A DNA stretch of 47,208 bases, taken from Fimbriimonadaceae bacterium (GTDB taxonomy: Bacteria; Armatimonadota; Fimbriimonadia; Fimbriimonadales; Fimbriimonadaceae). Under the pieces are notes generated by a model. It was not told where the DNA came from, did no database searches, and saw only the letters and a list, made by a program, of their open reading frames with translations. The stretch is taken from contig JANJUB010000172.1 of the NCBI GenBank assembly GCA_024710805.1, positions 1 to 47,208 of the forward strand. The letters run 5' to 3'. Below are positions 1 to 47,208 of this stretch, piece after piece. Position 1 is the first letter of the stretch, and each line of letters opens with the position of its first letter. The translations under genes were made by a program, and so were the position numbers.

Positions 1-129
1 GTGCGGGTGGGCCGTTTGGCCAAAGTCGGGTCGGAGGGTCGCGCGGCTCTCTATGGCCCGGGAGCGGACGGGTTCACTCTGACGGTTGTCGAGGGTGGCT
101 CGGAGACGGACTTCAAGCCCGCTAGCTGA
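1..129 (+). CDS. C-terminal end of an unidentified protein (5' truncated)
   Basis: Frame 1 is open from the first base and ends in TGA at 127-129, giving the last 42 residues of a protein that begins outside the window. The tail is rich in Gly, Val and Asp/Glu and finishes ...DFKPAS. There is no recognisable motif, so I cannot name it. The reading frame itself is an inference: it is open with high GC and codon use typical of the neighbours, but short. The following stretch to the tRNA (130-373) shows no gene. Confidence 0.4.
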   Translation: MRVGRLAKVGSEGRAALYGPGADGFTLTVVEGGSETDFKPAS

Positions 130-373
130 CCTATCGCTTCGGCTCGGTCTCGGGGTTCTCTCTGGGGCCGGGCCGGTGCGACGCAGACGGGGGCTGTTTC
201 GTCTAAGAAAGTGACCGTTTTGACGGGCGTTCTTGCGCCTGAAAGGCGGCGATTTCCTGGTTTCGCTTCCCTTTCGGGCATTGCTCCGTGTATGATTGAG
301 CAACTGTCTCTTTCGGTTATTGGGGACGGTTGCGAGAGGGGTTGGACCCTCGTTTTGAACCTAAACGGCGGAA

Positions 374-449
374 TGGCGCGGCTGGAGGGATTCGAACCCC
401 CGACCCTCTGTTCCGAAGACAGATGCTCTATCCACTGAGCTACAGCCGC
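374..449 (-). tRNA. tRNA-Arg (anticodon UCG)
   Basis: A complete cloverleaf reads on the minus strand. The acceptor stem GCGGCTG pairs perfectly with CAGCCGC. The D arm is GCTC/GAGC. The anticodon stem TCTGT/ACAGA encloses loop CTTCGGA (anticodon TCG, decoding CGA), and the T arm GGGGG/CCCTC has loop TTCGAAT. The mature body is 377-449 (73 nt), and a 3' CCA is encoded in the DNA at 374-376. It lies just downstream of the large lipoprotein gene on the same strand. Confidence 0.95.
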
Positions 450-477
450 GCGGGAGCGCAAAGTGTACCTTGAGCTT

Positions 478-2805
478 CTAGTTTCCGACGATCTCGGGCG
501 GGAACGCGCCTTTCGGGCTCATCCCGGGTGGGCAGATGTAGATCGCGTCGATCTGCAGGTCGCTGCTCCCTTCCGGGTTTACGAAGAGCGTCATCTTCAT
601 CGACACTCCCTGCAGGGCCGTGCTTCCTAGCCGGTACCAGGCGAAACCCGGACCGTAGGGCATGACCGGAGGCTCTTCGATTCGCAACTGCTGGCCGCCG
701 ATGTCCATCGTCAGCGTTCCGCGGGCGTCGGCCGGGATCCGAGCGGCGATCCAAACTTCCACATCACCGGCGCGGACGGGGACGTTGTACTCCGCAAAGT
801 ATCCACGCGGATCCAGAGCCGTCGGCGCACGAAGGGCCAATGCGCTGCCGTTGCTGGCACCGGAGACGGCCATCAGCTCCGAGAAGTTGGTGGTGCGGGT
901 GCTTTCGGCCTCGACCCAAACGTATGGGGCGAGCTTAGCGGTCGCGCTCCAGTAGGCGCGGCGCATGGTGAGGAAGCTGCCGCCGGGCGTCCGGTCGAAA
1001 CCAGCCACCGCGTCGCGGTGCATGAAGTCTTCTTCGGCGAGGTCCCGCTTCATCGCCTCCGCCATCTTCTTCAGCGCTTCGAACCGGGCCACCTCGTCGG
1101 CGAGCGCAAGTTCGGGAATCGGGATTTCCTCGGTGCCTTCGACCAAGATCGGGAGCGGGCCCAGGTCGAGCTCTACGGCGTTCTTGTGGACCTTCACCTT
1201 GGGATCGGAGCCATCGAGGGTGGTAAATGTGGCGAGCTTGGGTTCGGCCAACCGCAGCTTGACGCGGGCGGTGGCACCGGAGGTCCAAATGGCGGTGTAC
1301 GTGTGCCGCTTATCGACGTAGCGGTAGGCGTGGAATCCCACGCCTAGGTCAATACGGTTGCCGCCGCCGGGCGCGGGCAGCCAAAATCGTCCGGCGGGCA
1401 GGCGCTGCGGGCTAGCGGGGTTCGCGGCACTTTCGGGATAGTAAAGCGGGTTCGGCGACCAGTCCGCGGTCGACGGGTCGGGCTTTTCGGCGGCGATCGC
1501 ATCGAGTGGAATGCCCCGGAAGTAGAAGCCACGCGCGCCCATCGCCGTGAGATCATTGATGATCACGCCAGCGTTGCTGGGGTCGGCGGTTGCCGGCGCG
1601 ATATCAGTCGCGACCAGCCAACTCGGCCCGGTCCAGCGCATCGCGGAACTCGCCGCTCGGGCGGCGGTCTGGGCCAGCTCGGAGTAGGTCGTGCCCATGG
1701 CGCGCATCCCGACCCCATTCAGCGCCGGCCTCGCGGCCTCGTAAGGGGCTACCCAGCCAAGCCACTCTTGGATGATCGGCACGTCGGCAACCTGACGAAG
1801 CGCCCCGCACAGCCGATCGAACCGACGACCCGCGGCGGCGTTGATGACGGCTTGGATATCGGCCCACACTGCGCTGGTGCGCTGGTTGGCGCGATACAGC
1901 CGGTCGGTCTTGGGATCCCACAGTTGCGGGATGCCGCGAACGCCCGACCACAGTGGCACGAGGCGCGCCAAGTCCTCGAACGAGGCGACGTCGTTGATGC
2001 CGATGGCCCACGCGCGAAGGGCGGTTTCGAGGTTGCGATATCGCCCCTCCAGATACTGCCGAAACTCGAGTTGGAAGTAGTCGCCGTTGGGCACGAATGC
2101 CGAGCGCCCGGCGAGCGAGACGTACTCGCCCATCGGATTGACGACGCCTCTCAGTCCGGGGCCGGTCTTGGCCCGTCGGATAGTGGTCAGCACCGAATCA
2201 CGCTGGCCGTCGAATCCCTCCCAGTAGTCGGGGTGAGATTGGGTGGTTTGCACGGGATACACGAGCAACACGTGCTCAAGCGAGCCGGGCGGCGCGACGT
2301 CCATCGAGAACTTGCCGTCCTTGACCACAACCCGATCGACGCGCATCACGGTGGCGTCGCGCGCGGTCACGAGCACAGCGAGGGCATCGGTTGCGCCGGG
2401 CAAGCTGAACTCGATCTTGCGCGGCTCGGTGATGCCCGCCACGCGGTAGGTTTGCGGCTCCACCGCCACCCCCGTTGCCCCGGGGGCCAGCGAGTCGATC
2501 GCGATGAGATAGCGCATTCCGGCGGCTTCCATCGCCTGGATCAGCGGTTGGAGATCGACGCCCAGCGGAACCGAAAGAAGGACATCCAAGACACCGGCGG
2601 CTTTGGCGCGTTCGATGTCGGCCAGCGAGGGCTGCAACCGTGCGCCGACGGGCACGTAGGGTGCCCCGTTCCACACCAGCGTATGGTGGTCATTGATCCG
2701 CCACTCGGCCGGGGCCGAACCTTCGGGGCGATAGACCCCACTGGCAGATTGGCAGGCGGCGATGGCCGCGACGCCGAACAGCAAACAACACGCGAGCGCA
2801 CGCAC
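478..2805 (-). CDS. Large secreted lipoprotein, glycoside-hydrolase-like with C-terminal carbohydrate-binding-like domain
   Basis: This 775-residue protein starts at GTG. An N-terminal signal peptide ends in a lipobox (IAAC, Cys18), so the mature protein should be lipid-anchored. The middle section (about residues 40-480) alternates hydrophobic strands with segments such as IQEWLGW and has the feel of a TIM-barrel glycosidase. The C-terminal 150 residues open with WVEAES and are strand-rich, as in CBM6/35-type sugar-binding domains. Fold and function are inference; I recognise no catalytic pair with certainty. The gene is divergent from folP with only 53 bases between starts, and a TAGTCT -10-like box lies 7 bases before the GTG with no Shine-Dalgarno. 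It may degrade or bind an external polysaccharide. Confidence 0.6.
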   Translation of the reverse strand: MRALACCLLFGVAAIAACQSASGVYRPEGSAPAEWRINDHHTLVWNGAPYVPVGARLQPSLADIERAKAAGVLDVLLSVPLGVDLQPLIQAMEAAGMRYLIAIDSLAPGATGVAVEPQTYRVAGITEPRKIEFSLPGATDALAVLVTARDATVMRVDRVVVKDGKFSMDVAPPGSLEHVLLVYPVQTTQSHPDYWEGFDGQRDSVLTTIRRAKTGPGLRGVVNPMGEYVSLAGRSAFVPNGDYFQLEFRQYLEGRYRNLETALRAWAIGINDVASFEDLARLVPLWSGVRGIPQLWDPKTDRLYRANQRTSAVWADIQAVINAAAGRRFDRLCGALRQVADVPIIQEWLGWVAPYEAARPALNGVGMRAMGTTYSELAQTAARAASSAMRWTGPSWLVATDIAPATADPSNAGVIINDLTAMGARGFYFRGIPLDAIAAEKPDPSTADWSPNPLYYPESAANPASPQRLPAGRFWLPAPGGGNRIDLGVGFHAYRYVDKRHTYTAIWTSGATARVKLRLAEPKLATFTTLDGSDPKVKVHKNAVELDLGPLPILVEGTEEIPIPELALADEVARFEALKKMAEAMKRDLAEEDFMHRDAVAGFDRTPGGSFLTMRRAYWSATAKLAPYVWVEAESTRTTNFSELMAVSGASNGSALALRAPTALDPRGYFAEYNVPVRAGDVEVWIAARIPADARGTLTMDIGGQQLRIEEPPVMPYGPGFAWYRLGSTALQGVSMKMTLFVNPEGSSDLQIDAIYICPPGMSPKGAFPPEIVGN

Positions 2806-2812
2806 GAAGATC

Positions 2813-2818
2813 AGACTA
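2813..2818 (-). promoter_or_regulatory. -10 box of the lipoprotein gene (probably leaderless)
   Basis: TAGTCT on the minus strand ends 7 bases before the GTG at 2805. Transcription would begin at or beside the start codon, and no ribosome binding site is present. Confidence 0.4.
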
Positions 2819-2845
2819 CCCGAGCACTCCGTTCGGTTCAGCGGT

Positions 2846-2851
2846 TACACT
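2846..2851 (+). promoter_or_regulatory. -10 box of folP (probably leaderless)
   Basis: TACACT lies 7 bases before the folP ATG at 2859, with no Shine-Dalgarno in between. The same hexamer at the same distance precedes the Mfd fragment at 9743. Confidence 0.4.
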
Positions 2852-2858
2852 CGCGGCG

Positions 2859-3683
2859 ATGTTCGATCTTCCCGTTGGCCGGCCCGCGATCATGGGCATC
2901 CTGAACGTAACTGAGGACAGCTTCAGCGACGGTGGGCGGCACTTCGAACCTGCGGCGGCGATCGCCGCGGGCTTGCGGATGCGCGACGAGGGTGCCGACC
3001 TCATCGACGTGGGGGGCGAGAGCACCCGTCCCGGAGCCGACCCGATTTCCGCCGCCGAGGAACTTCGCCGCGTGATTCCGGTGATCTCGGCTCTGGCGGC
3101 CCAGGGCGTCAAGGTCAGCATCGACACGATGAAGGCGGAGGTTGCGTCCGCGGCCCTAGCGGCCGGGGCGGTGGTGGTCAACGACGTGATGGGCCTGCGC
3201 GGGCCGGGGATGCTCGAGGTCGTGGCCGCACACCAGTGCCCGGTGTGCATCATGCATATGCAAGGCTCGCCTCGCACCATGCAGTCGGCCCCACAGTACG
3301 ACGACGTGGTGCGCGAGGTCCGGGCGTTCTTGCTTCGCCAGGCGGCGGTGGTCGAGGAAGCCGGGTTGCCCGCCGAACGCGTTTGGATCGATCCGGGCAT
3401 CGGATTCGGCAAGACGGTGGAGCACAACTTGAAGCTGCTCAATGGATTGGGGAAGTTTGTGGCGACCGGTTACCCGGTGCTGCTTGGGGTCAGTCGCAAG
3501 TCGTTCATCGGGCGAGTGCTCGGGGGCGAGGAGCCTTTGCCGATCGAGGAGCGGAGTGAGGGAGCGCAGGCGGTACACGTGTGGGCGCAGATTCAAGGGG
3601 TTCGGGTGCTACGGGTCCACGACGTCGCGGCGACGGCTCGGACGATACGGATGATCGAGGCGATTGCTCAAGGTGTCGGGTAA
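2859..3683 (+). CDS. folP: Dihydropteroate synthase
   Basis: FolP joins 6-hydroxymethyl-dihydropterin pyrophosphate to p-aminobenzoate to give dihydropteroate in cytoplasmic folate synthesis. The 274-residue product is full length and has all the family signatures in order: IMGILNVTEDSFSDGG (residues 8-23), DVGGESTRPGA, SIDT, NDVMGL, the pterin-binding IDPGIGFGKT and GVSRKSFIGR. The ATG at 2859 gives the expected N-terminus. No other folate gene is next to it; the upstream neighbour is a divergent lipoprotein gene and the downstream neighbour is convergent, so it is probably transcribed alone. Confidence 0.97.
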   Translation: MFDLPVGRPAIMGILNVTEDSFSDGGRHFEPAAAIAAGLRMRDEGADLIDVGGESTRPGADPISAAEELRRVIPVISALAAQGVKVSIDTMKAEVASAALAAGAVVVNDVMGLRGPGMLEVVAAHQCPVCIMHMQGSPRTMQSAPQYDDVVREVRAFLLRQAAVVEEAGLPAERVWIDPGIGFGKTVEHNLKLLNGLGKFVATGYPVLLGVSRKSFIGRVLGGEEPLPIEERSEGAQAVHVWAQIQGVRVLRVHDVAATARTIRMIEAIAQGVG

Positions 3684-3702
3684 TCGAACGATTTCGTGAC
3701 CT

Positions 3703-4359
3703 TCACAAAATGAGTTGTGCCCGAACCGTCTCGTAGCGGGGGGCGAAGGCTTGATAGCCCAGCATCCAAGTTACAACATCCGGATCGAACAAGTAGCAAC
3801 ACTCCCAACGGAACATACCGGTTTCGTTCACCTTAGAGGCACGGAACACGAGATCAGTGGAGTCGCCCTCAGTGACCGTAAAGTTGGAGTTCGCCCTATA
3901 GCGTTGACAAGAGCGCTGGATAGTCTCATTGCACTCAGGTTCCAGATGCACCGCGAGTCTGCCGCATCTCTTGCACACCGCCTTGAAAGCAATCTGAGAA
4001 TGGGTCTCGTCGAGCTCAAGTAAGCCACCTTCAACAAGCCGACGATAGGACGTCATCGCCCGGAGTGATCGGTGGCGTACAGTCGGAACCAGGAACTGAG
4101 CCCGAGGTCGAATGCTCATGTACTCTGGCACGTAGTCCTCTCGAATGTAGAGACCCCCAAGAATCGCACGGGCGATTGGGGCCGACGCGTCACCGTCGCC
4201 ATCGGTGATTTCCACTTTCTCAGGAATCAGTGCCGCTCCTCGCGATATCCGGCAGAGTTCACACTCCTCCCCGAGAATAAAGGGCTTTGGCGTACAGGCC
4301 TCCAAGAAGTTGCCCTGTAGTCCTCCCGGAATGCACAGTTGACGAGAGCTAGAATACAT
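3703..4359 (-). CDS. Orphan protein with two CxxC motifs
   Basis: The 218-residue product has one CxxC near the N-terminus (CELC, residues 33-36) and a second in the middle (CKRCG, 129-133), suggesting a zinc-ribbon-like or redox fold. I do not recognise it. The general layout, two CxxC(G) pairs and a C-terminal hydrophobic tail, distantly recalls the double-CXXCG paralog family of myxobacteria (some of which are toxin-immunity proteins), but this is a weak impression. The frame stays open further upstream to a TTG at 4416, but that TTG is the first base of the -35 box of a strong promoter. The first usable ATG inside the transcript is at 4359, preceded by GAAGG. Base composition is visibly AT-richer than the neighbours, which suggests recent acquisition. 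Confidence 0.55.
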   Translation of the reverse strand: MYSSSRQLCIPGGLQGNFLEACTPKPFILGEECELCRISRGAALIPEKVEITDGDGDASAPIARAILGGLYIREDYVPEYMSIRPRAQFLVPTVRHRSLRAMTSYRRLVEGGLLELDETHSQIAFKAVCKRCGRLAVHLEPECNETIQRSCQRYRANSNFTVTEGDSTDLVFRASKVNETGMFRWECCYLFDPDVVTWMLGYQAFAPRYETVRAQLIL

Positions 4360-4387
4360 TTGCCTTCGGCTGCGTGGCCCTCCGTTC

Positions 4388-4416
4388 ATCATACAATGAC
4401 TTACTAGGTATGTCAA
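4388..4416 (-). promoter_or_regulatory. Consensus sigma-70 promoter of the CxxC orphan gene
   Basis: On the minus strand TTGACA (4416-4411) is followed after exactly 17 bases by TATGAT (4393-4388). This is the closest match to the housekeeping consensus I see in the window. Transcription should start near 4381, about 22 bases before the ATG at 4359. Confidence 0.75.
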
Positions 4417-4557
4417 GTTGGTGATGGACAGAGCATGGTCGAGCCTGCGTCGCGCGTCTTAGTCAGCTTCGAGGCAACCGTGGCCCGATTGGGAAGTGAG
4501 TCACGAGCATCGCCACTTATCGTCCCCCCGCAAGGGGAAGGCGTGCCGGATTTCGAG

Positions 4558-5661
4558 CTACTCGCCCTTGTGCCGCGCGTACAGCTCTTCCACCGTCTCC
4601 CGATACCGCTGCCTAAACACCTCGACGTCGAACTGGGCTGCGTGGGCTTTGAGCGCGTCCGGCTCGAACGAACGACCGGAGAGCGCGCGGATGCCCTCGG
4701 CGAGGGACTCCGGGGTTTGCTCGGGGAACTGGACTCCAAACTCGGGCAAGACGCTCTCCGAGGCTCCCCCTACGCCGTACGTGACCACGGGTAGCCCGGC
4801 GGCCATCGCCTCGACGGGCACAATGCCGAAGTCTTCATACGCGGCGAACAGCACCGCGCGGCAGTTGGCCATCACCTTCTTTAGCTCCTCATCGGGCAGC
4901 CGCCCGTGGAACGTGACGTTGGGCATCCCGGCGGCTTGAGCTTTGAGCTCGTCCTCGATGGGTCCAGAGCCCACGATCTGCAGTTTGTCCCCGGTCTGAC
5001 GAACCGCTTCGATGAGCACGTCCACCTTCTTGTAGTCGATCAGGCGCCCCCAATAGAGGAATCCAAGGTCCTCTGATTCGCGCTTGACATCGCGCCAGAG
5101 GTGGGTGCGCACCGGCGGGTGAATGACGCGATAGGTGTCCCGACCATAGAACTTCTTCAGGCGCGCGGCGGTGGTTTCTGAGTTGGCGAGGAGGAAGTCG
5201 GGATGCTTCGATGCCTCAAGATCGAGCGGCTTAAGATAGCGGGCGATCAGTCGGTGGATGGGCGACTTGGTGGCGCGGTTGTCGATCTCCGGCACCCACA
5301 GCCAGCGCGCGGGGGTGTGGTAGTAGCAGATATGCAACGCGTCGGGCCGCTTGCGCACGCTATGGGCAAATGAGTGGTTGCTGCTCAGCACCAAGTCGAA
5401 CTCGCTGAGGTCCATGCGCCGGAACGCCCACGGCATCAGCGGGGCATAGAGGTGGTATCGCTGCTTGGCCATGGGCCAGTTCTGAAGAAAGCTCGGCCGA
5501 AGCTCCATGCCCTGCAGGAACTTGCACCGGTCGGGGTCGATGATCGAGCCGAACACGGTGCCCGGAAACATCTGGCACATCTCGGAGAAGACCTCTTCCG
5601 AGCCGGCGGGAATCGTGAGCCACTCGTGAACGAGGGCAATCTTCTTGGGGACTGACGTCAT
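4558..5661 (-). CDS. Glycosyltransferase family 4 protein
   Basis: This 367-residue GT-B fold enzyme should transfer a sugar from an activated donor to a lipid-linked or polysaccharide acceptor at the inner face of the membrane. The N-terminal domain begins KIALVHEWL with the acceptor-side Gly-rich turn (PAGSEEVF). The C-terminal donor domain has LYWGRLIDYKK and the family EX7E-type motif at EDFGIVPVEAMAAGLPVV. The frame is open upstream to 5805, but the ATG at 5661 overlaps the upstream stop as ATGA, so I take that as the start. It is translationally coupled to the sugar-phosphate transferase, which points to exopolysaccharide or O-antigen assembly. Donor and acceptor cannot be told from the sequence. 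Confidence 0.85.
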   Translation of the reverse strand: MTSVPKKIALVHEWLTIPAGSEEVFSEMCQMFPGTVFGSIIDPDRCKFLQGMELRPSFLQNWPMAKQRYHLYAPLMPWAFRRMDLSEFDLVLSSNHSFAHSVRKRPDALHICYYHTPARWLWVPEIDNRATKSPIHRLIARYLKPLDLEASKHPDFLLANSETTAARLKKFYGRDTYRVIHPPVRTHLWRDVKRESEDLGFLYWGRLIDYKKVDVLIEAVRQTGDKLQIVGSGPIEDELKAQAAGMPNVTFHGRLPDEELKKVMANCRAVLFAAYEDFGIVPVEAMAAGLPVVTYGVGGASESVLPEFGVQFPEQTPESLAEGIRALSGRSFEPDALKAHAAQFDVEVFRQRYRETVEELYARHKGE

Positions 5662-6350
5662 TTCGCGCCGCGGGCGGTGACGATTGCGATGACCGTCCGG
5701 AAGATGATGTACAGATCGAATCGAAGCCCCGCCTTCTCGAAGTACTCGCGATCGAGGGCAATCCGCTCTTCGTAGCTTGTGGCGCTGCGCCCTCCGCACT
5801 GCCAAAGCCCAGTGCAGCCGGGGTGCATAGAAAGGTACATGTCCTGCGAGTCGCCGTATTTGGAGAGTTCCGGGATCACGATGGGACGGGGCCCGACCAG
5901 CGACATGTCGCCTTTGATTACGTTGAGCAACTGGGGCAGCTCGTCGAGGCTGTATTTGCGCAGAAAATGGCCAACCTTGGAAATGCGCGGATCGTTCTCG
6001 ATCTTGAAGTTGCGCTTGTACTCCTCCATCAGGTCGGGGCGACCCTTGAGGATCTCCTCGGCGTTCCGCACCATCGTCCGAAACTTGTAGATGTAGAACG
6101 GCTTGCCGAGGTAGCCGACCCTCTGCTGCTTGAAGAGAACGGGCAAGCCCGAGGAGAAGGCCACGAAGATGCTGACAATCAGGAAGACGGGGAAGAGCAG
6201 GAGCAGCGCGATGGCGCTGGCGACGATGTCGAAGATGCGCTTGACGACATGGTAGGGCCCGCGGTGATACCGCTTCGACCTGGGCAACAGCTTATGACCC
6301 TCGGTCATCAAACTCCCCGCTGCCGACTGGCTCTCCTTGACTTCAATCAC
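5658..6350 (-). CDS. Undecaprenyl-phosphate sugar-1-phosphate transferase (WcaJ/WbaP-like catalytic domain)
   Basis: The 230-residue protein is the short monotopic form of the bacterial sugar transferase family. It loads the first sugar-1-phosphate onto undecaprenyl phosphate to start a polysaccharide repeat. A membrane-inserting helix follows KRIFDIVASAIALLLLFPVF (about residues 38-57). The catalytic signatures are FKQQRVGYLGKPFYIYKFRTM, then KVGHFLRKYSLDELPQLLNV, GDMSLVGPRP and the late HPGCTGLWQCGGRS. The N-terminal four-helix and Rossmann-like extension of WbaP is absent, as in many PglC-like members. The GTG at 6350 is used; ATG at residue 15 is a possible alternative. It is first in a two-gene unit with the GT4 enzyme and divergent from glmS, whose product feeds UDP-amino-sugar synthesis. 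Confidence 0.9.
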   Translation of the reverse strand: MIEVKESQSAAGSLMTEGHKLLPRSKRYHRGPYHVVKRIFDIVASAIALLLLFPVFLIVSIFVAFSSGLPVLFKQQRVGYLGKPFYIYKFRTMVRNAEEILKGRPDLMEEYKRNFKIENDPRISKVGHFLRKYSLDELPQLLNVIKGDMSLVGPRPIVIPELSKYGDSQDMYLSMHPGCTGLWQCGGRSATSYEERIALDREYFEKAGLRFDLYIIFRTVIAIVTARGAK

Positions 6351-6383
6351 GTAATCAACGCAACTCCCTGCACGGCTATGTGA

Positions 6384-6396
6384 ATCTTCGGAAGAT
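6384..6396. promoter_or_regulatory. Small palindrome between sugar transferase and glmS
   Basis: ATCTTC-G-GAAGAT is a 6-bp inverted repeat in the 147-bp divergent intergenic region. It could be an operator or chance. The rest of the gap contains only the glmS -10 box. Confidence 0.2.
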
Positions 6397-6484
6397 CGGC
6401 ACGCGCGTCTACAGTCTATTCCACCTTATCTTACGACGCGATTTTCAAGGGATGGTGTTCCCGGGACCATACCAGTCCGTGTGA

Positions 6485-6490
6485 TATCCT
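6485..6490 (+). promoter_or_regulatory. -10 box of glmS (probably leaderless)
   Basis: TATCCT stands 7 bases before the glmS ATG at 6498, with no Shine-Dalgarno between. There is also no room for a glmS ribozyme in the leader. Confidence 0.4.
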
Positions 6491-6497
6491 GTTAACT

Positions 6498-8348
6498 ATG
6501 TGTGGAATCGCTGGATACCTCGGCCCGCGGAAGGCGGTCGACGTCGTGTTCGATCAACTCAAGCGTCTTGAATACCGAGGCTACGACAGCGCCGGCATTG
6601 CGTTCCCCGAGCGCCAAGACATCCGGATTCTGAAGAAGGCGGGCAAGCTTTCGGAACTCGGCCGTCTGCTGGAAGATACCGAGACATCGGACGTGCGGAC
6701 GGCTATGGGCCACTCCCGATGGGCGACCCACGGCGCGCCCACCGACACCAACGCCCACCCTCACTTCGACCAGACCGAGAACGTCTCGATCATCCACAAC
6801 GGGATCATCGAGAACTACCTGGAACTGCGTGAGGAGCTTGCCGCAAAGGGCCATCACTTCCACTCGCAAACCGACACCGAGGTCGCGGCGCACGTGATCG
6901 GCGACGAATACTCAAAGGGCGTTCCGCTGGAGGAAGCGGTTCGGCTTGCCGTTAAGCGGCTTCGAGGTGCGTATGCGCTGGTCGTGATGTCGCGCACGGA
7001 GCCAGGCAAACTGGTGGCGACACGCAACGCCAGCCCGCTCATTCTTGGCTTTGGCGAGCACGAGAACATGCTCGCGAGCGACATCCCGGCATTGCTGCCC
7101 TACACTCGGGAAGTGATGGTGCTGGAGGAGGGCGACATCGCGGTGCTCACCGATCACTCGGTGCGCATCATGGATGGCGACTCGCGAGAGGTGCCGATCA
7201 AGGCGATGACCATCGAGTGGGACATCGCGGCGGCGGAACGCGGCGGCTACGAGCACTTTATGCTCAAGGAAATTCACGAGCAGCCGGACGTGATTCGTCA
7301 GACCCTTGCCGGCCGCATCGACGACAAGAACCAGATTCGCTTCGAGCAGATTTTCGGCGAGCACGTGTGGCACGAGATCGACAGAGTGAACATCATCGCC
7401 TGCGGAACGGCCTACCATGCGGGGCTCATGGGCAAGTACCTGTTCGAGAAACTCCTCCGGCTGCCATGCGATGTCTATTACTCGAGCGAGTTTCGCTACG
7501 GCGATCCGGTGCTGTCGCCGAAGTCGCTCGCGATCTTCATCAGCCAATCAGGTGAAACCGCCGACTCGCTGGCCGCCCTTCGGCTGTGCAAGGAGAAGCG
7601 CATCCGCACGCTCGGCATCGTGAACGTCATCGGCTCCAGCATTGCCCGCGAGTGCGACCGGACGATCTTCACCCAGGCGGGACCGGAGATTTCGGTTGCC
7701 TCAACAAAGGCTTACACTGCGCAGGTTCTCGTGCTCACGCTGCTGGCTCTTTACGTTGCTCAAGTCACCGAAGCACCGGGCATTCGCGTTCCTTCGGTTG
7801 TCGAAGAGTTGAAGGGTCTGAGCGAGAAGGCGAAGGCGTGTCTGAACACCGAGGATGGGGTGCTCGCACTCGCCGAAGACGTGCGGAACGCGCCGCTCTG
7901 CTTCTTCTTAGGCCGCGGAGCGGATGCTTACGTGGGAATGGAAGGTGCGCTGAAGTTGAAGGAGATTGCCTACATCCCCACGCAGGAGATGCCCGCGGGT
8001 GAGATGAAGCACGGTCCGATCGCGCTGATTCAGCCGGGCGTGGTCTCGATCTTCGGCGCAACCAACGACGCGGTGCTCGAGCACTCTTCGATCCGTGAGA
8101 AGGTGATCTCGAACATGCAGGAAGTCAAAGCGCGCGGAGGCACCATTGTGGCGATCACGACCGAAGAGGACAACACGGTCGAGCGCGTGGCCGAGTACGT
8201 CGTGAAGATCCCCAAGTGCGAGAGCGAGTTCCTGTCCGCGCTGCTCTCGGTGATCCCGCTGCAGCTGCTGTCCTACCATGTGGCTCGGCTAAACGGGTGC
8301 GAGATCGACCAGCCGCGGAATCTGGCGAAGTCGGTTACCGTGGAGTAG
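6498..8348 (+). CDS. glmS: Glutamine--fructose-6-phosphate aminotransferase (isomerizing)
   Basis: GlmS makes glucosamine-6-phosphate from fructose-6-phosphate and glutamine, the entry step to UDP-GlcNAc for peptidoglycan and polysaccharides. The 616-residue protein is full length. It starts MCGIAGY, so Cys2 becomes the N-terminal nucleophile of the class II glutaminase domain after Met removal. The linker is followed by two SIS domains (IIACGTAYHAG and FISQSGETADS in the first, FFLGRGADAYVGMEGALKLKE in the second). The C-terminus NLAKSVTVE is the conserved tail that closes the active site. It is divergent from exopolysaccharide genes and convergent with the Mfd fragment. Confidence 0.97.
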   Translation: MCGIAGYLGPRKAVDVVFDQLKRLEYRGYDSAGIAFPERQDIRILKKAGKLSELGRLLEDTETSDVRTAMGHSRWATHGAPTDTNAHPHFDQTENVSIIHNGIIENYLELREELAAKGHHFHSQTDTEVAAHVIGDEYSKGVPLEEAVRLAVKRLRGAYALVVMSRTEPGKLVATRNASPLILGFGEHENMLASDIPALLPYTREVMVLEEGDIAVLTDHSVRIMDGDSREVPIKAMTIEWDIAAAERGGYEHFMLKEIHEQPDVIRQTLAGRIDDKNQIRFEQIFGEHVWHEIDRVNIIACGTAYHAGLMGKYLFEKLLRLPCDVYYSSEFRYGDPVLSPKSLAIFISQSGETADSLAALRLCKEKRIRTLGIVNVIGSSIARECDRTIFTQAGPEISVASTKAYTAQVLVLTLLALYVAQVTEAPGIRVPSVVEELKGLSEKAKACLNTEDGVLALAEDVRNAPLCFFLGRGADAYVGMEGALKLKEIAYIPTQEMPAGEMKHGPIALIQPGVVSIFGATNDAVLEHSSIREKVISNMQEVKARGGTIVAITTEEDNTVERVAEYVVKIPKCESEFLSALLSVIPLQLLSYHVARLNGCEIDQPRNLAKSVTVE

Positions 8349-8363
8349 TGGCTTCGCCGAACT

Positions 8364-8395
8364 GGGAGGGGCGCGCTTTGTCGCGCCTGGTTTGG
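8364..8395. repeat. REP-like palindromic repeat, copy 1
   Basis: The core GGCGCG-CTTTGT-CGCGCC (8370-8387) is a 6-bp perfect stem, preceded by GGGAGG and followed by TGGTTTGG. A related element is at 9800-9831. It follows the glmS stop and may also act as a hairpin terminator, but no T-run follows. Confidence 0.45.
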
Positions 8396-8579
8396 CTGCA
8401 ATGCTGGCGGGACAAATGGACCCGGTGACACCTTGTGGGCGAGGGATGAATCGTGCCCTCGCTGTACCTATCCAATGCAAACGCCACGCCGGCACGAGTG
8501 CATCCGGCGGCTACAAAAGGAAAGCGGGGCACAATGCAGCAGCCTCAAGCCAACCCCGGGCAAACCCGAGCAGTATCCC

Positions 8580-9743
8580 TCAGCTTCGATACGGAGCTAG
8601 GCTCACTGCGCCGACGTCGTGGCCCGGCAGGGAAAGCCACTCCGGCAACGCGTTCATCGCGGTCAGGGCGAGCGTACGTTCGTGGCTCGCCAGATGCTCC
8701 GGCGGCAGCATGTAGTCGCCGACCACCGAATGCAGAATCTCGCCTCGGGCGTGGCGGCTGTGCAGCGACTGCGCGAGCTCTTCCTCGGCGCGGGCGACGA
8801 GCGTCTCCAGTTCCAACGGCTCGTCCAGCACCAAGAGGTCGTCCGGGGTCAGCAGGTCTAGGGCGCAACCCGAGTCCGGATGCAACAACGGGCGATACAG
8901 GTCCAACCGGTCGAAATACACCCGTTCGCTCAGCGCTCGCATGTCGCCCGTGACCAGTTCTTCCAGCCGTGCGGCGGCCTCGGCGGGCAACCCAGCGGCC
9001 TCCCGTTCCATCGACTGGGCCAGCATCGCCGCCACCTCGCCACCCCACCGTTCGTCGCCATCCAGCGGGTAGAGGGTCTCGCGGCTCGGGGTCAGGCGCA
9101 GCGCGGGCAGGGCGCCGACCGACCGCTGGCTCATCGGGTCGAAGTGGCGCAGGCTCTCGACTTCATCGCCGAAGAACTCGATGCGGATCGGCAGGTCGTA
9201 GCCGCTCACGTACACATCGACGATGCCGCCGCGGCGGCTGAACTGGCCCGGCAACCGGACGGGCTCCTGCGGCTCGTAACCCAGCATGGCGAACTGCTTG
9301 AGCAGGCGGTCGGAATCGAGCGTCTGGCCCGAGCGGATGTCGATGAACGCATCCGCGAGCACATCGCGGGGCAGGGTTCGCTCGAGGACCGCGCTCGCCG
9401 CGCCGATGACGACCGTCGGCTCATCGGCGATGAGGGCTTCCAGCGCGCCGATCCGGTCGGAGAGGGCGGTGTGCTCGGGCGTCGCGTCCTCGAAGAGGGT
9501 CGAGGTTCCGCTGGGGAGCTGGTGGATCTGGCTCTCGGGCATCCCACATTGAACGAGTTTTGCCTCCCAGCTAAGGCACCGCTCGTAGTTCGCGGCGACG
9601 ATGAGGACCTGTCGAGGAGTGCGCCTGAGTTCGGCCGCGACCATGAACGGGCGTGCCTCGACGGCGACTGACTCCCAGACCCCTCGTTCCGGACCGAGGT
9701 CGCCCTGTTCAGAGAACCACCCCACCCACTCGGCCAACCGCAT
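8580..9743 (-). CDS. mfd: Stand-alone N-terminal (UvrB-homology) module of transcription-repair coupling factor Mfd
   Basis: Full-length Mfd (about 1100-1200 residues) removes stalled RNA polymerase from DNA lesions and recruits UvrA. This product is only 387 residues and matches the N-terminal D1a-D2-D1b region: RQVLIVAANYERC near residue 45, a UvrB-like FSRRGGIVDVYVSGYDLPIR segment, FFGDEVESLRHFDP and DLLTPDDLLVLDEP. It stops at TGA (8580-8582) where the RNA-polymerase-interacting and helicase domains should follow. No frame downstream (8349-8579) continues the protein. The ATG at 9743 is preferred over the one at 9773 because TACACT sits 7 bases before it. It may be a degraded gene, one part of a split mfd, or a specialised UvrA-binding protein. 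Confidence 0.8.
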   Translation of the reverse strand: MRLAEWVGWFSEQGDLGPERGVWESVAVEARPFMVAAELRRTPRQVLIVAANYERCLSWEAKLVQCGMPESQIHQLPSGTSTLFEDATPEHTALSDRIGALEALIADEPTVVIGAASAVLERTLPRDVLADAFIDIRSGQTLDSDRLLKQFAMLGYEPQEPVRLPGQFSRRGGIVDVYVSGYDLPIRIEFFGDEVESLRHFDPMSQRSVGALPALRLTPSRETLYPLDGDERWGGEVAAMLAQSMEREAAGLPAEAAARLEELVTGDMRALSERVYFDRLDLYRPLLHPDSGCALDLLTPDDLLVLDEPLELETLVARAEEELAQSLHSRHARGEILHSVVGDYMLPPEHLASHERTLALTAMNALPEWLSLPGHDVGAVSLAPYRS

Positions 9744-9750
9744 GCGGGAG

Positions 9751-9756
9751 AGTGTA
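9751..9756 (-). promoter_or_regulatory. -10 box of the Mfd fragment (probably leaderless)
   Basis: TACACT on the minus strand lies 7 bases before ATG 9743, the same box and spacing as folP. The promoter looks intact although the gene is short. Confidence 0.4.
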
Positions 9757-9799
9757 CGGCATTCCGGGGTCATGTGTCTCTCAACCTTGGCCCAGTAGG

Positions 9800-9831
9800 G
9801 GAGGGTCGCGCTCCGGCGCGACTAGGCTGGG
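9800..9831. repeat. REP-like palindromic repeat, copy 2
   Basis: GTCGCG-CTCCGG-CGCGAC (9805-9822) is preceded by GGGAGG and followed by TAGGCTGG. It matches the element at 8364-8395 in flank order, stem length and loop length, while the stem bases differ in a compensating way (GGCGCG/CGCGCC versus GTCGCG/CGCGAC). Confidence 0.45.
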
Positions 9832-9881
9832 CCATGATCTCTGCCAGGGGATGTATGCTGATAAGGCAGGGTTCCCAACTC

Positions 9882-10421
9882 ATGAATCTCGAAGGACTCA
9901 TCGGCGCAGATCCATACTCGGGTGAAATCCACCTCGAAATCCTCGTGCCGATGACCACGCTGATCCTTCGCAACCACTCGGCCGAGATCGAGGAACTCAG
10001 ATTCGCCTTCTTGAACGCACTCACGTTGCTAGAGGATTATGAAGTTCCGGAAGAGGTCTACGACCCTATCGACCGGGAACTTGCGCGGTCTATGCACACC
10101 TGTCGGCTCGACGAACTCTCGGACGTGATGTTCATCGATCTGCTTTGCGATCACTACCGGTGCGATCGCGCATTGAAGCTGATCCATGACTGTCTGCTGA
10201 ACGGTCGAGTTCGCTCGCGAGTGGAGAAGCTCGAGCACACGTTCAGAAGTGGCATCGCAGTGAATGATTGCATCAAGGCAGGCTTGCCCTCGATCATCGA
10301 CGACCTGCTGAAGGATTCGAGGCCAAGCCGTCGGGGAACCGGCCGCCGATTGCTGAAACCTGACTTACTGGGACATCACTGGAGTCAAGCGGCGACACAA
10401 GGTTTTCGGGCCTTCTGGTGA
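9882..10421 (+). CDS. Hypothetical protein
   Basis: This 179-residue product is not one I recognise. It looks soluble and mainly helical, with an acidic N-terminal half (ADPYSGEIHLEILVP), several Cys in the middle and a basic C-terminus (SRPSRRGTGRR). The frame is open from 9774, but TATGCT (9854-9859) is a reasonable -10 box. The ATG at 9882 follows a purine-rich AAGGCAGGG, so I take that start; ATG 9855 is possible if the promoter call is wrong. It is divergent from the Mfd fragment. A coding role rests on frame length only. Confidence 0.5.
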   Translation: MNLEGLIGADPYSGEIHLEILVPMTTLILRNHSAEIEELRFAFLNALTLLEDYEVPEEVYDPIDRELARSMHTCRLDELSDVMFIDLLCDHYRCDRALKLIHDCLLNGRVRSRVEKLEHTFRSGIAVNDCIKAGLPSIIDDLLKDSRPSRRGTGRRLLKPDLLGHHWSQAATQGFRAFW

Positions 10422-10573
10422 ACGGTTGTCTTACGCAGCCCGAGGCACGAGTTGAAACAAGGCGTACGTGGTGAGTCCTTTACCCAGCAGTAGGTGGAGC
10501 ATTCAGCAGACTCAAGAACTCGCAAGATTGCTCTCAAACTCAAAAAAATACGACGAATGATCAACTTTGCGTG

Positions 10574-10579
10574 TATAGT
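10574..10579 (+). promoter_or_regulatory. -10 box of the accessory cluster
   Basis: TATAGT lies 9 bases before ATG 10589 at the head of a four-gene run. There is no convincing -35 and no Shine-Dalgarno. The preceding 10422-10573 contains no gene. Confidence 0.4.
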
Positions 10580-10588
10580 ATGAGTGCC

Positions 10589-11116
10589 ATGATCGCTGTA
10601 AACGCGATGTCTGCCAAGGATCGCTTGAGATTTGGAGTCTTACTCATGATCTCGGTATCGTTGCTTGTATCTCTGGTTTGGCTACTACTTGAGCGGCTTG
10701 AGCAAGCACGCCATGCGACTCGCTCAGGCATCGGGGCTGCTCAAGTCTTGCGGCCGGGCATGACTATCCCGCTCCCATACGTTTTGGCTGCGAGTAAGTC
10801 GGTGAAGTGGGTCTTCTTCGCTGATGCGTGTTCATCATGCACAGTCCAAGTGGAGGCAATCAGCACGATCCTCGGAGCAGAGCACGATAGGGCGCTCTAC
10901 GTGTTCGGAGAACCTGACGTAGTTGTTCGACGGTTCATCGGTCAATCCGCTGAAATCAGTTATGTCAGTCAGGAGAGCAGTGGCAAGTTAGGCGACCTTT
11001 GGTCATCAATGTCAGGCTTCGAAGCAGTTCAGATAGATGTTAATGGGAGCATTGTGGATTGTCGCCAGCCTGGCGAGTCGCTTCAGTCGTTTCTAAAACG
11101 GGGCCAGCGGTCGTGA
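10589..11116 (+). CDS. Membrane-anchored thioredoxin-like protein with CxxC
   Basis: The product (about 175 residues) has one transmembrane helix (about residues 14-34) and then an extracytoplasmic domain. VKWVFFADACSSC places a CxxC (Cys81, Cys84) at the end of a first strand, exactly as in thioredoxin-fold redoxins of the MauD/TlpA type. The later part is short and lacks an obvious cis-Pro, so the fold is inferred. A disulfide or thiol-transfer role outside the cytoplasm is likely. It overlaps the next gene by GTGA, and a downstream partner is a secreted Cys-rich protein that could be its substrate. The composition is AT-richer than the flanking genes. Confidence 0.6.
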   Translation: MIAVNAMSAKDRLRFGVLLMISVSLLVSLVWLLLERLEQARHATRSGIGAAQVLRPGMTIPLPYVLAASKSVKWVFFADACSSCTVQVEAISTILGAEHDRALYVFGEPDVVVRRFIGQSAEISYVSQESSGKLGDLWSSMSGFEAVQIDVNGSIVDCRQPGESLQSFLKRGQRS

Positions 11117-11670
11117 ATAGGGCATGGACTATCCTGGAGACTTTGAGCGTACTACTGATCACAGTAGTTCTGGCTGCGGTGAGCTATCCCGTGTTTGCCG
11201 GGGTCAAGCGTGAGGCCAAGATAAGGTCGTCCGGCGCCAAGCTTCAGCAAGTCTACATGGCCACTATGATCTACCGAGAAGAGCACGATGGTGGCGGATT
11301 TGGGACATTGGAGCAAATGGGCCTTCCCAGTGCGTACTTTGTCGTGACAAACCGTTTTGGTCTTTCGGAGGAGAGCATGAACTCAAGTTGTGGTGCTCAT
11401 TGGTCAGTTCAGCCTGCACCAGGCGCTGACGTGCACAATTTCGTGTATTTTCCGGGGGATGGAAGTTCGCCTTTCCCCGACCTTGCTGTGTCTTGGCAGG
11501 ACCGGTTGGTGTTGTACTTTGATCAGCACTGCAACAGTTCTGAGGTGGATGTGCGCAATCGTTTTCACGAGAAGCTGGGTGTGGGGGTTCTCATGGGCGG
11601 GAACCTTGTCCGTCGTCGCGGCAGAGGAGATCTATTTAAGCCCGAGTTTTGGTCCGCAAAGGTGGACTAG
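11113..11670 (+). CDS. Diverged type IV pilin-like / pseudopilin protein
   Basis: The 185-residue product starts at GTG, overlapping the upstream stop as GTGA. Its N-terminus (RAWTILETLSVLLITVVLAAV) keeps the prepilin layout: a possible cleavage after Ala4, Glu at +5 (Glu9) and a 20-residue hydrophobic helix, but with Trp rather than Phe/Met at +1. A basic helix (KREAKIRSSGAKLQQVY) and a globular domain with two Cys follow. This resembles the H-X9-DG pseudopilins elsewhere in the window, but the H-X9-DG motif is missing. Whether prepilin peptidase still cleaves it is unknown. The position between a redoxin and a small Cys-rich secreted protein suggests a surface or export function. Confidence 0.6.
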   Translation: MNRAWTILETLSVLLITVVLAAVSYPVFAGVKREAKIRSSGAKLQQVYMATMIYREEHDGGGFGTLEQMGLPSAYFVVTNRFGLSEESMNSSCGAHWSVQPAPGADVHNFVYFPGDGSSPFPDLAVSWQDRLVLYFDQHCNSSEVDVRNRFHEKLGVGVLMGGNLVRRRGRGDLFKPEFWSAKVD

Positions 11671-11678
11671 GAGAAAGC

Positions 11679-11960
11679 ATGAAACTGCTCGTAGTATTGG
11701 TCGTCAGTCTCGCCAGCTTGAATGCGGCGTTTGGAATCTGGTGCATAGGTCCAAAAGTTCCTAAGATGGCTTGTCAAGAAGGTTGGGGGCCCTTCGTCAC
11801 GCGAACGTTATGGACAACCGAAGATATTCTGGTACCTCAACAATGCCGGACTACATATGAGGATCGATATGTGTGCAGTTCTCCGGAAGAAGGATTGGGA
11901 TGGAAGTATCCGTCTGAATCGGACCTGGGTTCAACTTGTACGGGAGCCGAGTGCTACTGA
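11679..11960 (+). CDS. Small secreted cysteine-rich protein
   Basis: The 93-residue product begins at an ATG preceded by AGGAGA. A clear signal peptide (MKLLVVLVVSLASLNAAFG) leads into a short mature part with six Cys (WCIG, MACQEG, QQCR, YVCS, STCTGAEC), enough for three disulfides. It also has several aromatic and Gly residues. I do not recognise a family. Eight bases separate it from the pseudopilin-like gene, and its end overlaps the next gene. A secreted peptide next to a membrane thioredoxin-like protein suggests disulfide-dependent maturation; this is inference. Confidence 0.55.
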   Translation: MKLLVVLVVSLASLNAAFGIWCIGPKVPKMACQEGWGPFVTRTLWTTEDILVPQQCRTTYEDRYVCSSPEEGLGWKYPSESDLGSTCTGAECY

Positions 11961-12550
11961 CAAATCGGGCGAGGGCTCTTGTCGTCGTGGCGTCGCTAGC
12001 TCTAGTTGGCTTCATTGCTTTTCAACTATGGCCCAAGCCCAATTCAGAGGCTATTGTGAGGCGTGGACTTGAGTGTTTAGCGCGACAGGACACTGATTGC
12101 TTATACAGGCTAGCTGAGCCAGAGGACTTGAAGGCCTATGGTGTGAACCGCCAACAGTTTGACAACTTGCTTCAAGACTACGTCTACCGGGGCGGATGGG
12201 AGCAGGTAGGTAAGCTGACGGTGAGACCTGGACCAAGTCGTACTGCTTATCAGGGAGAAGTTCATCTCAGACAGCAGGACGATCTCCTCACCTTTGGCTT
12301 GGTCGCTGAACATACGGGATCAAGAAATGAGCTAGTATCACTTCTCACGGCCTTGATTCTTGCTCGGATGCCAGCTGCGACTGAGTCGTTTCGCGGTCCA
12401 GAAAGGATGCTCGCGTGGATCGAGAGAGATCATGAAGTGCTTGAGAACCATGGGGTGAAGGGACTTAATCGTAACGATGGCTTTCTAACTTGGCAAGAGT
12501 TGCAGGCAAGATACAGCAGGCCCAAGCCAAGTTCAACCACTGGCAGGTAA
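11936..12550 (+). CDS. Hypothetical protein with N-terminal membrane anchor
   Basis: The product (about 204 residues, start TTG 11936 or GTG 11951) has one N-terminal transmembrane helix (ALVVVASLALVGFIAFQLW). A helical region follows (RRGLECLARQDTDCLYRLAEPEDLKAYG) that resembles the start of small NTF2-like or tetratricopeptide-type extracytoplasmic domains, and then a mixed strand section. I cannot name it. It overlaps the Cys-rich gene by about 25 bases and ends the AT-richer four-gene run. Confidence 0.5.
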   Translation: MYGSRVLLTNRARALVVVASLALVGFIAFQLWPKPNSEAIVRRGLECLARQDTDCLYRLAEPEDLKAYGVNRQQFDNLLQDYVYRGGWEQVGKLTVRPGPSRTAYQGEVHLRQQDDLLTFGLVAEHTGSRNELVSLLTALILARMPAATESFRGPERMLAWIERDHEVLENHGVKGLNRNDGFLTWQELQARYSRPKPSSTTGR

Positions 12551-12633
12551 GCATAGGTTTCTCTTAGTGTCGCATGGAGCGTCACATTTACCGTCCGCAG
12601 ACTTCGTTGAATGACGATCTGGGTTGCCTACGC

Positions 12634-12658
12634 AAAAGACAAGCCCGCAACTGCGGGT
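12634..12658 (-). terminator. Likely terminator of flhA
   Basis: On the minus strand a GC-rich stem (CCCGC/GCGGG with a 4-base loop) is followed by CTTGTCTTTT, 28 bases after the flhA stop. The stem is short but the T-rich tail is in place. Confidence 0.45.
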
Positions 12659-12685
12659 CTGGTAGTTGGTCGGAGAGTATCCGCC

Positions 12686-14755
12686 TTACGCCGCCCGAAG
12701 CTGTCCCACGAACTCGACCTCCGCCTGCGCGGCGACCTCGTTATACGCGAGGACGTACAGGTTAGGGATGTACTTCTCCAGCAGCCGCCGCATCGGCAGG
12801 CGGAGCTGGTTCCCGCAGAGCAACACCGGCTGGTAGCCCTGGGCCATCGCCGACTCCACCTGAGACTGCAGGTCGTCCATCATTCGCCGCTGGTCGTTCG
12901 GGTCCATGGCGAGCACGGAGCCGTACGGGGTCTGCGATAGCGACTCAGTCAGCGATCGCTCCAGCGAGGGCTCCAGGGTGATGCACGTCAGTCGGTTCTC
13001 GTGGTCCAGAAACTGCCGCGTGATCGTGCGGGCGATGGCGGCGCGCACCAACTCGCCGAGCTGGTCGGGGTCTTTCACCCGCGAGCCGAAGTCGGCCATC
13101 GTCTCCAAAATCGTGACCATGTCGCGGATGGGAACCCGCTCGCGAAGCAGGTGTTGGAGCACCTTCTGCACGTCGCCGAGTTGCAGCACATGCGGCACTA
13201 GTTCGTTGACCACCGCTTCGTTCACGTGCTTGGCGTTGTCGATGAGGGTCTGCACATCTTGGCGCGAGAGCAACTCGGCCGAGTAGCTCTTGACGAGTTC
13301 GCTCAGGTGAGTCGAGATCACGGCACTGGGGTCGATGACCGTATAGCCACCTCGCTCGGCGGTCTCCTTCTGGCCCGGATCAATCCAAAGCGCGTCAAGA
13401 CCAAACACCGGATCGCGGCCGGGTTGACCCGCGAGCGGGTACAGCACCGAGCCCGAGCTGATCGCTAAGCAGTGGCCCGGCAACACCTCAGCGCGCGCGA
13501 CCTCTTCGCCCTTCACCTTCAAGCAGTACTCGTTGGTGGTTAGATGGACGCTGTCGCGGATGCGCACGGTGGGCATGACGAAACCCAGATCCAATGCGAT
13601 TTGGCGGCGGGTGGCGGTAACGCGCTCGGAGAGATCGCCGCCCACGCGAGGATCGGCGAGCTTGGTCAATCCGTAGCCGATCTCGATTTCGATGGGGTCG
13701 ACGGTGAGCAGCGGCAGAACAGCTTCGGGGCCGGTCGGAGCGGGGGCCGCGGCTTTTGGCACGTCCTTCGGCTTGTCGCCGTCGTTGATCTGCTTCAGCG
13801 CGGCGGGGTTCTTGGTGAGGAAGCGGTTGAGGCCAAAGCACAATCCGGCCGCGGCGAGAAAGATGGTGGCGGGAAAGCCGGGCACAAACGCGAGCACGGC
13901 AAGCGCTCCGCCTGCGAATCCCAGGGAGCGATGCTGGTTCAGCAGCTGGCGGGTGACTTCGCCGGCCATCGAGCGGTCTTGCCCAGCGCGGGTGACCATC
14001 AGACCGGAGGCGGTAGAGATGAGCAGGGCGGGGAGCTGCGACACGAGACCTTCACCCACAGAGAGCAGGGCATAGGTGCGCAGAATGCTCATCGCGTCAG
14101 CGTCGCCGCGGAGAAATCCGACCGCGAAGCCACCGACGATGTTGACGAGGATGATGAGAATCGAGGCGATGGCGTCGCCTTTGACAAACTTCGAAGCGCC
14201 GTCCATCGCGCCGTAAAAATCGGCTTCTTGCTTGACGGCCTTGCGGCGCGCGCGGGCTTCTTCTTCGTCGATCATGCCCGCGGCGAGGTCGGCGTCGATC
14301 GCCATCTGCTTGCCGGGCATGGCGTCCAAGGTGAACCGGGCGACCACTTCGGAGACGCGCCCAGCACCGTTCGTGATGACGATGAACTGCACGATCATCA
14401 GGATCAAGAACACGACGAAGCCGACGACGAAGTCGCCACCCATGACGAAGTTGCCAAACGTCTCGATGACGTGTCCGGCTTGGCCGGTGCCGAGGATGAG
14501 CTTGGTTGCGGCGATGCTGAGCGCAAGGCGGAATAGGGTGGTGATCAGCAACAGCGAAGGGAAGACGCTGAACTCGAGCGGGTCCTTGATGTTGACCGAG
14601 GTCAGAAGAATGACGACCGAAGCGGTCATCGCGATGACCAGTCCCGTGTCCAGCATCCAGTGCGGCAAGGGCAGGATCAGCATGCCGACGATGGCAAGCA
14701 ATCCGATTCCTAGGAGGAGATCGGTCTGTCGGAGGATCTTGGACAACGAGTTCAT
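12686..14755 (-). CDS. flhA: Flagellar biosynthesis protein FlhA
   Basis: FlhA is the inner-membrane gate and cargo-docking ring of the flagellar type III export apparatus. The 689-residue protein has the expected eight hydrophobic segments in the first 320 residues. The FHIPEP signature is around LFRLALSIAATKLILG, the cytoplasmic loop reads GKQMAIDADLAAGMIDEEEA (with the conserved acidic residues), and a C-terminal cytoplasmic domain of about 350 residues follows. GGAAG precedes the ATG at 14755. It stands alone here: no flhB, fliP/Q/R or flhF is adjacent, so the flagellar genes are scattered or this is the edge of a cluster that has been broken up. Confidence 0.96.
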   Translation of the reverse strand: MNSLSKILRQTDLLLGIGLLAIVGMLILPLPHWMLDTGLVIAMTASVVILLTSVNIKDPLEFSVFPSLLLITTLFRLALSIAATKLILGTGQAGHVIETFGNFVMGGDFVVGFVVFLILMIVQFIVITNGAGRVSEVVARFTLDAMPGKQMAIDADLAAGMIDEEEARARRKAVKQEADFYGAMDGASKFVKGDAIASILIILVNIVGGFAVGFLRGDADAMSILRTYALLSVGEGLVSQLPALLISTASGLMVTRAGQDRSMAGEVTRQLLNQHRSLGFAGGALAVLAFVPGFPATIFLAAAGLCFGLNRFLTKNPAALKQINDGDKPKDVPKAAAPAPTGPEAVLPLLTVDPIEIEIGYGLTKLADPRVGGDLSERVTATRRQIALDLGFVMPTVRIRDSVHLTTNEYCLKVKGEEVARAEVLPGHCLAISSGSVLYPLAGQPGRDPVFGLDALWIDPGQKETAERGGYTVIDPSAVISTHLSELVKSYSAELLSRQDVQTLIDNAKHVNEAVVNELVPHVLQLGDVQKVLQHLLRERVPIRDMVTILETMADFGSRVKDPDQLGELVRAAIARTITRQFLDHENRLTCITLEPSLERSLTESLSQTPYGSVLAMDPNDQRRMMDDLQSQVESAMAQGYQPVLLCGNQLRLPMRRLLEKYIPNLYVLAYNEVAAQAEVEFVGQLRAA

Positions 14756-14940
14756 GCCATTGCTTCCGGACAGGGTGGGGGCCCATTGGTTGTATCGGCA
14801 TAAATGCGGGGAAATGGAGAGGGAATCGACGTTTTGCGCGGGTTGGCTTGAGTTGGGATCACGAGGCGCGCGCGGGCGTCGTACCGCGCAGAGGTGGGCG
14901 GGTGGCGTGGTTGATCGCGGATTGGCACGGTCGCATCCAC

Positions 14941-14964
14941 ATTCTTGACATTTTCGTCAAGAAT
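14941..14964. promoter_or_regulatory. 9-bp perfect inverted repeat, possible operator
   Basis: ATTCTTGAC-N6-GTCAAGAAT lies in the 272-bp gap between divergent flhA and the pseudopilin gene. Half-sites are about 1.5 turns apart and contain TTGAC, a possible -35. It is unlikely to arise by chance in GC-rich DNA. The rest of the gap (14756-15027) shows no gene. Confidence 0.5.
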
Positions 14965-15027
14965 GACAACCGATAGCCAGCCGAGTCAAGTTTGATCCTC
15001 TCAGCTTGAAAGAGACTACAGGTCGTT

Positions 15028-15786
15028 ATGCGTCGCGCCTTCACCCTCATCGAACTCTTGGTCGTCATCGCAATCATTGCGATCCTTGCCGCCATCCTTT
15101 TCCCGGTGTTCGTCCAAGCCAAAGTGGCGGCTCGGAAGACGCAATCGATCTCGAACTTGAAGCAGATCGGGCTGGCGGTGATGATGTACACGGAGGACAA
15201 TGACGGCTATCCCCACCATAGCAGCCCCTCCTCATGGAGTCCTCGGGTGCGTTGGGCCGATCGGATCTTCCCGTACGTGAAGACCGAAGAAGTGTTCATC
15301 GCTCCTAATGCATCGCTCGAGGTGTACGGCAAGAAGTGGGCGCACAACCAGAACCGCACCTATGGCGGCTACGGTATCAACTACCAGTACCTCGGCAACT
15401 CGCGTGACCTCGCACCCAACCTGCCTTTTGCCGCGCGAGATTCGGAAATCAGCCATACGTCATCGACGATCGTGGTGGCGGACACCCGCGGCGTGCGTCG
15501 CGATAATGGGACGACGAGCGGCGGCGAGTACACCATCGATCCCCCGTTGCCCTCGCTCCGCGGCAGCGGCAAGCCCAGCGGCTACTATGGTGATGGAGCC
15601 GACTGCGGTTCTGGGCCCTTCGGTTGCCGATCTACTCCTGCCGAGCGGCATGCGGATCGCGTCGCGGTTGCCTTTGCCGACGGACATGCCAAGACATTCA
15701 CGCTGCTGCAGTTGGATGACTACGACGGCGATGGTGTGCTGGACAATGGCTGGTGGAACGGCTCGGCTGATCCCGCGAAGAAGTAG
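15028..15786 (+). CDS. Pseudopilin with prepilin N-terminus and H-X9-DG motif (DUF1559-like)
   Basis: The 252-residue product opens [19 protein letters not shown], a class III prepilin signature with Glu at +5, followed by the [21 protein letters not shown] segment typical of the DUF1559/H-X9-DG pseudopilins. The motif itself is at [12 protein letters not shown] in the C-terminal quarter. The end carries [11 protein letters not shown], which looks like a calcium-binding loop. Members are thought to be minor pseudopilins of a type II secretion-like system; their exact role is not established. AGGT precedes the ATG. The upstream 9-bp inverted repeat may control it. A paralog lies at 37351-38127. 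Confidence 0.85.
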
Positions 15787-15824
15787 GCGGCCGTTGGCCC
15801 CCGCTTGAGCCCCTCACCTCCCAA

Positions 15825-15864
15825 TCTCCTCGTTTAAGAGGAGAGAATCGGCTCGCGAAGCGAG
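15825..15864. terminator. Tandem hairpins between convergent genes
   Basis: TCTCCTC-N6-GAGGAGA (15825-15844) and CTCGC-GAA-GCGAG (15852-15864) lie between the pseudopilin stop and the convergent methyltransferase stop. No T-run follows on either strand, so termination is only suggested. Confidence 0.35.
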
Positions 15865-15879
15865 ACGGCGGGGAGTCTC

Positions 15880-16635
15880 TTACTCAGGCTTCTTAGCTAC
15901 TGCGATGACGCTGCTGCCCCACGGTAAGGCCACCGACTCGATCCAGCGCGCCTCGATATCCTGCAGGTCGATCAGCGCAGCATTCAGCCACTCGGGGACC
16001 CGGGGCAGCGACGCCTTCGCCGGACCGCGGCGCAGCTTCTCCAAAGCCCGCACCAACACCACCACGGGGAACAGGAAGAAGACGTTGTAGCTCAGTCGGC
16101 GGATACCAAAGCCGGCTTCGGACAACCGTGCGCGCACCTCGGGGCGCGTGTAGCGGCGGTGGTGCATCAAAGCAACGTCATGTGGTCCCCACAGCCAGCG
16201 GAAAGCGGGCACGCTGAGGACCAGCACGCCACCCGGACGCAGCACTCGGAAGGCCTCGGCAAACGCGGCGCGGTCATCTTGGATGTGTTCGAAGATGTCG
16301 AGCGCCAAGACCGCATCCACGCTAGCGGAACGGATGGGTAGCGCCTCGCCATTCGCCAGGACTAGATCCGCCACGCCGCGTTGGCGGCAATAGGCCAGCG
16401 CCTGCGAGCTCATATCGAGCCCAACGGGGTGCGACCAATGCGCGAGTTCGCTGGCGATGACCCCGGTGCCGCAGCCGAGGTCGAGGACAACCGGCCCTGG
16501 GGAAGAGGGAGTTGGAGGGTGAGGGGCGACTCCGAGAGCTCTCTTGAGCAGCCGCAGGGCCAACCGCCGCCGACCGACGAACCACCAGTAGCGGTCCTCG
16601 AGCGCGAACATGCGGTCGTACTCGGCGGTCTGCAC
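15880..16635 (-). CDS. Class I SAM-dependent methyltransferase
   Basis: The 251-residue product has the Rossmann motifs VVLDLGCGTGVIASEL (SAM-binding motif I, about residues 49-64), VGLDMS (the acidic residue that binds ribose), ALDIFEHIQD and LRPGGVLVLSVP. The family is Methyltransf_11/UbiE-like; the substrate is unknown. The start is a GTG at 16635, three bases after the stop of the GT2 gene on the same strand. Such methyltransferase/polyprenyl-GT2 pairs are common in polysaccharide or glycolipid modification. Confidence 0.85.
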   Translation of the reverse strand: MQTAEYDRMFALEDRYWWFVGRRRLALRLLKRALGVAPHPPTPSSPGPVVLDLGCGTGVIASELAHWSHPVGLDMSSQALAYCRQRGVADLVLANGEALPIRSASVDAVLALDIFEHIQDDRAAFAEAFRVLRPGGVLVLSVPAFRWLWGPHDVALMHHRRYTRPEVRARLSEAGFGIRRLSYNVFFLFPVVVLVRALEKLRRGPAKASLPRVPEWLNAALIDLQDIEARWIESVALPWGSSVIAVAKKPE

Positions 16636-16638
16636 GCG

Positions 16639-17376
16639 CTACGTCGTATCCTTGGCCAACCGCTTGGCCTTGCCCAACAGCCGCAGCTTGACCAGATCGA
16701 TGAGCGACTTTGGCACGTCTCGCCACATGACGACCTTGGAGCCCTCTTGGTGCGACCAGCGAATCGGCACCTCGGCGATCTCGTAGCCGAGATCGCGAGC
16801 GATCATCAGCGATTCAAAGTCGAAGCTGAATCCATTCAGCTTGCAGCGCGAGAACACGTCCTCGGCGACGTCGGCTCGGAACAGCTTGAACCCGCACTGG
16901 GTGTCTTGAATCCCGGGCACGGCGAGAGCCTGGATCAGCTTGTTGGCGAGGCGTCCCAGCATCTCGCGGTAGAGGGGCTGCCGCTTCTCGAGCCGACTCT
17001 CCCGCATCGGACGCGAGCCGATCGCAATTGGCGCTTTCTCGACCGCGGGCCACAACTTCTCAATTTCCTCGATTGGCGCGGCAAGGTCGGCATCGGAGAA
17101 CAGCTTCCACTCGCCTTCGCACTCGACCATGCCTCGGCGCACGACAAACCCCTTGCCGCGGTTGGGGATCGACTCAATCAATCGAAACCGATCGTCGGAT
17201 GTGATGAAGTTTCGGACCATTTCGTTGGTCTCATCCTTGCTGCCGTCACTCACGACGGTCACCGTCCACGTGTAGGGCTGGGCGGCCAGATACTCACGCA
17301 CCCGCTCTAAGGTGGGCAGGATGCGGGCGGCTTCGTTATAGGCCGGGATGACCACGGCGAGTCGCGGAATAGCCAA
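16639..17376 (-). CDS. Family 2 glycosyltransferase, dolichyl-/polyprenyl-phosphate glucosyltransferase type
   Basis: The 245-residue GT-A enzyme has LAVVIPAYNEAARILPTLE at the N-terminus, VVSDGSKDETNE, the nucleotide-sugar/metal motif FSDADLA and QDTQCGFKLFRADVAEDVF, a pattern typical of dolichyl-phosphate beta-glucosyltransferases (ALG5/GtrB-like). It probably transfers a hexose from a UDP-sugar to a polyprenyl phosphate at the cytoplasmic face. It has no C-terminal membrane helices, unlike GtrB. The start is a TTG at 17376. It is paired with the methyltransferase downstream, and 12 bases separate it from the membrane protein upstream. Confidence 0.88.
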   Translation of the reverse strand: MAIPRLAVVIPAYNEAARILPTLERVREYLAAQPYTWTVTVVSDGSKDETNEMVRNFITSDDRFRLIESIPNRGKGFVVRRGMVECEGEWKLFSDADLAAPIEEIEKLWPAVEKAPIAIGSRPMRESRLEKRQPLYREMLGRLANKLIQALAVPGIQDTQCGFKLFRADVAEDVFSRCKLNGFSFDFESLMIARDLGYEIAEVPIRWSHQEGSKVVMWRDVPKSLIDLVKLRLLGKAKRLAKDTT

Positions 17377-17388
17377 GGCTTGCCGATT

Positions 17389-17907
17389 CTACCGCTCGTC
17401 GGGTTCGCTGGGTCCAGGACCGGCGGCGTTGATGAAGCTGCGGAAGCGATCAGCACCGATGATTAGCGCCAGCGACACGGCAATCAAGAACGAGTAGGCG
17501 ATCAACTGACCCGTCACGGTGGGGTCGGGCGCGGGACTTCGCTTTAGGTCCATGTAGTAAGCGAGCGAGGGAAGGTGGGTGATGAGCGTGACCAAGCCAA
17601 TCGATCGGTAGGCGAGGCTGGGCCAAGACGAACCTCGAGTCACCGGCGGGGTCCGCTGGTCGGAGAGCAATCCGGCGACCCAGCTGGCATGGACCCAGAG
17701 CACGTAGCACGCAGCCAGGTTGATGAGCGAGGCGGCTAGGGCCGAAGCAGGTGTCCAGGCATAGAGGGCCAGGTAACGCGGGACTTCGCCGTACAACTGG
17801 AAGGCTTGGTAGGTTGCGAACGCGTTCGAGGCACCGTAGACGCCGTGAACGAGCAGATAGACCGCCAGGAGCCGCGACCCCATAAAAGCCCAAGCACGCG
17901 CTTCCAT
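17389..17907 (-). CDS. Hypothetical integral membrane protein
   Basis: The product (about 172 residues) has four likely transmembrane helices (RLLAVYLLVHGVYG, ALAASLINLAACYVLWV, IGLVTLITHLPSLAYY, IAYSFLIAVSLALIIG) and a short Pro-rich tail. I do not recognise the family. The frame is open upstream into the ferredoxin gene; the ATG at 17907 is the first start beyond that gene, and ATG 17886 is an alternative. It is 34 bases downstream of the ferredoxin gene and just upstream of the GT2 gene, so it may be co-transcribed with both. Confidence 0.6.
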   Translation of the reverse strand: MEARAWAFMGSRLLAVYLLVHGVYGASNAFATYQAFQLYGEVPRYLALYAWTPASALAASLINLAACYVLWVHASWVAGLLSDQRTPPVTRGSSWPSLAYRSIGLVTLITHLPSLAYYMDLKRSPAPDPTVTGQLIAYSFLIAVSLALIIGADRFRSFINAAGPGPSEPDER

Positions 17908-17941
17908 GAAGCAAGAGACGCGGGCGGAGCCGAGGAGGGAC

Positions 17942-18193
17942 CTACTTCTGACCAGACAGCTTTCGGCCGATTTCCGCGTTGCGCTCAATGTAGTCGCGCA
18001 GGTTGGGCGGAACGTCGCTATCCACGAAAATCGCGGTGACCGGACACTCGGGCTCGCATAGGCCGCAGTCGATGCACTCGTCCGGGTTGATGTAGACCAT
18101 GTCGTCGCCTTCGTAAATGCAGTCCACCGGGCACACGGTCATGCAGGACTTGTCTTTCACGCCAATGCAGGCTTCGGTCACAACGTATGGCAT
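17942..18193 (-). CDS. fdxA: 7Fe ferredoxin ([3Fe-4S][4Fe-4S])
   Basis: The 83-residue electron carrier begins MPYVVTEACIGVKDKSC. Cys9, Cys17 and Cys50 would hold the [3Fe-4S] cluster, and Cys21, Cys40, Cys43 and Cys46 the [4Fe-4S] cluster, the spacing of the FdxA family of Actinobacteria, Thermus and proteobacteria. The conserved PVDCIYEGDDMVYINPDEC and the ECPVTAIF segment are both present. The frame is open to 18232, but the family start is the ATG at 18193. CACAAT lies 6 bases before it. It is divergent from an Fe-S carrier gene, so both may answer to iron or oxidative stress. Confidence 0.93.
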   Translation of the reverse strand: MPYVVTEACIGVKDKSCMTVCPVDCIYEGDDMVYINPDECIDCGLCEPECPVTAIFVDSDVPPNLRDYIERNAEIGRKLSGQK

Positions 18194-18251
18194 CAATAGA
18201 TTGTGGCATACGATTCTGGCGGGACGCCGCACTCAGCGAGCCTGTGTCGTA

Positions 18252-18257
18252 TACAAT
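18252..18257 (+). promoter_or_regulatory. -10 box of the A-type carrier gene
   Basis: TACAAT is followed by a 28-base leader containing GGAG (18269-18272) before ATG 18286, so this gene has a conventional leader and Shine-Dalgarno. Confidence 0.4.
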
Positions 18258-18285
18258 AGAGAGGAATCTGGAGTAACAAGTCAAG

Positions 18286-18660
18286 ATGATCACCCTAACC
18301 CCCCGCGCCCTTACCGAGTTGAAGGATTTGATGGAATCGCAAGGCAACCCCAGTGCCGCCCTTAGAGTCTGGGTCGCCGGCGGTGGATGCTCAGGATTAT
18401 CTTACGGAATGGCGCTCGATGAAGGGCAGCCGGACGCGGAAGATGAGCTGTTCGAGCAAGAGGGCGTGAAGATCGTGGTCGATCCGCTGAGCCTTAAGTA
18501 CATGACCGGAAGCAGCGTCGACTACGTCGATGACGCGATGGGCGGCGGCTTCAAGATCGAGAACCCGAACGCGACCAGCTCGTGCGGTTGCGGATCCTCC
18601 TTCAAGACCGAGGATTCGGAAGCCGGAGCCGGTGGTTGCGGTAGCTGCGGTTGCCGCTAA
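18286..18660 (+). CDS. erpA: A-type iron-sulfur cluster carrier (ErpA/IscA/SufA family)
   Basis: The 124-residue HesB/IscA fold protein delivers Fe-S clusters to apo-enzymes. It has the three required Cys: Cys35 in GGGCSGLSYG and the pair in SSCGCG about residue 100. YVDDAMGGGFKIENPNA is the family motif between them. The C-terminus is unusual: about 20 extra residues end in GGCGSCGCR, adding three more Cys after the normal stop point. Which A-type subtype it is cannot be settled, so the symbol is approximate. It is divergent from fdxA. Its TAA stop overlaps the stop of the convergent HD-GYP gene. Confidence 0.88.
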   Translation: MITLTPRALTELKDLMESQGNPSAALRVWVAGGGCSGLSYGMALDEGQPDAEDELFEQEGVKIVVDPLSLKYMTGSSVDYVDDAMGGGFKIENPNATSSCGCGSSFKTEDSEAGAGGCGSCGCR

Positions 18661-19871
18661 GCGGCGCGCTCCGCTGATCCGTCAAGGAGTCCTTCTCGTC
18701 GAAGGATGACTTCCCACGTCGCGACCAAGTCGGGGTCGGTACTGCCTCGCATCACGGCTTTTCTCAGCTCGTCCAGAGCCTGCTGAGGTGTCATCGCGTG
18801 CCGATAGGCGCGGGTCGAGGTCATGGCGTCGTACATATCGGCGATCGTCGCAATGCGTACGAGCAGCGGGATCTCATCACCGCTGAGCCCATCGGGATAG
18901 CCACGGCCGTTGAGCTGTTCATGGTGCCATCGGACAATGGGAATGCAGTCTTTAAAGTGGGGAATGTCCTGAATCACATTGGCCCCAATGATCGGATGGC
19001 GCCGGATGATCTCGAACTCATCGTCGGTGAGACCCGAAGGTTTGGTGAGGATATGGTCGGGGATGCCGATCTTGCCGATGTCGTGGAGCAAAGTGCCCAT
19101 CCGCAACGTGATGCGATCCGCCTCAGAGATCCCGATCTCGTCCGCTAGCTTCAGCGCGTAGCGCATGACGCGCTCGGTGTGGCCAGCGGTGTACGGGTCC
19201 TTCGCTTCGATCGCTTTGACAAGGGATCGCACCATGGCCTCGAGATTGGCTTCGAGTTGATCGTACGTCTCAGTTAAGATCCGGTTCTTGTCTTGAAGCG
19301 CGATCGCGGCTTGCTTTGCTTCGGATACATCCAAGTTAAAGCCGATAAAGTGCTCCAGTTCTCCGTCTGGCTTGTAGACCGGGACACTACGCCACTCGAG
19401 GAACCGTTCGCCGGTGGCCGAGTCGTTCACCCGGTATTCGATGCGGATGGGCTCCTCGCGAGCCTCCCCTTCATGGATTTGCCATTGGACCAACGGAAGT
19501 TCCTCGGCGGGCACGGCGCGGGCGAAAGCCTGCTCCGCTGTGATTCCGGGTTCCCGCATGAGTTGCTCGTCCCAAGCCCAGTTCGTACTGACAAACCGCC
19601 CTTCGCTACGAATGAAGAGTCCGATGGGCAAGTTTTCGACGAGTCGGGCATAGGATGACTCGAGGCTGCTCGCTTGGTTCTTGACGACCTGCAACTCAAG
19701 GTGTTGATGATGGGCGCGATGCAGTGATATCGCAAGTCCAAGGAGGAACAATCCGAGCGCTCCCCAAAGCAGCGGTTCCGTGCGGACGAGCGCATGAGCA
19801 GACGCCGCCCCTGCGGCCAGACCGGCTGCACAGGCGATCAACAATCTTCCGACGCTGCACGATCCCTTCAT
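18657..19871 (-). CDS. Membrane PAS/HD-GYP protein, probable cyclic-di-GMP phosphodiesterase
   Basis: The 404-residue protein has two N-terminal membrane helices (residues 8-50), a coiled linker, a PAS domain (ARLVENLPIGLFIRSEGRFV to HFIGFNLDVSEAK) and an HD-GYP domain. Catalytic features are all visible: HTERVMRYA, the HD pair in LLHDIGKIGIPDH, WHHEQLNGRGYPDGL with the GYP signature, and IADMYDAMTSTRAYR. The family hydrolyses cyclic-di-GMP and so affects motility and biofilm; activity here is inferred from motifs. The sensed signal is unknown. It ends by overlapping the convergent erpA stop. Confidence 0.92.
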   Translation of the reverse strand: MKGSCSVGRLLIACAAGLAAGAASAHALVRTEPLLWGALGLFLLGLAISLHRAHHQHLELQVVKNQASSLESSYARLVENLPIGLFIRSEGRFVSTNWAWDEQLMREPGITAEQAFARAVPAEELPLVQWQIHEGEAREEPIRIEYRVNDSATGERFLEWRSVPVYKPDGELEHFIGFNLDVSEAKQAAIALQDKNRILTETYDQLEANLEAMVRSLVKAIEAKDPYTAGHTERVMRYALKLADEIGISEADRITLRMGTLLHDIGKIGIPDHILTKPSGLTDDEFEIIRRHPIIGANVIQDIPHFKDCIPIVRWHHEQLNGRGYPDGLSGDEIPLLVRIATIADMYDAMTSTRAYRHAMTPQQALDELRKAVMRGSTDPDLVATWEVILRREGLLDGSAERAA

Positions 19872-19928
19872 GGCGGGTGCGCTCTCCCACGTAGGATTGT
19901 CGGCAGCTTCGGTTGAACTGCATCACCC

Positions 19929-19968
19929 CAAAAAAGAGGGCGCCACCCGTTTGGGGTGACGCCCTCTC
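19929..19968 (-). terminator. Intrinsic terminator of the stalk-domain gene
   Basis: On the minus strand a long GC-rich stem (GAGGGCG...CGCCCTC with one mismatch) is closed by a short loop and followed directly by TTTTTT. It lies 19 bases after the stop of the 19987-21420 gene. This is the strongest terminator on this strand. Confidence 0.85.
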
Positions 19969-19986
19969 TTCGCTTTTAGCGAGTTT

Positions 19987-21420
19987 TTAGCTCTTCTTCT
20001 TGGTAATGAGCACGTGGCCGGTCTCCGGATCGAAGTCCACTTCGACATCCAGACTCTCCCGAATGAAGGACAGCGGAACGATCGTGCGGCCCCGCTCGAT
20101 GAAGGCGGCGAGCTCCATCGACACCTCGATCTTGTTCACGAGCGCACTGCGCTCGCCGACCTTGATGTAGACATCCTTGCCCATTCCCGACGCGGTGAGC
20201 ACTTTCGACAGGTTCTCCCAATCGACCTTGCCGCCCGCCTGCTCAAAGAGCGCACGGAACGGGGTGAGGGCGACGCCGTCTTGTACTCGAGGCTGGACGT
20301 CGAACTCGACCAAGGCGGAGTTCAACATGATATTGAACGTGCCGATGTTCGGAAGTCGCTGACCCTTCTCAATGGAAATTCGACCGGTGCCCATCGTCGC
20401 GGCGGTGGTGACGCCATTGGTCTTCGGGTTGCTGACCTTAACGTCGATCGCACCTTTAAGGCTGTTTGCCGGCTTGGTGTTCTGCGCGATCGTGGTTACG
20501 CCAGGGGTTACGTTGCGGGCACCCATGCTGACCGCCTGGCCGCTATCCATCGTCTTGAGCGTGGTGCGCGGTGCGGTGATGGGCTTGACATCGTTGGCCG
20601 CTTGAGTTGCGGCAATCGTCGGGACGACGGTGGTCGTCGCCGTTACAGCGGCCGAGGTTCCCGTAGTCGGCTTCACCGGGGTAGGAGTGGCGACCGCCGG
20701 TTTCGGAGTGGGTACGGCTACCTTGGGCTCGACCTTAGGCTCAACCTTGGGCTCCGGCACGCGGTTGGTGCGTCCGCCGGGGTTGTTGACGAACACTTTC
20801 ACCTTGCGGGTCTTGAACGTGTTGCTCGTATCGTCCACAACCCAGGCCTCGACCTCGTGCCAGCCATTGGCTTCACGAGACGTATCCCAGATGAACGAGA
20901 ACGGAGCGACGTTGGTCATCGACCGGAACTGGCCGTTGATGAAGAAGCTGACATAGCTGTTGCGCATGTCGCGGCCGAATCCGACCTTGATCTCCATGGG
21001 CCCCATGACGGTGGCGCCGACCTTGGGCTGAACCAAGTAAACAGGGCCACGGTCACCCACGTCGGTGGTAACGATGCTGCGCTCGGTTCCGAGAAGGCGG
21101 CCGTCCTTGTCGAAAAGACGAACTTCGATTTCGTTGTCGCCCTCGCTGAGCAGGCTAGGATCGAGCGTGAAGCTCGTCTCCCCCTTCTTGCTCTTGGCAT
21201 CCACGGCGCGGGTTCCAAAACTCGTCCCGTTCACCCGAAGTTCAACCATCGCCGCGGCGACGCCGCTGAAGCGAATGTTGAGCGTCGGGCTGTTCTGCGC
21301 TCGGTCGATGAGAATCTTGGCCTCATCGACGGGAAGCGCGAGAGCGACCGCGTTGGCCGACAGCATGGAAAGCCCGGCAAGCATGCCGAGCGATGCGATC
21401 AATGTCTTCTTGGTACCCAT
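19987..21420 (-). CDS. Secreted stalk-domain (copper amine oxidase N-like) protein with Ig-like domain
   Basis: The 477-residue product has a signal peptide (MGTKKTLIASLGMLAGLSML...ANAVA), an Ig-like domain (about residues 30-210, ending FKTRKVKVFVN), a Pro/Thr/Val-rich linker with the short repeat EPKVEPKVEPKV, and a C-terminal stalk domain of the CuAO_N1 type (VALTPFRALFEQAGGKVDWE through TIVPLSFIRESLDVEVDFD). In other bacteria such domains are found in cell-wall and surface proteins; no enzyme activity is expected. The ATG at 21420 follows AGAGGGG and gives the signal peptide, so it is preferred over 21456. It has its own promoter and terminator, so it is probably a single-gene unit and well expressed. 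Confidence 0.82.
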   Translation of the reverse strand: MGTKKTLIASLGMLAGLSMLSANAVALALPVDEAKILIDRAQNSPTLNIRFSGVAAAMVELRVNGTSFGTRAVDAKSKKGETSFTLDPSLLSEGDNEIEVRLFDKDGRLLGTERSIVTTDVGDRGPVYLVQPKVGATVMGPMEIKVGFGRDMRNSYVSFFINGQFRSMTNVAPFSFIWDTSREANGWHEVEAWVVDDTSNTFKTRKVKVFVNNPGGRTNRVPEPKVEPKVEPKVAVPTPKPAVATPTPVKPTTGTSAAVTATTTVVPTIAATQAANDVKPITAPRTTLKTMDSGQAVSMGARNVTPGVTTIAQNTKPANSLKGAIDVKVSNPKTNGVTTAATMGTGRISIEKGQRLPNIGTFNIMLNSALVEFDVQPRVQDGVALTPFRALFEQAGGKVDWENLSKVLTASGMGKDVYIKVGERSALVNKIEVSMELAAFIERGRTIVPLSFIRESLDVEVDFDPETGHVLITKKKS

Positions 21421-21459
21421 AACCCCTCTTTCGGCAGCCCGCACTGCCAACGACACTCT

Positions 21460-21489
21460 ACGTTACATCGGAAAGGACAGGAAAGTCAA
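21460..21489 (-). promoter_or_regulatory. Promoter of the stalk-domain gene
   Basis: TTGACT (21489-21484) and TAACGT (21465-21460) are 18 bases apart on the minus strand. Transcription would begin near 21453, giving a leader of about 33 bases that includes the AGAGGGG ribosome binding site. Confidence 0.5.
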
Positions 21490-21530
21490 GGGGAAAGGTT
21501 CGGTTGAGTTCGGCAATTGGTGCTTATTGG

Positions 21531-21594
21531 CCTGATCTGGCCCAGATCAGGACGGATTGGCTCGGTTAGCTCGGTTTTGCTAGGATTGGCTCGG
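21531..21594. repeat. 21-bp palindrome followed by a 12-bp direct repeat
   Basis: CCTGATCTGG-c-CCAGATCAGG (21531-21551) is a perfect 10-bp inverted repeat with a single-base centre. It is followed by two copies of GGATTGGCTCGG (21554-21565 and 21583-21594). All lie in the 220-bp region between the stalk-gene promoter and tRNA-Tyr, where no protein gene is evident. Confidence 0.6.
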
Positions 21595-21683
21595 AAGCGT
21601 GTGGGCGGGCCCGAACGAACCGCCCCCAGAACGCGAACCAGCCTGTTCCTGAGCGTCCCCGGCCCGGTCGCCGAGAATTCGGG

Positions 21684-21689
21684 TATAAA
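21684..21689 (+). promoter_or_regulatory. -10 box of the tRNA-Tyr/tRNA-Thr unit
   Basis: TATAAA lies 13 bases before the 5' end of tRNA-Tyr. There is no clear -35. Confidence 0.4.
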
Positions 21690-21702
21690 AGCGCGTCCGT
21701 CT

Positions 21703-21788
21703 GGGGAGTTGCCCGAGTGGCCAATGGGAACAGACTGTAAATCTGTCGGCTGAAGCCTACGTAGTTTCGAATCCTACACTCCCCACCA
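21703..21788 (+). tRNA. tRNA-Tyr (anticodon GUA)
   Basis: Acceptor GGGGAGT pairs with ACTCCCC. The anticodon stem ACAGA/TCTGT holds loop CTGTAAA (anticodon GTA). A long variable arm (class II) is present as expected for tRNA-Tyr, and CCA is encoded at 21786-21788. Confidence 0.95.
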
Positions 21789-21795
21789 GACAAAT

Positions 21796-21870
21796 GCCCT
21801 CGTAGCTCAGCGGCAGAGCACTTCTTTGGTAAAGAAGAGGTCACGGGTTCGATTCTCGTCGAGGGCTCCA
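21796..21870 (+). tRNA. tRNA-Thr (anticodon GGU)
   Basis: Acceptor GCCCTCG pairs with CGAGGGC. The anticodon stem CTTCT/AGAAG holds loop TTGGTAA (anticodon GGT, reading ACC/ACU). CCA is encoded at 21868-21870. It is 7 bases after tRNA-Tyr, so the two are probably one transcript. Confidence 0.95.
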
Positions 21871-21928
21871 GAATTCTTGAACCAGATTCCCGGTTCTTGA
21901 CTGAAGCCCGCGAATGAAAGTGGCGAGG

Positions 21929-23515
21929 TCAGATCACCCGCTTCTTGATGTCCAGCAAGACCTCGTTGGCCGCGCGGAGCCCTGCCAGGCAGGCACCTTC
22001 CATGTAGCCCTGCCACGAGTAGAACGAGTCCGCATGTTCGCCGGCGAACTTCAAGGTGCCCACAGCTTCGCCGGACAGGCCCTCGATGCCCGTGAACTGA
22101 CCTGGGCGGTAGCACGTGTACGACCCAAGCGAGAGCGGGTTGCTTGGCCAATGTTCGAGGTGGGCGACGTAGTTGTTGCCGTTCTTCGCGGTTCGAGCTT
22201 TGATGCCAGGAAAGATCACGTCTAGGTCATTCAAGAACGCATTCACTTGCTGCTGAACCTGATTCGTGCGCAACGAGGCCCCGCGAGCACCCGAGGCATA
22301 ATCCGTCAACAATCCTCGGCTGACCGAGTTAGCACGGTTGGTCTCCCACACCGTCTGGACGTTCGGCAGGTCGCTGTAAGCCGTGCCGCTTGCGCCAAAC
22401 TGCGTCTCCCAGTAACGGCCAGCAAAGGCGACCATCGTCTTCGCGTTCATGCCGTAGCCCAGTTCGTCGATGGCGCGTCGCTTATCCGAAGAAAGGCCGA
22501 GTGAGGCATCGAGTTGGACTCCTCGAAGGACGGTGAACGGAATCGCAAGCACCACCGCGTCGGCTTTCTCGGGCACGCTGGAGCCGTTGAAGTACATCAG
22601 GTACTCGCCCGACGCGTTCTTGCCGAGGCGAGTGAGCCTCGCTCCGGTGGTGATCTGGCCATCGAGCTTTCCCGCGAGTCCCTGAATGATGCCGTCGTTG
22701 CCGTCGATCAGGTGGTAGCGTTCGTCGCTAACGCCAAAGGGCTCGAACTTGGACTGCTTGTTCAGACGCATGAAACCCAGGAAGTTCAACGTGCTCTGCT
22801 CGCTGGTCTCAAGTCCGTACTCGGCCAGGTAGGCCTCATTCAGGACGGCTTCGATGAGCGGGTGCCCTTCGCACCTTGAGGCAAAGTAGGTCGCGAGGTC
22901 CGTGTTGTCCAGGTCGCGGTCGGCTTGGTTGCTGATGTAGAAGCTCGCGGCTCCAGAAATGGCCCGAAGATCGGGCTGCATGTTCGCAACCACCGCCCGG
23001 AACTGCTCGACCACCTGCTGCTCGGACCAGTGTTGCCCGAAGAAGTAAAAGGTCTCTTCGCCCGCCCCCCGAATCACCGTCTCCTTGGCGAGGTTGAATT
23101 CGTTGGCGTACGCGAGCATCGCCTTATGTCCGGTGTCGATGAACTCGCCGCCGTTCTCAGCAACCATTCCGGAGACCAGCGTTCGGTTGCTGAAGCAACG
23201 TCCTCCAAGCCGGCTGGAGGCTTCGTACACTCTTGCGGCATAGCCCTTCGTCTTGAGCCGGTCGGCGCAGGCCAGCCCCGATAGACCGCCGCCGATGATG
23301 GCGATTCGCGGAACGCCTGATTGCCCGGCGGCGAAGGTGCCGAGCGGGCTCATAGCGGCACCGGCTACGCCCATCGCGGTCAAGAAGGTGCGGCGGGTGA
23401 TCGCGCGTTCAGCCATGCGGTCGAGAGCTTCCCGGGTGGGAACCTTGTGCGTCTCGCAATATTGGGCAATGCGCAGAGATCGGGTGACTTGGTGGAAGAG
23501 GTTCGTTCGGCTCAT
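21929..23515 (-). CDS. Tat-exported flavin monoamine/L-amino-acid oxidase
   Basis: The 528-residue FAD enzyme should oxidise amines or L-amino acids to imines with release of peroxide. A twin-arginine signal (AITRRTFLTAMGVAGAAM, about residues 38-55) is preceded by an unusually long N-terminal stretch. The FAD-binding motif is IAIIGGGLSGLACADRLKTKG, then EASSRLGGR, and the C-terminal FAD motif is GTLKFAGEHADSFYSWQGYMEGA, the amine-oxidase pattern. The ATG at 23515 is used. A minus-strand TATAAT lies 24 bases upstream. The substrate is unknown. The 3' end faces the tRNA pair. Confidence 0.9.
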   Translation of the reverse strand: MSRTNLFHQVTRSLRIAQYCETHKVPTREALDRMAERAITRRTFLTAMGVAGAAMSPLGTFAAGQSGVPRIAIIGGGLSGLACADRLKTKGYAARVYEASSRLGGRCFSNRTLVSGMVAENGGEFIDTGHKAMLAYANEFNLAKETVIRGAGEETFYFFGQHWSEQQVVEQFRAVVANMQPDLRAISGAASFYISNQADRDLDNTDLATYFASRCEGHPLIEAVLNEAYLAEYGLETSEQSTLNFLGFMRLNKQSKFEPFGVSDERYHLIDGNDGIIQGLAGKLDGQITTGARLTRLGKNASGEYLMYFNGSSVPEKADAVVLAIPFTVLRGVQLDASLGLSSDKRRAIDELGYGMNAKTMVAFAGRYWETQFGASGTAYSDLPNVQTVWETNRANSVSRGLLTDYASGARGASLRTNQVQQQVNAFLNDLDVIFPGIKARTAKNGNNYVAHLEHWPSNPLSLGSYTCYRPGQFTGIEGLSGEAVGTLKFAGEHADSFYSWQGYMEGACLAGLRAANEVLLDIKKRVI

Positions 23516-23539
23516 AGGATTTGCACTCTGAAGAACCAC

Positions 23540-23545
23540 ATTATA
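23540..23545 (-). promoter_or_regulatory. -10 box of the amine oxidase gene
   Basis: A perfect TATAAT on the minus strand, about 24 bases before ATG 23515. There is no good -35, so an activator may be needed. Confidence 0.45.
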
Positions 23546-23641
23546 GGTTCATTTCGAGCCAAATCCGAACGGTGCTTTTACGAGTTGAGACCGACAACTG
23601 AGTTTCGACTCACGTTCCGGGCAGGCCCTGCCAGGTACGGA

Positions 23642-24037
23642 TCACTTCACGACGACTTTGCCGTCGTACATGTCCATGCTACAGGTGAATGGGATCTCAC
23701 CCGCTTCGTCGGGAGTGAAGGCGAACATCACGGACTTGCCAGATTCAACATCTTTGGATTGGTTGAGGGATTTGAAGACGACCGTGCCACCGCAGCCCAG
23801 TTCTTGACCGCCAATGAAGGTCAGCTCCACGGGTTTGCCGCGCTCGACCGTCACGACGCTCGGCGTGTACTTGCCGCCGTCGATGGTGATGGTGGCTCTC
23901 TGAACTCCATCAGCAGTCGTGCTTGTCGTCGGTGTCGGGGTCTCCGTCTGGGAGGTTCCGGCATTGTTCGAGCAACCGGCAATAGCCAAGCCAGCGACGA
24001 CGGGGACGACGATCAGGCTGAACCGTTTTGTACTCAT
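23642..24037 (-). CDS. Cupredoxin-fold lipoprotein, probable periplasmic copper-binding protein
   Basis: The 131-residue protein has a signal peptide ending in lipobox LAIAGC (Cys22), a Thr/Pro-rich spacer and a single cupredoxin domain (ATITIDGGKYTP...DGKVVVK). Possible metal ligands are Cys in LGCGGTVVF and the FTCSMDMYDGK segment, matching the blue-copper-like C-x-M-x-M layout of EfeO/CusA-associated cupredoxins. A very similar domain ends the efflux adaptor at 27630-29990. It probably delivers copper to the efflux pump; this is inferred from the domain and position. GAGG precedes the ATG. A 149-base gap with a hairpin separates it from the pump gene upstream. Confidence 0.82.
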   Translation of the reverse strand: MSTKRFSLIVVPVVAGLAIAGCSNNAGTSQTETPTPTTSTTADGVQRATITIDGGKYTPSVVTVERGKPVELTFIGGQELGCGGTVVFKSLNQSKDVESGKSVMFAFTPDEAGEIPFTCSMDMYDGKVVVK

Positions 24038-24057
24038 AGTTTTTACCTCGATGCTGC

Positions 24058-24091
24058 GGTCGAGTCGAGTTCGCGAAGCTCGACATCGACC
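24058..24091 (-). promoter_or_regulatory. Stem-loop in the leader of the cupredoxin gene
   Basis: GGTCGAGTCGAG and CTCGAC-a-TCGACC form a 12-bp stem with one bulge and a 9-base loop. It lies about 20 bases before the ATG and after the end of the pump gene. It may protect the mRNA end or weaken read-through; there is no T-run. Confidence 0.45.
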
Positions 24092-24186
24092 GCTTCTGGA
24101 TCAGATAGCCCAACTGGGCATCATGCTTCCAATGACGTCTCGAATGCCAAGCTCGTTATCTGCTGGGCCATTCTGAAGTCGCGTGC

Positions 24187-27100
24187 TCATAAGGTCTCCT
24201 GCGGATCTTCCGATGTCTCGGTGACAGGCCAAGTCCACTCGCGGCCAAGGAACGTACGGTGGAACCACCGAATCGCGTCATCCACGTACGTGTGCATGAT
24301 CGGGATGTCGAACAGACTCAAGATCGTGCCCATCGCCAGACCGCCGATGACCGCCATGGCAAGCGGCTGATAGGCGTCGAGGCCGGTCTTGGGTGCGAAC
24401 GCGATCGGCACCATGACGATCAGCGTGATGCCGACGGTCATCAGGATCGGCCGCAACCGATCCGGGCAAGCCCGAATGATCGCCTCGTCACGCGGAATCC
24501 CGCGATTGCGGTACTTCATGATGAGATCGATCATGAGCACCGCTGTGGTGATGTCCATGCCGGTCAGAACGATGATTCCGAGGATCGAAACCGTCGAGAA
24601 CGCTTGCCCGGCCAGCCAGAGCGCGATGAACACGCCGGCCAGTTCGAGCGGCAGGGATGCGAGCATCTGGAGCGGCTGGGTGAAGCCTCGGAACTGGATG
24701 ACCAGCACGAGATACATCATCGCCAAAGCGAGTACCAGTCCGTTCATCAGACGGCGGAACGAGTCCATCATCTGGGTCATGTCGCCGCGCATTTCCATGC
24801 CGTAACCGGGTGGAAAGTTCACGGGTTCGATGCCTAGTTTTGGATTACCTCCATAGGCATAGGCGACGAGATTCATCACCACGTCCATGCTCGGCAGGCT
24901 GCCGATCCGGTAGTAGCCGGTCACGCCGACGACCCGACGCAATCCGTCATGCTCGATGGCGGTCGGGGCCTCATCCTGAACCACCGTTGCCACCGACTTG
25001 AGCGGAACCGGCGGCCCGCTGGGTGGGGTGATGTAGAGTTCTTCCAGGTCCTGTTTGGTCTCCCTGACCGGAGCGTCGTACCGGACAAGGATGGTGTTCT
25101 GCCGCAAGTTGGGCAGGCGGTAGAACTCGTTTGTCAAGCCACCACGGAGAGCGTAGTAGGCCTGCTGCGAGATGGACTCTGGCGATAGACCGAGCTGCTG
25201 TGCCCGTTCCAGATCGACTTGGATACGGTAGTCGGGAACGCCCATGGTCCACGTGCGCGAAGGCTGGAAGACCTCGGGCATCTTCCAAGCAACCGCTTCG
25301 ACCTCGCGGCCCAGGCGATCGAGTTCTTTGAGGTCGGGACCGTAGATGTTGACGTGGATTGGAGCCGCGGCGGTGGCCATGACATCCGACCCCATCTCCT
25401 TGATTTGAATGCGCCGAAGACCCGGGATGGTCTCGTACGCCTCTTTGTGGATGGCGTCCATGACCTCGAAGATCGTGCGCTCGCGCGTGTCCTTGTCGCT
25501 GAAGGTCAGCATCAGGGCGGCGCCGATCACTTGCGGCATTTGGTAGCCGGTAAAGAACGGAGACCACGTTTCGAACATGGACTCGGCCCCGATCTCGATA
25601 CTCGCCTTCTCGAGCTCCGGGTGCTTCGCCATGATCTTCTCAAGCTGGACAACTGCCTTCTCCGTGCCTTGATACGAGGTCCCGGGCTCCATCTCGATGA
25701 AGCCGACGGCTTGGCCGGTGTCGGCCAGGGGCATCATTTCACTCCCGATGAAGTAGTAGAAGGTGAAGCCAATGATGAGGATCGCGGTTACCCTAGCGAA
25801 GTTGACGAAGCGGTGTTTGAGCGTCCAGGCGATCGCGCGTCCGTAGCCCGCTTCGAGCCGATCCAAGCCCCGTTGAAAGGGGTCGAGGATCGCATACAGC
25901 CACTTCAGCACAGGGTGCTTGCGGTCTTCATCGCGCGCCGACTCGGGGCGGAGGAACTTGGCGCAAAGCAACGCGGTCAGCGTGAACGAGACGAGCGTTG
26001 ACGCGATCAATCCGAAGATCAACGGCCAGACAAGCTCGACGAACATGAGCCCGACGATTCCTCCCGAGAACACGAGCGGCAGGAGCGCGAGCACGATCAT
26101 GAAGGTGGTCGAGAGCACCGCCACTCGGACCTCGGCAATGCCATCGACCGTCGCGGTTTTGGGGTCTTTGCCCATCCTCAGGTGGCGCTCGACCGCGTGG
26201 ATGTCGATGATGCTGTCGTCAACGAGACGGCCGATCGACAACAGCAACCCGATAAGGGTTCCGCTGTTAAAGGTCATGCCGAAGGGGACCATCATCAGGA
26301 TGGCAAAGGCCAGCGACGTCGGAAGCGTCACCATGGCGATCATCGTGCCGCGCCACTCGCCCAAGAAGAGGAGAACCGCGAGGCCGGTCAGGAGTACGGC
26401 GAGACCGAGCTCGTGCCATACGTTGTTGAAGAGAATCTCAACGAAGCTCGCATTGTCATACGCGATCTTGAACGTCAGGCCGGGATTCTCGCTTTCGAGT
26501 TGCTCGATGACCCGCATCACGGCCGGCACAACGGAAGCCGAACTCGCGCCGGGATTCTGGATGACGGAGACTTCGATGGCCGCGACCGAGGAGGGTTCCT
26601 GATCTTTCGGGTTGCTGTAGTACCGATAGCCCGAACGGGTTTCCCAGTGGGAGTCTTCGACCCGTGCGACATCGCGGATGTAAACCAGCTTGGGTGGAGC
26701 AGAAGAAGTCGATGACTGCGTCGGCGGAGTTGGCCCTGGCTGAGCCGCGGCACCACCCCCCATGCCGCCCATGCCGGTCGGACTTGGCGCGCCACCCCCT
26801 GAGCTCGACGTACCGCTTCCGACTTGGCGGATCGGATAGTCGAGAATCTCTTGAGCGGATTGAGTGCGCGTATCGACGCGCACCACGCCCTCCCGATCCT
26901 GGGAGGTCAGCGTGCCCGAAGAGCGCGTTACGTTGGCCCGGTCGATGGCATCGCGAACCTCGAGGATGGAGAGTCCGTAGGCGGCGAGTTTCTCGCGATC
27001 GACGATGACCTGCATCTGTCGGCGGTAGCCTCCGAAGGGCACCACCGAGTAGACGTCAGGTACCGACTTGAGCCGCCGGACAATCTCATTGTCGGCGTAC

Positions 27101-27633
27101 TCTCGCACCCGAACAGGGTCCCACCCTTGGCCTGCATCTCCGGCCACCGCGAGAGACAGGATCGGCAAGTTCAGCGGATCGATCGGGACGATGAACGATG
27201 GCTTAAGGTTGGCCCCCGTCGCCGGCAGGTTGGACTGGGTGACGTTCATCAGCGACTGAACGTCGACCAGCGCCTTCTGCATGTTCGAGCCGTAGGGAAA
27301 CTCCAGCGCAACGATGGAGAACCCATCTTGCGAGGTGGATCGAATGTAGCGGACGCCTTGCAGATTGACGAGTTGCTCTTCGATCGGCTTCGAGATGTAC
27401 AACTCCATCTCTTGGGCCGACAAGCCCGGCATCATGGTGACGACGCCGATCATCGGGCTCTCGACGTAGGGCGCGAACCGCTTTGGAATGATCCCGGTCA
27501 TCGCCATCCACGCCATCGCGAGGATTCCAACGTAGAGGGCGATGATTGCGTAGGGGTGTTCGATGCTCCATCGGTGGATCATGTGAAGCGGGTTGTGCCG
27601 CTTCGTTTCGAACTTTACGGGGTCGTGCCTCAC
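24187..27633 (-). CDS. RND heavy-metal-type efflux pump (CusA-like)
   Basis: The 1148-residue inner-membrane pump uses the proton gradient to push substrate through the adaptor and TolC channel. The first helix follows WSIEHPYAIIALYVGILAM. The porter domain has IPKRFAPYVESPMIGVVTMMPGLS. In the TM4 region the Asp pair of the proton relay is seen in GRLVDDSIIDIHAVERH, a variant of the usual GLVVDDAIVVVEN. TM10-12 contain GIIVLTGMDITTAVLMIDLIM. An odd Gly/Ser/Pro-rich insertion (about residues 270-315, GMGGMGGGAAAQ) interrupts the porter domain. Association with cupredoxin proteins suggests copper or silver as the substrate. The ATG overlaps the adaptor stop by 4 bases. Confidence 0.9.
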   Translation of the reverse strand: MRHDPVKFETKRHNPLHMIHRWSIEHPYAIIALYVGILAMAWMAMTGIIPKRFAPYVESPMIGVVTMMPGLSAQEMELYISKPIEEQLVNLQGVRYIRSTSQDGFSIVALEFPYGSNMQKALVDVQSLMNVTQSNLPATGANLKPSFIVPIDPLNLPILSLAVAGDAGQGWDPVRVREYADNEIVRRLKSVPDVYSVVPFGGYRRQMQVIVDREKLAAYGLSILEVRDAIDRANVTRSSGTLTSQDREGVVRVDTRTQSAQEILDYPIRQVGSGTSSSGGGAPSPTGMGGMGGGAAAQPGPTPPTQSSTSSAPPKLVYIRDVARVEDSHWETRSGYRYYSNPKDQEPSSVAAIEVSVIQNPGASSASVVPAVMRVIEQLESENPGLTFKIAYDNASFVEILFNNVWHELGLAVLLTGLAVLLFLGEWRGTMIAMVTLPTSLAFAILMMVPFGMTFNSGTLIGLLLSIGRLVDDSIIDIHAVERHLRMGKDPKTATVDGIAEVRVAVLSTTFMIVLALLPLVFSGGIVGLMFVELVWPLIFGLIASTLVSFTLTALLCAKFLRPESARDEDRKHPVLKWLYAILDPFQRGLDRLEAGYGRAIAWTLKHRFVNFARVTAILIIGFTFYYFIGSEMMPLADTGQAVGFIEMEPGTSYQGTEKAVVQLEKIMAKHPELEKASIEIGAESMFETWSPFFTGYQMPQVIGAALMLTFSDKDTRERTIFEVMDAIHKEAYETIPGLRRIQIKEMGSDVMATAAAPIHVNIYGPDLKELDRLGREVEAVAWKMPEVFQPSRTWTMGVPDYRIQVDLERAQQLGLSPESISQQAYYALRGGLTNEFYRLPNLRQNTILVRYDAPVRETKQDLEELYITPPSGPPVPLKSVATVVQDEAPTAIEHDGLRRVVGVTGYYRIGSLPSMDVVMNLVAYAYGGNPKLGIEPVNFPPGYGMEMRGDMTQMMDSFRRLMNGLVLALAMMYLVLVIQFRGFTQPLQMLASLPLELAGVFIALWLAGQAFSTVSILGIIVLTGMDITTAVLMIDLIMKYRNRGIPRDEAIIRACPDRLRPILMTVGITLIVMVPIAFAPKTGLDAYQPLAMAVIGGLAMGTILSLFDIPIMHTYVDDAIRWFHRTFLGREWTWPVTETSEDPQETL

Positions 27634-29990
27634 TGCACGACCACCTTGCCGTCGAACATGTCCATGCCGCAGGTGAACCGGAAGGTCCCCGAAGACTTGG
27701 GCGTGATTGTGATCGTTACCCGCTTGTTCAGCGGGAGCGGCTCGTTGATCTTGAAGTCAGGGAAGATGACTTCGGTGCCGCAGGTCTCTTCCGTTCGCCG
27801 AATGAACGTGAGCGTGAGCGGTTTGCCCACCTCTCCGCGCACGGTGTTCGGTTCATAGGTTCCTCCCAAGATTTCGATGACCTGTCCCTTGGCTTCCTCG
27901 GTGGGCGTTACGGCAGTAACTTCACCTTGCTCCGTCAGGAATGCGGCTCCGCGGGTGACGACCTGCTGGCCCTCCTTGAGCCCCGAGAGGACGAGCACAC
28001 GCTGGCCGTCATCGGTGCCGACTTCCACCCGAGTCCGCTTGACTACGTAGCTTCCCGGTGCGCCCGAGGCTTCGGCAACCCACACATAGGCTGCGGATTT
28101 TCCGGGCTCGCCTGCCGTTTGCTGCAGTGCCGAGATGGGCATCGTGAGGCCCGCCTTGGGTGTACCAAGACTGATCTTCATCGTTACGAACTGGCCGGGG
28201 AGTATCCGGCCCTGGGGGTTGGGCCAGAGGGCCTCGACCACTCCGAGTCGGCTCTGGGGGTCGACCGTCGGGCTAACGCTGGTCACGCGCAGATCGAGGT
28301 CGAGCGCCTCTTGGCCGGCAGCAGAGATCTTCACGCTGGAACCCACCGAAATGCGTGCCAGGTCCGTTTGAGCGACATTCGCCTGAAGCCGGATGGGATC
28401 GATCTGAGCGATCTTGAGGATGGTCTGGCCGGGAGTCACGGTCGTACCGGGGCTCACCAGCCGCTGGGAGACCATGCCATCACGGTCGGCCCGGAGCACG
28501 GCGTAGCCGCGTTGGGCGGCCGCACTCTGGTAGCCAGCCCTGGCCTGGGTGACCCCGGCTCGCTCGCGGTCGATCATGGATCTTGCGGCCTGAGCCGACT
28601 TCTGGCGCGCTTCGACCGCGGCCTTGGCTGCAACGACTTCGGATCGTGCTTGCGACACGCGGCGAGTCGCCGCCAGCGCCATCGCATCGGCTCGGCGAGC
28701 GTTCGCCTGAGCGGCCGCGACCTTGGCTTCGGCGTTACGGACCATCGATCGGGCTTGTCGCAGCTTCGAATCGGCATCGGCGGTCTGAGACTCTGCCATC
28801 TGCAGCTCGGATCGGCTGATCGCTCCCTTGGAGAAGAGCTCCTTCATGCGCGCCAGTTCGTCGGTCTGAAACCGGGCCATTTGCTCGGCAGCGGTAACTT
28901 CTGCCTCGGCGGAGACCACCTCCGACTTCATCGCCTGCACTTCAGCCGCCATGGCGGATTGCTCCTGCTTGGCGGCTTCGAGCATAGCGAGCGCTTCCGA
29001 GACCATGTTCTCGCGCACCGCAACGTCGGCTCGGGCCTCGGCTGTTTCTTGAAGAGCCGCCTCATACTCGGCAGCGGCGACTCCAACCGACTTCGCGGCC
29101 ATGTCGGTCATCGCAGCTCGCTCGGCGAGCTGAGGGTCGAGTTGGGAGGTATCGAGACGAGCGAGGATCTGGCCTTTCTTGACCCGATCGCCGACATAAA
29201 CGACGACGTCGAGGACCGTGCCCCCGACTCGGGGGTTCACGTCCTGCTCGACGAAGCCCACGGCTTGCCCGGAGTAGCTCGCGGTCGGTACAACCTCGCC
29301 CATTTCAACCGTAGCAAGCTCGACCGCGGTCGTGCCGGGAGGGGCCGGAGTGTTCATCTCCATGACCTGAGCCTCGATCGGGGTCATCGATCCCGGTCGG
29401 CGCAGGTTGTTGACCGCGTAGATGGCACCGGCCAGCATCGCAACCAGGAGGAGCGTGCCGCCGATCGTGGCGCGGTTGAACACTGCGCGGCCATCGATGC
29501 GTTGTCCTGACTTGCGAACTCGGTAGATTACAAACGCGGCGAGCGCGATACCGACCACCCAAGGGAGCAGTCCGATGAGGCTCGAGCCGCCCCCAGATGC
29601 GTCCGCACCGATGTCCTGGCCTGTTCGCACTTGCAGCTTCGCGGTGGCCTCTCCAGGCGTTCCCTGAATCTGAATTTCGACCTCGTACTGTCCCGCCATG
29701 GGGAAGGCGGCATCCATCGCGTAGGTACCGGGCTCCCGTGCCGGAAGGGCTCGCTGCTCGCGTTCGCCCATGAACATGCCCGGCATGCGAGCGATCGCGC
29801 GGACCTCCAGATCGGTGACGGGCTCGCCCTGTTCGGATGTGATCGCGAACGTCAATCTTGCCTTGCCGACCGGGATCACCTTCGGCTGAGCCGTCATCGA
29901 GATTCGGTAAGGGCCGGAAGATCCGGTGACTTGCGCCCATGCACCGACCATCGCCATGAGAAAGAGCAGAGTTGAAAGAAGGAGCTTCAC
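27630..29990 (-). CDS. RND periplasmic adaptor fused to a YtkA-like N-domain and a C-terminal cupredoxin
   Basis: The 786-residue protein is twice the usual adaptor size. Order: signal peptide (residues 1-19), an extracytoplasmic beta domain like YtkA/FixH (about 25-125, AQPKVIPVGKARLTFAITSE), two membrane helices (about 135-157 and 175-195), a HlyD/CusB adaptor core with a lipoyl half (VGGTVLDVVVYVGDRVKKGQ), a very long Ala/Glu-rich coiled coil (about 280-500), the second lipoyl half and beta barrel, and a cupredoxin domain (about 700-786, ending FTCGMDMFDGKVVVQ). The last domain closely resembles the separate lipoprotein at 23642-24037. The fusion suggests that metal is captured and loaded by the adaptor itself. 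It overlaps both neighbours by 4 bases. Confidence 0.88.
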   Translation of the reverse strand: MKLLLSTLLFLMAMVGAWAQVTGSSGPYRISMTAQPKVIPVGKARLTFAITSEQGEPVTDLEVRAIARMPGMFMGEREQRALPAREPGTYAMDAAFPMAGQYEVEIQIQGTPGEATAKLQVRTGQDIGADASGGGSSLIGLLPWVVGIALAAFVIYRVRKSGQRIDGRAVFNRATIGGTLLLVAMLAGAIYAVNNLRRPGSMTPIEAQVMEMNTPAPPGTTAVELATVEMGEVVPTASYSGQAVGFVEQDVNPRVGGTVLDVVVYVGDRVKKGQILARLDTSQLDPQLAERAAMTDMAAKSVGVAAAEYEAALQETAEARADVAVRENMVSEALAMLEAAKQEQSAMAAEVQAMKSEVVSAEAEVTAAEQMARFQTDELARMKELFSKGAISRSELQMAESQTADADSKLRQARSMVRNAEAKVAAAQANARRADAMALAATRRVSQARSEVVAAKAAVEARQKSAQAARSMIDRERAGVTQARAGYQSAAAQRGYAVLRADRDGMVSQRLVSPGTTVTPGQTILKIAQIDPIRLQANVAQTDLARISVGSSVKISAAGQEALDLDLRVTSVSPTVDPQSRLGVVEALWPNPQGRILPGQFVTMKISLGTPKAGLTMPISALQQTAGEPGKSAAYVWVAEASGAPGSYVVKRTRVEVGTDDGQRVLVLSGLKEGQQVVTRGAAFLTEQGEVTAVTPTEEAKGQVIEILGGTYEPNTVRGEVGKPLTLTFIRRTEETCGTEVIFPDFKINEPLPLNKRVTITITPKSSGTFRFTCGMDMFDGKVVVQ

Positions 29991-31312
29991 TTCGGTACCT
30001 CCGGGGTTGCCGTGGGGCCGACCAAGCCCGCGGTTCGATAGAGCTTGGCGACGGCGAGCTGCAGGTCAAACTCGGCGCGAACTGAGTTTGAGCGAGCCCG
30101 AGTCAGGGCGGCGAGCGCATCGAGTTGATCGACAAAGATGCCGACCCCACTCTCCACGCGGACGACTTGCGTGTTGTAGGCGGAGAGTGCGGACTGCTCT
30201 CCCCGCTCGGCGGACACTTTCTGCTGCTGAGCGGTCTCCAAGTCGAGCCAAGCTTTGCGCAGGTCCACCTCGATCCGCCTCTCGACCACCGACAGCTCGG
30301 CTTCGGCTTGGACGATCATCGCCTGCGCTTGCCGAGATGCGGCGCGTCTTTGTCCGCCGTCGAACAGGGGAAGGCTGAGCGCGAGGCCCAGAGATCCTCC
30401 GCTTCTTCGCCCCATGGCATCTTGCGGCGAGAAGATGTCGCCCATGGCGACACCGTAAAGCTGGGGTCCGAGTGCCGCTTCAGCGGCTCGTCGTTCTGCC
30501 TTTGCGGCGCGCACCCTTTGCCTCGCTTGCACCGCTTCACCTCGGCTTGCCTTTGCCGCCTTCAACAGGTCGTCGAAGGCGAGTTGCGGCAGCGCGGAAG
30601 CTGACGAATCCTCGAGCGTTACGGGTGCGTCGAGGCTTTCTCCCATCACCAGAAGGAGTTCGAGCACCATTTTCTTCCGCTCAGCTTGCATCGAAAGCAG
30701 CTCCGCTTCGGCTTCCGACTGCTCGGCCTCGGCCCGGCGCACGGAGGCTTCGATTCCCTTGCCATTGGCAAGCAGCGTGCGAGCGTTCTCCGCCATCGCC
30801 TTGGCGGCATCGAGGCGCGATGCGGCGGTAAGGACCTGACGTTGGGCAAAGAGGGCCTCAAGGAAGGCCATCCTGACTTCGAGCGCGACCTCGGCACGCA
30901 TCTCAAACAGGCCGGCCATCGCAGCCTTTTCCAGCGCATCCGCCGCGGCGGTCATCGCGGAGAGGGCTCCTCCGGTGTAGAGCGGAACCATCAGCATGAG
31001 ACCTGCGTCCAGCCACCTGCCCTCCGGGGCAACGACATTGGTCGATGGTGAGACCCCCATCGCGGACCCGTAGGGAGTCGCCATCGTGCTTCGTGCTGCG
31101 AACCCGTTGAAGACCAGCTGAGGTCCTTCCATGCCGCGGGTTCCCTTGGTTAGGGCGCGCGCGGCTTCGACTTCCGCCAAACCCGCCGCGAGCTTCGGAC
31201 TGTGCTTGAGGCCAAAGCTGACGGCATCTTCGATCGAGAGACTCTTCTCCGATTGGGCGAGCGAGCCGACGGCGAGCACCGCCGCGACACATGAGGCAAA
31301 TGCGCGGATCAT
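29987..31312 (-). CDS. TolC-family outer-membrane efflux channel
   Basis: The 441-residue protein forms the outer-membrane duct of the tripartite pump. It has a signal peptide (AVLAVGSLAQS), two repeats of the outer-membrane efflux protein domain with long Ala/Glu-rich helices (SIEDAVSFGLKHSPKLAAGLAEVEAAR; FDDLLKAAKASRGEAVQARQRVRAAKAER), and beta segments with Gly/Leu alternation (GGSLGLALSLPLFDGGQRR) that match the TolC barrel strands. Its start overlaps the end of the sensor-like gene by 4 bases, and its end overlaps the adaptor start by 4. Confidence 0.9.
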   Translation of the reverse strand: MIRAFASCVAAVLAVGSLAQSEKSLSIEDAVSFGLKHSPKLAAGLAEVEAARALTKGTRGMEGPQLVFNGFAARSTMATPYGSAMGVSPSTNVVAPEGRWLDAGLMLMVPLYTGGALSAMTAAADALEKAAMAGLFEMRAEVALEVRMAFLEALFAQRQVLTAASRLDAAKAMAENARTLLANGKGIEASVRRAEAEQSEAEAELLSMQAERKKMVLELLLVMGESLDAPVTLEDSSASALPQLAFDDLLKAAKASRGEAVQARQRVRAAKAERRAAEAALGPQLYGVAMGDIFSPQDAMGRRSGGSLGLALSLPLFDGGQRRAASRQAQAMIVQAEAELSVVERRIEVDLRKAWLDLETAQQQKVSAERGEQSALSAYNTQVVRVESGVGIFVDQLDALAALTRARSNSVRAEFDLQLAVAKLYRTAGLVGPTATPEVPK

Positions 31313-31845
31313 AGACTCCCTCCCGCGAGGTACTTCTCAATGCGCTGTCGCTGGGAAGCATCGAGCACCGCGAGGGAGCGGCTCCACAGCTCTTGACGCT
31401 CCAAGTCGTATTCGACGGAGAGTCGGGAGTACTCGGAGAGGCTGACGTTGAGGTTGCTGAGCGAGATGCGCGATCCCGCTGCCGGCTGGGCGGTCTTCTG
31501 TTCCTGTCCCATCTGGCGCTGAAACTCCCGCTTTCTCTCCTGCCACGTCTTGGCCAGAGCGTCGAGTTTCGCACTTTGGGCGACCTGCAGCTGGAGCAAG
31601 TCAGCGTGCTCCAGGATGATCGAAGGTTCCGGTTTCAGCCGAGCAAGCGGAACCAGCGGCTTCGGATTGTTGACCGAGGGGCGATCGACAAGTTTGAGTT
31701 TGCCGCTCGCATCCGCCTCGTAGTAGCTCGTCTTGATGGTGCCGGGTTGAGAAAGATAGCCGTACAGTCCAAAGGCAACCAGCCCCACGACCATGACGAC
31801 ACTTCCAGGCCCAAGGCGCCGGGGACTATGAATCGGTCTTGACAT
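31309..31845 (-). CDS. Membrane-anchored periplasmic metal-sensor-like protein (CnrX/Spy-like)
   Basis: The 178-residue product has one N-terminal membrane helix (PGSVVMVVGLVAFGLYGYL) and a periplasmic part that is almost entirely helical, with LQVAQSAKLDALAKTWQERKREFQRQM and a final LDASQRQRIEKYLAGG. The last segment resembles the LTxxQ-type repeats of Spy/CpxP and the heavy-metal sensors CnrX/ZraP; the match is by pattern only. It has Met but no Cys, so direct metal binding is unproven. Its place ahead of channel, adaptor and pump in one overlapping run makes a sensing or metal-buffering role plausible. GGAG lies 11 bases before the ATG. Confidence 0.6.
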   Translation of the reverse strand: MSRPIHSPRRLGPGSVVMVVGLVAFGLYGYLSQPGTIKTSYYEADASGKLKLVDRPSVNNPKPLVPLARLKPEPSIILEHADLLQLQVAQSAKLDALAKTWQERKREFQRQMGQEQKTAQPAAGSRISLSNLNVSLSEYSRLSVEYDLERQELWSRSLAVLDASQRQRIEKYLAGGSL

Positions 31846-31919
31846 ACAGTGTTACTCCAGGTTCGTCGTGTTAATGAGAACGCCGGGGTAACGCGTGATC
31901 TAATTGTCCATGCCCCGGC

Positions 31920-32366
31920 TTACGCTCGCGATGCGAGCAGCAAACCCAAGGGGCTAGGCGGAGCCCGTTCGGAGTGGGGGCCCTCAGGTACAGAGGGTGG
32001 CGACCCGTCGGAGAAGTCAATGATCCGCTTGGTCGGGGTCAAATCGATCCACTTGGGTTCCGGAACGGGCAACGGATCGGGAAACAGCACCACGAGGTTG
32101 ACGGACCATGCGGATACCGCATCCATATCCTCAGAAGGCTCAACCGGAGCTTTGATGCACTTGCACTCGTTGCACGCAGGTTCCTTTGCGACCGTCGACT
32201 CTGGGCAACAGGACTCAGGTTGGCGGACTGAGTGCATGTCGCAACCGGAATCGCAGGTAGCGGCAAGACACGCCGACATGGACATCGCGGGCCTGGACAG
32301 GCTCAGCACGACCAAGACCGCGCCGATGAAGCGGATCAAGAGTCGAGCGGGATACGGCCGCGACAT
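31920..32366 (-). CDS. Exported cysteine-rich protein heading the efflux operon
   Basis: The 148-residue product begins at ATG 32366, placed by a TATAAT box 6 bases upstream. A signal peptide (RFIGAVLVVLSLSRPAMS) is followed by eight Cys in about 45 residues (ACLAATCDSGC, SCC, ACNECKC), a pattern able to bind soft metals such as copper or zinc. The C-terminal half is Pro-rich and acidic. I do not recognise the family, but small Cys-rich exported proteins often precede copper-resistance genes (CopL-like cases). A 74-base gap separates it from the next gene, so it may be part of the same transcript. Confidence 0.6.
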   Translation of the reverse strand: MSRPYPARLLIRFIGAVLVVLSLSRPAMSMSACLAATCDSGCDMHSVRQPESCCPESTVAKEPACNECKCIKAPVEPSEDMDAVSAWSVNLVVLFPDPLPVPEPKWIDLTPTKRIIDFSDGSPPSVPEGPHSERAPPSPLGLLLASRA

Positions 32367-32372
32367 AACTTC

Positions 32373-32378
32373 ATTATA
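32373..32378 (-). promoter_or_regulatory. TATAAT -10 box of the efflux operon (leaderless)
   Basis: A perfect -10 hexamer on the minus strand, 6 bases before ATG 32366. TTGACG (32396-32391) is only 12 bases upstream, too close for a normal -35. Confidence 0.55.
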
Positions 32379-32528
32379 GCGGGGCTTTTTCGTCAAATGG
32401 CCCATCGACCCACCAACGCGCGACGGAACTGAGTTCGCGAAGCTGATCTAGCATCGGGTGGATCGGCTCTGGAACTTGACCCCGGTGGGCGTCCCCGGAC
32501 CCTTGCTCTTCGTAGTACAACGTTGAAC

Positions 32529-34118
32529 ATGAAAGTCTGGGTCGGGGTTGGCGTCATCGGGATCGGTTTGCTCAGTCTCATCGGCTGGCGCTGGAAGGCC
32601 GAAGTTGCGGCCGCGCAAGAACTCAAACAGCAGCAGGGCGCACGCCGGGGGGCCACTCCCGCCGTCGAAGTCGCCCGGGCAGAAACGAGGACCATCGTCG
32701 ACACCATCGAGACCGTGGGCACCTTAGAGTCGCCGTTTCGGGCTCGGCTTTCTCCGCGCACCGCGGGCCGGGTCGTGTTTGTCGAGGTCCGCGAAGGCGA
32801 CCTGGTCAGCGCTGGTCAGGTGCTCGTGAAGGTCGATCCGCAAGAGCTCGACGCCGTCGTTCTGCAGCAGCGCGCCTCGGTGTCGGAATCCCGCGCTCGA
32901 CTCGCTGAGGCGCAAGCCCGATTTGCCGCGACTGAGTCCGAAGTCCAGACGCAGATTTCTACCCAGGAAGCCGCTCTCAGCCGCGCCCGCGCCGACCTCG
33001 AGAAGGCAGAGCGCAATCAAGACGCGGAGATCGCCGCCGCGGAGGCGGAGGTTGATAATGCCAATGCTCAGTTGGTAAGTGCCCAGGCACAGCTTACGAA
33101 CGCAACCGCCGAAGTACGCGCTGCGCAAGCCGATCTTGCCAACGCAATAGCCCGTAAGAACCGCGTCGATGAGCTCTCCAAACTCGGTTACGTTGCCGCC
33201 CAGGACGTGGAGGATGCGTCGCTTCAGGTGGAGTCCAAGCGTGCCGCACTCGACGTAAGGAGTGGTCAGCGTGCCTCCGCCGAGGCCACGATCACCGCGG
33301 CCCGCGCGCGGAAGACCTCGGCCGAGAAACGGGTGTCCATCACCAAGCAGACCGTGGCCACCGAAATCAAGCTGGCCAAAGCGGCAGTGGCTCAGGCTGA
33401 GGCGGCGCTCGCCCAAGCCAAGGCCAATCGCTCTCGCACCCCCGCCTTCCAACAGAATCTGCGGGCCCTCGAGGCGGGCGTTGCCTCCGCGGACGCCGAA
33501 CTGAGCCAAGCCGCCGCGAGACGGTCAGACACCGAACTCCGAGCTCCCTTTAAGGGCACGGTTACCGAGCGCTCCATCGATCCCGGATCGCTCGCAACCC
33601 CCGGCCAGAGTCTTGTGGTGATCGAGGCCATCGACTGGCTTTACGTGAGTGCTTCAGTGCCCGTCGAATCGGCGAACAAGATCGCCGTCGGCAAGGCCGC
33701 TGAGGTTCGGCTCGACGCCTACCCCGATCAGGTCTTCGGCGGTGTTGTGGACAAGGTCAACCGCGCGGCTGATCCCCAGTCCCGCCAAGTCGAACTCAAG
33801 ATCAAGATTCAAAACCCGGACGGTAAGTTGCGCCCCGGGGCCTTCGCCAAGGTGCGGGTCATTGTTGGGCGAACCGATGGCGCGACCGTTGTCCCGGCGG
33901 AGGCGGTTCGGCAAGTCGGTGACTCTGCCACGGTCATGGTCGTCACCGAGAAAGATGAGATCGAGGAGCGAACGGTGAAGACCGGCGGCACGGACCGGGG
34001 TGGCATCGAGATTCTTAGCGGAATCCAGCCGGGCGACCGGGTTGTTGTCCTCTCCTACCAGGCCGTCAAACCCGGACAGAAGGTGAATGTAGCCGCGGAG
34101 CGGGGTGCTAAGAAGTGA
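32529..34118 (+). CDS. RND periplasmic adaptor (MexA/AcrA-like HlyD family)
   Basis: The 529-residue adaptor has an N-terminal membrane anchor (VGVGVIGIGLLSLIGW), a first lipoyl half (RTAGRVVFVEVREGDLVSAGQVLVKVD), a coiled coil of about 230 residues that is longer than in AcrA, a second lipoyl half (LRAPFKGTVTERSIDPGSLATPGQSLVVIE) and the beta-barrel and membrane-proximal domains. The ATG at 32529 is preceded by TACAAC at 7 bases, a weak -10. It runs away from the copper operon (163 bases apart) and overlaps the next gene by 4 bases. Confidence 0.9.
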   Translation: MKVWVGVGVIGIGLLSLIGWRWKAEVAAAQELKQQQGARRGATPAVEVARAETRTIVDTIETVGTLESPFRARLSPRTAGRVVFVEVREGDLVSAGQVLVKVDPQELDAVVLQQRASVSESRARLAEAQARFAATESEVQTQISTQEAALSRARADLEKAERNQDAEIAAAEAEVDNANAQLVSAQAQLTNATAEVRAAQADLANAIARKNRVDELSKLGYVAAQDVEDASLQVESKRAALDVRSGQRASAEATITAARARKTSAEKRVSITKQTVATEIKLAKAAVAQAEAALAQAKANRSRTPAFQQNLRALEAGVASADAELSQAAARRSDTELRAPFKGTVTERSIDPGSLATPGQSLVVIEAIDWLYVSASVPVESANKIAVGKAAEVRLDAYPDQVFGGVVDKVNRAADPQSRQVELKIKIQNPDGKLRPGAFAKVRVIVGRTDGATVVPAEAVRQVGDSATVMVVTEKDEIEERTVKTGGTDRGGIEILSGIQPGDRVVVLSYQAVKPGQKVNVAAERGAKK

Positions 34119-37100
34119 ATGTTGCCAAGTGGTCGGTAACTCGTCCGGTCGCGGTAACCATGCGCATTGCGGCCCTCGTGCTGCTCGGCGTCATCTGCTT
34201 CATGCGGCTTTCGGTGGATCTGCTGCCGCGAGTGGAACTGGGCATCGTCGCGGTCAACACCGAATGGCCAAATACCTCGCCCGAAGAGATGGAGACGCAG
34301 ATAACGCGCCCTATCGAGCAGGCGGTTTCCACGGTGCCAGGCTTGTATTCCGTCAACTCCACGTCTGAGTTGGGTCGGTCCTCCGTTCGCATCACGCTCG
34401 ACTATGGGGTCGATGTCGACAAAGCCGCGGCGGATGTGCTCCAGTTTGTCCAGCGCGCTCGGCGCGAGTTTCCGAGCGATCCCACGCTTCAGAGTCCGAC
34501 CGTCTTCAAGTTCGACCCCAACACCTTCCCGATCCTCATTTTGGGCGTGACGGGAATCGACGATCCGGTGAAGCTTCGCACGCTGCTTCGCAACGAGGTC
34601 GCACCCATCATCGAATCGGCGGGCGGCGTTGCGCAGGTGAACCTGTCCGGCGGGCAAGAACGAGCGATCATCGTGAGCGTCGATCCCGCCAAACTACAGT
34701 CGGTCGGGCTGACGTTGCCCGACATCACCCGCCGATTGCAGGCCGAGAACATCACTCAACCGGCCGGTATCGCCCGCGAGGGGCAGACGGAGTACACGAT
34801 CCGCTCGGTCGGGTTCTTCGAGACCATCGAGGACGCCCAACTGATGCCGCTCGGTTCTTACAATGGCCGGCAGGTCCTGCTCCGGGACGTGGCTGAGGTC
34901 ATCGACGGCAGCCAAACCCAGCGGATTTTCACACGCTTCAACGGCGATCCCGCCGTCGGTCTGACGATTATCAAGCAGAGCGACGCGAACACCGTCGAAA
35001 CCGTGCGCGGAGTCAACGAGAAGCTGGAACTGGTCAAACAGCAGTTCCCCGAACTCACTTTCGGCGTCTCGTATGATCAATCTGGTTTCGTTCAGAACTC
35101 GATCACGCTGCTCCAAGAGCACGCGATCATCGGAGGAACCCTCGCGATTCTCGCGATCATGTTCTTCCTGAGGAACATCCGGTCGACGCTGGTTGTGGCC
35201 CTGAGCATCCCGATTTCAATCACCAGCACCTTTGCCCTGATGTACTTCTGCGGGTTCACGCTGAACACCATCTCGCTCAGCGCGCTTGCCTTGGCGACCG
35301 GCCTTATCGTCGATGACGCGATCGTTGTTCTGGAGAACATCTTCCGCCACATCGAACGTGACAAGAAGACGCCCGTGCAAGCGGCGGTCAGCGGAACGAA
35401 GGAGATCATGGGCGCGGTCGTGGCATCGACCACGACGGTCATGGTGGTGTTCTTGCCGCTCTTCCTGATCAAAGGTCAGAGCGGCCAGATCTTCACCCAG
35501 TTGGCGTTGGTCGTCATCTTCTCGCTTGCGGTGTCGTTGCTCGACGCCGCCACGGTCGTTCCGATGCTGGCGTCGCGCGTGATCAAGGCCGACCAGGTCG
35601 AAGAACTCGAGCATCCAGGACTCCGCGAGGCGCACGGCAAGCCGTCGACCATCAGCTCTCGGCTGTTCGACCGCATGACGGTGATGTTCACCCGCCTCGA
35701 CCACTCCTACCGAACCTCGCTCGAGTGGGCGTTGCGCCGCCGATGGTGGGTTCTGGGCACGGTAGCAGCCACCACCGTGATGGTCTACCCCTTGTGGTCA
35801 ATGGTTGGAACCGAGTCGTTGCCTCAAACCGATTCGGGTGACCTTCAGGTGCGCGTCAAACTGCCGGTAGGCACGGCCCTGGCGACGACCAAGGACAAGA
35901 TGGCCCAGGTCGAGCAGGTGCTGCTTGCCGATCCCGACATCGATACGGTCTTCCTTGCCGCGGGGGCCAACATTGGGTTCCGCGGCTCGGTGGGAAATGC
36001 CGCTTCGTTCGAGGGTTCAGCCAACGTCCACTTGAAGGACAATCGAAAGAGCACCACCGAGGATGTGGTCAAGCGGTTGCAGAAGGAACTCGCCAAGATT
36101 CCTGGCATCCGTGCCAATGTCAGCCCCTTCGACCTGGTCGCCAATATTCTGGGAGGTGCCAGCCAAGGCATGCAGGTCGATATCTTCGGCCAAGACCTCG
36201 GAGAACTGACCCTCGTGGCCCGTCAGGTGATGGAGAAGATCAGCGACATCCCCGGCCTCGAAGGGCTTGACCTCAACATTCAGGAATCGACCCCGGAACT
36301 CAGATGGAAAGTCGATCGACAAAAGGCCCAAGCGCTTGGCGTGAGCTTCGCCGACATCGCCGCCGCGATCGGAACGAGCACCCGAGGCAGTCTGGCTTCC
36401 TATTTTCAGCAGGGCGGATTCCAGTATCCGATCTACGTGCAGTTGCCCGAAGCGCAGCGGGAATCGGTCGAGGAACTCATGAAGCTCCCGATCAAGCCTT
36501 CCGCACCGGGATCGTCGGTCCAGGTGCTTCTGGGCCAGGTCGCTGAGCCGGTCATCGAAATGGGCCCCAACCAGATCAACCGCCTGAACCGGCAGCGGTA
36601 CATCTCGGTGCAGGGAAGGGTCGCCGATCGGGCCGAGAGTGAAGTCCAGGCGGACGTTTCCGCCGCACTGGCGGGGATGGAACTGCCGCGCGGCTCGTAC
36701 TGGGCGTTCGGCGAGCGACAGACGCGTCGCGCTCAAGAGTTTGCCGGGCTCGGACTGGCGGTTGTCCTCGCGGTGGCGCTCATCTACATGCTCCTAGCGT
36801 CGCAGTTCGAGTCGTTCATCACTCCGCTCGTGATTCTCGCGACCGTCCCGTTGTGCGTCGTCGGCGTCGTGCTGGCGCTGTTCTTGACAGACCGAGCCTT
36901 TGGTCTGACCGCGTTCGTGGGTCTGCTGATGTTGATAGGAATCGTGGTCAAGAACGGGATTCTGCTGGTCGACTACACGAACCAACTTCGCGCCACGGGT
37001 CTATCACGCGACGAAGCGATTCTGCGCGCCGCACCCACTCGACTACGCCCGATCCTCATGACATCGGCGTCGGCGGTCTTTGGGATGCTGCCGATTGCGG

Positions 37101-37330
37101 CCGCGCTTGGCGCGGCTTCTCAGTTGCAGGCGCCGTTGGCGACGGTTGTCATCGGCGGGTTGATCACGTCGACCGGCTTGACCTTGCTCGTGATCCCGGT
37201 GGTCTACACGCTCTTCGATGACCTTGCCCGGAAGCTCAGAAAGGACGACCGTGACCTCTCATCCGCGGCGAACATCGAGCCGACGATGGCTTCCGCGGGG
37301 CCTGTTCGCGAGGAAGTCGTGGTGGATTAG
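34115..37330 (+). CDS. RND multidrug-type efflux pump (HAE1 family)
   Basis: The 1071-residue pump has the two repeats of 6 helices plus large periplasmic loops. The start is a GTG overlapping the adaptor stop (GTGA). Motifs include WSVTRPVAVTMRIAALVLLG (TM1), LPRVELGIVAVNTEWPNTSPEEME, TM4 with the Asp pair ATGLIVDDAIVVLENIFRHIE, and late helices GLLMLIGIVVKNGILLVDYTN and LIYMLLASQFESF. It is closer to the MdtB/MexF style than to the CusA-like pump at 24187-27633. The substrate is not predictable. No TolC gene accompanies it, so it may share the channel at 29987-31312. Confidence 0.93.
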   Translation: MNVAKWSVTRPVAVTMRIAALVLLGVICFMRLSVDLLPRVELGIVAVNTEWPNTSPEEMETQITRPIEQAVSTVPGLYSVNSTSELGRSSVRITLDYGVDVDKAAADVLQFVQRARREFPSDPTLQSPTVFKFDPNTFPILILGVTGIDDPVKLRTLLRNEVAPIIESAGGVAQVNLSGGQERAIIVSVDPAKLQSVGLTLPDITRRLQAENITQPAGIAREGQTEYTIRSVGFFETIEDAQLMPLGSYNGRQVLLRDVAEVIDGSQTQRIFTRFNGDPAVGLTIIKQSDANTVETVRGVNEKLELVKQQFPELTFGVSYDQSGFVQNSITLLQEHAIIGGTLAILAIMFFLRNIRSTLVVALSIPISITSTFALMYFCGFTLNTISLSALALATGLIVDDAIVVLENIFRHIERDKKTPVQAAVSGTKEIMGAVVASTTTVMVVFLPLFLIKGQSGQIFTQLALVVIFSLAVSLLDAATVVPMLASRVIKADQVEELEHPGLREAHGKPSTISSRLFDRMTVMFTRLDHSYRTSLEWALRRRWWVLGTVAATTVMVYPLWSMVGTESLPQTDSGDLQVRVKLPVGTALATTKDKMAQVEQVLLADPDIDTVFLAAGANIGFRGSVGNAASFEGSANVHLKDNRKSTTEDVVKRLQKELAKIPGIRANVSPFDLVANILGGASQGMQVDIFGQDLGELTLVARQVMEKISDIPGLEGLDLNIQESTPELRWKVDRQKAQALGVSFADIAAAIGTSTRGSLASYFQQGGFQYPIYVQLPEAQRESVEELMKLPIKPSAPGSSVQVLLGQVAEPVIEMGPNQINRLNRQRYISVQGRVADRAESEVQADVSAALAGMELPRGSYWAFGERQTRRAQEFAGLGLAVVLAVALIYMLLASQFESFITPLVILATVPLCVVGVVLALFLTDRAFGLTAFVGLLMLIGIVVKNGILLVDYTNQLRATGLSRDEAILRAAPTRLRPILMTSASAVFGMLPIAAALGAASQLQAPLATVVIGGLITSTGLTLLVIPVVYTLFDDLARKLRKDDRDLSSAANIEPTMASAGPVREEVVVD

Positions 37331-37350
37331 CGCGAACTGGCCCGAGCGGG

Positions 37351-38127
37351 TCACCGGTTCTTCGTTAGTGAGAACAGCTCATCCTCACATGTGGAATCTA
37401 CGGGACATCCATCGGCCAAGACATCGCCGAGGATGTGGGGTCGGAAGTCGTCGCCATGAAAGCCGTACCCGAAGGGACCCGATCGAAGCGACGGACTCGC
37501 GCTCGAGGCGTGTCCGTCGGTCCACAAGAGGACGCCTCGACCGTTGTGGCGTCCCTGGAATCCCGGATAGTCCATGGAAGGCGGGTCGAGGTACGTGTTT
37601 CCCTCGAGGATTGGTGACGCGTAAGACCAGTTGTTCATGCGGGCGGCCGTCCCAAATGCGATGGTCCCGGCCGCATCTTCTAGTTGGCTCCCGTTGACCG
37701 GGACCGCAGTTTCTTCCCACGTCGGCGGCTCGTACGTACTCGGGGCCAAGTAGGCGTAGTTGTAGCCGTAGCCCGTCAGCCCCAACGCTGATCGGAGTCG
37801 ATTGGGAAACGAGGGATCTTGGGCAACGCCGTGGTTCTTGGTGTAAGGGTAGAGAAGCCCCTCTTCGGGGCGGAACACCACCCCGTCGAAACTGCCCCAC
37901 CAGTAGTAGGTTCGGTCGTTGCCCGGAATCCGCACCCTCATGAGGATGTCGTCGTGGTCGGCGTTGTACATCAGCCAAGCCGTGCCGATTTGCTTGAGAT
38001 TGGAGAGACTAACCGTCTTGCGCGCGGCTTCCTTCGCTTGGGCGAAGACGGGGAACAGGATCGCGGCCAAAATGGCGATGATCGCGATCACGACCAGGAG
38101 TTCGATTAACGTAAATGCTCGTTTCAT
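37351..38127 (-). CDS. Pseudopilin with H-X9-DG motif, downstream of a cobalamin riboswitch
   Basis: The 258-residue product begins [19 protein letters not shown] (Glu at +5) followed by [20 protein letters not shown], the standard DUF1559-type N-terminus. The motif [12 protein letters not shown] is the H-X9-DG signature. The globular part is rich in Tyr, Trp and Pro; three Cys are near the C-terminus. It is thought to be a minor pseudopilin of a type II secretion-like apparatus. The ATG at 38127 follows GAGG at 6 bases; the frame's upstream extension to 38175 lies in the leader. Expression is probably controlled by the riboswitch and by a hairpin that covers the ribosome binding site. The RND pump gene is convergent. 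Confidence 0.85.
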
Positions 38128-38133
38128 AGTTGA

Positions 38134-38149
38134 CCTCGTTTGTTCGAGG
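38134..38149 (-). promoter_or_regulatory. Hairpin hiding the ribosome binding site
   Basis: CCTCG-AACAAA-CGAGG on the minus strand pairs the GAGG Shine-Dalgarno (6 bases before ATG 38127) with an upstream CCTC. This is a natural expression platform for translational control by the riboswitch just upstream. Confidence 0.55.
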
Positions 38150-38179
38150 CCATCGGATGCGAGAAGAACCGCCAAGTTC

Positions 38180-38337
38180 GTGCCCGGGGCACGCTACCGG
38201 ACGCCCATGCTCGTAGGCGATAGCACTCTGCATTTCGCACGAAGTGGGCATTCGGGCTTTCACCGTTGCGGCACAGCGCCGGAGTTTCACCGGCTTCCCC
38301 CATTCTCAACCCCGTCACGACGACAGGATCTCCGTGT
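38180..38337 (-). promoter_or_regulatory. Cobalamin-type riboswitch
   Basis: The minus strand contains the conserved core GGGAAGCCGGTGAAACTCCG, continuing CGCTGTGCCGCAACGGTGA. This includes the GCCGG/CCGGC stem with its 7-base loop (38278-38294) and the CCGCAAC junction, as in B12 riboswitches. A 3' hairpin (GCTATCG/CGGTAGC, 38198-38224) occupies the place of the B12-box stem but its box sequence is degenerate. A second hairpin CGTGCC/GGCACG follows at 38180-38194. A TAGAAT -10 stands just upstream. The core is convincing by eye; the degenerate B12 box is the weak point. Confidence 0.75.
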
Positions 38338-38343
38338 GTCGCC

Positions 38344-38349
38344 ATTCTA
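38344..38349 (-). promoter_or_regulatory. -10 box for the riboswitch RNA
   Basis: TAGAAT on the minus strand would start transcription near 38337, right at the 5' edge of the riboswitch. No -35 is visible. Confidence 0.4.
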
Positions 38350-38392
38350 CCGGAGCGACAGATGTCTCGCGGCTCTCACCATCGACCCCAAC

Positions 38393-38426
38393 TCCTCACC
38401 CAATCCTCATAACTCCTGCCCATAAT
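38393..38426 (+). promoter_or_regulatory. Regulator promoter with TCCTCA direct repeats
   Basis: TCCTCA (38393-38398), TCCTCA (38404-38409) and TCCTGC (38414-38419) are spaced 11 and 10 bp, one helical turn, typical of OmpR/PhoB-family binding sites. A CATAAT -10 (38421-38426) follows the second copy after 11 bases and lies 6 bases before the GTG start. Confidence 0.55.
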
Positions 38427-38432
38427 CGCAAT

Positions 38433-39104
38433 GTGAGGATTCTCGTCGTCGAAGACGACATGGTGATCGCATCCCAACTCGCGAAGGCCCTAGAGCGAGA
38501 GCGCTATCAGGTCGATGTCGTGCGCGACGGCGTGTCCGGGGAGCATCAGGCCAGGGCAGAGAACTACGGCCTCATCGTCCTCGACATCATGCTCCCTGAA
38601 CGCGACGGATGGACGGTCTGCGAGAACCTCCGTCGGTCGAAGATCCGAACGCCGATCCTGATGCTTACGGCTCGGGACGACGTCGATGACCGAGTCCGTG
38701 GACTCGATGCCGGCGCCGATGACTACCTACCCAAGCCGTTTGACCTGCGAGAACTGATGGCCCGAATCCGCGCGCTTCAGCGGCGCGACAAGGTGAACCG
38801 CTCGGGCACGATCGCCATCGACGATCTTGAAATCGACACGGTGGGCCATGTGGTCAAGCGAGCCGGTCAAGTCCTCCAACTGACCCGGCGCGAGTACACG
38901 TTGCTCGAAGCCTTGGCCCGCAACGAGGGCCGCACCTTGACTCGCGAGGCAATTCTGGAGCGGGTGTGGGAGAACGAGGAGTCGCAGCCGAATACGGTCA
39001 ACTTCCACGTCGTCTCGTTGCGACGAAAGGTCGACCAGGACCACGCACGCAAGCTCATCCACACCGTGCATGGGATCGGCTACGTGCTGAAGGTGCCCGA
39101 TTGA
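38433..39104 (+). CDS. OmpR/PhoB-family response regulator
   Basis: The 223-residue regulator has a receiver domain with the acidic pocket EDD (residues 7-9), phospho-acceptor Asp51 in LIVLDIMLPERDG, and the Lys of YLPKPFD. A C-terminal winged helix (about 125-220, with YTLLEALARNEGRTLTREAILERVW and the Tyr-Val hairpin) follows. The GTG at 38433 is used; it is preceded by a CATAAT box at 6 bases and has no Shine-Dalgarno. It overlaps the kinase gene by TTGA. The TCCTCA repeats in its promoter recur upstream of the Gly-rich gene, so it probably controls both itself and that gene. Confidence 0.95.
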   Translation: MRILVVEDDMVIASQLAKALERERYQVDVVRDGVSGEHQARAENYGLIVLDIMLPERDGWTVCENLRRSKIRTPILMLTARDDVDDRVRGLDAGADDYLPKPFDLRELMARIRALQRRDKVNRSGTIAIDDLEIDTVGHVVKRAGQVLQLTRREYTLLEALARNEGRTLTREAILERVWENEESQPNTVNFHVVSLRRKVDQDHARKLIHTVHGIGYVLKVPD

Positions 39105-40540
39105 AATCGTTCCGTACGCGGCTGATCCTTGCGAACATCATGGCCATTGCGCTGGCCTCGCTGATCGTCGGGGGCGCGCTCGCCTGGCTGAACCTCTCAC
39201 GGATGGCGGCCTCGATCGATCGGGAACTCGCTGATCGTGCCCGCTCGGCCACCCGGGTTCGTGGTCCGGGACCCGGGGGCGGGTTTGGCGGAGGCGGATT
39301 CGGACAGCGCGGACCTGATCGCCCGCAAGGTGGACCGCGGAATCCGTTTAACGACCCGATCGGTCAGATTCGGCGCCCACGGATCCTCACCGAAGCCGGC
39401 GAACCCGCCGGGCCAGCGGGTGATGTCGCTTTTGACCTTAAAGCGATCCCCCTTTCTCGCGTTGGATCCGTCTACACCGAAGTGACCTATGAGGGAGAAC
39501 TCGTCCGCGTCTACACGATGCAGTTTGAGGGCCCCGACGGCGAGTACCGGATTGTGCAAGCGGCTCGAGAGCTGAGGGACTACCACGAGCTTCGGCGGGT
39601 ACAGACGATGGCCCTCCTCTTTTTGCTGCCGCTGGCGCTCTTGGGTGCGGCAGGGGCGGGGGTGCTCCTGTCTCGCTCCGCTCTGCGGCCGATTGCCGCG
39701 CTCCGAGAGGCGATTGCGCAGTTCACCGAAGGTGACCGCAGCCGGCGAATCACGGTGCAGGGCAACGATGAGTTTGCTGACCTGACGCGGCAATACAACC
39801 TCATGGCCGACCGGGTCGATCAGTCCTTTGCCGCCCAAGCCGAAGCGTACGCCGCGCTGACTCAGAGCTATGAGCAACAGCGACGTTTTGTCGCGGACGC
39901 GTCGCACGAGCTTCGAACACCGCTGACCCGTATCCAGCTACTTGCCGCGAACGCGATGCAGGATACGGATGCGGAACGGAAGGAAGCTCTGGGGATGATC
40001 CATGACAGTACCGAGGGCTTGGCGCTGTTGGTGCGGCAGCTCTTGGATCTTGCGCGTGCGGATGCCGGGGAACTGAAGCTCCGCCTGGAACCGCATGATC
40101 TCCGCGCATGGGTCGCGGACTGGGTGGCGGCCGACCACGGCACCCCAGAGATTGAACTGATCGCGCCCGGCGAGGCGGTGATGGTTGCGATCGACCCATC
40201 GCTGATGGGTCGGATTCTCGCCAACATCGTCGAGAATGCCCGCAGACACACGCCCCCCGATGGACGGGTTTCCATTGAGATCACGGCGGATCGCCGGATG
40301 CGCGTTGCCGATACGGGCGAGGGCATTCCCGAGGCGGACCTGCCTCATGTCTTTGATCGGTTCTACCGTGTGGACTCATCGCGAACCGAGGCGACCGGCG
40401 GGACGGGGCTGGGTTTGGCGATCGTGCGCGAACTCGTCCGGCTTCACGGTGGTGAGGTGACGATCGAGAGCAAGGTCGGTCAAGGCACGTCCGTCGAGGT
40501 CTCGTTGCCTATTCCGCCACAAATGGGCGAACCCTCATAG
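39101..40540 (+). CDS. Sensor histidine kinase with Gly-rich periplasmic insert
   Basis: The 479-residue kinase starts at TTG, overlapping the regulator stop (TTGA). Order: TM1 (about 8-30), a periplasmic domain (about 31-160), TM2 (MALLFLLPLALLGAAGAGVLL), HAMP, a HisKA domain with phospho-acceptor His269 (DASHELRTPLTR), and the ATPase domain (NIVENARRHTP, VADTGEGIPE, GGTGLGLAIVREL). The periplasmic domain begins with a Gly/Arg/Pro-rich segment (about 54-80, GGGFGGGGFGQRGP) that strongly resembles the repeats of the secreted protein encoded just downstream. The signal is unknown. Confidence 0.94.
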   Translation: MKSFRTRLILANIMAIALASLIVGGALAWLNLSRMAASIDRELADRARSATRVRGPGPGGGFGGGGFGQRGPDRPQGGPRNPFNDPIGQIRRPRILTEAGEPAGPAGDVAFDLKAIPLSRVGSVYTEVTYEGELVRVYTMQFEGPDGEYRIVQAARELRDYHELRRVQTMALLFLLPLALLGAAGAGVLLSRSALRPIAALREAIAQFTEGDRSRRITVQGNDEFADLTRQYNLMADRVDQSFAAQAEAYAALTQSYEQQRRFVADASHELRTPLTRIQLLAANAMQDTDAERKEALGMIHDSTEGLALLVRQLLDLARADAGELKLRLEPHDLRAWVADWVAADHGTPEIELIAPGEAVMVAIDPSLMGRILANIVENARRHTPPDGRVSIEITADRRMRVADTGEGIPEADLPHVFDRFYRVDSSRTEATGGTGLGLAIVRELVRLHGGEVTIESKVGQGTSVEVSLPIPPQMGEPS

Positions 40541-40566
40541 ATTCCTCACGTGAGGATCGCTATAAC
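40532..40566 (+). promoter_or_regulatory. Gly-rich gene promoter with TCCTCA repeats and palindrome
   Basis: CCCTCA (40532-40537) and TCCTCA (40543-40548) are 11 bp apart. The second lies in a perfect palindrome CCTCAC-GTGAGG (40544-40555). TATAAC (40561-40566) is the -10, 12 bases after the second copy, nearly the same geometry as in the regulator promoter. Confidence 0.5.
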
Positions 40567-40613
40567 AAATCAGAAGCGGGCGCAGAGCTCGGAGTTCTAA
40601 GGAGACAACAACG

Positions 40614-41702
40614 ATGAAACGGCGACTTACAATGACGATGTTGGCGACGATCCTGGTGGCGAGCGTGTTTGCCCAGGGGGGCCCCGGCCAGGGTGGACCT
40701 GGACAGGGAGGCGGATTTGGTGGCGGACAGCGTGGCGGACAAGGCGGCCCGGGACAGCCTGGCCCTCGAATGGGCGCACGGCTCCCCGCTCCGTTCGGAC
40801 TGCTGATGCAGGCCGATGTGCAGGCTGAGCTGAAGATCACAGAAACGCAGAAGAACCAGCTTCAGAAGCTCGTTCCGGCGGGCCCCGGTGGTCCTGGACA
40901 GGGTGGACCTGGACAGGGTGGCGGTTTTGGCGGTGGCCAGCGCGGAGGCCAAGGACAAGGCGGAGCCGGCGGAGGCCAGCGTGGCCAAGGCGGACAGGGC
41001 CAAGGTCAGGGTGGCGGACAGCGCGGTCAGGGTGGCCAGGGCCAGGGTGGCTTTGGTGGCGGACAGCGCGGTCCTGGTGGCCCCGGTGGCTTTGGAATGC
41101 CCCCAGAAGAGCGTGCGCGATTCGAGAGGGAAGTCAAGGCGATCCTGAGCGATGCCCAGTACCGACGCTTCGAGCAGCTTGCGCTCCAACAGCAAGGAGC
41201 CCCGGCGATGCTCGACCCGAAGGTTTCGGAGAAGTTAGGTCTGAGCAATGATCAGATCGAGCAGATGCGCAAGATCATGCAGGAGAACCGTGGTCCTGGC
41301 GGACCTGGCGGACCCGGTGGCCCAGGCGGCTTTGGCGGTGGCCAGCGGGGCCAGGGTGGCCAAGGTCAGGGCCAGGGCGGAGTTGGCGGTGGCCAGCGAG
41401 GTCAGGGTGGCCAACGGGGCGGCCAAGGTCAGGGCCAAGGTGGCTTCGGCCAGGGCAACTTCGAGGAAATGCGCAAACAGATGGAAGCACGACGTGAGGA
41501 ACTCAACAAGAAGCTCCTTGCCGTGCTGACTTCGAACCAGCGCAACACCTGGAACCAGATGCTCGGCACGCCGTTCAAGTTCGCACAGCCCGGCTTCGGT
41601 GGCCCGGGAGGTCCCGGTGGACCTGGCGGCCCCGGCGGCCAGGGCGGACGCGGAGGCCAAGGCGGTCGCGGTGGACGCGGCGGCGGAGGCGGCGGGCTCT
41701 AA
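40614..41702 (+). CDS. Secreted Gly/Gln-rich repetitive protein with Spy-like helical segments
   Basis: The 362-residue product has a signal peptide (MKRRLTMTMLATILVASVFA). Three low-complexity blocks of GGFGGGQRGGQG/GQGGPGQ type alternate with three helical segments: VQAELKITETQKNQLQKL (about 70), ERARFEREVKAILSDAQYRRFEQL to KLGLSNDQIEQMRKIM (about 165-225) and EEMRKQMEARREELNKKLLAVL to WNQMLGTPFKF (about 290-330). The helical parts have the LTxxQ style of Spy/CpxP-type periplasmic proteins of Planctomycetes and Armatimonadota. AAGGAG precedes the ATG. It follows the kinase by 73 bases, has its own promoter and a strong terminator, and is probably the regulated output of the two-component system. 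Confidence 0.8.
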   Translation: MKRRLTMTMLATILVASVFAQGGPGQGGPGQGGGFGGGQRGGQGGPGQPGPRMGARLPAPFGLLMQADVQAELKITETQKNQLQKLVPAGPGGPGQGGPGQGGGFGGGQRGGQGQGGAGGGQRGQGGQGQGQGGGQRGQGGQGQGGFGGGQRGPGGPGGFGMPPEERARFEREVKAILSDAQYRRFEQLALQQQGAPAMLDPKVSEKLGLSNDQIEQMRKIMQENRGPGGPGGPGGPGGFGGGQRGQGGQGQGQGGVGGGQRGQGGQRGGQGQGQGGFGQGNFEEMRKQMEARREELNKKLLAVLTSNQRNTWNQMLGTPFKFAQPGFGGPGGPGGPGGPGGQGGRGGQGGRGGRGGGGGGL

Positions 41703-41724
41703 GCACTCGATTCGTCGGACCCCT

Positions 41725-41757
41725 GACGCCCCCGCCTTCGGGTGGGGGCGTCTTCGT
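41725..41757 (+). terminator. Strong intrinsic terminator after the Gly-rich gene
   Basis: A 12-bp stem (GACGCCCCCGCC paired with GGTGGGGGCGTC, one G-T pair) with a TTCG tetraloop is followed by TTCGTTT. It sits between the convergent Gly-rich and tsaC genes. Confidence 0.85.
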
Positions 41758-41760
41758 TTC

Positions 41761-42720
41761 TCAGACCTTGTTGGGTTCGGCGGCCTTTCGCAGGCGGTCG
41801 TGAACGGCTTCCCACTCGGGCTCTTCCGGCGGATGCTCGACGTAGATTACGGCGGGATTACCGGCATCCAGTCGGTGAAGGGCCGCGTAAAGTCCCGCCG
41901 CGTAGGCGTTGGGATCGTCGGGCATTCGGATCTGACGATCATTGCGCGGAACGCCAAACCCCAGCCCAACGGCGTCCGGTTCGAGGGACTCGACGAACTC
42001 CAATGGAGCCTTGGGGGCGTAGTGCCGGAGATACATCCCCGGCGAACGTCGAACATCTGACGGCGGCAGTTGACCGAGCGGACGTCCGAGCGCGGCCTGG
42101 ATTTGGCCGCGGGAGATGCCCCCCGGCCGCAGGATCCGAGGGGGATCGACGCTGACATCGACGACGGTTGACTCCAAGCCGATCCGGCAAGGGCCGCCAT
42201 CGAGAACCATCGCCACCCGCTCGGCGATCTGCGGGTCGACATGTTCAGCTCTCGTGGGCGAAAGATGCATGAATCGGTTCGCGCTAGGCGCGGCCAAAGG
42301 GATGCCCGCAAGTTCGATCAACTCCAGAGCAACGGGGTGATCGGGCATTCGGACCGCTACCGTCTCCAAGCCACCGGTGACCTCGGCGGGGATCATCTCG
42401 CTCTTCTTAAGTACGAGCGTGAGCGGCCCCGGCCAGAACCGATTTGCGAGCACGTCGGCGGCGTCCGTCCATTCGGCGACGACGTCCTCAAGTTGCACGA
42501 AGTCCGAGATGTGCACGATCAGCGGGTTGTCGGCCGGGCGGTCTTTGGCAGCAAAAATCTGGCGCACGGCATCCGGATTCGTCGCGTCGGCGGCGATACC
42601 GTAAACCGTCTCGGTGGGCATGCAAACCAACTCGCCGCGCAAGAGCGCGTCGGCGGCGATCTGTAAATTCAACGGGGTGGGGGGACTGATGACGACATCG
42701 TCGTCTGAGTCGGACCGCAT
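41761..42720 (-). CDS. tsaC: L-threonylcarbamoyladenylate synthase (Sua5-type)
   Basis: This enzyme makes threonylcarbamoyl-AMP from Thr, bicarbonate and ATP for the t6A modification of ANN-decoding tRNAs. The 319-residue product is the long Sua5 form. The YrdC domain (about 20-205) has PTETVYGIAADA, FAAKDRPADNPLIVHI, FWPGPLTLVLKK and PLAAPSANRF. The conserved linker SPGMYLRHYAPKAPL and a short C-terminal Sua5 domain follow. The ATG at 42720 has TATAGT 6 bases upstream, so it is probably leaderless; the frame extends to 42738. It is downstream of aroE on the same strand, 7 bases after the aroE stop. Confidence 0.93.
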   Translation of the reverse strand: MRSDSDDDVVISPPTPLNLQIAADALLRGELVCMPTETVYGIAADATNPDAVRQIFAAKDRPADNPLIVHISDFVQLEDVVAEWTDAADVLANRFWPGPLTLVLKKSEMIPAEVTGGLETVAVRMPDHPVALELIELAGIPLAAPSANRFMHLSPTRAEHVDPQIAERVAMVLDGGPCRIGLESTVVDVSVDPPRILRPGGISRGQIQAALGRPLGQLPPSDVRRSPGMYLRHYAPKAPLEFVESLEPDAVGLGFGVPRNDRQIRMPDDPNAYAAGLYAALHRLDAGNPAVIYVEHPPEEPEWEAVHDRLRKAAEPNKV

Positions 42721-42726
42721 AACCGA

Positions 42727-42732
42727 ACTATA
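42727..42732 (-). promoter_or_regulatory. -10 box of tsaC (leaderless)
   Basis: TATAGT on the minus strand, 6 bases before ATG 42720. It lies over the aroE stop codon, so tsaC has a promoter of its own at the end of the preceding operon. Confidence 0.45.
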
Positions 42733-43480
42733 ACCCAACGGCCCGTCGCATCGCTTGACGCGGAGCGGGAATCCCTAGCCAAAACTCGAAGCTGAGGGCG
42801 CCTTGCGCAACCAGGAGTTCTCGCCCATCTATCGCATGAGCACCCGCGGCGCGTGCGTCAGCAACAAAGGCGGTGTCACTGTCCATGGAATAGTAGAGGT
42901 CGATGTAGGTCCTGGTGGGTTGATAGTTCAAATCGAGACTCTCGCCCTGCAGCGAGGACGACGTCGCATTGACTGCGATGTCATACCCCTCGGTGGGGAT
43001 GCTCTCCGTCCAGCTCGCGCCCACGGAAGCGGCCAGCGATGCGGCACGATCGGGATTCCGATTCCAAATCGTGACGCCAAAGCCGGCTTCCCTCAGCGCA
43101 ACGGCCAACGCGCGGGCCGATCCGCCCGCGCCGAGGAGCAACACCTCTCGCCCTTCGATACCCCGAACAACCTCAAGAAAGCCTGGGCCGTCGGTGTTGA
43201 TTCCTACCCGGCTCTGGAGATCGATTGTGTTCACCGCTCCGCAGCGCAGGGCGAACGCATCGGCGTTGCAGGCCCCGAGCGCCTCTTCTTTGAGCGGAAC
43301 GGTGATGTTCACGCCGCGATAGCCCTTGTGGCCAAGTTCCTTCAGACGCGTGCCCAGAGTGCCAGCCTGAACACGAACGGCATCGTAGGTGTAATCGAGT
43401 CCGAGGGCCTCAAATGCCGCGGCATGCATCGCCGGGGAGAGGGAGTGAGCAACCGGATCTCCGAGTACCGCGAACTTCAA
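42728..43480 (-). CDS. aroE: Shikimate dehydrogenase
   Basis: AroE reduces 3-dehydroshikimate to shikimate with NADPH in the route to aromatic amino acids. The 250-residue product has the substrate-binding AVLGDPVAHSLSPAMHAAAF, the catalytic Lys in NITVPLKEEAL, the Asp of GINTDGPGF, the NADP motif LLGAGGSARALAVAL and NRNPDRA. The frame is open far upstream, but the start is the TTG at 43480, which overlaps the previous stop as TTGA and has AGAGGAG 10 bases upstream. It is the last gene of the overlapping IMPase-ruvX-mltG-HAD/GtrA run. Confidence 0.93.
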   Translation of the reverse strand: MKFAVLGDPVAHSLSPAMHAAAFEALGLDYTYDAVRVQAGTLGTRLKELGHKGYRGVNITVPLKEEALGACNADAFALRCGAVNTIDLQSRVGINTDGPGFLEVVRGIEGREVLLLGAGGSARALAVALREAGFGVTIWNRNPDRAASLAASVGASWTESIPTEGYDIAVNATSSSLQGESLDLNYQPTRTYIDLYYSMDSDTAFVADARAAGAHAIDGRELLVAQGALSFEFWLGIPAPRQAMRRAVGL

Positions 43481-44607
43481 TGGGTCTTTGCTCCTCTGAA
43501 GGTCCACAGCTTCTGACCAAAGAAGTTCCAGAATGCCACCACCACGGTCGCGATGAGCTGTCCCGCGAACAGGCTGCGCTTCGGGTGTCCCGGGATGATG
43601 TTGCCCAATCCGGTAGTGATGACGGTGTTCAGAATCAGTCCGATCACCGCCACGGCGAAGAACTTGCGCAACTGAACCGAGCGGTGCTCGCGGCCGCGAA
43701 TCCGGAACGTCCACCGGCGGTTCCAAAGGAAGCTGTTGAGGATCGCGACGCCCGCCGAGATCGGCTTGAAGAAAGGAACGCAGGCCAGCTTCGGATCGAA
43801 CACGTCCTCACGAGTCGCCAACCCGACAAAGACGTTCGATTGCTCGACCAGCCAAGCGCCGAACCGCTCGCTCATGAGCGTGTCTCCCATCGGCACCACG
43901 AACATGAGCAAGTAGAAGATGCCCAGATCGACGACCATGCTCGTGCCGCCGATGATGCAGAACTTGATGAACTGGCGGACGGTAGGGTTCGCGAGCATCG
44001 CAAACGCGGCGGTGCCGCCGACCGGCAGATCGGCATCGACTCCGTCAACGGGCTCTTCCATGATCGCACGGTAGAGCTTTCGTCTCAGCATGCGTTCGCC
44101 AAGGCGGCTGACCTTGGTGCCGATGAAGTCGACCGGGGCCATTTGCTTGACCCATATCGCATCGATTCCGGTGCGGTTCGCGCCGAGGATGTCCGTGAAC
44201 ACCTGGTCGCCGATCATGATCGCCTGCTCCGGCGTGACTCCGAACTCTTTGAGCGCGCGCTCGAACATCTCGGTCGAGGGCTTGAACTTGCCCAGGTAGT
44301 AGGGAATCCCCATCGCCTTCGCGAGCCGGTCCAGTCGTCCCGGGTTGCGGGTGTTGCTGAGAATGCACAACTGCATGCCCGCGGCCCGCATCGATTCAAT
44401 CCACTTCAGGGTGGACTCCGGGATTTCCTCGCTTCGCCACACGAGAAGGGTGTTGTCGACGTCGAGCATGACCAACTTCTTGCCGCCCTCAACAAGATCG
44501 CTCGCATGGATTTCGAGGATCGAAGTCACGGCTTGCTTCGGGCAGAATCGCCTTAGGAACGGGCTGAGCTGCTCCCGATTGAACTGGCCAGTGCGAAATC
44601 CACTCAT
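43477..44607 (-). CDS. Fusion of YqeG-type HAD phosphatase and GtrA-like membrane domain
   Basis: The 376-residue product joins two families. Residues 1-190 are a HAD-IIIA phosphatase like YqeG, with DVDNTL (nucleophile Asp49, Asp51), LSNTR, KFKPS and the late acidic motif MIGDQVFTDILGANR. Residues about 205-376 are a four-helix GtrA domain (RQFIKFCIIGGTSMVVDLGIFYLL; FLWNRRWTF, VAFWNFFGQKLWTFRG). GtrA proteins are thought to flip polyprenyl-phosphate sugars. A fusion with YqeG is not something I recall. The ATG at 44607 overlaps the mltG stop as ATGA. Confidence 0.85.
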   Translation of the reverse strand: MSGFRTGQFNREQLSPFLRRFCPKQAVTSILEIHASDLVEGGKKLVMLDVDNTLLVWRSEEIPESTLKWIESMRAAGMQLCILSNTRNPGRLDRLAKAMGIPYYLGKFKPSTEMFERALKEFGVTPEQAIMIGDQVFTDILGANRTGIDAIWVKQMAPVDFIGTKVSRLGERMLRRKLYRAIMEEPVDGVDADLPVGGTAAFAMLANPTVRQFIKFCIIGGTSMVVDLGIFYLLMFVVPMGDTLMSERFGAWLVEQSNVFVGLATREDVFDPKLACVPFFKPISAGVAILNSFLWNRRWTFRIRGREHRSVQLRKFFAVAVIGLILNTVITTGLGNIIPGHPKRSLFAGQLIATVVVAFWNFFGQKLWTFRGAKTH

Positions 44608-45602
44608 GGGCTGACTCCGTCCCGGAGTTTCCGTGCGCGGGCGACGTTCCTCAAGTGGTCCTCGTAGGTCTTGGCAAAGAGATGCCGTCGATTGGGTAGT
44701 GCCACGTAGTAGAGCCACTCATGCTTGGTTGGTTTGAGCGCTGCCTTGACACTCGCCACGCTCGGTGAGCAGATGGGGCCGGGTGGCAGCCCGTCGATAC
44801 GGTACGTGTTGTACGGTGAGTCGTGGCGGTAATCCTTGTTAAAGAGCCGACGCCATTCGCGCATTCCGTAAAGCACCGTCGCATCAATCTGCAGACGCAT
44901 CTTCTTGCTCACGCGATTCTCGATAACGCCGGCGATGACCGCACGCTCGTCATCGACCCCGGCTTCAAGTTCGACCATCGAGGCGACGATGAGCGTCCGC
45001 ATCCGGGTCTTCTCGTTCGGAACCAGCGGCAGGATCTTCTTCTCGAACGCCTGCAACTGCCGCCGGATCACCGCCTTCGCGCCCAGCAGCGGCGGCAGGT
45101 CGTACGTATCGGGAAAGAGGAACCCCTCCAGATTGCCTTCGGGCAAGGGAAAGTCGACCTCCGCTGCAAACTCCTCGGGCTTGTTCAGCCACTCGAGGTA
45201 CTCCTGCTCAGTCGTCACCTGCTTCTGTTCGAGCAGGCGGGCGGTGCGGAATGAGAAGTTCGTCTCGGGGATTCGAACCATCTGTTGTATGGGTTTGCGC
45301 AAAGCGGTCAGCAGCTCGTCGGCGGTCATTCCGGATCGAATCTGATACGTTCCCGTGCTTACGGGAAGCGTGTTCTTGCGGTATCGCGCATAGATGAGAA
45401 ACGCGTTGGGATGGCGAACGACCTTGCCCGCGAGTTCATCGGCAATCTCGCTGAGCTTGGTCGTCGAGTCATAACGAACGTAGTACGGCTCGCCCGCAGC
45501 GAGCGGCTCGATTCCGTTCTTCACGAACATGACCGCGCCTATGGCACTGCCAAGTACCAAGCCAAGACCGATCAGGATAACGTTACGCGTTCGTTTGCTC
45601 AA
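44604..45602 (-). CDS. mltG: Endolytic murein transglycosylase
   Basis: MltG cuts nascent glycan strands at the inner membrane and sets their length. The 332-residue product has an N-terminal membrane helix (VILIGLGLVLGSAIGAVMFV), a LysM-like region, and the YceG catalytic domain with ASMVELEAG (the Glu of ASMVE matches the catalytic Glu of E. coli MltG), RLQIDATVLYG, SPYNTYRIDGLPPGPI and SVKAALKP. The start is a TTG at 45602, overlapping the end of ruvX by 20 bases. Confidence 0.94.
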   Translation of the reverse strand: MSKRTRNVILIGLGLVLGSAIGAVMFVKNGIEPLAAGEPYYVRYDSTTKLSEIADELAGKVVRHPNAFLIYARYRKNTLPVSTGTYQIRSGMTADELLTALRKPIQQMVRIPETNFSFRTARLLEQKQVTTEQEYLEWLNKPEEFAAEVDFPLPEGNLEGFLFPDTYDLPPLLGAKAVIRRQLQAFEKKILPLVPNEKTRMRTLIVASMVELEAGVDDERAVIAGVIENRVSKKMRLQIDATVLYGMREWRRLFNKDYRHDSPYNTYRIDGLPPGPICSPSVASVKAALKPTKHEWLYYVALPNRRHLFAKTYEDHLRNVARARKLRDGVSP

Positions 45603-45993
45603 ACATCCACCGTTGATAAATCAGTCTTGCCGCCTCTCCGTCGCGCTGCTTTCTCCGCTCGCTCGCTTTGAGCCCATAGGTTCGTAGTTCGGCGTCGGCC
45701 TCTTCGCTTGTGAACGCCTCGTCCACCAAGTCCACGGCCCAACCCTGTTCGGCGATCAACTCTCCCAATTTACGGCAGATCCGCTCCATCCTCGAATCTT
45801 CATCATTCACAGGTACGCCGAGGACAATTCGATCGACCTCTTCAATGCGTGCGGCTTGTGAGATCAGCGCGGCATCGCTCTTGAGGGTTCCCGTGGCGAC
45901 CAACGCGGGCCGGGGCGTGATGATGTCGAACTCAGTCTCGCCGACGGCGACCCCGATCCGCTTGCCGCCGAAGTCGACCGCTAAGACTCTCAT
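45583..45993 (-). CDS. ruvX: RuvX/YqgF family Holliday-junction resolvase-like nuclease
   Basis: The 136-residue RNase H-fold protein is linked to Holliday junction resolution and 16S rRNA processing. The visible motifs are AVDFGGKRIGVAVG (with catalytic Asp7), RIVLGVPVNDEDS and LVDEAFTSEEAD. The usual last Asp is in QRDGEAARLIYQ. The ATG at 45993 overlaps the upstream stop as ATGA. Its neighbour mltG is a common partner in other bacteria. Confidence 0.93.
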   Translation of the reverse strand: MRVLAVDFGGKRIGVAVGETEFDIITPRPALVATGTLKSDAALISQAARIEEVDRIVLGVPVNDEDSRMERICRKLGELIAEQGWAVDLVDEAFTSEEADAELRTYGLKASERRKQRDGEAARLIYQRWMFEQTNA

Positions 45994-46739
45994 CCGCGAA
46001 ACTGCTCCAGCAACCAGTCGTGAAGGGCTCCGTTTGAACTCACGGCTTCGGACTGGGGCAATCGCCCGCCAGCGAAATCGGTAAAGCTGCCTCCCGCTTC
46101 TTCGACGATCAGATTTACGGCCGAGAGGTCCCACTTGGAGACCACGGGATCGACCATAGCGTGGGCCCGGCCAGCTGCGACCATACAGTGTCCATAGGCG
46201 TCCCCCCAAGTCCGCGTGGCCATCACCTCGCGGGCGATTCGCTGGAAGCCGTCTTGCCGTCCGTGTTTCTCCATGGACCGATGGCCCCCAGCGCAGACGA
46301 CGACCTCCTGCAGGTCGGTCTGTGGTGAGACTCGGATCGTACGCCCGTTGGCGAAAGCCCCTTGGCCGCGCTCGGCGTAGACCAGCCAGTCGAGCGCGGG
46401 GAAGTAGGAGACTCCCACGAGCGGCCCCTCTGAATCTTCGTAGGACAGCAGCACGGCGTATAACGGGACCCCGCAGACGAAGCTCTTCGTGCCGTCGATC
46501 GGGTCGATGACCCACTGGTTCCGGCCCGAAACTCCTCCCTCTTCTTCCCCAAGGATGGGTTCGTGCGGGTACGCCGACTCAATCCGGTCTCGCAGACGTC
46601 GTTCGGCGGCGCGGTCAGCTGCGGTGACCGGAGAGGCGTCCTCCTTGAGTTCAAATCCACCGGCTCCTTGGAACCAGGCCAGCGTGAGACGGCCGGCTTC
46701 GACGGCGGCATCGAGGGCGAACGCGAGCCGGGGGGACAT
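45990..46739 (-). CDS. Inositol-monophosphatase-family phosphatase (HisN-like)
   Basis: The 249-residue Mg-dependent phosphatase has GEEEGG (metal Glu), DPIDGTKSFVCGVP (motif A), AYGHCMVAAGRAHAM and the WDLSAVNLIVEEAGG motif B. Candidate substrates are inositol phosphate, histidinol phosphate or 3'-phosphoadenosine phosphates; the KSF..GVP form of motif A is usual for histidinol-phosphatase (HisN) members. It opens the overlapping operon running to aroE. A TACAAT box lies 8 bases upstream of the ATG. Confidence 0.9.
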   Translation of the reverse strand: MSPRLAFALDAAVEAGRLTLAWFQGAGGFELKEDASPVTAADRAAERRLRDRIESAYPHEPILGEEEGGVSGRNQWVIDPIDGTKSFVCGVPLYAVLLSYEDSEGPLVGVSYFPALDWLVYAERGQGAFANGRTIRVSPQTDLQEVVVCAGGHRSMEKHGRQDGFQRIAREVMATRTWGDAYGHCMVAAGRAHAMVDPVVSKWDLSAVNLIVEEAGGSFTDFAGGRLPQSEAVSSNGALHDWLLEQFRG

Positions 46740-46747
46740 AGACCCAG

Positions 46748-46753
46748 ATTGTA
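46748..46753 (-). promoter_or_regulatory. -10 box of the IMPase-to-aroE operon
   Basis: TACAAT on the minus strand, 8 bases before ATG 46739, with no Shine-Dalgarno. It serves five overlapping genes. Confidence 0.4.
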
Positions 46754-46881
46754 CTTAAGACGGTGTCTCTGGGCCCGACGGGCGGGTCGCGATGAAGTGG
46801 GCATCAAGTAAGATGCATTTCGAAATGCTTTAGGTTTCGTCTGACGGACGTTCCGGGTTTGGTCAGACGCTAAGAAGAAAG

Positions 46882-47208
46882 ATGACGGAAGTAGCCGCGT
46901 TTACCGCAAGCCTCGACCGATGCCTCGGTGAACCACGGTTTATTCCGGAGTTCTATCAGCGGTTCCTCGCGGCGTCGGAAGACGTGCGGCACAAGTTCGC
47001 GATGACGAACTTCGACGACCAGGAGAAGCGTCTCGCACGTTCCTTGCGGGTCCTTGGGGCCGCCGTGACTGGCGACCCAGCCGCGCTGCGGCACCTCGCC
47101 AAACGAGCTGAATCGCACGACCGCTACCACCTTGACATCAAGTACGAGTTGTACGACTTGTGGCGAGAGTCGCTCCTAGCCACGGCCGCCCAGTTCGATC
47201 CGCACTGG
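46882..47208 (+). CDS. Globin-like protein (3' truncated by the window edge)
   Basis: The first 109 residues are visible and no stop occurs before the end. FIPEFYQRFLAASEDVRHKFAMTNFDDQEKRLARSLRVL matches the A to E helices of single-domain bacterial globins. The segment RAESHDRYHLDIKYELYDLWRESLL corresponds to the F-G-H region with a candidate proximal His. Haem binding is inferred. The ATG follows a purine-rich AAGAAGAAAG. It is divergent from the IMPase gene with 142 bases between. Confidence 0.75.
   Translation, partial: MTEVAAFTASLDRCLGEPRFIPEFYQRFLAASEDVRHKFAMTNFDDQEKRLARSLRVLGAAVTGDPAALRHLAKRAESHDRYHLDIKYELYDLWRESLLATAAQFDPHW

Follow-up and report, generated by a model that had tools for sequence, protein, structure and literature searches.

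Vitamin B12 exceeds the size that ordinary porins can pass, and the B12 importer characterised in diderm bacteria consists of BtuB and TonB, with mycobacteria having been studied separately. A pilin-like device that moves a large solute inward in diderms is the ComG-type competence pseudopilus, which takes up DNA through a secretin. In Bacteroides, the Btu accessory systems include BtuG, BtuH and BtuJ/DUF4465, which are encoded in riboswitch-controlled loci (PMC8941943, PMC13398666). B12 binding was shown biochemically for eight diverse DUF4465 proteins in a study that mentions neither pilins nor Armatimonadota (PMC13398666). The RNA family, the pilin family and DUF4465 are already known; for pilins under B12 control and for the operon presented here, the literature searched contains no description. 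This search covered full-text literature, with subscription papers and preprints outside its coverage, and found no prior report joining cobalamin riboswitches to DUF1559 pilins or pseudopilins, or to Armatimonadetes.

The window, by which we mean the whole 47,208-nt stretch of DNA that was analysed, contains a single riboswitch according to an Rfam scan, which belongs to the AdoCbl-II family RF01689. Its P3/P4/P5 core lies at 38239-38315 on the minus strand and matches the full model (positions 1-81) with 46.8 bits (E 2.8e-8; gathering score 36.5 bits), and the Cobalamin model RF00174 matches the same element at 38226-38349 on the minus strand with 33.6 bits (gathering score 31.5 bits). An earlier note on this DNA had proposed the core of a B12 riboswitch at 38128-38349 and suggested a check with the Rfam models; besides the matches themselves, the two motifs that it named were placed correctly, the GCCGG/CCGGC stem being P4 and CCGCAAC the L5 region. 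When the whole genome was searched (3.25 Mb, 207 contigs, 96% complete), RF01689 matched only at 38315-38239 and RF00174 only at the same place, so that this is the single B12 riboswitch found in the genome. Compensatory changes are present among relatives: two pairs of P3, one pair of P4 and five pairs of P13 show both-sided changes, which were counted in 43 cells compared to 10.2 in shuffles, and the covariation score was reached by none of 500 shuffles. Many of the relatives' switches have insertions in P6 or fit RF00174 better. The identity of the window RNA as a riboswitch is nearly certain, and it is classified as a riboswitch of the adenosylcobalamin type, located in the 5' UTR of a pseudopilin gene and predicted to bind adenosylcobalamin.

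Downstream of the aptamer, the leader contains a hairpin that the earlier note had not named. It was read from the sequence at 38202-38219 on the minus strand (CGCCTA-CGAGCA-TGGGCG), its CGAGCA loop (38208-38213) is conserved in relatives, and the compensatory changes mentioned above affect each of the five aligned stem pairs. In cobalamin riboswitches, L5 is kissed by P13/L13 (PMC9600662), and because both its position and its behaviour match that element, the hairpin is assigned as P13/L13, with CGAGCA as the presumed kissing partner of L5. Closer to the gene, a 7-bp hairpin (GGCCUCG-AACAAA-CGAGGUC; 38132-38151, minus strand) is found in the predicted fold and pairs the Shine-Dalgarno sequence GAGG (38134-38137, minus strand), which lies 6 nt before the ATG of the pilin gene; the proposed sequestration of GAGG is thus seen in the prediction, and relatives have comparable hairpins near the start, their leaders showing on average 4.7 bp of start-proximal pairing over a Shine-Dalgarno-like sequence versus 1.7 bp in shuffles. 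We infer from these features that translation is controlled and that B12 acts as the repressor. An intrinsic terminator is not claimed as expression platform because the one terminator-like site in the leader (38187-38172) is within the shuffle expectation of 0.9. The search for an anti-sequestration partner yielded a candidate element, CUCGU, which is complementary to L13 but occurs in only 10 of 43 leaders compared to 3.9 expected; this is too weak for a general anti-sequester to be claimed, and no such partner was found. A -10 element had been claimed at the 5' edge of the region; the hexamer TAGAAT exists (38349-38344, minus strand), but neither a sigma-70 pair nor a supporting -35 was found there, and the promoter is not supported. 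In two relatives (L097:2147 and L119:1660), the L13 loop sequence CGAGC(A) is located at the start codon of the pilin gene, within the first codons in L097, and the kissing loop could therefore cover the start directly. Such an overlap is absent in the window; the first codons of its pilin gene (38109-38127, minus strand; ATGAAACGAGCATTTACG) hold AAA-CGAGCA-TTT, where the L13 loop sequence reappears together with a small stem, probably by chance since the Arg-Ala codons vary in relatives.

The gene directly downstream of the switch and on the same strand (37351-38127, minus) encodes a DUF1559-type pseudopilin of 258 amino acids, and the H-X9-DG motif claimed for it was confirmed near the C-terminus by reading the translation. 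It is the last gene on its strand, with an RND efflux operon convergent on it. The prepilin N-terminal methylation motif is recognised by PF07963 (N_methyl; 2.2e-7) and TIGR02532 (6.5e-8), and the match to PF07596 (DUF1559) is marginal, with 24.3 bits against a cut-off of 23.3 bits (3.7e-5) and covering residues 30-59 only. AlphaFold2 gives a confident model (pLDDT 91.9) that consists of a long N-terminal helix and a beta domain; the VIA-align 2 matches listed for the model are all pilins, the best solved structure being the type IV pilin PilA4 (6xxd) with a modest Z of 5.6. A B12-binding fold was sought as well, and Foldseek gave no significant match, so that such a fold is not proposed on the basis of these comparisons; the pilin might still bind B12. 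The second H-X9-DG gene of the window (15028) lacks a riboswitch in the whole-window Rfam scan, as had been noted before.

The earlier note had also suggested looking for the same RNA in front of such genes in related genomes, and the pairing of B12 riboswitch and pseudopilin turned out to be real and conserved. In 85 genomes of the window's family, for which the genes downstream of each switch were read, RF01689 and RF00174 together mark 70 places, and a weak place in G007, which reaches only 23.7 bits in Rfam and is sub-threshold while its core and L13 hairpin are legible, brings the number to 71. A DUF1559-type pilin follows 63 of the 71 switches, in 62 genomes, including a divergent pilin (G063) and a pilin interrupted by Ns (G074). 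The other eight switches precede nrdBA (G001), FecCD/BtuC-like permeases (G020, G023), a BtuB-type TonB receptor (G049), genes for secreted proteins (G065, G037) or a short ORF (G075, G076); as classical targets of B12 regulation, nrdBA, the two permeases and the receptor act as internal controls. When a profile was made from the C-terminal domain of clade A, it yielded 44 hits with E below 1e-60, the next hit being at 1e-22. Window-type orthologs with readable upstream DNA are preceded by the switch in 43 of 43 cases, which include G007 and G014, where the gene is split over two contigs; the 44th hit is cut by a contig end. The riboswitch-linked pilins fall into clades A, which includes the window pilin, and B, each of which forms one clade in the tree, apart from the unlinked paralogs.

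Several side observations were made in these genomes. In G001, a second AdoCbl-II riboswitch (C8:22910-22832; L062:3166 onward, reverse) precedes the class I ribonucleotide reductase genes nrdB-nrdA, which is the classical arrangement of a B12-independent isozyme. The short ORFs that follow the switch in L064 (G076:C24) and L066 (G075:C69) are 67-87 amino acids long and unassigned to a family (VLDCRIIRYTG...EEGYSLASIRWDGDRPELVFQR), and a distant relative with 29% identity is located at the end of the pilin operon of G010 (L114). The switch of L065 (G065:C47) precedes a gene for a secreted protein that resembles a beta-propeller, recalling BtuG, and has no Pfam match. A selenocysteine tRNA (RF01852, 73.7 bits) was found at L242:2823-2913 on the minus strand in G007, near an unlinked pilin paralog.

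The pairing is kept across much of Armatimonadota. GTDB genomes were scanned with the same pilin protein profile, disregarding the RNA, and the 54 loci obtained belong to Armatimonadota by record name, save a few generic or doubtful labels. Two loci have no upstream DNA; a switch is present in 47 of the other 52, recognised by the custom model in 38 cases, by RF00174 at 77-91 bits in eight and at 99 bits in L169. No switch was detected upstream of the remaining five pilin loci, which are from Chthonomonadales-type genomes (L166, L176, L181-L183). One riboswitch-pilin locus (L132, JADZEW010000007.1) is titled 'Methanoregulaceae archaeon SJ84', an organism name that is apparently wrong.

In the window genome and its congener, reading of the neighbouring genes showed an isolated pilin gene with neither DUF4465 nor any other B12-related gene beside it. 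In other relatives, the pilin gene of clade-B operons and of some clade-A operons is followed by genes for secreted PEP-CTERM proteins. DUF4465 (PF14717) occurs once each in 6 of the 85 genomes, in all six cases within a switch-pilin operon, and one of these proteins is homologous (E 5.6e-28) to D5EK51, for which a B12-bound crystal structure has been solved (9hmu). In Armatimonadetes SKYB128 (L155), an RF00174 riboswitch is followed by the pilin, btuF-like, cobU, cobT and cobS genes; the pilin and the next gene are separated by a gap of about 350 nt, and a single transcript is likely. B12 riboswitches also repeatedly precede two other families of secreted proteins (L074, L080, L092, L100, L102, L104 and others), including in loci without a pilin: proteins of 180-200 amino acids with the motif 'DIxxWAGSGxNxAxVVID...AWGYRWDG' and LIC_13355-like proteins of around 260 amino acids. 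Members of both are PEP-CTERM or otherwise secreted proteins and are candidates for new B12-binding proteins.

The CbiC step is common to both corrin pathways. As no CbiC match was found in any of the 85 family genomes, with positive controls, de novo synthesis of the corrin ring looks absent. The B12 inventory of the window genome, which rests on single-family searches, includes four genes with B12-binding domains, two of which are in loci that, judged by eye, look like methylmalonyl-CoA mutase, and one clear FecCD permease that is nearly equally close to the BtuC and FhuB models. Neither the window genome (G000) nor its congener G057 has a match to the TonB-dependent receptor family PF00593, for which E. 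coli, Caulobacter and Bacteroides served as positive controls. Since the window genome needs B12 and lacks detectable CbiC and TonB receptors, B12 must enter by a route other than the known one. An outer-membrane efflux protein is present, as are four secretins, one of them in a type II secretion-like locus with a GspG-like prepilin (subunits read by eye). Within the family, a TonB receptor was not detected in 61 of the 85 genomes, i.e., the window genome and 60 others, and 44 of these 61 carry a riboswitch-pilin locus, including the single-contig genomes G004, G046, G077 and G080. Conversely, TonB receptors are found in 18 of the 62 pilin-bearing genomes. The presence of the pilin hence does not track the absence of TonB receptors, and the pilin can for this reason only be hypothesised to replace BtuB.

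The earlier idea of a role in corrinoid uptake gains support from the DUF4465 and btuF-like/cobU/cobT/cobS neighbours and from the missing corrin synthesis and TonB receptors. The pilin probably helps to collect B12 because its conserved pairing with the switch includes many species without a detectable TonB receptor, and on the strength of the genomic associations we consider it likely that the B12-repressed pseudopilin is part of a corrinoid-acquisition system. With sufficient intracellular B12, the aptamer would bind B12 and the L5-L13 kissing loop would form; in the B12-bound state, the Shine-Dalgarno sequence would be held in the hairpin before the ATG and little pilin would be made, whereas the pilin would be produced when B12 is scarce. 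The pilin would then be the conserved core of an acquisition system in Armatimonadota that are unable to make the corrin ring, and is in some relatives probably co-transcribed with genes for secreted PEP-CTERM proteins, either B12-binding ones (DUF4465) or ones for which B12 binding is suspected. Most likely, it would be a component of a surface or trans-periplasmic pseudopilus that captures B12, which would then pass through the outer membrane to a FecCD/BtuC-type permease. The uptake role and its route are inferred, and for the route the options are a surface capture device, a pseudopilus that works through a secretin, or a device that secretes B12 binders. It is tempting to speculate, though only tentatively, that Armatimonadota import B12 independently of TonB by a B12-repressed pseudopilus that carries or contacts B12 and works through a secretin, while secreted binders of the DUF4465 type capture the vitamin.

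Other explanations of the locus have to be considered. The pseudopilin might be a part of a type II secretion system, in which case B12 starvation would raise the secretion of B12 binders or of corrinoid-freeing enzymes and the pilin itself would neither bind nor carry B12. The type II secretion-like locus with its secretin and GspG-like prepilin in the window genome and the secreted PEP-CTERM proteins that follow the pilin in relatives would fit this explanation, but the pilin is the constant partner of the switch, the secreted proteins are frequently missing, the window genome being one example, and the remaining type II secretion genes are outside the control of the switch; we therefore regard this possibility as rather unlikely. 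Adhesion is a common function of type IV pilin-like proteins, and B12 limitation could also be a mere cue for a change in lifestyle, such as attachment or aggregation near B12 producers, with the pilin as an adhesin. This would agree with a suggestion made for reactors in which Armatimonadetes occur, namely that flanking species obtain B vitamins from anammox bacteria (PMC7358590). Such a role would, however, leave the co-operonic DUF4465 proteins and the btuF-like/cobUTS neighbourhood unexplained, and appears improbable. Decay or a chance match, leaving the window RNA without a regulatory role, could be argued from the imperfect P1 pairing of the window copy and from the modest thermodynamic z-score of its leader (-1.6); these are opposed by the score of 46.8 bits, the conservation in the family and beyond, the covariation and the intact L13 hairpin. 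Decay is accordingly extremely improbable, and a chance match was rejected on the basis of the whole-model score, the conservation and the covariation.

Involvement of the pseudopilin in corrinoid acquisition would have consequences beyond this locus. B12 riboswitches have been retained in the family, with almost every one placed at the pseudopilin, although no CbiC and, in 61 of the 85 genomes, no TonB receptor was found; this points to an undescribed B12-acquisition system. If true, the pseudopilus route would be categorically new and would give diderm bacteria a second mode of importing micronutrients, based on a pilus. For DUF1559, a large family of pilins whose function is unknown, this provides a concrete and testable role, and the question how diderms without TonB obtain B12 becomes directly testable.

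Compared with the known systems, the window RNA shares with AdoCbl-II riboswitches (RF01689) the whole-model match, the conserved core, L5 and the conserved L13 hairpin, but precedes a pseudopilin gene instead of genes for transport, synthesis or isozymes. With the DUF1559 (PF07596) pseudopilins, the window pilin has the prepilin N-terminus and the C-terminal H-X9-DG motif in common; it differs from other DUF1559 pilins in that clades A and B are tied to B12 riboswitches, whereas paralogs in the same genomes are not. The control of surface proteins by B12 riboswitches is shared with the Btu systems of Bacteroides, and the operons of some relatives also encode DUF4465 B12 binders. In contrast to Bacteroides, the pilin operons do not contain a BtuB/TonB receptor, the pilin is the constant gene, and the secreted proteins are PEP-CTERM proteins rather than lipoproteins. 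The ComG-type competence pseudopilus provides a precedent for import via a secretin, which is used here as an analogy only, with no membership claimed, and the pilin system differs from it in its substrate and in its control by B12.
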